Source: Nanobdellota archaeon (GTDB taxonomy: Archaea; Nanobdellota; Nanobdellia; Pacearchaeales; GW2011-AR1). From it: DNA of 32,253 nt. The stretch covers positions 1-32,253 of the forward strand of contig JAJZAH010000001.1 of NCBI GenBank assembly GCA_021799535.1. The letters are read 5' to 3'. Every line of letters starts with the position of its first letter. Position 1 is the first letter of the stretch. Under the pieces are notes generated by a model that ran no database searches, was not told the DNA's origin, and saw only the letters and a list, made by a program, of their open reading frames with translations. The translations under genes and the position numbers were made by a program. This document shows, one piece after another, positions 1-32,253 of this stretch.

Positions 1-1917
1 AAGAACCGAACCGGAAGGGGACAGCTTTGTAACTGTATTGCTTCCCGAATTTGTAACCCAAACATTGCCACTACTGTCTACCGCAGCGGATGTAGGAACT
101 CCACCGACCTTGACATCATTAAGAATAGATGCCGGATTAGAAACCTTGGTTGTAGTATTATCACCCCCATTGACTGTCCAAATGTTACCGCTTGAGTCTA
201 TTGCAATAGATTCGATATACCTCCCAACGCTATAATTAGCAAGGAAAGAACCAGAATTAGAAAGCTCAAATATTGTTGTACCAAAAACGTTACCTACCCA
301 AACATTGTTACTTTTATCCACTGCTAAAGCAATAGGAGTACCTCCATTAAGGTGATATTGACCCAAATAAGAGCAAGAGTTAGAAATTTTTGTAATATTT
401 CCTGTGTTCCATTGAGAAGTCCAGACATTGCCATTACTATCTATAGCAAGACTATTCGACCCCTGATTATAAGTACAAAGGACCGCCCCAGAAGAAGAAA
501 GCTTTGTTAATAAGCCCAATGCCTCAACCCAAATATTACCACTTGAGTCTATTGCAATAGCGTAAGGGTCACTATCCGAGATAGAATAAACCCCTAAAAC
601 AGATCCAGAATTTGAAAGTTTTGTAACAGTTCCACCACCAACATTAGCTATCCAGATATTGCCGCTTGAGTCTATTGCAAGTCCTCTTGAATCGGTCGCA
701 TATCCGTGAGGGTTTGTTGGAACACTATAAGTCCCAAGAACTGAGCCTGAGGAAGAAAGCTTCGTAACACTACCAAAATCAAACCTTGTTGTAGTATTAT
801 CTCCTGCATTGGCTGTCCAAAGATTTCCACTCGGGTCTATAACAACAGAAGAAGGATTCTTACCTACGGCATAAGTTGCAAGAGGAGAACCGGAGTTGGA
901 AAGCTCGGTTACTGTTGTCCCAAAGTAATTACCCATCCAAATATTATTATTTTTATCTACCGTTACAGCAATAGGAGTACCATTAAAACTATACTGACCA
1001 AGATAAGAGCAAGAACTAGAGAGTTTCGTAACGTGGCTATTGATCCAACTCGTAACCCAAGCATTCCCGTTACTATCAACAGCTATATCATTACCATTAT
1101 AACTAAGATTCGTATTTGTACAAAGTTCAGAACCCGAAGAAGAAAGTTTCGCAATGCTTGAACCGACAACCCAGATGTTGCCACTACTATCTGTCGTGAT
1201 AGAAAGAGGACCATTGGCACCAGCGTTGTAAGTGCCAAGAACCGAACCGGAAGGGGACAGCTTTGTAACGTTCCCGTTAGAGCCAAGAACCCAAATGTTA
1301 CCACTTGAGTCTATTGCAATATCCTTCGAACCAATATTGGAACTTGTTGAAACACTATAGGTCCCTAAAATAGACCCTGAGGAAGAAAGTTTAACCACCT
1401 TACCACTGTTAACAACCCAAACATTGCCACTACTGTCTACTGCAACCGAAAAAGGTGCACTTCCCCCACTGGAATAAGTCCCAAGAACCGAACCGGAAGG
1501 GGACAGCTTTGTAACTGTATTGCTTCCCGAATTTGTAACCCAAACATTGCCACTACTGTCTACCGCAGCGGATGTAGGAACTCCACCGACCGAGATACTA
1601 TTGGCTCCACCTCCATTAGCGACCCAGACATTGCTGCTTGAGTCTATTGCAATGGAGTAAGGGTATTTCCCAACGGAATAAGTGCCAAGAACACTCCCGG
1701 AACCCGAAACTTTTGTAACAGTGCTACTACCTGAATTTGCAATCCAAGAGTTTCCGCTACCATCTATTGCAATTGCCAATGGCCAACCCCCAACCCGAGT
1801 AGTAGATGTCTGCCCCAAAACACAAGCAGCCGCGTAAACTCCATTTAACGAAAGAATCAAAGAGAGAAATAGGGACAAAAACAAGAAACTAAACACAATC
1901 ACACTCCTTTTCTTCAT
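1..1917 (-). CDS. Secreted multi-blade beta-propeller (NHL/Vgb-like) repeat protein, C-terminus beyond window
   Basis: The minus-strand frame is open from the ATG at 1917 to position 1 with no stop: 639 codons, C-terminally incomplete. Residues 1-29 are a signal peptide (MKK, long hydrophobic core, then NGVYA before AACVLG), so the protein is exported. The rest is at least 15 tandem repeats of about 40 residues with core patterns IAIDSSGNIWV, TVTKLS and SGSVLGTYS, as in NHL, SMP-30/Gluconolactonase or virginiamycin-B-lyase-like beta-propellers. No catalytic residue set of Vgb lyase can be assigned, so the function is unknown; a cell-surface binding or adhesion role is inference. Repeats 6-9 and 11-14 are homologous at a 213-codon period, and repeats 2-3 and 14-15 at 494 codons. 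Repeat 2 lacks the usual TVTKLS half. Cysteines occur in the mature repeats only in repeats 6-7 and 11-12. A TATA box 26 nt upstream implies a leaderless transcript. Confidence 0.85.
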   Translation of the reverse strand, partial: MKKRSVIVFSFLFLSLFLSLILSLNGVYAAACVLGQTSTTRVGGWPLAIAIDGSGNSWIANSGSSTVTKVSGSGSVLGTYSVGKYPYSIAIDSSSNVWVANGGGANSISVGGVPTSAAVDSSGNVWVTNSGSNTVTKLSPSGSVLGTYSSGGSAPFSVAVDSSGNVWVVNSGKVVKLSSSGSILGTYSVSTSSNIGSKDIAIDSSGNIWVLGSNGNVTKLSPSGSVLGTYNAGANGPLSITTDSSGNIWVVGSSIAKLSSSGSELCTNTNLSYNGNDIAVDSNGNAWVTSWINSHVTKLSSSCSYLGQYSFNGTPIAVTVDKNNNIWMGNYFGTTVTELSNSGSPLATYAVGKNPSSVVIDPSGNLWTANAGDNTTTRFDFGSVTKLSSSGSVLGTYSVPTNPHGYATDSRGLAIDSSGNIWIANVGGGTVTKLSNSGSVLGVYSISDSDPYAIAIDSSGNIWVEALGLLTKLSSSGAVLCTYNQGSNSLAIDSNGNVWTSQWNTGNITKISNSCSYLGQYHLNGGTPIALAVDKSNNVWVGNVFGTTIFELSNSGSFLANYSVGRYIESIAIDSSGNIWTVNGGDNTTTKVSNPASILNDVKVGGVPTSAAVDSSGNVWVTNSGSNTVTKLSPSGSVL

Positions 1918-1937
1918 GCGGGAGTTAAATCATTAGG

Positions 1938-1947
1938 TTTTATAAAT
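1938..1947 (-). promoter_or_regulatory. TATA box of the propeller gene
   Basis: Minus-strand TATTTATAAA is centred about 26 nt upstream of the ATG at 1917. This is the distance seen before most genes here and predicts transcription starting at or next to the start codon. Confidence 0.6.
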
Positions 1948-2019
1948 ATTTTGCTAATAGAAGAAGTTTCCACTAAATTTCAGATTAAGGAAATTAGTAG
2001 AAAAATGCCTATAAACTTT

Positions 2020-2036
2020 ATGGAACTCGGTTCCAT
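2020..2036. promoter_or_regulatory. Perfect palindrome, candidate operator
   Basis: ATGGAAC, spacer TCG, GTTCCAT: two 7-nt arms that are exact reverse complements. It lies between the divergent propeller gene (start 1917) and the ribbon-helix-helix gene (start 2153), just after a TATA-like CCTATAAAC at about 2008-2016. A dyad of this size in a divergent promoter region next to a small DNA-binding protein is a reasonable operator candidate, but no binding evidence exists in the sequence itself. Confidence 0.35.
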
Positions 2037-2121
2037 TTCACGACGAAACGGTAAAACGTATAAGAAACATTTATCTGTAACATTATAAAATTAAAAACGG
2101 GATAAGCCGTCTTTTCCGAAG

Positions 2122-2129
2122 TTTTATAG
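2122..2129 (+). promoter_or_regulatory. TATA box of the RHH gene
   Basis: TTTTATAG is centred 27 nt before the ATG at 2153, the leaderless spacing typical of this window. It supports this short frame being a real gene. Confidence 0.55.
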
Positions 2130-2152
2130 ATAATAAAAGACAAATGTAAGCT

Positions 2153-2311
2153 ATGGCGACGACAATACAAGTAGATGAAAGCTTAAAGAAACGCCTTGAT
2201 AGCCTGAAGATACACAGAAGGGAGATATATAATGAGATTCTCATTAGACTGATTAATTTATCCAAATCTAGCCCAAAACTAATGAAAGGTTTTTATATCA
2301 CATTAAGCTGA
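2153..2311 (+). CDS. Ribbon-helix-helix DNA-binding protein (VapB/antitoxin-like), 52 aa
   Basis: The frame from ATG 2153 to TGA 2311 encodes 52 residues. It begins MATTIQVDESLKKRLDSLK and continues with a helix containing YNEILIRLI. This is the ribbon-helix-helix layout: a short beta strand with alternating exposed residues (TTIQV), helix A (ESLKKRLDSLK), a turn, then helix B. Archaeal proteins of this type are usually antitoxins of VapBC-like pairs or lone regulators that dimerise and bind short inverted repeats. No PIN-domain or RelE-like toxin follows: the next gene, 7 nt downstream, is a secreted protein with its own TATA box inside the end of this frame. It is therefore an orphan RHH regulator or a remnant antitoxin. 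A palindrome at 2020-2036 is a possible target. Confidence 0.75.
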   Translation: MATTIQVDESLKKRLDSLKIHRREIYNEILIRLINLSKSSPKLMKGFYITLS

Positions 2312-2318
2312 GAAAACT

Positions 2319-3215
2319 GTGAAAGCAAAAAACACCCTTATCTCAATTTTGAGTTCGGCGGCAATTCTTTTTTCGGCAAATAACACCATCGCGCAAATTC
2401 CGCCAGGAAATGCAGAAAAGGTTTCAGTTCGTAATACCCCTGCGCATGCAATAAGCGTAGAAGATGATTTCAGACTGGATTATACAACTCAATCACACGC
2501 CTTATGGGGGATAATTTCCTTCTGGAAAAGAACAGCAACATGGGAGAGCCAATCATGCAATGTAATTCCAAGCGAAAAAGAAAATAAAAAAGTCATGAAA
2601 GTAGTCAACGGCACGGCACTGATAAAAAACCCTCTGGGAGATTTGGATGTGCAGTTCAGAGTGTATATAGACAGTCTCGGAAAGCCAATAGAAAGCATGG
2701 TTGCAGATTATAACTGCCAACCAAACAGGCTGACATCTCTTGACAGCACGACAATGAAAGAGGAATTTCCTGAAAGGTGGAAAGAAATAAGAGGATTTCA
2801 TATGAACAGGTTTTATTATCCTGAAAAGATCGTTACAAATGGGACCGGAAAAGGGTATAAGATTGATTCTTCAGTTGCAGATGTGCAGACGACATATTTT
2901 TCAATATGCAATGTGATAAGGGATGCAGATTCAAGAAAAACTCCGCTTCCTTTTGACACAACGTTAGAAGTTATCGAAGATTCCACTATCTATCCGGTTA
3001 AGATGCGAATAGAAGAAGGGAGAGAAAATTATGCAAAGGTGAATCTGTACATAAAAAAAGGGAAAGACGGAAAACCTCCGCCGGATACTCACGGGCTTGA
3101 CAGAATAACCCTTCTTATCGATAGAACAAATTACATTCCGAAATCAATAAAGGTGACATTATACGACGGTTTAGCTTCTGCAGAAGTTAAATTAAAAGAT
3201 TACGAAGTCAGATAA
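2319..3215 (+). CDS. Secreted protein of unknown function, DUF3108-like C-terminal half
   Basis: The GTG at 2319 is preferred because TTTTATATC lies 24 nt upstream and the N-terminus is a good signal peptide (KNTLISILSSAAILFSANNTIAQ), giving a 298-aa exported protein. The mature part is soluble, beta-rich and polar with no further membrane segment. Its C-terminal third (residues about 210-298: YPVKMRIEEG, YIKKGKDGK, ITLLIDRTNYIPKSIKV, then KLKDYEVR) resembles DUF3108 or outer-membrane-lipoprotein-carrier-like folds, in which a beta sheet ends in a 'how far from the derived value' strand series. That match is from memory and weak. Three cysteines (in SQSCNV, YNCQ and SICNV) could form disulfides. 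The gene converges on rtcB with a single base between the two stop codons. Confidence 0.7.
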   Translation: MKAKNTLISILSSAAILFSANNTIAQIPPGNAEKVSVRNTPAHAISVEDDFRLDYTTQSHALWGIISFWKRTATWESQSCNVIPSEKENKKVMKVVNGTALIKNPLGDLDVQFRVYIDSLGKPIESMVADYNCQPNRLTSLDSTTMKEEFPERWKEIRGFHMNRFYYPEKIVTNGTGKGYKIDSSVADVQTTYFSICNVIRDADSRKTPLPFDTTLEVIEDSTIYPVKMRIEEGRENYAKVNLYIKKGKDGKPPPDTHGLDRITLLIDRTNYIPKSIKVTLYDGLASAEVKLKDYEVR

Positions 3216-3216
3216 T

Positions 3217-4617
3217 TCACCCTATTATTACAATGAAAGGTTTCAATCTTGCGACCTTTTTTGATATGCCTAAGTTATGAATCGTTTCGACAACACTATC
3301 GATGTCTTTATAGACTTCGGGAGACTCCTCCGCAACAAGCCTGGCGCTTCCCGATTCGACGATTATATTCTCTTTAAGAAGCCTTTTCTTTGTGCTTTCA
3401 CCTTTTATCATCTTCACAGCGCTTGACCTTGACATTTTTCTCCCTGCCCCGTGGACTGAAGAGCCAAAAGTAATCTTTTCGGATCTTTTCTGCCCAGACA
3501 TGATATATGAGGCTGTACCCATGGATCCGGGAATTATGACTGGCTGTCCGATTGTCCTGTAAGGCAAAGGTATTTCTTTCCTGCCAGGACCATAGCTCCT
3601 TGTCGCCCCCTTTCTATGGACACAGACTTTCATTTTTTTTCCCCGGATTTCATATTCCTCAATCTTGGCAATATTGTGGCACACTTCGTAAACAACTTCA
3701 ATTTCTGGATTCGGAAAATGTTTTTTCATTTCTTCTCTTATAAAATAAATCAGGACTTGCTTATTGGCAAATGAAAAATTCGCAGCAGCAGCCATGGCAG
3801 AAAGATATTCTTTCCCTAGTTTCGAGTTCACGGGAGCTGCGGCGAGCTCCCTGTCGGGGAGCTTATCCGTTCCATATTCATCTTCCATCTTTTTTATATA
3901 ATCAGAAGCTACCTGATGGCCGAGGCCCCTTGAACCGCAATGAATCAAAATTACAACCTGATTTTTTTTAAGGCCGTAAACTTCAGCCGCTTTCAAATCG
4001 AAGATTTTATCAACAGAGAGGAAATCTAAAAAATGGTTTCCTGCGCCTATAGTTCCCAGTTGACCTATTCCCCTTTTTTTTGCTTTTTCAGAAACCAGCG
4101 ACGGATCAGCACCAGGAATACATCCTTCCTCTTCACAATAGAGATAATCTTCAGGCACGCCATAACCTTTTTCGACAAGGTATTTCGCTCCTTTCTTTAA
4201 AATTTCATCAAGCTCTTTGTAAGTTACCTGAAAAGGACTCCCTCGCCCGACACCTGAAGGGATTTTTTTGTTCATAGCCTCGGCAAAAGCTTTTTCTTTT
4301 CCTTTGAAATCTTTGATGGACAGGTTTGTCCTCAGAAGAAGAACTCCGCAATTTAGGTCATAACCTACTCCGCCCGGAGAGATCACCCCTTTATTCACAT
4401 CAAAGGCAGCCACACCTCCTATGGGGAAGCCGTAACCTCTGTGACAATCGGGTAAAGCGATTGATTCTCCGACAATTCCCGGAAGTTTGGCTACATTCCT
4501 GACCTGCTCAATTGTTTTATCCTTTTTTATAGCCTCAAAATCCTCTGAAGACGCGTAAACAACTCCAGGAACAAGCATCCCCTCTTCTCTCTCTATCTCA
4601 TGACGATAATTTTCCAT
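3217..4617 (-). CDS. rtcB: RNA-splicing ligase RtcB (3'-phosphate/5'-OH RNA ligase)
   Basis: RtcB joins tRNA exon halves after intron removal, using GTP and Mn2+ to guanylylate an active-site histidine. The family is clear from GGVGYDLNCGV (metal-binding Cys at residue 90), GTIGAGNHFLDF, IHCGSRGLGHQ, PGSMGTASY and SVHGAGRKMSRS, whose histidine (residue 389) is the guanylylation site. The length of 466 aa is normal. I start at ATG 4617 (MENYRHEIE), not at the TTG 15 codons earlier, because a TATA box (4639-4647) sits exactly 26 nt upstream of the ATG and inside the longer frame, and family homology begins near this point. No intein is present. Its activating partner, archease, is encoded at 7281-7691 at the end of the pilus operon. 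Confidence 0.96.
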   Translation of the reverse strand: MENYRHEIEREEGMLVPGVVYASSEDFEAIKKDKTIEQVRNVAKLPGIVGESIALPDCHRGYGFPIGGVAAFDVNKGVISPGGVGYDLNCGVLLLRTNLSIKDFKGKEKAFAEAMNKKIPSGVGRGSPFQVTYKELDEILKKGAKYLVEKGYGVPEDYLYCEEEGCIPGADPSLVSEKAKKRGIGQLGTIGAGNHFLDFLSVDKIFDLKAAEVYGLKKNQVVILIHCGSRGLGHQVASDYIKKMEDEYGTDKLPDRELAAAPVNSKLGKEYLSAMAAAANFSFANKQVLIYFIREEMKKHFPNPEIEVVYEVCHNIAKIEEYEIRGKKMKVCVHRKGATRSYGPGRKEIPLPYRTIGQPVIIPGSMGTASYIMSGQKRSEKITFGSSVHGAGRKMSRSSAVKMIKGESTKKRLLKENIIVESGSARLVAEESPEVYKDIDSVVETIHNLGISKKVARLKPFIVIIG

Positions 4618-4638
4618 AGAATACTTTGACAAAAGGCG

Positions 4639-4647
4639 TTTAAATAA
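4639..4647 (-). promoter_or_regulatory. TATA box that fixes the rtcB start
   Basis: Minus-strand TTATTTAAA is centred 26 nt upstream of ATG 4617. It lies within the 15-codon TTG-initiated extension, so that extension is probably not translated. Confidence 0.6.
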
Positions 4648-4670
4648 GTTAGTTTCGGACAAGATAAAGT

Positions 4671-5354
4671 TTAAAACTTCTTGGACAATTTTTTAATCTC
4701 TTCAATTTCAGAAATTTTTGCTTCATTTATTTTTCTGTTTATTCTTTCTCCAAGAGGATAAACACCTTCCTTTGTAAAAGCAACAAGATCAAGACCACCA
4801 GTATATAGATCCTGGAACGCTTCATGAAGGGCATTCACATTAAGATCAAGATTTTCGGGGAGTGAAATCCTTCCAGGAATTAATTTATCCTGATTCATGA
4901 GATAGTTCAAAGCATAATCAGAACCCGACCCTATGGAGGTGTATGTTCTTTCTTCAACTTTGCCCATTGGCCAGCAAGTGAAAAGTTTGGGCCCCCCAAA
5001 ACGTGTGACTAAAAGGATGCTATTCATATTTTCATTAGGCATTTTCCCTTCCCATCTTTTATAATTCATATCAAAAAGTTCATGAAACATCCCCTCATGC
5101 GTGATTTTTTCCAAATCAAAACCCCCTGAAAGAAAACTTGCAAGAAATTCCTTGTAAAGATTATCATAAATTCCAGTCATACACACAGCAAAAGTCCTTT
5201 TATCATCTATATAAATTTTTTGCCCGCGCCCCCTCATTTGCTCATCTTCTCCCCCGCAGTCCCCTCCGGAAACGACGCTCCTGTCAGCCCCAAGTATAAC
5301 AGACTTCTTCCCTTTTTTTGTGATCAGGCCGACCAAAGTTGTCATAAAAATCAT
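4671..5354 (-). CDS. Proteasome beta-like N-terminal nucleophile hydrolase
   Basis: The 227-aa protein begins MIFMTTLVGLI. A 20S-proteasome-beta pattern follows: a Thr-Thr N-terminus, LGADRS (counterpart of Asp17), GQKIY (counterpart of Lys33), CMTG, SIGSGSDYA (counterpart of Ser129) and FQDLYTGGLDLV (counterpart of Asp166 and Ser169, the latter replaced by Thr). The catalytic set therefore looks complete. The usual long propeptide is missing. If translation starts at the internal ATG (5345), Met removal alone would expose the Thr; TATA-like elements support either 5354 or 5345. An insertion rich in G, D, E and R (residues about 29-44) lies between the Asp and Lys motifs. It may be the proteasome beta subunit of this organism or a divergent relative of unknown assembly; no alpha subunit or ATPase is in the window. 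It is divergent from metG. Confidence 0.75.
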   Translation of the reverse strand: MIFMTTLVGLITKKGKKSVILGADRSVVSGGDCGGEDEQMRGRGQKIYIDDKRTFAVCMTGIYDNLYKEFLASFLSGGFDLEKITHEGMFHELFDMNYKRWEGKMPNENMNSILLVTRFGGPKLFTCWPMGKVEERTYTSIGSGSDYALNYLMNQDKLIPGRISLPENLDLNVNALHEAFQDLYTGGLDLVAFTKEGVYPLGERINRKINEAKISEIEEIKKLSKKF

Positions 5355-5401
5355 GGAGCAGCATATTTTTTAAACATTTATATCCGCACGAAGATAAAAG
5401 A

Positions 5402-5412
5402 TTTTTTAAATT
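5402..5412 (+). promoter_or_regulatory. TATA box that fixes the metG start
   Basis: TTTTTTAAATT is centred about 25 nt before ATG 5432, favouring that codon over the GTG five codons upstream at 5417. Confidence 0.5.
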
Positions 5413-5431
5413 CCCGGTGGGTAAAGAAACC

Positions 5432-7147
5432 ATGGAAAAGAAAAAAAAACGCCTCATAACAGCTGCTCTGCCTTACATAAATAATGTCCCGCACCTGGGG
5501 CATATCGTGGGATCCCATCTTCCTGCAGATATATTCGCAAGATACTGCCGTGCAAAAGGATATGAGACGGTTTTCGTGGGGGGGACTGATGAGAATGGAT
5601 CAACTTCCGAAATTGCGGCCTGGAAAATAGGAATCCCTCTTGATAAATTTTCAAACACTCTCCACGAGGAGCATAAGAAAATATATGAATGGTTCGGCAT
5701 ATCATACGACAATTTTTCAAGGACAACTAAAGAAATCCACCACAAAACAACTCAGGAATTTTTTAACAATATATACAAGAACGGATTCATAAAACAAGGG
5801 AACATGAAGGTATTTTATTCAGAAAAAGACAAAATGTTTCTCCCAGACAGATATGTAGTGGGAGAATGCCCCAAGTGCGGTTATAAAGAAGCAAGCGGAG
5901 ACCAATGCGAAAAATGCACATCTGTCCTTGATCCTTCGCAACTAAAAAACCCGCGCTCAACGATTTCTGGCAGCAAACTAGAGCTGCGTGAGACTGAGCA
6001 CCTTTTCTTGGAGCTCGACAAGCTTTCAGAAAAGCTCAGGAAATGGATTGAGTCGCAAAAATTATGGAGAGAACAGGTGAAAAGCCTCGCTCTAGGATGG
6101 ATAAAAGAAGGGCTCAAGCCAAGATGTATCACGAGGGACTTAAAACACGGCGTTAAAGTTCCATTAAAAGGATTTGAGGACAAAGTTTTCTATGTATGGT
6201 TCGACGCCCCGATAGGGTACGTATCTTTCACTAGGGAGATAAGGAAAGACTGGGAGAATTTCTGGAAAAGTGGTAAATCGGAGATTTTCAATTTTCTAGG
6301 TAAAGACAACATCCCGTTTCACACGATTTTCTGGCCGGGAATAATTATGGCTGAGGGTAACTTCAACCTTCCGAAAAATGTGATAGGTCTTCAATACTTG
6401 AATTACGAGGGAAAAAAATTCTCAAAAAGCAAGGGAATTGGGGTTTTTTGTGAAAGGCTCCCAGAGCTCGGGATAAAACCAGACATTTGGAGGCATTATC
6501 TCACTGAGCTCATACCTGAAACAAGCGACTCTGAATTCAAATGGGATGAATTCAGGGATAGAGTTAACTCCGAGCTCATAGGAAATTTCGCAAATTACGC
6601 AAATAGGGTACTAAACTTCATATACACAAAGCTCGGAGGCGTTGTTGAGAAGCCAAAAAAAGGGAAAGAGGAAAAAATTGATTCTGAACTGATAGAAAAA
6701 ATAAAGACCAAAAAAAGAGAAACTGAAGAGCTCCTTGAAAAAAGCGAGATAAGAAAAGCCTATTCCGGAATCCTCGATCTTTCAAGTGAAGGAAACAAAT
6801 ATATAAACGATACAGAGCCATGGGTTTTGCTGAAAAGTAATCCTGAAAGAACAAAAATCATATTTTACAACGCGGCTTACCTTCTCAAGACGCTCTCAGT
6901 CCTTTTTGCGCCTTACATACCGGAGACCTCACAAAGTGTATGGAATCAGTTGGGCCTCAAGGGAAGCCCTCAGGATAAAAATGCATGGGATGATGCAGGT
7001 AAAAACTTTGACGCGAAATTCTCAGTGAACAAACCCGAAATACTCTTCAAAAAGCTTGAAAGCGAAGAAATAAAAAAATACAAGAGTCTAGCTTCAAAAG
7101 GAACGGATCTGAAAGAATTTTTTGATAATCAATCCAAAAAGGTATGA
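5432..7147 (+). CDS. metG: Methionyl-tRNA synthetase
   Basis: Class I aminoacyl-tRNA synthetase that charges tRNA-Met. The HIGH motif is HLGH (residues 21-24) and the KMSKS motif is KFSKS (329-333). A zinc knuckle with cysteines at 146, 149, 159 and 162 (CPKCGYK, DQCEKC) sits in the connective-peptide region. The conserved FVGGTDENG and VWFDAPIGY segments are present. The C-terminal helical anticodon-binding domain follows (ANRVLNFIY, LSVLFAPYIPETS). At 571 aa the protein ends soon after this domain, without the EMAP-II/Trbp111-like tRNA-binding extension that many MetRSs carry; that module could be a separate protein elsewhere. ATG 5432 is chosen from the TATA spacing. Confidence 0.95.
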   Translation: MEKKKKRLITAALPYINNVPHLGHIVGSHLPADIFARYCRAKGYETVFVGGTDENGSTSEIAAWKIGIPLDKFSNTLHEEHKKIYEWFGISYDNFSRTTKEIHHKTTQEFFNNIYKNGFIKQGNMKVFYSEKDKMFLPDRYVVGECPKCGYKEASGDQCEKCTSVLDPSQLKNPRSTISGSKLELRETEHLFLELDKLSEKLRKWIESQKLWREQVKSLALGWIKEGLKPRCITRDLKHGVKVPLKGFEDKVFYVWFDAPIGYVSFTREIRKDWENFWKSGKSEIFNFLGKDNIPFHTIFWPGIIMAEGNFNLPKNVIGLQYLNYEGKKFSKSKGIGVFCERLPELGIKPDIWRHYLTELIPETSDSEFKWDEFRDRVNSELIGNFANYANRVLNFIYTKLGGVVEKPKKGKEEKIDSELIEKIKTKKRETEELLEKSEIRKAYSGILDLSSEGNKYINDTEPWVLLKSNPERTKIIFYNAAYLLKTLSVLFAPYIPETSQSVWNQLGLKGSPQDKNAWDDAGKNFDAKFSVNKPEILFKKLESEEIKKYKSLASKGTDLKEFFDNQSKKV

Positions 7148-7280
7148 GCGGCTCTGTAAAAAGACTTATTTATTTTCAGGTTTACTAATCGTGATGGGAG
7201 AATCTTTTTTCAGTTTTTTAGCATGCTCATTAATAACGATCCTGTACTTATCGGCAAGTTTTTTCCATATGAGCTTTCAT

Positions 7281-7691
7281 CTACACGTCAAGAACTGCTT
7301 GCACAATCCACCTGCCTTTCTTGTTCTCCACAAGCATCTCGCTGTACGTTGCAGATTTTATGTGAGAATAAATTTTGTACTTATCTCCGTAGTCCCCTGA
7401 AAGCTTCCCTGAAAGCTTGAGCTTCTTTTTGTCTATTTTCAGATTGGAGATTCCGGAAGGGAAGAAATTCTTCGAGTCTATAAGGAATAATATTTCCTCC
7501 AAGAAGTTGTAAAGAAGATTTTCATAATCTTTTCCGGAGACTTTTATAGCCAAAGCTTTGCTGCCTTTTATTTTTTCTCGTGAGACAGAACTGACAAGAG
7601 CTAGGAGCGAATTCAAAAAAGCCTCCTCGATCGTGCTTCCATAAGCTCTGAACTTAATGTCGGCGGTATGCGGCAGAAATTTATACCTCAT
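7281..7691 (-). CDS. Archease (RtcB activator)
   Basis: Archease speeds RtcB guanylylation and multiple turnover by helping place metal and GTP. The 136-aa protein shows the family pattern: FLPHTADIKFRAYG at the N-terminus (His and Asp metal ligands), EEAFLNSLLAL, then YENLLYNFLEEILFLID, and a C-terminal IKSATYSEM followed by RWIVQAVLDV (terminal Asp ligand). It starts 1 nt after the stop of the last prepilin-like gene, so it appears to be the tail gene of the pilus operon rather than a partner gene beside rtcB (3217-4617), which is about 2.7 kb away on the same strand with metG between. The functional link with RtcB rests on family knowledge, not on operon structure. Confidence 0.93.
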   Translation of the reverse strand: MRYKFLPHTADIKFRAYGSTIEEAFLNSLLALVSSVSREKIKGSKALAIKVSGKDYENLLYNFLEEILFLIDSKNFFPSGISNLKIDKKKLKLSGKLSGDYGDKYKIYSHIKSATYSEMLVENKKGRWIVQAVLDV

Positions 7692-7692
7692 T

Positions 7693-8112
7693 TTAATAAC
7701 ATGACATTTTTAATTTTCTTGGTGAATAATAAGTGAGGTTGGAGAATATGAGTATTTCCGAGGAATATACATCAGACTCGACCCCCTTATCCAACAAGCA
7801 GGAATAATTCACACTGCAAATGCCTAAAGAGCAGGTATATCCCGGGAGGGAGTTGCTGTTAAGATAATTCTTTAAAACTGAAGGAAAACCAGATTCATTT
7901 GAATAATACGGGAGGGGCGCCACAAGAATAAGATTCCTAAGAGTCGAGTTGGTCTCAATGCCGTAAAGGACATCTGCTATATTCCTTTCTATCCCCTCGC
8001 TGTTCCTTTCTGATGCGTTATGATTCCCGACTACGACTATCAAAAATCCTAGAAGGAAGGTCAATGCCATGAACGCTTCAATTATTTTTATCCATCCCTT
8101 TTTGCTTACCAT
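7693..8112 (-). CDS. Type IV prepilin-like minor protein (class III signal peptide)
   Basis: The 139-aa protein starts MVSKKG then WIKIIEAFMALTFLLGF: a short basic leader ending in Gly, a likely cleavage site for the archaeal prepilin peptidase, a Glu near +6, and one hydrophobic helix. This is the class III prepilin layout, in which the helix packs into the pilus core. The ectodomain (residues 30-139) is polar, Asn/Ser-rich and has cysteines in GYTCSLGICSVNYSCLL and at the C-terminus (KMSCY), suggesting disulfides. It overlaps the upstream prepilin-like gene by 7 nt. I do not recognise the ectodomain; it is probably a minor pilin or assembly factor of the system encoded upstream. Confidence 0.75.
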   Translation of the reverse strand: MVSKKGWIKIIEAFMALTFLLGFLIVVVGNHNASERNSEGIERNIADVLYGIETNSTLRNLILVAPLPYYSNESGFPSVLKNYLNSNSLPGYTCSLGICSVNYSCLLDKGVESDVYSSEILIFSNLTYYSPRKLKMSCY

Positions 8113-8792
8113 ATTTCCACCTGTAATGATCCTGTCTCATAAGAGCCGTTATAAGAAAGATAATCAACATTCAAAAGACCTGAGTATACGTTCGTATCCG
8201 GCACAGGAACACTGCCTCCTACAGAAGTCCCGTTTGAGTATTCAAATTTTAAATTAAGATCCATACTAGAAGGAACACCAAGCATATTCTTTGTCTGTAT
8301 GTAATTTCCGGAAAAATTTGACATGAGTGAAGCTACATTTTTTTGGGTTATTATATCTTCCGTCCTTTCACTATCTGGCGTGACAAGGGTACAGCCGGAT
8401 CCGGAAAAGGGATACACATTCTCAACACCATCAGAATAATAAATTTTCATAAAGCCGGTCCCATTAAAGTATATATTTCCGCCGGAAATCTCGGAGTACA
8501 CAGGACCTGAATCTCCTGATCCTGAAGTCTCCGCATTCGAAATATTCTCAGGAACAGGAACTTCAAAACAAGCTCCTGAATTGCTTGAATTGTAAAATCT
8601 GAGAACCCAGACGTGGGAAGATACCGCTTGAATAACATTATTCTCAACAGTCCCGAGAGAATCCCGGGCAGTATTTGGCTTGTATACAAGCGATGTGAAA
8701 ATAAAGTAGATAAACATCAAAGAGGCTATGAAAATCGTGAATGAGATTATCATATCCATCTGAGAACCTTTTTTTCCTGTTTGTGATTTCAT
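8106..8792 (-). CDS. Type IV prepilin-like protein, larger minor pilin
   Basis: 228 aa. The N-terminus MKSQTGKKG, then SQMDMIISFTIFIASLMFI, is a class III prepilin-like leader followed by a single transmembrane helix; the Glu commonly found at +5 is absent, so it may be a non-polymerising minor subunit. The ectodomain is Ser/Gly/Asn-rich with many NxS/T sequons (such as NSSNS, NGTG, NFSG), consistent with surface exposure and possible N-glycosylation, and contains two cysteines (GACF, SGCTL). It overlaps the preceding platform-protein gene by 4 nt and the next prepilin-like gene by 7 nt, so translation is probably coupled. No ectodomain family recognised. Confidence 0.7.
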   Translation of the reverse strand: MKSQTGKKGSQMDMIISFTIFIASLMFIYFIFTSLVYKPNTARDSLGTVENNVIQAVSSHVWVLRFYNSSNSGACFEVPVPENISNAETSGSGDSGPVYSEISGGNIYFNGTGFMKIYYSDGVENVYPFSGSGCTLVTPDSERTEDIITQKNVASLMSNFSGNYIQTKNMLGVPSSMDLNLKFEYSNGTSVGGSVPVPDTNVYSGLLNVDYLSYNGSYETGSLQVEIW

Positions 8793-9637
8793 TTTCCAAA
8801 AAACAAATTTGCAAGGGTCGAGATTATAAAGGAAAGTATCATGAGGGAGAATGAATGCTTGACCCCTGCTTTGAAATTGCCTTCTGAAAGTTTTCCTATT
8901 GTTATTCCTGTAAAAAATCCCTGAACCAATATAAGATACAAAAATGCATTAGAAATATCAGTCTGGCTTGTAGCAGGATTGATTGGATTAAGACCCCCTC
9001 CTATCCCCAAACTGCCCCCAACGTTACCTATGCCAGAGACCATCGGGATAATCTGGAATTGTAAAACGAGTATGATTATGATAAAAACAAGGAAAATTAT
9101 ATAACCTTGACTTACAAGCGAAGATATGGCAGATTTCCTTTCTTTCTTCAGCCTATCTGTCATGCTCACAGCATTCGCAACAGCCTCGAGTATTCCGCCT
9201 ATGTCCCCCCCGGATCTTTCGGCTTGACCTATCAAGGTGAGCGACCTCGAAATTGTGCTATTGTTAACATCTTTTGAAAATACCTCGAGAGCAACATTCA
9301 ATGGGATTCCTAACGAGATCTGGTTGGCAAGCTTTTTTATATGAGGAGTCAAATGCCCGTAATTTTTATCCGCCATTATAATTATGCTCTTGCTTATCGG
9401 CGTCCCCGTCTTTACACTCTCAACGAGGTTCCTTGAGAACTCCAAAAACATAGCCTCTTTTTCCTGCGAGACTTTGTTTTCATAAAGTATTCTTATAACG
9501 ATAGGAAGCGACCCAAAGATTATCCCAAGACCTGCGATAAGCGGGAAGATCCTGGGAGGAAGCAAAAACCTGCCAACTGCAAAAACCGCAACAGCAATTA
9601 CAACACCTATGAGATCCTTATCTTTGAGTTCCATCAT
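8789..9637 (-). CDS. Type II/IV secretion platform protein TadC/FlaJ family (T2SSF domain), second copy
   Basis: 282 aa. Two N-terminal membrane segments (about 10-28 and 30-50) precede a cytoplasmic T2SSF helical domain (about 60-170) with FLEFSRNLVESVKTGTPISKS and RSLTLIGQAERSGGDIG, typical of PilC/TadC/FlaJ proteins. Further membrane segments lie at about 173-195, 228-248 and 258-280. A loop of about 25 residues rich in Gly, Asn and Pro (SGIGNVGGSLGIGGGLNP) is probably extracellular. These inner-membrane platforms interact with the motor ATPase and guide pilin polymerisation. It overlaps the larger platform gene upstream by 4 nt. Two platform genes side by side recall the TadB/TadC arrangement. 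Confidence 0.88.
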   Translation of the reverse strand: MMELKDKDLIGVVIAVAVFAVGRFLLPPRIFPLIAGLGIIFGSLPIVIRILYENKVSQEKEAMFLEFSRNLVESVKTGTPISKSIIIMADKNYGHLTPHIKKLANQISLGIPLNVALEVFSKDVNNSTISRSLTLIGQAERSGGDIGGILEAVANAVSMTDRLKKERKSAISSLVSQGYIIFLVFIIIILVLQFQIIPMVSGIGNVGGSLGIGGGLNPINPATSQTDISNAFLYLILVQGFFTGITIGKLSEGNFKAGVKHSFSLMILSFIISTLANLFFGK

Positions 9638-10950
9638 TTACTCCTCTTCATTTGCAGGAATGCAAGGAAAAGAACATTTACTACGGCGACTACAAGACTT
9701 ATTATAAGGGACATTGACAGGAAACTCATAGAAACTCCTAGACCGCTTATTTTCATTATCATCAAGAGGAGCATAAGTATCATCGGAGCAGCAATGAGCG
9801 TACTTATATAGATGTCCATGAATGTTTCAGCCGACCTTGCGGATTTTTCTTGGGTGATCTTGTAGTTGAACAATAATGTCTGCGCTCTTTCATCGAAAAA
9901 TTCCGCAAGATCCCCCCCTGAAGTTATAGTTGTCGCGAGCCCTGTTAAAAGCTCCGAAAGATCCTTGCTAGGACTGTTTTTTGAAGTGTCCTTAAGAGCA
10001 CTGACAAGGTCATACCCGTAAAGATTGATTTCATTTATCATTTTCGTAAACTCTTTCTTCAAAGCAGGATACTCATTAGTCATTATGAGAATTTCAAATA
10101 TCCTTACAGGATCCATCATGGATCCGGATATCGCAGACATGCTTATCGTAGCGAAAGGAAGCTCGGCATTGATAGCATTAGATGCACTTTCTTTCTCAAG
10201 GGTGGGGTATATATACATGAACGCAAAAGTAGCGACTGGGCCAACTAGAAGTATCCAGAAAGTTTCAAAAAATCGGACGTTGATAGGTTCTGTTGCCCTC
10301 GAGATTATTGGCAGAGCGGCCGTGAAATTGAAAAAAAGGAAATAAAGGAAGATGAAACCGGAGACGAAAACTGACAGGAAAGTTGTCATAAGGATTATCG
10401 AAATATATCCGACTGGGGTATAGTTCAAATTTGCTTTTATGAGCTGATCCTGCAGCTTTGAGAAAGAATTTTTTGAAAGAAGCTTTAGCGAAACTCTCGA
10501 GAAGAACCTGCTTGAGACTTTTGTATAATAAGAGGAGTCCTTCTTTCTCTTCTTGGCCGCATTCTCTTTCTCCTTCTGCCTTCTCTTCTTTATCCTCTTG
10601 ACTGTTTCATTCTCAAGCTCGTCAGGGAGAATCTCTTTGAGTGAGAAAACTTTGCCCCCCTTGGTCATAATCTTTGCCTCAGAATCCGGCCTTTCAGGGC
10701 TATCGTTAAGTTCCCTTTCAAGTTCATTTGGATCAAGAAGCTTTACAAATAGTATTCTCCCAAAAAAGACCTTGAACTCGGAGAGTACATCTTTAAGTTT
10801 CTTTTCAAGGCTCTTCATTTGAGAATCAAATATCCTCTTCTCGGAATCACTCTTCGACATTTCCCTGAACTTTGAAGTCTTCTCTATCTCCGCAAAAGCT
10901 ATCTTAAGTTTCTGGATAGATTCAAGCGCCTGCTTGTATTCCTCTATCAT
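9634..10950 (-). CDS. Type IV pilus assembly platform protein, FlaJ/TadB-like, long form
   Basis: 438 aa. Residues 1-155 are highly charged and probably cytoplasmic with coiled-coil character (KRIKKRRQKEKENAAKKRK). Two membrane segments follow (about 180-210 and 228-252), then a T2SSF helical domain (about 265-365) with ISGSMMDPVRIFEIL, LLTGLATTITSGGDLAEFF and TQEKSARSAETFMD. The C-terminus has two strong membrane helices (about 378-400 and 405-432). This matches archaeal FlaJ/TadC platform proteins, extended by the N-terminal charged region, which could contact the ATPase encoded upstream. It overlaps its neighbours by 4 nt on both sides, so the operon is translationally coupled. Confidence 0.87.
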   Translation of the reverse strand: MIEEYKQALESIQKLKIAFAEIEKTSKFREMSKSDSEKRIFDSQMKSLEKKLKDVLSEFKVFFGRILFVKLLDPNELERELNDSPERPDSEAKIMTKGGKVFSLKEILPDELENETVKRIKKRRQKEKENAAKKRKKDSSYYTKVSSRFFSRVSLKLLSKNSFSKLQDQLIKANLNYTPVGYISIILMTTFLSVFVSGFIFLYFLFFNFTAALPIISRATEPINVRFFETFWILLVGPVATFAFMYIYPTLEKESASNAINAELPFATISMSAISGSMMDPVRIFEILIMTNEYPALKKEFTKMINEINLYGYDLVSALKDTSKNSPSKDLSELLTGLATTITSGGDLAEFFDERAQTLLFNYKITQEKSARSAETFMDIYISTLIAAPMILMLLLMIMKISGLGVSMSFLSMSLIISLVVAVVNVLFLAFLQMKRSK

Positions 10951-11144
10951 TTCTTACTCTCCTTCCCGCTCGTGCCGCCTTTATTGAGAATATCCTCTAT
11001 ATCTTTTACCAGCTCCAGAGTGTCCTTTTTATTCTGATTAAAAATCTCTTCATCTCCTGATTTTATCGCGCTTCTCAGTTCCTTTGAGTTCTCCTCTATG
11101 GATGCAATCAGTTTTTTCACGGAAATTATATCTTCGTTTTCCAT
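10947..11144 (-). CDS. Small helical charged protein in the pilus operon
   Basis: 65 aa, beginning MENEDIISVKKLIASIEEN. It is almost entirely amphipathic helix (residues 1-52) rich in Glu, Lys and Ile/Leu, and ends in a flexible GGTSGKESKK tail. There is no signal peptide or membrane segment, so it is probably cytosolic. It lies between the motor ATPase gene (9 nt away) and the long platform gene (4-nt overlap), so it is almost certainly co-translated with them. I do not recognise a family. The position suggests an adaptor or regulator of the ATPase-platform contact, which is inference from context only. Confidence 0.65.
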   Translation of the reverse strand: MENEDIISVKKLIASIEENSKELRSAIKSGDEEIFNQNKKDTLELVKDIEDILNKGGTSGKESKK

Positions 11145-11152
11145 CTTTGAGT

Positions 11153-12706
11153 CTAATTCACGCCGAATTTCGCAAGAACTTCCTCGGGTTTTTTGTAATA
11201 CTCATTTATAATATCCTGAACTTCCCTAAAACCAAAAATTTTCCTCTGGTAAAGCCTGTAAAGAAGTTCCGCTCTTCTCCTAAACTCAGCCGAAAGCTGC
11301 TCGGGGGTTATGCCGTATCTGTGGTATATTTTTTGGAAAAGCCTGCTCTCCTTCTTGAAATAGAACTTATCTTCCGAAGAATCCCACATAAAAGGTGTGT
11401 TTGTCAATGCAACATCATTTTCACCGATGTTAACAACTTCCACAATCTCACGTAATTTCCTCGTCTCCTGATTCCTTACTATCGCATGAGTCATGACACA
11501 CATACTATCAAGAACATTAAGAAGCGTAGGTGAGAGTTCAATTGGAGGGGTTTCTAATCTTTTTATCACTGTTTCAATAGAATCTGCATGGATTGTGGAG
11601 ATCGACGAGTGACCTGAGGCCATTCCCTGGAACAAAACAGAAGCTTCTTTTCCCCTTACTTCACCTACAATAACATAATCTGGGTTCTGCCTGAATGAAG
11701 CTCTTAAGAGCTCAAACATATCAATTTCCCCAAGACCCTTCACACCTGTAGCTGATCGTGCAACACTTGGAAGCCAGTTATCCCTCGGAAGATTAAGTTC
11801 CCTTGTATCTTCTATAGAAACGACTCTTGCTTCAGGAGGGATGAAAAAAGCGATAGCATTAAGAAGCGTCGTCTTACCTGAAGCTGTCCCACCGACAACA
11901 AGTAGATTCATTTTATACTGGACCAAAAGCCAAAGATAAGCGAGCATTTCGGGGCTTAACGTATTAAAAGAGATTAATTGCGGAGGCGTCCAGGGGGTCT
12001 TTGTGAATTTACGGATAGTAAAAGTCGGACCTTTGCTCGTAACATCCTTCGTGTAGGTGGCATTGACCCTTGAACCATCAGGCAGGCTTCCATCAAGAAT
12101 AGGCTCTGCATAAGAGATATATTTTCCGCACCTTTGGGCAAGTTTCTCGACAAAACTCTCAAGCGACTCATTATCATTAAACACCAGATTCGTCTTTAGA
12201 TTCCTGAATATTCTGTGAACCAGATAAACCGGAGTGTTGGCTCCATTGCATTCGATGTCTTCCACAAAATAATCACGCAATAGAGGTTCTACTTCATTGA
12301 AACCCATAAAATCACGGACAAGATAATAGTAAATCTTCTTGTAGCTTTCATAGGTCAGCTCAATACCCATCTCTATAGCAAGAAGCTTGAATCTTTTGTC
12401 TATGTACTCGAATAAAGTTTCATTGCTCCCACCTATAATTTCTTTGAAATTGATCATATTCCTCATAGCTTTCACGACTTTGTCACGGGCAATGTCCTCT
12501 TCCTTTGTTAAGATAGGCTCTTCTATCTCATAAACGACCTCATACTCTTTAGGATCCCAGTAAATATGCACATATGCAAAAGGTGAAATCAAGCAATACC
12601 TGATATCAATCTTCGTTTTATCGTTGATCTTTTTTATTGGCGGTATCCTGGGGGTAAAATCGACAGACACCATCGGATAATCAAGTATACCTATTTTTTT
12701 CGCCAT
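11153..12706 (-). CDS. Type IV pilus/archaellum-type assembly ATPase (TadA/VirB11/FlaI family)
   Basis: 517-aa secretion ATPase that powers pilin insertion or extension. The N-terminal domain (about 1-230) carries the family segments LLRDYFVEDIECNG and ILDGSLPDGSRVNATY. The C-terminal RecA-like core has Walker A GGTASGKTTLLNA with Lys at 278, an Asp box SIEDTRELNLPRDNW, Walker B DYVIVGEVRG, and a His box GHSSISTIHADS. The four hallmarks are in the right order, so the enzyme should be active. The last 80 residues (RFQKIYHRYGITPEQLSAEF and onward) form a helical tail common in archaeal members. It starts on the stop codon of the first prepilin gene with a 1-nt overlap and is the only motor in the operon, so any retraction would have to use the same ATPase. 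Confidence 0.94.
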   Translation of the reverse strand: MAKKIGILDYPMVSVDFTPRIPPIKKINDKTKIDIRYCLISPFAYVHIYWDPKEYEVVYEIEEPILTKEEDIARDKVVKAMRNMINFKEIIGGSNETLFEYIDKRFKLLAIEMGIELTYESYKKIYYYLVRDFMGFNEVEPLLRDYFVEDIECNGANTPVYLVHRIFRNLKTNLVFNDNESLESFVEKLAQRCGKYISYAEPILDGSLPDGSRVNATYTKDVTSKGPTFTIRKFTKTPWTPPQLISFNTLSPEMLAYLWLLVQYKMNLLVVGGTASGKTTLLNAIAFFIPPEARVVSIEDTRELNLPRDNWLPSVARSATGVKGLGEIDMFELLRASFRQNPDYVIVGEVRGKEASVLFQGMASGHSSISTIHADSIETVIKRLETPPIELSPTLLNVLDSMCVMTHAIVRNQETRKLREIVEVVNIGENDVALTNTPFMWDSSEDKFYFKKESRLFQKIYHRYGITPEQLSAEFRRRAELLYRLYQRKIFGFREVQDIINEYYKKPEEVLAKFGVN

Positions 12707-13221
12707 TATTGAAGTGAAAAGTCAATATTCTGACCTGAACCTCCATTGTTTGAGATGATGAGGTTATACGGCGAAGGAGAACTCTGAATTATCCCAGGAG
12801 ATTTTTTTCCGTCATAAGTTACGTTGAATGTGGGGTAATTCTTCCCAATTAAAACTTTATACTCTGACCCAATCTGCGTTGTAGTTATGTTAAAACCGCC
12901 ATCCTGATAGATTTTTCCTGGCTCACTATACATGTAAGTCCCCGTAAAAAGAAAGTCCAGAGAGTCGCTCGTTGAGTTTATTGTGAGAGTGCCCTGCGAC
13001 AAAGTCAGGTCAAGGACTCTTTTGTTGCCGACGCCGCCTTGATAGACCTCATTGACAACAGAATCTATCTGCTTGAGTACATTGACGGACTGGTCTATTG
13101 CCGCCTTATCCTGAAGCTCGTCTATCTTCGGTTTCACAAAAGTCAAAACAAGACCAATAAGTATGAAAGCAATCAGTGTATAAGTAACAGTTTCCACCCA
13201 AACTTGCCCCTTTTTCCTCAT
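12706..13221 (-). CDS. Class III prepilin, probable major pilin
   Basis: 171 aa. MRKKG then QVWVETVTYTLIAFILIG is a textbook archaeal prepilin start: basic leader, Gly at the cleavage site, Gln at +1, Glu at +5, then a hydrophobic helix (residues 7-30). The ectodomain begins with an amphipathic helix (DELQDKAAIDQSVNVLKQID) followed by a beta-rich Gly/Ser/Asn domain ending in SLQ. The first position in the operon and the consensus leader suggest the major subunit. The promoter region is shared with the divergent adk gene. Candidate TATA elements lie around 13245-13290; TTTATTATAAC at about 13244-13254 gives near-leaderless spacing, whereas the stronger ATTTATAAAC at 13280-13290 would give a leader of roughly 40 nt. 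Confidence 0.85.
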   Translation of the reverse strand: MRKKGQVWVETVTYTLIAFILIGLVLTFVKPKIDELQDKAAIDQSVNVLKQIDSVVNEVYQGGVGNKRVLDLTLSQGTLTINSTSDSLDFLFTGTYMYSEPGKIYQDGGFNITTTQIGSEYKVLIGKNYPTFNVTYDGKKSPGIIQSSPSPYNLIISNNGGSGQNIDFSLQ

Positions 13222-13343
13222 CTCTTTTGTATCCCTCTTTAGTTATAATAAACAATAAATTTAAATTTAAATAGTTAATGTTTATAAATCGAAGAACAAA
13301 AGAAATCCGCAACCAATAAAAACCTCGCTTGACAAAAGGGTTT
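13222..13343. promoter_or_regulatory. Divergent promoter region between pilus operon and adk
   Basis: Very AT-rich gap with overlapping TATA-like elements: TTTATAAAT at 13281-13289 (readable on both strands), repeated TTTAAATTTAAATA at about 13259-13273, and AATAAAAACC at 13315-13324, which sits 25 nt before the adk ATG at 13344. The transcription start for the pilus operon cannot be settled from sequence. Confidence 0.45.
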
Positions 13344-13889
13344 ATGAGAAAAATACTTATAATAGGCCCGCCAGGTTCAGGAAAAGGCACTCAGGCGAAG
13401 CTTCTTGAAAAATATGGGATAAAGCAGATAAGCACAGGGGACCTTATAAGAGCTTCTGATGATCCAAAAGTTATAAAGTACAGACGGGCAGACTATAAAG
13501 AGGGGAAACTTCTCCCAGATGGACTGATATTCGGGCTTATAAAAAAGGAAATTTCAGGGCTTCCAAAAAAATCTGCAGGTTATATCTTGGATGGGGCTGT
13601 AAGGAATCTTGATCAGGCAAAATATGTGTATGAAAACAGGCTAGTAAATGCTGTCCTTTATCTCAACCTCGATGAGAAAACGGCAACGGATAGGATACTT
13701 GCAGGAAACAGGGGAAGGACAGACGATAATACGGAGTCAATAAAAAAAAGATTTGCTGAATATAAGGCGAAAACAGAGCCTGAACTACCTTACTTAAAGA
13801 ACCACTTCAATTTCTATGAAATAGACGCGGCGAGGACGGTCGATGAAGTCAGCAAAGAAGTTCTGAAAATATTGGGAGTCAAAAATTAG
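13344..13889 (+). CDS. adk: Adenylate kinase-family NMP kinase
   Basis: 181-aa P-loop kinase interconverting AMP, ATP and ADP. It shows Walker A GPPGSGKGTQA (residues 8-18), ISTGDLIRA (AMP-site Thr and Arg), YILDGAVRNLDQ (counterpart of GFPRT..Q, here with DGAVRN) and a very short LID (AGNRGRTDDNTESIKKR), so it is a short-type enzyme without the zinc-binding LID. The change from GFPR to DGAVRN is unusual, although the Arg is retained. The start is ATG 13344: a TTG five codons upstream would add residues that are not part of the fold, and a TATA-like element is 25 nt before the ATG. UMP/CMP specificity cannot be excluded. Confidence 0.88.
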   Translation: MRKILIIGPPGSGKGTQAKLLEKYGIKQISTGDLIRASDDPKVIKYRRADYKEGKLLPDGLIFGLIKKEISGLPKKSAGYILDGAVRNLDQAKYVYENRLVNAVLYLNLDEKTATDRILAGNRGRTDDNTESIKKRFAEYKAKTEPELPYLKNHFNFYEIDAARTVDEVSKEVLKILGVKN

Positions 13890-13992
13890 GATGATTGGGA
13901 AGAGGGTTGGAAAAAACCTTTATAGCGTTAAAGACTGCAATTATTTTTTAGAATTGGATTAGATTTATTAACTACTTCACATTATCACATTT

Positions 13993-15693
13993 ATGGATGA
14001 GACCGTTCTTGAAATCGTAAAAAAAGCTGTTAAAAAGCTCAGCATAAATATCGATGACCCAAGGTTAAAATCTATTATTGAAATACCCAAAGATCGCTCG
14101 AAAGGCGATTTTGCATTCCCCTGTTTCTCACTTGCAGGTACAATGAAAATGCCGCCGCACGAAATTGCAGTCAGTTTAAGGGAAGCGATAGGAAACCCTC
14201 CTGCAGATTTTAAAGATGTGGTAGTTGAGGGGGCATATCTAAATTTTTTTATTGACAGGAAAAAACTTGCAATTAACCTAATAAAAGAGATAGAGGGCAA
14301 AAAAAACAATTTCGGCAGGTCAGAAGCCGGGAATGGAAAAAACACCATGATAGAATTCTCGCAACCCAACACGCATAAGGCTTTTCACGTCGGGCACATA
14401 AGGGGAACCGCAATAGGTGAAAGCCTGGCTAGAATTTCAGAGTTCTCAGGAGAAAAGGTCATCCGAGCAAATTATAGCGGGGACACTGGGATGCATATAG
14501 CAAAATGGATATGGTGTTACAGAAAATATCATTCAAGAGAGAAACTTAAAAACAGCGAAAAATGGATAGCCTCAATTTACGTAGAGGCTGTGAAAAAAAT
14601 ACCCAAGCTCAAGAAAGCCCAGGACGAAGTGGAGGAGATAAACCGGAAACTGGATTCAAAGGAGGATCCCGAGATAAACAAACTGTGGGAAAAAACTCGT
14701 GCTCTTTCAATAGAATCATGGAAAAAGATATATCAAGAGCTTGACACACACTTTGATGTTCACTTTTTTGAGAGCGACGTTGAGAAAAGAGGCAGAGAGA
14801 TAGCAAACGAACTCATAAAGAGAAAAATAGCCAAAGTTGATGAGGGAGCAACTATAATAAAATTCGAGGACGAAAATCTCGGAACATGGGTCCTGCTAAG
14901 GAAAGATGGAACCGTACTGTACTCGGCAAAAGACCTTGCGCTCGCTGAGATGAAATTTAACAAATACAAAATCGAAAAAAGCATCTATATTATAGGTGCA
15001 GAACAGTCACTGCATATCGCACAGCTTTTCAGAACCCTTGAACTGATGAAATTCAAAAATGCAGATAAATGCAGATTTATACCAGTTTCTGAAGTCAGGC
15101 TGCCAACCGGCAAAATGTCTTCAAGAACAGGAGACAATATTTTGTATTCTGAGTTCATGGAGGAGATGGTAAAATTCGCAAAAAAGGGTATAAAAGCAAG
15201 AGACAAAAAAGTTTCAAAACCTGAGCTGGAAAAAAGAGCTCTTGCAATTTCTATTGCAGCAATAAAATACTCGATGCTTAAACAAAGCTCAAACAGGAAT
15301 ATAATATTTAGCAAAGAAGAATCCTTCAACTTTGAAGGGAACACCGGCCCTTATCTTCTTTATTCCTACGCAAGAGCTTCGTCGATAATAAATAAATCAA
15401 AATTCCTTGGTGAGCTGCTGCAGAACTTTGATCTCGACGAGAAAGAAGCTGAAATGGTCCTTAAGATGAAAGAATTCAAAAATATCATTGAAAAGGCTCA
15501 CGAAGATCTAAACCCTTCAGTACTCGCAAATTATTCTTACGAACTTTCGAAAATTTTCAATGAGTTTTATCATTCCTCTGAAGTATTGGGGTCGCAAAAA
15601 GAGAATTTCAGGCTGCATCTTGTAAAAGCTTTCAGTCAGGTGCTGGAAAACTCGCTTTACCTCCTTGGAATCAAAATCCTAGAAAGGATGTGA
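13993..15693 (+). CDS. argS: Arginyl-tRNA synthetase
   Basis: 566-aa class Ia synthetase charging tRNA-Arg. An N-terminal additional domain (about 1-110: KGDFAFPCFSLA, YLNFFIDR) precedes the HIGH motif HVGH (residues 132-135, in NTHKAFHVGHIRG). YSGDTGMHIAKW and VYSAKDLALAEMKF-type segments (here LYSAKDLALAEMKF) belong to the catalytic domain. The KMSKS counterpart is KMSSRTGD (starting at residue 374), and FNFEGNTGPYLLYSYARA opens the C-terminal DALR anticodon-binding domain, which ends near ENSLYLLGI. Length and motif order are normal. ATG 13993 has a TATA-like GATTTATTAAC about 26 nt upstream. It appears monocistronic. Confidence 0.96.
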   Translation: MDETVLEIVKKAVKKLSINIDDPRLKSIIEIPKDRSKGDFAFPCFSLAGTMKMPPHEIAVSLREAIGNPPADFKDVVVEGAYLNFFIDRKKLAINLIKEIEGKKNNFGRSEAGNGKNTMIEFSQPNTHKAFHVGHIRGTAIGESLARISEFSGEKVIRANYSGDTGMHIAKWIWCYRKYHSREKLKNSEKWIASIYVEAVKKIPKLKKAQDEVEEINRKLDSKEDPEINKLWEKTRALSIESWKKIYQELDTHFDVHFFESDVEKRGREIANELIKRKIAKVDEGATIIKFEDENLGTWVLLRKDGTVLYSAKDLALAEMKFNKYKIEKSIYIIGAEQSLHIAQLFRTLELMKFKNADKCRFIPVSEVRLPTGKMSSRTGDNILYSEFMEEMVKFAKKGIKARDKKVSKPELEKRALAISIAAIKYSMLKQSSNRNIIFSKEESFNFEGNTGPYLLYSYARASSIINKSKFLGELLQNFDLDEKEAEMVLKMKEFKNIIEKAHEDLNPSVLANYSYELSKIFNEFYHSSEVLGSQKENFRLHLVKAFSQVLENSLYLLGIKILERM

Positions 15694-15780
15694 ATTAAGT
15701 TAGCGAGAAATCTCCCAAGGAAGAGTATTATCATACACGCGGGTTAGTTTTCCATGCGGAGGCGACCTTCTTGCGGGAGG

Positions 15781-16005
15781 TTATGGACCATAAGGAACCG
15801 AAGTCGGCTCCCTTTTCCAAGGCGTGTAAGGATGCATAATTTTTCCGGGATCCTGAAGATAAGGCTTTAATTCCTCCATCACCCTATTGAATTCCTCAAC
15901 TCTTTTCATTGCATCACCTGAAAGTTTGACAAGTTTTTCCATCTCCTTAAGCTCTTTTTTGGTCATACCTGAATTCTTTAGAAATTTTTCAGCAAGTGAT
16001 TTCAT
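15781..16005 (-). CDS. Small helical protein of unknown function
   Basis: 74 aa. Residues 1-50 form amphipathic helices (MKSLAEKFLKNSGMTKKELK, then VEEFNRVMEELKPYL) and the C-terminus is Pro-rich (HPYTPWKREPTSVPYGP). No family recognised; no membrane segment. A strong TATA (TTTATATAAA at 16025-16034) lies 25 nt upstream of ATG 16005, so the gene is probably real and leaderless. After the TAA the same frame stays open for 26 more codons with coding-like content (see findings), so the C-terminus may once have been longer. It converges on argS with 87 nt between stop codons. Confidence 0.65.
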   Translation of the reverse strand: MKSLAEKFLKNSGMTKKELKEMEKLVKLSGDAMKRVEEFNRVMEELKPYLQDPGKIMHPYTPWKREPTSVPYGP

Positions 16006-16053
16006 ATTAAAATCAGCCTAAACTTTTATATAAAGCTTTTTAGAGACCACAAA

Positions 16054-16063
16054 TTATTTAAAC
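16054..16063 (+). promoter_or_regulatory. TATA box that fixes the sod start
   Basis: TTATTTAAAC is centred 26 nt before ATG 16084, favouring MSYTLPPLGY as the N-terminus over the ATG six codons upstream at 16066. Confidence 0.55.
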
Positions 16064-16083
16064 ATATGAAATCCAATTCATGT

Positions 16084-16689
16084 ATGTCATACACTTTACC
16101 GCCTTTAGGATATTCTTATGATGCACTTGAGCCTTATATAGACAAAGAGACTATGGAAGTTCATTATTCAAAACATCATCAGGGATACGTTAACAAACTT
16201 AATACCGCCGTCGAAAAGGAAAAGAAAATTTCTGAAATGCCAGTCGGGGAATTACTGAAAAATCTAAAAAAAATCCCTGCAAAGATAAGGCAAGCCGTTA
16301 TAAACAACGGAGGCGGAGTTTACAATCACTCTTTCTTCTGGCCTATTCTAAAAAAAGATGTTGAAGCTAAGGGGGAGGTAGTTGAAGAAATAAAAAAAAG
16401 ATTTGGATCCCTTGAAGAATTCAAAAAGCAGTTTTCTGACGCTGCGGCTAATCTTTTCGGTAGTGGCTGGGCGTGGCTTGTACTAGACAATGGAAAGCTA
16501 GAGGTAATACAGACGCACAATCAAGAATCTCCAATCTCCTCAGGATTTGCTCCTCTGATTGGAATAGATGTCTGGGAGCATGCTTATTATTTGAAGTATC
16601 AGAACAGAAGACCTGAATATATAGAGAATTTTTTCCATGTAATTAACTGGAAAAAGGTCAACGAACTTTTTCTTGAAGCAAAGAAATAA
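16084..16689 (+). CDS. sod: Superoxide dismutase, Fe/Mn family
   Basis: 201-aa cytosolic enzyme dismutating superoxide to H2O2 and O2. The N-terminal helical domain has YTLPPLGYSYDALEPYID and HYSKHHQGYVNKL (first His ligand), then NHSFFW (second His ligand). The C-terminal domain has FGSGWAWLVL and IDVWEHAYYLKYQNRRPEYI, carrying the Asp and His ligands. All four metal ligands are present and the length is normal. Metal preference (Fe or Mn) cannot be read safely. It gives an otherwise metabolically sparse genome protection against oxygen. The next gene starts 55 nt downstream from its own TATA box. Confidence 0.95.
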   Translation: MSYTLPPLGYSYDALEPYIDKETMEVHYSKHHQGYVNKLNTAVEKEKKISEMPVGELLKNLKKIPAKIRQAVINNGGGVYNHSFFWPILKKDVEAKGEVVEEIKKRFGSLEEFKKQFSDAAANLFGSGWAWLVLDNGKLEVIQTHNQESPISSGFAPLIGIDVWEHAYYLKYQNRRPEYIENFFHVINWKKVNELFLEAKK

Positions 16690-16744
16690 TCAAATTTTGA
16701 AGGAAAAAATCGGATTTAAAAACTCCAAAATCCTGTTCCCTGCT

Positions 16745-16999
16745 ATGGATGAGGCAATCTACAGAATTATCGCAATCGCCGGGCTTGTCTTAACAATATT
16801 GGGAAATTATTTCTCGATCAAAGCCAAGACAAGGAAAAAATTCACATATCTTTTTTTCATGATAGGGGCGGCAGGATTGCTTCTTTATTCCATAAGCATA
16901 GGAGATGCCATCTTCATTATCCTTCAATCGGCTGTGATAGTAACTTCAATGTACGAATATTACTTAGTTCATGTAAAGAGATCAAAAAGCTCCAATTAA
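16745..16999 (+). CDS. Small membrane protein with three helices, LAB_N-like
   Basis: 84 aa from ATG 16745, chosen because GGATTTAAAAACTCC places a TATA box 26 nt upstream; the frame is open for 24 further codons upstream. Three hydrophobic helices are visible: IYRIIAIAGLVLTILGNYFS, FTYLFFMIGAAGLLLYSIS and AIFIILQSAVIVTSMYEYYL. The pattern AGLLLYSISIGDAIFIILQS resembles the small membrane domain found at the N-terminus of lipid-A-disaccharide synthase and as lone proteins (LAB_N), and also half of a PQ-loop/SWEET-type transporter. Function unknown. Membrane location is firm; the family is tentative. Confidence 0.7.
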   Translation: MDEAIYRIIAIAGLVLTILGNYFSIKAKTRKKFTYLFFMIGAAGLLLYSISIGDAIFIILQSAVIVTSMYEYYLVHVKRSKSSN

Positions 17000-17041
17000 A
17001 ATAACCCGAACTCTTAAAAACGGCTTTAACTTCTTACTAAA

Positions 17042-18757
17042 ATGAGATATGAAAAGCTTGCTGAAGTGTACGACAAATTAGCATCAACTACAAAAAGACT
17101 TGAAAAGATAAGTATACTATCTGGATTCCTGGACGATGTCAAAAAAGAAGACTCTGACATAATGTATCTCCTCGAAGGAAGAATTTACCCATCATATGAC
17201 GAGAGAAATATCGGAATCTCAAATCAGATTGCAATAAAAGCAATATCCAAATCTACAGGAACCCCATCAAAGAAAGTAATATCTTTATGGAAAAAAAAGG
17301 GAGATTTGGGAGAGGTGTCCAAGGAATTAACCAAAACAAAAAAACAGATGACCCTTGCAAGCCACGTTCTGACAACGCAAAAAGTTGTAGATAACCTTAG
17401 AAAACTCCCTGAGCTGGAAGGGAAAGGCACAATTGAGAAAAAATTGTCCCTTATAACGGAACTTTTAACTTCAGCAAGTCCCATAGAATCTCTTTACCTC
17501 ATAAGAACTTTGATTGGAGACTTAAGAATAGGTGTCCAGGAATCCACAATAAAATATGCAATCCTCAGAGCTTTTTTCAACGACAATAAGGAGTACGAAG
17601 AAGATCTGCAAAATGCTATCGATCGGTCAAATGACCTTAGAGAAGTTTTCGAATATGCAATAGGAAAGGACATAAAAGATCTGGAAAAAATAAAACTAGA
17701 AGTCGGAAAACCCATAAAAGCCATGCTCGCGCAAAAAGCAAAAGATATCGATGATGCCTTCAAGCATCTTGGAGCCCCTCTCGGAGTCGAGTACAAATAC
17801 GACGGATTCAGGCTTTTGATTCACAAGAAAGGTGATAAGATAACACTTTTCACAAGAAGCCTTGAGAATGTGACAAGACAGTTTCCAGAAGTCATTGGTT
17901 ACATAAAAGAATTCATAAAAGGGGATTCTTTTATATTAGATTCCGAAGCTGTAGGGTATGACAGGAAAACAAAAAAGTACACAGATTTCCAAGCAATATC
18001 CCAAAGGATAAGAAGAAAATACGACATAGGAAAACTTTCCGATAAACTCCCCGTCGAAGTCAATATCTTTGATGTACTTTATTACAACGGAAAAAGCGAA
18101 CTTGAGACCCCATTCAAAGAAAGAGCAGAACTCGTGAGGAAGATAATAAAAGAACATCCTTACAAACTTATCGCCTCAAAGATGATAATCACATCGGAAA
18201 GGAAAGAGGTGGAAAGTTTTTACAAAAAGGCGCTTAAAGACAATCAGGAAGGAGTCATGTTCAAGAATCTTGAATCTCCTTACAAACCCGGCCGAAGGGT
18301 CGGGAATATGCTTAAGATGAAACCAGAAGAAAGTGAGCTCGACCTGGTTATAACCGGAGGCGAATGGGGAACAGGAAAAAGGTCAGGATGGATATCCTCT
18401 TTCAACTTATCGTGCAAAAGCGGCGATGAATACCTTGAGATAGGAAAAGTAGGAACGGGGATAGGGGAAAAAGAGAATGAGGAAAATAAAGTCACATTCG
18501 ATGAACTCACAAACCTCATGAGACCTCTCATAACTAAAGAAAAAGGAAAAGAGATAAGTGTCAGACCGAAAATAGTGGTGACTGTCCATTATCAAGATAT
18601 ACAAAAATCCCCCAATTACAAATCCGGCTGGGCTCTGCGATTCCCGAGAATAACTTCAATAAGGGAGGGCGACAAGCCTCTCTCAGAAATCGCAACTTTG
18701 GAAGAAGTTGAAAAAAACTTCCTTGAGCAAAGAAGCAGGAACTATAAATATGGATAA
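17042..18757 (+). CDS. lig: ATP-dependent DNA ligase
   Basis: 571-aa replicative-type archaeal DNA ligase I sealing nicks through a Lys-AMP intermediate. The N-terminal DNA-binding domain (1-215) includes LLTSASPIESLYLIRTLIGDLRIGV. Motif I is EYKYDGFRL with the adenylated Lys at 252. SFILDSEAVGYD (motif III), EGVMFKNLESPYKPGRR (motif IV), LKMKPE (motif V), then the OB domain with KIVVTVHYQDIQKSPNYKSG and WALRFPRI complete the fold. TCTTAAAAACGG about 24 nt upstream is the TATA box. It sits 45 nt before tbp, which has its own TATA box, in a cluster of replication and transcription genes. Confidence 0.96.
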   Translation: MRYEKLAEVYDKLASTTKRLEKISILSGFLDDVKKEDSDIMYLLEGRIYPSYDERNIGISNQIAIKAISKSTGTPSKKVISLWKKKGDLGEVSKELTKTKKQMTLASHVLTTQKVVDNLRKLPELEGKGTIEKKLSLITELLTSASPIESLYLIRTLIGDLRIGVQESTIKYAILRAFFNDNKEYEEDLQNAIDRSNDLREVFEYAIGKDIKDLEKIKLEVGKPIKAMLAQKAKDIDDAFKHLGAPLGVEYKYDGFRLLIHKKGDKITLFTRSLENVTRQFPEVIGYIKEFIKGDSFILDSEAVGYDRKTKKYTDFQAISQRIRRKYDIGKLSDKLPVEVNIFDVLYYNGKSELETPFKERAELVRKIIKEHPYKLIASKMIITSERKEVESFYKKALKDNQEGVMFKNLESPYKPGRRVGNMLKMKPEESELDLVITGGEWGTGKRSGWISSFNLSCKSGDEYLEIGKVGTGIGEKENEENKVTFDELTNLMRPLITKEKGKEISVRPKIVVTVHYQDIQKSPNYKSGWALRFPRITSIREGDKPLSEIATLEEVEKNFLEQRSRNYKYG

Positions 18758-18802
18758 TGAAATCCTGAAACCTTTATAAACCACCTCGGCCTTTAAAAAC
18801 GA

Positions 18803-19384
18803 ATGACAGAGAAAAAGACAACTCCGTCCAAGAAAGATTCTGAGTATAAAATACAAAATATTGTCGCTACAACTTCACTTGAAAAGCCTGTCCCATTAAC
18901 AAAGCTTGCAAGAACACAGCCAAACACAGAGTACAATCCCGAGACTTTCCCAGGTCTTGTTTTAAGGATAAAAGAGCCAAAATCTGCGGTTTTAGTATTC
19001 TCTTCAGGTAACCTTGTATGCACCGGGACAAAATCCCTGACGCAGGTTAGAAAGGTAATTGATGAGGTAATAAAACAGCTAAAAAAGGTCAATGTCAAAA
19101 TTACCATCACTCCAAAAATCACAGTTCAGAACATCGTAGCCTCAGGAACGATAAATCTCCAACTCAACTTGAATTATCTTGCCCTTGAAATGGAAAACAC
19201 CGAATATGAACCGGAACAATTTCCAGGTCTCGTTTACAAACTTGAAGGTTCCAACGCAACTTTCCTCCTTTTCTCAAACGGGAAGCTTGTATGCACTGGG
19301 ACAAAGAACAAACAGCAGCTTGAGGATTCGATGATCCAGCTTCTGAAGAACGTAAAGAATATTTTGAAGGATTACAAGAAATAG
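18803..19384 (+). CDS. tbp: TATA-box-binding protein
   Basis: 193 aa, general transcription factor that bends promoter TATA boxes. The saddle fold is built from two direct repeats: residues about 17-100 (IQNIVATTSLEKPV, EYNPETFPGLVLRIKEPK, SGNLVCTGTKSLTQV) and about 108-190 (VQNIVASGTINLQLNL, EYEPEQFPGLVYKLEGS, NGKLVCTGTKNKQQL). Each repeat has the NPE/EPE-FPGL and LVCTGTK signatures. A charged N-terminal extension (TEKKTTPSKKDSE) precedes the core. CTTTATAAACC is centred 26 nt upstream, matching the promoter type this protein would read. Confidence 0.97.
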   Translation: MTEKKTTPSKKDSEYKIQNIVATTSLEKPVPLTKLARTQPNTEYNPETFPGLVLRIKEPKSAVLVFSSGNLVCTGTKSLTQVRKVIDEVIKQLKKVNVKITITPKITVQNIVASGTINLQLNLNYLALEMENTEYEPEQFPGLVYKLEGSNATFLLFSNGKLVCTGTKNKQQLEDSMIQLLKNVKNILKDYKK

Positions 19385-19415
19385 TTTAATAAGTTCCCAC
19401 ACGAATAATATCATT

Positions 19416-20423
19416 ATGAAATATTCTCAAAGACTGGGGGAGATAACTGACAAAAAATTTCAAAAGGCTCTTGATAGATTCAAACTTGGAAAATTAATAA
19501 AAGCAAAGCCTGTCCCGTTCGGAAACTTTGGTCAGAATGTTTTTTTGAAAACCTCAAAAGGAGATTATGTTTTCAGAGGAAAACCACATTACGAATGGCA
19601 ATTCAAAAGCGAGCAGTTCATGGCAAAGTTACTTCATGAGAATACAAAAGTGCCAGTACCTTATCCTTATCTCATCGATGAGAAAAAAGACATTTTTGGA
19701 TGGAGTTATTGTATAATGCCCAAACTCAAAGGAAAGCAACTCAAGATAAAAAAGTTAAAAGATAAACTATCCGAAAAAGACAAAAAAGAAATTGCAAAAG
19801 CTTTTGGGGAAAATTTGGCTAAGATGCAAAAGTTAACTTGGAAATTTCCAGGGCAATATGATCCAGAAACAAAAACAATAAAGAAATTCGATAAACCATT
19901 TGACAAATGGATAATTGATAGCATAAATAAGTTAGTTTCTCTTTGCAAAACTTATAATGATAGAACGACAAAAAAGGACATTGAATGGATAAGTAGAATT
20001 ATAGAAGAAGGAAGAGAGTCGTTGAAGATCCCGTTTACACCAGAATTTGTAATGCATGATTATCAGGAAAGCAATATGGTCATCGATAAAATAAGTGGAA
20101 GATGGAAGGTTACTGGAGTGTTCGACCTCATGGAGAATTATTTCGGCGACGGCGAAGCTGATATTCCAAGAATGTTTGTTGCAAACTTCCAAGAAAATCT
20201 GGAATTAGCTTATATTTTTTTGAATTCTTATTTATCAAAGCATAAAGTAAGAGAAGGATTCGAAAAAAGATTTCAGATCTATTTGATATTTGATAGATTA
20301 GTAGTTTGGGAGTGGGCTCAAAGGAATAAAAAAAGCTGGCTAGATAAGAACGTAACTTTCAAGAAATGGTGCGGGAGATATGCAATTTTGGATAAAAATA
20401 AGATCAGTATTCTGAACAGATAA
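19416..20423 (+). CDS. Aminoglycoside-phosphotransferase-like (APH) family kinase
   Basis: 335 aa with the APH/choline-kinase fold. The N-lobe has a strand-loop segment PVPFGNFGQNVFLK, then DYVFRGKPHYEWQFKSEQ and FGWSYCIMPKLKG (hinge). The Brenner-type catalytic loop is MHDYQESNMVID (Asp at residue 215) and the metal-binding segment is VFDLMENYFGDGEADI. The C-terminal helices include FDRLVVWEWAQRN. Relatives phosphorylate small molecules such as aminoglycosides, homoserine, methylthioribose or fructosamines; the substrate here cannot be inferred, and antibiotic resistance should not be assumed. It has its own TATA (TTTAATAAG about 27 nt upstream) and no operon partner. Confidence 0.8.
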   Translation: MKYSQRLGEITDKKFQKALDRFKLGKLIKAKPVPFGNFGQNVFLKTSKGDYVFRGKPHYEWQFKSEQFMAKLLHENTKVPVPYPYLIDEKKDIFGWSYCIMPKLKGKQLKIKKLKDKLSEKDKKEIAKAFGENLAKMQKLTWKFPGQYDPETKTIKKFDKPFDKWIIDSINKLVSLCKTYNDRTTKKDIEWISRIIEEGRESLKIPFTPEFVMHDYQESNMVIDKISGRWKVTGVFDLMENYFGDGEADIPRMFVANFQENLELAYIFLNSYLSKHKVREGFEKRFQIYLIFDRLVVWEWAQRNKKSWLDKNVTFKKWCGRYAILDKNKISILNR

Positions 20424-20644
20424 AAATCACTCCACAAACCAAAAAAATCTCAACCATAATTCAATTAGCGAAGCACCAAGGCAGAGTCAGGCACTGAGCA
20501 ATCAATCGTGAGTGAATCGAACGAATCATCAAGAGGCGGTGACCGGGGATGCGGCGGGTGAAAAATTTCAATCCAACAGTCACTTCCAAAAACTACTCTC
20601 CAGTCTACAACTATTTTTATAAATAAAGCGCCCATAATTTTTTT
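20424..20644. other. Intergenic region with a G-rich island
   Basis: The gap between the kinase gene and mcm holds an unusually G-rich stretch near 20530-20560 (GAGGCGGTGACCGGGGATGC then GGCGGGTGA) within AT-rich DNA. No tRNA, hairpin terminator or convincing gene is visible. The last 35 nt hold the mcm TATA box (TTTTTATAAATAAAG, about 20612-20626), 26 nt before ATG 20645. Confidence 0.5.
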
Positions 20645-22723
20645 ATGGATGAGCTAGACTTTAACACTGAACCTGAAGAAGCGACAACGGAAGTGAAAAG
20701 GCCCGAACAGACAGGAAAACAGGAAGAGCTGATACTTGAATCAAAAAGGTTCATTGATTCCTACAAAAAAAAGTTAAAATCCTCTTTAAGGGATGAGAAT
20801 AACGTAGTTTACATCGATTTCATGGAAATAGCAGAAGAGTCCCCTATATTGTCTGAGGAGATAATAAAAAATCCTGAAGAGACTCTGAGGATAATAGAAA
20901 TCGCAATAGAAGAGATGGGCCTTATTGAAAATGTCAGGGTAAGGCTTTTTAACCTCGAAAAATCTGATGAAGTCCTCATAAGAGACATAAGGTCAAAGCA
21001 CCTTAACGAACTCATAATGGTAGAAGGAATAATCAGGCAGTCTTCTGATGTGAGACCACAAGTTGTGAATGCAAAGTTCGAGTGTCCGAGTTGCGGGACC
21101 ATAATTTCTGTATTGCAGATTGAAAGAAAATTTAGAGAACCGTCAAGATGCTCATGCGGAAGAAGAGGAGGATTTAAACTGATAAGTAAAGAGATGGTCG
21201 ATACTCAAAGACTTATAGTTGAAGAAGCGCCCGATATGCTCAGCGTAGGTGAACAGCCTAAAAGAATAAACGTCTTTGTTAAAGAGGATCTTGTAGATCC
21301 TAAGATGGAAGAAAGGACAACACCCGGAGCAAGAGTGAGAGTTATAGGGGTTCTAAAAGAAGTTCCCGTACCCCTGTCAACGGGCGGAATGTCAACGCGT
21401 TTCGAACTCGCTGTTGAAGTCAATAACATAATCCCTCTTGAAGAAACTTTTGAGGAGCTTGATATCTCTGAAGAGGACGAACAACAGATACAGGAACTAG
21501 CGGCAGATCCTGAAGTATTCGAAAAACTAAGGGAGAGTATAGCTCCGAGCGTTTGGGGGTACAAAGAAATAAAAGAATCCCTGCTCCTTCAGCTTTTTGG
21601 AGGGGTGCAAAAAGAAAAAACGGATGGGCAAAAAACAAGAGGTGATATGCATATAATGATGATAGGGGATCCAGGGGTCGCAAAATCCGTCATATTGACC
21701 TTCATGGCAAATGTTTCGCCAAAAGGGCGTTATGTCGTCGGAAAATCAACCTCCGGAGCTGGACTTACAGCATCGGTCGTCCGTGACGAATACTTAAAGG
21801 GATGGTCACTTGAAGCAGGAGCAATGGTCCTCGCAAATAAAGGGCTCGTATGTATAGATGAGCTTGAAAAGATGGATCAGACTGACCAGTCGGCTATGCA
21901 CGAAGCCATGGAACAACAAACCGTCACGATTTCAAAAGCTAATGTGCAGGCTACCCTTAAGGCACAGACGTCCGTACTAGCAGCTGCGAACCCGAAGTTT
22001 GGAAGGTTTGACCCGACCCAAAGCATACCCCAGCAGATAAATCTCCCACCAGCATTGATAAATAGATTCGACTTGATATTCACAATGAGGGATATCCCTA
22101 ACCTTTCCAACGATACAAAAGTTGCAGATCATATCCTTGAAGAACACCAGAAAGAAGCCAAAGAGATGACTATTGAAAAAGAGCTTTTCAGAAAATATAT
22201 CGCTTATGCAAGACAAAGAGTACAGCCACGGCTGACTGATGAAGCAGTTCAGGAGATGAAGAAATTCTATGTCGGATTAAGGAATAGGCCGATGATAGAG
22301 GGGCAGGAAATGAGGACTATTCCCATTTCAGCGAGGCAGCTCAACTCCTTAATAAGGATGTCAGAAGCGGCGGCAAAACTCAGGATGTCAGACAAAGTCG
22401 AGAAAAAAGATGCCCAAAATGCAATAAAACTGTTGAAATATTATCTCGAACAAGTCGGACTTGACGAAGAAACTGGGGAGATAGATATCGATAAGATATC
22501 GGGCAAGATAAAATCAAGCCAAAGGAACAAGATCTTCCTTGTCCGCGATGCAATATACGCCCTTTCAAAAGAGATGGGTGAAGCAGAGTCAATTCCCATT
22601 GAAAAAGTGGAAGGAAAACTAGAAGGGAAACTTTCTGCGGAAGAGATTGATGATTCCATAGAGAGGTTAAGACGCGAAGGGGCGGTATTCCAACCGAAAA
22701 AGGGATTTGTTCAGAAAGTTTAG
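20645..22723 (+). CDS. mcm: MCM replicative DNA helicase
   Basis: 692-aa hexameric 3'-5' helicase unwinding DNA at forks. The N-terminal domain has a zinc site (CPSCGTI then SRCSCGRR) and an OB region (VRVIGVLKEVPVP). The AAA+ core has Walker A GDPGVAKS (Lys at 347), Walker B LVCIDELEKM, sensor 1 AAANPKFGRFD and the Arg-finger segment PPALINRFDLIF. RQLNSLIRMSEAAAKLRM is the sensor 2 region, and a C-terminal winged helix (about 610-692) ends the protein. No intein is present, although archaeal mcm genes often carry one at Walker A. The length is normal for archaea. Transcription is probably leaderless. Confidence 0.97.
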   Translation: MDELDFNTEPEEATTEVKRPEQTGKQEELILESKRFIDSYKKKLKSSLRDENNVVYIDFMEIAEESPILSEEIIKNPEETLRIIEIAIEEMGLIENVRVRLFNLEKSDEVLIRDIRSKHLNELIMVEGIIRQSSDVRPQVVNAKFECPSCGTIISVLQIERKFREPSRCSCGRRGGFKLISKEMVDTQRLIVEEAPDMLSVGEQPKRINVFVKEDLVDPKMEERTTPGARVRVIGVLKEVPVPLSTGGMSTRFELAVEVNNIIPLEETFEELDISEEDEQQIQELAADPEVFEKLRESIAPSVWGYKEIKESLLLQLFGGVQKEKTDGQKTRGDMHIMMIGDPGVAKSVILTFMANVSPKGRYVVGKSTSGAGLTASVVRDEYLKGWSLEAGAMVLANKGLVCIDELEKMDQTDQSAMHEAMEQQTVTISKANVQATLKAQTSVLAAANPKFGRFDPTQSIPQQINLPPALINRFDLIFTMRDIPNLSNDTKVADHILEEHQKEAKEMTIEKELFRKYIAYARQRVQPRLTDEAVQEMKKFYVGLRNRPMIEGQEMRTIPISARQLNSLIRMSEAAAKLRMSDKVEKKDAQNAIKLLKYYLEQVGLDEETGEIDIDKISGKIKSSQRNKIFLVRDAIYALSKEMGEAESIPIEKVEGKLEGKLSAEEIDDSIERLRREGAVFQPKKGFVQKV

Positions 22724-22727
22724 GTAA

Positions 22728-23075
22728 TTATTTCTTCTTTCTTGTTAAACTCACATTCAGGCCTATTGAGTACCTGACTGGCAAATACCCCTCCCTTGCA
22801 TCATTTACTATTTTTCCTAATAATCTTTCAAGATTGCCCGAATTTACAGGTTCGACAAACCCTCCACCATCTTCCCGATCATAAAACATTTTATTGTACA
22901 TTCCGAGAGAATAGGCTTTACGAAGGAAATTCGCTTCTTCAACTGCCCGTTCAACAGATGAGATTTTAACAAAAGAAGTTTCATAAACAATGACCTTTCC
23001 TGAAATATTTCGTCGGACCATTTTAAACATAAAGAAAGGGGAATTATAAAATTTCTCCCACCTACTCATCCGCAT
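22728..23075 (-). CDS. Conserved-looking hypothetical protein
   Basis: 115 aa if started at ATG 23075 (MRMSRWEKFYN); a TTG at 23126 would lengthen it by 17 residues but would overlap the divergent OB-fold gene, and a TATA-like CCTAAAAAATGG near 23100-23111 fits the ATG. The sequence is basic and mixed alpha/beta (VRRNISGKVIVYETSFVKI, then AVEEANFLRKAY) with no membrane helix or cysteine. A GGGFVEPVNSGNLE stretch and a basic KKK C-terminus are visible. I do not recognise a family. It converges on mcm with only 4 nt between stop codons. Confidence 0.6.
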   Translation of the reverse strand: MRMSRWEKFYNSPFFMFKMVRRNISGKVIVYETSFVKISSVERAVEEANFLRKAYSLGMYNKMFYDREDGGGFVEPVNSGNLERLLGKIVNDAREGYLPVRYSIGLNVSLTRKKK

Positions 23076-23083
23076 ATCTAAAT

Positions 23084-23094
23084 CTTTAAAAACC
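23084..23094 (+). promoter_or_regulatory. TATA box of the OB-fold gene, within a divergent promoter
   Basis: CTTTAAAAACC is centred 26 nt before ATG 23115. It overlaps the region serving the minus-strand hypothetical gene, so the two promoters are interleaved within about 40 nt. Confidence 0.5.
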
Positions 23095-23114
23095 GTTTTC
23101 CATTTTTTAGGTTT

Positions 23115-23744
23115 ATGACTGATCAATACAAAAGAAATGTTGCATACAAATTACGAATAGGGGACATTCTTCTTGGAAAACCAATATTTGACGGTGAGAA
23201 ATTCATACACCTTGAACTCGGCGCTAAAACAATTTCAAGGGTCAACGTTGTAGGGAATATAATTGACAAGTACGAAAGCGAAGGCGAGAAGAAATACCTT
23301 TTCTTCACTCTTGATGACGGTTCAGGACAGATAAAGCTCAAAATTTTTGGTGAAGATGACGCAAAAAGATTCAAAGGCGTCGGTCAGGGTGAGACAATCG
23401 TAGTAATAGGAGTTACCAGAAGCTGGAATAATGAAACTTACATACAGCCCGAAATAATTTCGGGCAAGGATCCGAAATACCTTCTCGTCAGGAAACTTGA
23501 GCTCGAGAGACAAAAGAAAGAGGCCATTAAACCTGTAAAGGATAAAAAAGAAGCCCAAGCAATAAAAGATCGAATACTTGAAAGAATAAAAGGCGCAGAA
23601 AATGATGGGGGAATCGACTCAGAAAAGATAATCCTGGAATTTCGTGAAGTCTCACCAGACACAATAAATGAAGAAATCCAAAAATTGCTTGAAGAGGGAA
23701 TTATTTTTGAGCCAAGACCCGGAAGACTCAGATATTTAGGATAG
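23115..23744 (+). CDS. RPA32-like single-stranded DNA-binding protein (OB fold plus winged helix)
   Basis: 209 aa. An OB fold spans about residues 35-115 (RVNVVGNIIDKYES, YLFFTLDDGSGQIKLKIF, GETIVVIGVTRSWNNETYI), the arrangement of the RPA2/RPA32 subunit and archaeal homologues. A charged linker (ERQKKEAIKPVKDKKEAQ) leads to a C-terminal winged-helix-like domain (about 150-209: GIDSEKIILEFREVSPDTI, LLEEGIIFEPRPGRLRYLG) of the kind that recruits repair and replication partners. It probably coats single-stranded DNA at forks opened by the neighbouring MCM. It appears to head a two-gene unit with the gene 20 nt downstream. Confidence 0.85.
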   Translation: MTDQYKRNVAYKLRIGDILLGKPIFDGEKFIHLELGAKTISRVNVVGNIIDKYESEGEKKYLFFTLDDGSGQIKLKIFGEDDAKRFKGVGQGETIVVIGVTRSWNNETYIQPEIISGKDPKYLLVRKLELERQKKEAIKPVKDKKEAQAIKDRILERIKGAENDGGIDSEKIILEFREVSPDTINEEIQKLLEEGIIFEPRPGRLRYLG

Positions 23745-23753
23745 AATTACACA

Positions 23754-23760
23754 GAGGTGA
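23754..23760 (+). promoter_or_regulatory. Shine-Dalgarno site before the deoxyribosyltransferase-like gene
   Basis: GAGGTGA lies a few nucleotides before ATG 23764. This gene has no well-placed TATA box and follows the OB-fold gene by 20 nt, so it is probably translated from a shared mRNA. Confidence 0.5.
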
Positions 23761-23763
23761 TTT

Positions 23764-24495
23764 ATGACAGACAAGTCTGACAGGATAACAATTTATGCCG
23801 CAGCTGCACTTTTCAATGCCCGGGAAAATTTCTTTAACTCAAGACTTGTCGGTGGGCTTGAAGGGCTTGGATATAAAGTATATTCTCCTCAAAGAGACGG
23901 ATTCGAAGTTGAAAGCCTTAAGGAGATACTTTCTGGCAAGGTGAAAAAAGGTTCTGTAGACACAGCTGCCAAGAAAATAATTTATTGCCTTGACGTGGGA
24001 GGATTCATCCCAAAAAGTGATATCGTCATTGCGAATTTCGACGAGCCAATAGATGAAGGTGTTTCCGTGGAGTCTTTATATGCAAGATGGATGGGGAAAT
24101 TTGTGATCGGCCTCAGGAGTGACATAAGAAGCCCTTACGGTGAGTTGGGGGGTCATCTTATGGGAATGCATGCGTTCCCCGCATACCAATGCAGCTTGTT
24201 CATATCTTACAAGATGCAATCAAAAACTTTCGAAGACGGGAAAGAGCAGATAAATTCACTGGTCCATAAAATAAACCAGATCATATCGGACAGAAACACC
24301 CGACACAGCCCAGAGGTATCCCGTTATGTAAAACAGAATGAAACTATAAAATCTGTATTTGAAGGGGCACATATTCTTTTCGACGGCGTAAGAGACATCC
24401 ATTCCAAAAAAAGTTTAGAAAAGATTGCCTCAAGGTATATTAAGAACAAGGAAGCGTTTGAAAAGATAGGCCCAAAAAAGATTGTAATTGGATAA
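23764..24495 (+). CDS. Nucleoside 2-deoxyribosyltransferase-like protein
   Basis: 243 aa. The N-terminal 140 residues follow the NDT/PurTOP-like Rossmann pattern: IYAAAALFNARENFFNSRL, GYKVYSPQRDGFEV, then SDIVIANFDEPIDEGVSVES (the Glu is a candidate nucleophile/catalytic residue) and ARWMGKFVIGLRSDIRS. Relatives cleave or transfer the deoxyribose of nucleosides, or hydrolyse nucleotides, in salvage. The C-terminal 90 residues are helical and not recognised. Co-transcription with the OB-fold protein is indicated by the 20-nt gap and the Shine-Dalgarno site; a link to nucleotide pool maintenance during replication is inference. Confidence 0.75.
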   Translation: MTDKSDRITIYAAAALFNARENFFNSRLVGGLEGLGYKVYSPQRDGFEVESLKEILSGKVKKGSVDTAAKKIIYCLDVGGFIPKSDIVIANFDEPIDEGVSVESLYARWMGKFVIGLRSDIRSPYGELGGHLMGMHAFPAYQCSLFISYKMQSKTFEDGKEQINSLVHKINQIISDRNTRHSPEVSRYVKQNETIKSVFEGAHILFDGVRDIHSKKSLEKIASRYIKNKEAFEKIGPKKIVIG

Positions 24496-24535
24496 GTTTC
24501 CAAACTCTTAAAAACCCCTCATTTCTCTTTACTTT

Positions 24536-24946
24536 ATGGAATCTTATGAACAACTGCTCGACAAGGCTTATGAAAAAGTAAAAGTTATAGAAGGGAATGG
24601 CGAGAGATTCGAGATACCTAGAATCGAAGGACATTTTGAGGGCAAAAGGACAATTCTTACAAATTTTTTTCATATTGCATCTTATCTAAGGAGAGATCCT
24701 GATCATTTTCTGAAATTCCTGACAAAAGAGCTTGCGGCAAAAGGAGTAGTTGATGGTGAGAGGATAATACTCAATATAAAAGTCCCTTCTAAAAAGATAA
24801 ACCCGAAAATAGAACAGTATATTGAAGATTTTGTCCTATGTAAAGAATGCAGGAAACCCGACACTGAACTTCAGAAAGAAGGGAAATTGACAGTTTTGCA
24901 CTGCCTCGCATGCGGAGCAAAGCACCCGATTCAGTCAAAGATTTAA
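24536..24946 (+). CDS. Translation initiation factor aIF2 subunit beta
   Basis: 136 aa. Part of the heterotrimer delivering initiator Met-tRNA to the small subunit. The core alpha/beta domain has RFEIPRIEGHFEGKRTILTN, then FLKFLTKELAAKGVVDGERI. The C-terminal C4 zinc ribbon is LCKECRKPDTEL and LHCLACGAKHPI. The short N-terminal helix (YEQLLDKAYEKV) is the gamma-binding element. Length and domain order are standard for archaea. CTCTTAAAAACCCC about 26 nt upstream is the TATA box. The zinc-ribbon and DUF424 genes follow on the same strand. Confidence 0.96.
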   Translation: MESYEQLLDKAYEKVKVIEGNGERFEIPRIEGHFEGKRTILTNFFHIASYLRRDPDHFLKFLTKELAAKGVVDGERIILNIKVPSKKINPKIEQYIEDFVLCKECRKPDTELQKEGKLTVLHCLACGAKHPIQSKI

Positions 24947-25012
24947 CTTGAATTTGGTTCCAGAAGCTTTAAAAAACAGGATAAATTTAGTAAATTACTG
25001 AATACAACGATA

Positions 25013-25020
25013 AGGAGGTT
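25013..25020 (+). promoter_or_regulatory. Strong Shine-Dalgarno site
   Basis: AAGGAGGT stands 7 nt before ATG 25027. With a TATA-like GCTTTAAAAAACAGG at about 24966-24976, the mRNA would carry a leader of roughly 30 nt, unlike the mostly leaderless genes around it. Confidence 0.65.
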
Positions 25021-25026
25021 AAAAAA

Positions 25027-25218
25027 ATGGTACAAGGAAGATGTATGAAGTGCAAGTCGCAGGTCGAGATTAAAGATCCAGCGATTACACAAACCGCAAG
25101 GGGGGGATTCATGGCAAAGGGAACATGCCCGCACCACCCAGAAACAACTGTTTGTGCAATGATGTCAAAAGACAATGCTGAAAAAGCGATAAAGGCAGGG
25201 GCTAAAAAGGCTTACTGA
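25027..25218 (+). CDS. Small zinc-ribbon protein, DUF5679-like
   Basis: 63 aa. The N-terminal CMKCKSQVEIKDP matches the first zinc knuckle of DUF5679 proteins, followed by GGFMAKGTCPHHPETTVCAM, where the family usually has a C-x-x-C-G second knuckle. Here the ligands would be Cys with His or a later Cys, a variant arrangement. The C-terminus is a basic helix (NAEKAIKAGAKKAY). The biochemical role of the family is not established to my knowledge; a nucleic-acid-associated role is inference. The strong Shine-Dalgarno site suggests high expression. Confidence 0.75.
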   Translation: MVQGRCMKCKSQVEIKDPAITQTARGGFMAKGTCPHHPETTVCAMMSKDNAEKAIKAGAKKAY

Positions 25219-25223
25219 ATAAG

Positions 25224-25246
25224 TTAATTTTTGTTTTATTTTTTAT
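25224..25246 (+). terminator. T-rich tract, possible archaeal terminator and promoter
   Basis: TTAATTTTTG then TTTTATTTTTT follows the zinc-ribbon stop codon by a few bases. Archaeal RNA polymerase terminates at U-rich tracts without hairpins. The right part could also act as the TATA region of the DUF424 gene, whose ATG is 25271. Confidence 0.4.
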
Positions 25247-25270
25247 TGTGAAATACAAGAGGTTTTGAAA

Positions 25271-25576
25271 ATGTTTGTGAATATAATTGAAGCGTACAGA
25301 AATGTTGTTGCAATAGCTGATGATGAGTTAGTAGGAAGGCAATTTTACGAAGGGAAAAAACAGCTTGATATAAAAGAATCTTTCTACAAAGGCGAAAGCG
25401 CAGAATCTCTGTCCAAAGAAGAGGTCATTGGAATAATCTTAGACATGACCCGTGAAGACGCCACTTTCAATATTGTTGGGGAAAAGTCCATAGCATGTGC
25501 AATAGAAGCGGGAATAATCACTAAAGAGGGTGTTCTCACAATTGACGGAATCCCTTATGGAATGGTTTTATTGTGA
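25271..25576 (+). CDS. DUF424 family protein
   Basis: 101 aa from ATG 25271; a TTG two codons earlier is less likely, and AGAGG at about 25258-25262 could serve as a weak ribosome site. The protein shows the archaeal DUF424 pattern: GRQFYEGKKQLDIKESFYKG near the N-terminus, TFNIVGEKSIACAIEAGII in the middle, and a closing VLTIDGIPYGMVLL. The family is widespread in archaea and tends to sit near translation genes such as aIF2-beta, as it does here, but its reaction is unknown to me. It overlaps nothing; the broken methyltransferase starts 32 nt downstream. Confidence 0.8.
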   Translation: MFVNIIEAYRNVVAIADDELVGRQFYEGKKQLDIKESFYKGESAESLSKEEVIGIILDMTREDATFNIVGEKSIACAIEAGIITKEGVLTIDGIPYGMVLL

Positions 25577-25608
25577 GGTTTTTTATATCGTTAAATCTTT
25601 TCAAATTA

Positions 25609-26368
25609 ATGAGTAATGAAATGAGAAAAGACAGGGGTCTTGAAGAGCTTGATAGTTATCTTGAAAACTTTAGCGGGCTTATAAAAGAAAAGCTAAAAAA
25701 ATCAAAAAAAGTGAAATTCTTGACGCCGGATGCGGATATGGGCTTGCAATGGCCGGGCTTGTCAAAAAATTTGGCGACAAAGTGGAAGTTGTTGGATATA
25801 ATAAAAAGAAACAACATGGAACAATTAAAGAATTGAAAGGGATGTCAATAAAAAGGGGATTTTTACTGAAAAAGAAATTAAAAGTATAGAGAATTTCCCA
25901 AAAATAATTTATTTAAATGCAGAGAAAAAACTTCCTTTCAAAAGTGAAAGCTTTGATTTCATATATGGACTTCATTCAACATATTTGTACAAAGATAAAA
26001 TAAAGTTCTTTGAGAGAATAAATAAGATTTTAAAAAAAGATGGAGTTGCTAGATTTTCATTTTTTGAGGTTTCGATGCTGAAAAATAAAAAAGAAATTTT
26101 TGACAACCTTAGAAAGTTGAATAGAAATCATTTTATCGAAATATGGGATGAAACAAGACAATTGAATATCGTGGATTAATTTAACAATTTTAAAGGGTTA
26201 AAAATAAAATGTGGGAAGAGAAAAGATAAAGATCACGCAATTATTTACTTGGAAATAAAAAAACAGCTTGAGCTAAAGTTTAATTTGAAGTTAATTGATT
26301 CCACAGATATGAGTTTAATTGCCCCTGATCAATATGGCATGAGGGATCTTTATAAAATTCTAAAATAA
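25609..26368 (+). pseudogene. Class I SAM-dependent methyltransferase, broken by two frameshifts and a stop
   Basis: The three forward frames join into one methyltransferase. Frame one (from ATG 25609) reads MSNEMRKDRGLEELDS to SKKVK. After losing one base near 25713-25716, the next frame reads ILDAGCGYGLAMAGLVKKFG, the SAM-binding motif I. A second one-base loss near 25850-25862 moves to the frame IFTEKEIKSIENFPKIIYLN, then LPFKSESFDFIYGLHST (motif IV region) and INKILKKDGVARFSF. A TAA at 26177 interrupts this frame, which then stays open to the TAA at 26366-26368 with HAIIYLEIKKQLEL. Three separate lesions in a window of intact genes point to real decay, although homopolymer sequencing error could explain the two shifts. 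A TATA-like TTTTATATC remains about 24 nt before the start. Confidence 0.8.
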
Positions 26369-26409
26369 CAATACCAAATCCTTATAAACAACTTCTTTTA
26401 ATTAATAAT

Positions 26410-26733
26410 ATGGCAAGACCAAAAGACAATCAAAACGAAGAAGAAAAAATAACGCGAGCTCCTCTCCCAAGAGGCCGGGAAGTTATAGGAATAATCGAAC
26501 AGCGATATGGCGGGAACAAGATGAAAGTCAACTGCCTTGACAAAAAGGAAAGAGTCGGAAGAGTTCCAGGGAGATTGAAAAGAGAATTATGGTTAAGACC
26601 CGGGGATGTTATAATAATTGAACCATGGGAGCTTGATGACAATAAAGGTGAGATACTCCTGAAATATAAACCAAGCCAGGTTGCATGGCTCAAAAAGAAC
26701 GGTTACCTTGAAAAAGAAGACGAGGAATTCTAA
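26410..26733 (+). CDS. eif1A: Translation initiation factor aIF1A
   Basis: 107-aa OB-fold factor binding the ribosomal A site and helping start-codon selection. The sequence follows the family: a charged N-terminal tail, then REVIGIIEQRYGGNKMKVNC, RVGRVPGRLKRELWLRPGD, IIIEPWELDDNKGEILLKY and a short acidic tail (KEDEEF). No eukaryote-like long acidic extension. CCTTATAAACAAC is a TATA box about 26 nt before ATG 26410. It appears to be monocistronic, just downstream of the decayed methyltransferase. Confidence 0.96.
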   Translation: MARPKDNQNEEEKITRAPLPRGREVIGIIEQRYGGNKMKVNCLDKKERVGRVPGRLKRELWLRPGDVIIIEPWELDDNKGEILLKYKPSQVAWLKKNGYLEKEDEEF

Positions 26734-26817
26734 TTTTCATAATGACCATAAACCTGAGAAAATAATAAGGGAAACTAATCACTTACTCAAAAATTCTTTA
26801 AACAAGAAAAGATTAAA

Positions 26818-27186
26818 ATGAACATGATAAATAAAATCTACTCCGTGTGGATTTACGTAAAAAATCTTGAAGAATCCAAAGAGTTTTATGAGAAGGCCCT
26901 AGGATTGAAAGTTAAGGTTCAAGATAAAAAGTGGATTGAGTTTGACCTTGGGGGAACTTCCTTTTCAATATTTGAACGATCAAAGGATAAAGGACCTATG
27001 AAGCCAGCAAAAACAAGGATAATGTTTGAGACAGAAGATATAGAAAGGACAAAAGACAGCTTATTGAGGAAGAATGTGAAGCTAATAGGCGATATAAAAG
27101 ATAAAAATTATGGGAAATTGCTGACGTTTGAGGACCCTAACGGACATTGGCTTGAAATATTTGAAAGGAAAAAGTCCAGCCAATAA
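26818..27186 (+). CDS. VOC (glyoxalase/bleomycin resistance/dioxygenase) superfamily protein
   Basis: 122 aa with the two beta-alpha-beta-beta-beta modules of the VOC fold: INKIYSVWIYVKNLEESKEF, YEKALGLKVKVQ, WIEFDLGGTSFSIFER, then KTRIMFETEDIERTKDSL and LLTFEDPNGHWLEIFER, with the C-terminal DPNGHWLE signature typical of the superfamily. Metal ligands cannot all be assigned: the usual first His is replaced in VWIYVKN, so it may not be a classical glyoxalase. Substrate unknown. TTCTTTAAACAAG is a TATA-like box about 25 nt before ATG 26818. Confidence 0.85.
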   Translation: MNMINKIYSVWIYVKNLEESKEFYEKALGLKVKVQDKKWIEFDLGGTSFSIFERSKDKGPMKPAKTRIMFETEDIERTKDSLLRKNVKLIGDIKDKNYGKLLTFEDPNGHWLEIFERKKSSQ

Positions 27187-27226
27187 ACCCCAAAAACCTT
27201 ATAATCCGCAATTTTTTTAAAAAATC

Positions 27227-27733
27227 ATGGAAAAGCTGATATGTGACAAAATAATAAGGATTGTAAAGAATAAGAAGAAATTAGAAGAAACTCTCAAAGT
27301 AAAACTGACAAATAATAAGAATGAAATTTCAATAGAAGGGGAAGCTGAAAATGAATATGAAGCTGTAAAAGTTATCGACGCGCTTAATCTTGGATTCAGC
27401 TTTTCAGATGCAATTTCAATAAAGAAAAATGAACTTGAGTTCGGTAAGATAAACGTTAAGGATTACTCAAGAAGCAGCTTAGAAAGGATAAAAGGAAGAC
27501 TTATAGGTAAAGATGGAAAAGTCCTTAAAACCCTCTCTACACTCACAAACTGCTCTCTTGAAGTAAAGGGGAATGAAATTGGGATAATAGGAAATCCTGA
27601 GGACATGAAAACTGCGATAGACTCAATAATCCAGATAATTCAGGGATCTAAACATGCCAACGTCTACAAAGGCCTCGAAAAAAGAAAAGACGAACCAATC
27701 GTAGACTGGGGACTGAAGGAAAAGAAGAAATAG
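27227..27733 (+). CDS. KH-domain rRNA-processing protein, Dim2/Pno1-like
   Basis: 168 aa. An N-terminal KH-like domain (about 1-85: EKLICDKIIRIVKNKKKLEE, ISIEGEAENEYEAVKVIDAL) is followed by a second KH domain with the GRLIGKDGKVLKTLSTLTNC loop (GxxG as GKDG) and VKGNEIGIIGNPEDMKTAI. The tandem layout and the closing HANVYKGLEKRK match archaeal Dim2p/Pno1 proteins, which bind the 3' end of 16S rRNA during small-subunit assembly and can interact with aIF2-alpha. The grouping with aIF1A and aIF2-beta fits a ribosome or initiation role. TATA-like sequence lies about 26 nt upstream (CCTTATAATCC). Confidence 0.9.
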   Translation: MEKLICDKIIRIVKNKKKLEETLKVKLTNNKNEISIEGEAENEYEAVKVIDALNLGFSFSDAISIKKNELEFGKINVKDYSRSSLERIKGRLIGKDGKVLKTLSTLTNCSLEVKGNEIGIIGNPEDMKTAIDSIIQIIQGSKHANVYKGLEKRKDEPIVDWGLKEKKK

Positions 27734-27870
27734 CTTCCCATTTGTTTAATCAAGCTTGCTTAGATTAGCCTTCGCCCGCCTTGTCGGAATAAAAATTAGT
27801 AGAAAGTATTTCAAATTGATTCTATCTCTTAAGTTCCCCCTACTGTAAGGCTGTAGAAATAATATAGAAA
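27734..27870. other. Intergenic region between the KH gene and tRNA-Asn
   Basis: About 137 nt containing an imperfect hairpin (AATCAAGC then GCTTAGATT, about 27750-27768) that could mark the end of the KH transcript and a short C-rich patch. No gene or attachment-site duplication of the tRNA 3' end is visible here. Confidence 0.4.
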
Positions 27871-27943
27871 CGCCCAGGGTAGGACTCGAACCTACGACCT
27901 AACGGTTAACAGCCGTTCGCTCCACCAACTGAGCTACCCGGGC
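27871..27943 (-). tRNA. tRNA-Asn (anticodon GUU)
   Basis: The 73-nt minus-strand sequence folds as a cloverleaf: acceptor GCCCGGG/CCTGGGC with one G-U pair, D arm GCTC/GAGC, anticodon arm AACGG-CTGTTAA-CCGTT with GTT at positions 34-36, a 5-nt variable loop, T arm GTAGG-TTCGAGT-CCTAC and discriminator G. The 3' CCA is not encoded, and there is no intron. A TATA-like TTTATATAGG about 50 nt upstream on the minus strand may be its promoter. No AsnRS or amidotransferase gene is in the window. Confidence 0.95.
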
Positions 27944-27975
27944 TAAATCATCAACTCCTAAGAGAAGATATCTAT

Positions 27976-28167
27976 CTAAAATCCGATAGTACCTATATAA
28001 ATGTTTTGGGATTGCAATGAATAATTTGTATTTTTTCCGAGGATACCAGCTTTTTCGAGAAGCTTGTAAGCTTTCACTTCTCCTCTCCATGCAGTGCATT
28101 CGATTATTATCTGATCATTTACCTTAAAATCCTTATGAAAATCGCAGAAGACAAAGCAGGCAAAAAG
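27976..28167 (-). pseudogene. Possible C-terminal remnant of an unidentified gene
   Basis: The minus-strand frame has 63 sense codons ending at the TAG at 27976, with protein-like content (DFKVNDQIIIECTAWRGEV, KAYKLLEKAGILG), but it contains no ATG, GTG or TTG near its upstream end, so it cannot be a complete gene. I do not recognise it. It lies just upstream of the tRNA-Asn 5' end and overlaps a short opposite-strand frame. Chance openness over 190 nt is possible. Confidence 0.25.
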
Positions 28168-28257
28168 TTACTCAATAGAGATGTGTTAAATTATAAAGTG
28201 ATTCCATTTGATGTGGATGAATTTGCTAGAAAATATGTTGAATCCATAAGAAGTTAA
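28135..28257 (+). CDS. Short hypothetical frame or gene remnant, 40 aa
   Basis: ATG 28135 to TAA 28257 encodes MKIAEDKAGKKLLNRDVLNY followed by a segment ending EFARKYVESIRS. Its hydrophilic, helix-forming composition is protein-like, and a T-rich terminator-like tract follows at 28269-28289. No TATA box stands at the usual distance and no ribosome site is visible, so it may be the tail of a decayed gene. Confidence 0.3.
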   Translation: MKIAEDKAGKKLLNRDVLNYKVIPFDVDEFARKYVESIRS

Positions 28258-28268
28258 GAAACCCCCAA

Positions 28269-28289
28269 TTTATTTTATTTTTTATTTTC
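28269..28289 (+). terminator. T-rich tract, possible terminator
   Basis: Three blocks of T separated by single A residues (TTTATTTTATTTTTTATTTT) in the gap before mnmA. U-rich tracts of this kind end archaeal transcripts; no hairpin is present. Confidence 0.4.
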
Positions 28290-28348
28290 TCGAAATCATA
28301 GAGCAAAAAATCCAAAACCCTTAAAACCACTTCTGGATAATTAATTCT

Positions 28349-29596
28349 ATGAAACCTCTCTTCTCAAAGAAGAAAAAGGAAAAAATCCTCCTTGCAATGT
28401 CAGGCGGGGTTGATTCATCTGTAGCGGCGCTTCTTTTGAAAAAACAGGGATATGAAGTATACGGCGCGTTCATGAAAAACTGGTCAGACACGAAAAATAA
28501 GATAACAGGGGAATGCGCCTGGGTCGAAGAAAGAGATTACGCAATAAAGATAGCAACAAAACTTGGAATCCCATTCGTGACTTTGGACTTTGAGAGAGAA
28601 TACAAAGAACTTGTTGTTGATGAAATGTTCAAGAAATACAAAGCTGGAATAACCCCGAACCCTGATATAGACTGCAACGAAAAAATAAAATTCCCATTAT
28701 TGATAAAAGCAGCAAAAAGGGCGGGGATAAATCTGATTGCAACAGGGCATTATGCAAGAATAAAAAAGATAAAGATGAAAAATGATAAGCAGAGGATAAA
28801 TTCTGATAAAAACTCGGATTCCTTAATTAATTCAACCGGGCGGACAGGTCGGGGGAGTGGAGCGCTGGCGGGTGGGGCGGATTCTTCAGAAAACTTCACT
28901 TACGAACTCCATCGTGCAAGAGATGAATCAAAGGATCAATCATATTTTCTTTACAGGCAAAGTCAAGATGATTTAGCTCACACTATTTTCCCAATAGGAA
29001 ACCTTACAAAGAAAGAAGTCAGGGAAATAGCAAGGAAAAATAGGTTCCAAAACGCAGATAAGAAAGGGACGGTTGGTATCTGCTTTATAGGAAAGATAAA
29101 CTTAAAGGATTTTCTTTCAAAGAAGATAAAACCCAAAACAGGAAAAATTCTTGATCCGGACGGGAAAGTTATAGGAAAACATGACGGCGTCTATTTTTAC
29201 ACAATAGGACAAAGATTGGGACCAAGATATGGGTTTGAGCTTGACAGGAAAGACCTCAATACAAAAAAGATGAGCAGATGGTATGTCGCAAAAAAGGACG
29301 TGAAGACTAATATTATCGTCGCCGCACCTGAAGGCCATCCAATATTGTTCAGGAATGAGATAATTGTTAAAGACCTTCATTTAATCGATGAAAAGAAAGG
29401 GGAATTTAACAAACACAAAAAAATCCTTTCACGGATAAGGCAAGTCGGGGAATTGATCCCATCAAGAGCAATAAACAAAAATGGAAATCTGAAAGTAATT
29501 TTGGAAAAGGCAATAACAGGAATATCAGAAGGCCAGGCAATAGTTCTTTACGATAAAACAAAATGTTTGGGTGGGGGGGTCATAACTTTTAGTTAA
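28349..29596 (+). CDS. mnmA: tRNA-specific 2-thiouridylase MnmA
   Basis: 415 aa. It adenylates and thiolates U34 of tRNA-Lys, -Glu and -Gln. The PP-loop is AMSGGVDSSVAALL, the first catalytic Cys (109) lies in TPNPDIDCNEKIKF, then ATGHYARI, KDQSYFLYRQS and the second Cys (245) in TVGICFIG. The C-terminal domains follow (HDGVYFYTIGQRLGP, then GQAIVLYDKTKCLGGGVI). Between ATGHYAR and KDQSYFLY there are nearly 60 residues where bacterial enzymes have about 20. The extra part (about 140-190) is low-complexity and encoded partly by a strongly G-rich stretch (28834-28880). MnmA is a bacterial-type enzyme, uncommon in classical archaea, so an old transfer is likely. TATA-like CCCTTAAAACC lies upstream. 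Confidence 0.93.
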   Translation: MKPLFSKKKKEKILLAMSGGVDSSVAALLLKKQGYEVYGAFMKNWSDTKNKITGECAWVEERDYAIKIATKLGIPFVTLDFEREYKELVVDEMFKKYKAGITPNPDIDCNEKIKFPLLIKAAKRAGINLIATGHYARIKKIKMKNDKQRINSDKNSDSLINSTGRTGRGSGALAGGADSSENFTYELHRARDESKDQSYFLYRQSQDDLAHTIFPIGNLTKKEVREIARKNRFQNADKKGTVGICFIGKINLKDFLSKKIKPKTGKILDPDGKVIGKHDGVYFYTIGQRLGPRYGFELDRKDLNTKKMSRWYVAKKDVKTNIIVAAPEGHPILFRNEIIVKDLHLIDEKKGEFNKHKKILSRIRQVGELIPSRAINKNGNLKVILEKAITGISEGQAIVLYDKTKCLGGGVITFS

Positions 29597-29597
29597 A

Positions 29598-30647
29598 ATG
29601 CCAAGAGCTCCAAAAAGACCTTTAATATACAGTGAAAAAATAAACACACCCAAAGAACTGGCCAGGTTTGCGACTCCAGAAGAGGCAGCCGTCTACAGGG
29701 CAGAAAGACTTAAATGTGACAGGCTTGCGGAGATAGGATCCGGAATAGCTGCACAGACTATGGCTTTCTCACTTGTTTGTAAAAAAGTGCTTGGGATAGA
29801 GATAGACCCCATATCATTAAGGATCGCAAAAAATAACTTAAAAAAAGCAGGAGCAAAAAATACCGAAGTGATAGAAGGCGACGCCCTTGATGAAAATTTG
29901 ATAAAAAAAGTTGAAGAATTCAGACCGGAAATAATATTTTGTGACACACAAAGGCCCGAAAAATCAAAAAGGACATTATCTGAGATAAAACCGGATATCT
30001 TCAGTCTACTAGAAAAATATTCAAGGATAACCGACAAAATCGCGATAGAAATACCTCCTTACACGGATGATATTGAAAGATTGTCGAGGAAATTTCCCTT
30101 GGAAAAGGAATTTATATCAATAAACGGAAAATTAAATCGGCTGACACTTTACTTCAATTCGCTCAGAACATGCGAAGTTTCAATAGTGGAAGTCAGAACA
30201 AAGGAAAAAATATCCGGAACTCCAAAAAAGTCAAAAGACAAAAACTGTGAGTTTTCAGATGCTCCAAAAATCGGGATGTATTTAGGAATAATAAATCCTG
30301 CAGTTGCCCTTTCGGGAATGACTTCTAACTTATGTGAGAAACTGGATTCTAAGATAATTCCACTTGACGGAAAAGATTACTTTATTTCAGATAGCCCTAA
30401 AAAAACGTCTTTTATAGAATACTATGAAATCCTAGGGATCTCAGAAGCAAAGGAGGAAAGCGTCTCAAAAGAACTGGGCAGGCTCAATGCAAAAGATGCC
30501 GTGATAAGATACAGAATATCCCCTGGGTCATACTGGAAGGAAAGAAAGAATTTGGAGAGGGGGCTTAATGGATCAAGAACAGTTCACATCTTCAATTATC
30601 AGGGCAAGAAAATATTCTGCGAGAGATGGGCAAATACTGCTAATTGA
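29598..30647 (+). CDS. Class I SAM-dependent methyltransferase with THUMP-like C-terminal domain
   Basis: 349 aa. The Rossmann methyltransferase domain (about 35-200) has motif I LAEIGSGIAAQTMAFS, VLGIEIDPISLRIAKNN (acidic loop), TEVIEGDALDE and a catalytic-loop segment IIFCDTQRPEKSKRT. The C-terminal region (about 220-349: EFSDAPKIGMYLGIINPAVA, YYEILGISEA, AVIRYRISPGSYW) resembles the THUMP-like domain found behind such methyltransferases in bacteria, suggesting an RNA substrate. The target base is unknown. The gene begins 1 nt after the mnmA stop, so the two are co-transcribed and both probably modify tRNA. Its 3' end overlaps the convergent phosphoglycerate mutase gene by 8 nt. Confidence 0.82.
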   Translation: MPRAPKRPLIYSEKINTPKELARFATPEEAAVYRAERLKCDRLAEIGSGIAAQTMAFSLVCKKVLGIEIDPISLRIAKNNLKKAGAKNTEVIEGDALDENLIKKVEEFRPEIIFCDTQRPEKSKRTLSEIKPDIFSLLEKYSRITDKIAIEIPPYTDDIERLSRKFPLEKEFISINGKLNRLTLYFNSLRTCEVSIVEVRTKEKISGTPKKSKDKNCEFSDAPKIGMYLGIINPAVALSGMTSNLCEKLDSKIIPLDGKDYFISDSPKKTSFIEYYEILGISEAKEESVSKELGRLNAKDAVIRYRISPGSYWKERKNLERGLNGSRTVHIFNYQGKKIFCERWANTAN

Positions 30648-31302
30648 TTCTATAAACAAAGATTTTGTCATAAGGGATAAACCATTTAGAAGCTTCTTCC
30701 CTTGAAGTATTTTCAAAGATTTTCCTGAAAATCCTTATCGAATTTCCGTGGGCTGAAATTGCAACGTTGACTTTGTTCTTCCTTACATAGATCTTGAGCC
30801 AGGTTATGAAAGGCTTAACCCTTTTCTCAACATCGGCAAAAGATTCTCCTTTAGGAACACGAACATTATATCCCCTGTGAATCATGTCATATTCCTTGTT
30901 GCCGAGGAAATTTTCTATTTCTTTAATCAGCTTTCGGTCAGATATGTTCTCAAGAGCATCACCATAAACGAGAAGATTATATGCTTTCTCCCCTATTTTC
31001 TTTATGAAAGCCTCATGGGTTGTCCCTTCAAGAACCCCGTAGCTCCTTTCTATCATCCGGTCATCTTCAATTATCTTTTTGCACTCCGGGTGCGACTTGA
31101 GGACTATCTCAAGAGTTTCTTTCGAACGGGAGAGCCTAGTGCGTATTGCAACGTCAATCTTTTTCCCTTTAAGTTTCAGAGCTATAGCCTTTGCGTTGGA
31201 TTTTCCTTTGGCAGTTAGGTGGGCATCTTTCCACCCTGTAAATTTCCCATCCCTGTTATAAGTTGATTGCCCATGACGGAAAAGATAGATATAATTCACC
31301 AT
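30640..31302 (-). CDS. gpmA: Phosphoglycerate mutase, 2,3-bisphosphoglycerate-dependent type
   Basis: 220-aa histidine-phosphatase-superfamily enzyme interconverting 3- and 2-phosphoglycerate. The signatures are complete: LFRHGQSTYNRDGKFTGWKD (phosphohistidine), RTRLSRSKETLEI, MIERSYGVLEGTTH (ER-YG-L-G), RGYNVRVPKGESFADVEKRV and AISAHGNSIR (second catalytic His). Archaea more often use the unrelated cofactor-independent ApgM, so this dPGM-type gene suggests acquisition from bacteria. It is convergent with the THUMP-like methyltransferase gene with an 8-nt overlap and appears to be monocistronic. Confidence 0.92.
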   Translation of the reverse strand: MVNYIYLFRHGQSTYNRDGKFTGWKDAHLTAKGKSNAKAIALKLKGKKIDVAIRTRLSRSKETLEIVLKSHPECKKIIEDDRMIERSYGVLEGTTHEAFIKKIGEKAYNLLVYGDALENISDRKLIKEIENFLGNKEYDMIHRGYNVRVPKGESFADVEKRVKPFITWLKIYVRKNKVNVAISAHGNSIRIFRKIFENTSREEASKWFIPYDKIFVYRIN

Positions 31303-31383
31303 TGAGCATTAACAGAAAAGGAATAATTAAATCTTTCCCATTTGCCTCTAAAAACTTAAAAACTTCAGTTTATTAAATTAATT

Positions 31384-31959
31384 ATGGAATTAAAAGTAGC
31401 GATAGAAGGAAGGAGAAGCACAAGAAAATTCTCGACAAAAAAGGCCGACTGGAGGAATATAATAGAGGCGATACACTCAACACAGTATGCACCTATGGCC
31501 GGGAGTATATTCCCGTTCAAATTTGTGATAATAGATGACCAAGAGATTATAAAAGAGGTTGCAAAATGGTCTGAGCAGGAATTCATAAACCAAGTGAAAT
31601 ATGTTGTTGCAGTAGTCTCTGACAAAGATATGGTCAAAGTCTCATTCCCAAAAGAAAGCGAAAAATTCACTCACCAGGAGACAGGAGCTGCAATTGAGAA
31701 TTTCCTTTTGACATTGAGCGACTTCGGGCTCTCAACATGCTGGATAGGTCATTTTAATGAGGAAAAGATTAAAAAAATTCTCAAGATCCCTGAAGAATAT
31801 GAGATAGAAGCCCTGTTTCCCATAGGATATTCCTCAGAGAAAACAAAAAAAGCAAAACCTAAATCTGATATATATAACATTCTTTATTTTAACACTTGGC
31901 AGCATAATCGGATGAGGAAAGTTGAGAAGATTGAGTCAAGAGCTCCTGAAGGATATTAA
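31384..31959 (+). CDS. Nitroreductase-family FMN oxidoreductase
   Basis: 191 aa. The N-terminus ELKVAIEGRRSTRKFSTKKA carries the FMN-phosphate-binding R-R-S-x-R signature; the middle has IIEAIHSTQYAPMAGSIFPF and VVAVVSDKD, then GAAIENFLLTLSDFGLSTCW (isoalloxazine-side segment) and EALFPIGYSSEKTKKAKPK at the C-terminus. Homodimeric members reduce nitro, quinone or other acceptors with NAD(P)H; the substrate is unknown here. A TATA-like AAAACTTAAAAACTTC is about 26-30 nt before ATG 31384. The enzyme and SOD are the main redox enzymes in the window. Confidence 0.88.
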   Translation: MELKVAIEGRRSTRKFSTKKADWRNIIEAIHSTQYAPMAGSIFPFKFVIIDDQEIIKEVAKWSEQEFINQVKYVVAVVSDKDMVKVSFPKESEKFTHQETGAAIENFLLTLSDFGLSTCWIGHFNEEKIKKILKIPEEYEIEALFPIGYSSEKTKKAKPKSDIYNILYFNTWQHNRMRKVEKIESRAPEGY

Positions 31960-31977
31960 AACTTCTGGGGGTAAAAA

Positions 31978-32253
31978 CTAAATCAAAGTTTCAATAAATT
32001 CAACTGGATTGAAAGACCTAATTCTACTTTTATTCCTACTTTCTTCTGGAATTATCTCAGATATGTGAGGGATTCCATATGTTGCCGAAAGAAGATTCGA
32101 AAATTCTGCCTGGAAATTCTCTAAATTGATATATTCATCTTTCAATGCTCCCTCTGGATTTTCTGAGAAAGTGGAAGACGAAAAAGAATGAGAAGTAGGT
32201 TGATACATAGGACTTATCCAGATAGAATAACATCTTAATTTTGATTCTTGGAT
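31978..32253 (-). CDS. Unrecognised protein, N-terminus beyond the window
   Basis: The minus-strand frame is open from the right edge to the stop at 31978 (91 sense codons). An internal ATG at 32208 would give 76 aa, but the frame continues upstream without a stop to 32253, so the gene may start outside the window. The visible part is Ser/Asn-rich (MYQPTSHSFSSSTFSENPEG), then acidic-helical (ALKDEYINLENFQAEFSNLL), ending in RSFNPVEFIETLI. No family, signal peptide or membrane segment recognised. It converges on the nitroreductase gene. Confidence 0.5.
   Translation of the reverse strand: MQESKLRCYSIWISPMYQPTSHSFSSSTFSENPEGALKDEYINLENFQAEFSNLLSATYGIPHISEIIPEESRNKSRIRSFNPVEFIETLI

Follow-up and report, generated by a model that had tools for sequence, protein, structure and literature searches.

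Which kind of protein is encoded by the open reading frame that runs off the start of this DNA, and how did its long array of repeats come about? The window, meaning the whole stretch analysed, comprises bases 1-32,253 of contig C3 in genome G000 (746,762 bp in 8 contigs). The frame is open at the window start, which is also the contig start (G000:C3:1), so that 639 residues can be read, and its neighbours include genes for MCM, an ATP-dependent DNA ligase, a PilB3-like ATPase and RtcB, a set that points to an archaeon of small genome, most probably of the DPANN group. We consider it probable that the gene encodes a C-terminally anchored surface protein, the ortholog of a protein found at this locus in related species, whose cysteine-rich head has been replaced by about three seven-bladed propellers that grew by recombination of blade blocks, and that this head most likely binds a ligand on a partner cell or in the matrix.

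Blade repeats and block duplications

The features on which the argument draws are as follows.

1..1917, minus strand: surface-protein gene, 5′ part (639 codons), continuing on contig C6 (L003:1-1485)
1828..1917, minus strand: signal peptide, residues about 1-30, with KKR and a hydrophobic stretch (from sequence; AF2 helix at residues 4-23)
1..1806, minus strand: array of 15 blade repeats, r1-r15, residues 38-639 (Pfam SGL, Vgb_lyase and NHL)
1603..1686, minus strand: r2, a shortened blade of 28 residues with one beta-hairpin missing (repeat count and AF2)
788..1591, minus strand: block R copy A, 804 nt, r3-r9, seven blades; both ends recur identically (window 1-109 and C6:1-125)
1..109, minus strand: start of block R copy B, truncated where the contig stops; same sequence as gene nt 327-435
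784..981, minus strand: older block copy 1, residues 313-378, r8-r9; 73% DNA identity at a 213-codon offset
145..342, minus strand: older block copy 2, residues 526-591, r13-r14; 73% DNA identity at the same offset
1938..1953, minus strand: probable archaeal TATA box (CAAAATATTTATAAAA) before the start codon, also present at the syntenic surface genes in four sister genomes
2319..3215, plus strand: divergent neighbour, a conserved 298-aa secreted protein, found in the same place in G002
3217..4662, minus strand: RtcB, conserved syntenic neighbour that anchors the locus

The 298-aa neighbour has no match in Pfam. Between it and the surface gene lies a 52-aa ribbon-helix-helix/VapB-like ORF (2153-2311), for which the matching intergenic region of G002, only ~130 bp long, has no room.

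The initial annotation had described a secreted protein with at least 15 blade-like repeats that leaves the window, and each of these points holds: a signal peptide is present, and 15 repeats carry the motif D..[GSN]N.W, spaced mostly 36-42 residues apart. Two repeats depart from the common length: in r2 a hairpin of about 12 residues is missing, and r9 bears a 15-residue insertion. At offsets of 1-11 repeats the mean amino acid identity between blades is 43-51%, and it clearly exceeds 60% only in the pairs r3/r15 (92%) and r8/r13 (72%).

The block repeats proposed at 494 and 213 codons are real and stand above the background of blade-register matches. The best gapless DNA identity is 0.96 over 40 codons and 0.68 over 66 codons at an offset of 494, and 0.75 and 0.73, respectively, at an offset of 213, against a median of 0.34-0.38 over all offsets and a next best offset of 0.61 over 66 codons. 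The 494-codon repeat includes 109 nt of identical DNA, gene nt 327-435 being the same as nt 1809-1917 at the C3 end. For the 213-codon repeat, described initially as repeats 6-9 matching 11-14, the DNA match stands, with support mainly from r8/r13 and from the conserved spacing; on amino acid identity, permutation of repeat order does not separate the block from chance (p 0.73 for four repeats). Because of this shuffling result we regard the older, five-blade duplication as likely rather than certain. Growth of the array by block duplication, as originally suggested, is supported by the DNA matches at both offsets.

A conserved anchor with an apparently exchanged head

When the genome was searched with the propeller protein, the only other matching place was the start of contig C6. 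Over its first 125 bases C6 is identical to gene nt 1006-1130; beyond them it diverges and encodes a stalk of 450 residues and then a transmembrane helix with a KKVKRSVKGKSHKRG tail. As both contig ends are identical to parts of block R (nt 327-1130), both contigs stop inside this block. Copy B begins behind r14, and at its other end the final blade passes into the stalk through an r14-like GATAATACTACAACCAAG stretch. The simplest join would place a 570-nt gap, in frame, between C3 and C6 and would give a gene of 3972 nt encoding 1323 residues with 14 + 7 = 21 blades, where the gap length presumes that copy B is spaced like copy A and is drawn from contigs rather than reads. The word "giant" in the initial annotation was too strong, given ~1323 residues as compared with 964-1202 in complete syntenic relatives.

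The join is supported by gene order in G002, where RtcB is followed, on one strand of one contig, by genes for a surface protein of 964 residues and a dockerin/Por_Secre protein and then by a CoA-ligase-like gene, which is the order seen in G000 across C3 and C6. In G010 and G006, too, RtcB lies near the surface gene and the dockerin/Por gene lies downstream. The two junctions of block R differ, one being r14|r3′ and the other r9′|stalk, which fits unequal recombination between similar blades. The head probably grew in two steps, in which near-identical blades would have recombined unequally: an older step of five blades, and a recent one in which block R would have been copied behind r14 with a net gain of seven, for example by a gain of 12 blades and a subsequent loss of five.

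Surface proteins that match the stalk and anchor occur in 29 of 55 genomes (G000 counted), the best matches lying within the genus; C6:130-1482, which spans both parts, shares 42% identity with the surface protein of G002 and 39% with that of G010. The TATA box is invariant upstream of the start codon in five genus members, which also share a similar signal region. The head is what differs. Relatives have heads that are cysteine-rich without a Pfam match or that contain DUF4215, and the comparison of copy number across related genomes, a check proposed in the initial annotation, found a propeller in none of 54 (0/10 in the same genus, 0/44 further afield), whether by sequence or with the PF24684 profile. 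G000 shares with its genus the synteny, from RtcB to dockerin/Por_Secre, and the C-terminal stalk and transmembrane anchor, whereas in place of a cysteine-rich N-terminal head it has a propeller with five cysteines in 639 residues. Because promoter, signal region, stalk, anchor and neighbours are shared and the head is not, the gene is, as judged from sequence, an ortholog of the genus-wide anchored surface protein with its head exchanged rather than a standard member. The membrane anchor and stalk, the end of the gene on C6 and this apparent head swap go beyond the initial annotation. The encoded protein would begin with a signal peptide, ~21 NHL/Vgb-type blades and a stalk containing cysteine-rich and beta-rich domains, and would end in a transmembrane helix followed by a basic tail; a DPANN-type archaeon would display such a single-pass, C-terminally anchored protein at its surface.

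Base composition gives no signal of horizontal origin, with GC and GC3 of 0.42 and 0.32 in the propeller part and 0.40 and 0.31 in the stalk. The best matches, at ~40% identity, are to proteins of bacterial MAGs, which says little about origin because repeat families converge. It is also conceivable, though we think it unlikely, that there was no recent swap and that an ancestral propeller disappeared from the sister species or diverged beyond recognition there. Similar propellers do appear in scattered members of the phylum (15 of 371 genomes sampled, G000 included), but the absence from all 54 relatives extends to the profile search and their syntenic genes bear cysteine-rich domains instead. 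The propeller proteins of the phylum (L072-L082) were inspected and are not treated as orthologs; those with readable ends lack a stalk of the G000 type. Two of them, L080 (G395:C21) and L078 (G379:C4), are long frames of 2329 and 823 residues with blade arrays of a different sequence type, so that propeller arrays seem to arise repeatedly in the phylum.

We give still less weight to an assembly artefact in the block repeats or the contig join, in which a simple 14-blade array was assembled wrongly and the gene on C6 is a separate one. Both contigs do end within repeats, and identical blades are hard to assemble, as PMC9218822 warns; yet a break at both ends of one block is what a real repeat would produce, the two junctions differ, the genome has only two propeller places, and G002 has a single surface gene between the same neighbours. 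The 213-codon block, diverged to 73%, cannot be an artefact.

Returning to the exchanged head, we can advance a broader idea only tentatively: the genus may keep one syntenic surface anchor and promoter while exchanging heads of unrelated fold between species as a partner-recognition cassette, the head growing here by whole propellers through block recombination so that the blade count stays a multiple of seven.

Two neighbours of the surface gene merit separate mention. Directly downstream, on C6 (L003:1596-3764), lies a gene for a secreted protein of 722 residues that combines a dockerin with a sorting domain of the type IX secretion kind (Por_Secre_tail). Of the 11 genomes of the genus, 9 have a match to Por_Secre_tail. 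Cohesin was not found in the genus, and a search for SprA of the type IX secretion system gave no match; as the control genomes gave none either, this result carries no information. In two sister genomes the RtcB ORFs (L068:453-3269 and L069:2376-5204) are about twice the usual length, at 938-942 residues, and probably contain an intein.

Fold, probable rings and proposed function of the head

That the array has a propeller fold, and that one chain contains several propellers, had both been proposed, and our results support both points. Pfam scores lie above the curated cut-offs for Vgb_lyase (115 bits, cut-off 50), SGL (132, 26) and NHL (85, 20), and the relatives by sequence in the PDB are PknD (1rwi), the Pizza6 designs and the streptogramin B lactonase 2qc5. 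The AF2 model, made from an alignment of 10 sequences for the truncated 15-blade piece, is all-beta, with four strands in most blades and a pLDDT of 83.9; within the array, pLDDT falls below 50 only at residues 305-307, between r7 and r8. The top Foldseek match for the whole chain is the highly repetitive propeller 2ymu. The stalk on C6 is modeled poorly (pLDDT 46).

The structure prediction suggested initially as a way to count blades thus yields a propeller-like model, and the count it gives is that of a truncated input, which probably folds as 7 + 8. The best single-ring matches, Cake8 and Scone-E (TM 0.86-0.87), are designs that we take to be eight-bladed, which suggests that r8-r15 close as a ring of eight in this model. 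For the natural protein seven is the better estimate as judged from close bacterial homologs, which carry seven repeats each (L006-L008), 7 + 7 (L005) and 7 + 14 (L004). The ~21 blades would accordingly be arranged as three rings of seven, although the first would not be a clean seven because r2 is a half blade. Residues about 280-640 of L004, a protein from a bacterial MAG, appear to form a seven-blade propeller that splits a fibronectin type III domain in two, which would be a natural marker of seven blades as one closed module.

Several rings carried by an anchored stalk would point to a head that binds multivalently at the cell surface, and contact with a partner cell or attachment to a matrix ligand would be its most likely work. 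Cell-surface proteins of Nanoarchaeota are enriched in non-synonymous variation and have been proposed for host contact (PMC6142677), a finding that supports the idea of contact in general and not for the propeller gene in particular.

Enzymes of the streptogramin lyase and SMP-30 lactonase type are single propellers with histidine and acidic residues at a metal site; a virginiamycin B lyase has its catalytic histidine and its metal-binding glutamate in defined places. A secreted enzyme or sensor of this type is an improbable alternative to a binding head: no Pfam family fits better than Vgb_lyase and SGL, and 2qc5 is among the sequence relatives, but a stalked membrane protein with 14 to 21 blades is unlike a single-propeller enzyme, and the propeller part contains 3 His and 5 Glu in 639 residues. 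Enzymatic activity of the head thus appears less likely than binding.

Comparison with known propeller and surface proteins

The blades belong to the family of the virginiamycin B lyase and NHL propellers (PF24684, PF01436; 2qc5, 1rwi, Pizza6), with which they share all-beta repeats of ~40 residues and four strands. Those structures are single propellers, whereas here 15 blades are visible and ~21 are expected, on an anchored stalk and with few histidines. The closest sequence relatives are the bacterial proteins L004, of 1218 residues, and L005, of 950, at 40-41% identity, with 7 + 14 and 7 + 7 blades; they come from a MAG labelled as a bacterium, lack the G000-type stalk and have an FN3 domain between or around their propellers.

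Within the genus, the surface genes L058:5090-7984, L059:4212-7820, L060:4445-7393 and L061:2-2740 share with G000 the stalk, the IPCPAQVQL..FFDW element with its transmembrane anchor, the dockerin/Por_Secre gene downstream and, where the contig allows, RtcB upstream; where the 5′ end is present, the promoter and signal region are also alike. Their heads are cysteine-rich without a Pfam match, and none has a propeller. Partner-cell recognition by ultra-small archaea is poorly known, and an anchor with an exchanged head is a concrete candidate for species-specific contact.

Highly repetitive multi-propellers (2ymu; the 15-blade KAE9403162.1 described in PMC9218822) resemble the present array in having many like blades in one chain and ongoing amplification; their closure into consecutive rings is a probable further likeness. 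The study behind PMC9218822 worked with a median internal blade identity of >60% and reported mostly single-blade amplification, with one case of two blades. Here internal identity is ~45%, below that threshold, and growth proceeds in blocks of about five and seven blades, which makes the array a useful case for propeller evolution. The fold, the family and the arrangement of several propellers in one chain are already known; growth by multi-blade blocks and an exchange of the head on a conserved archaeal anchor are less usual.
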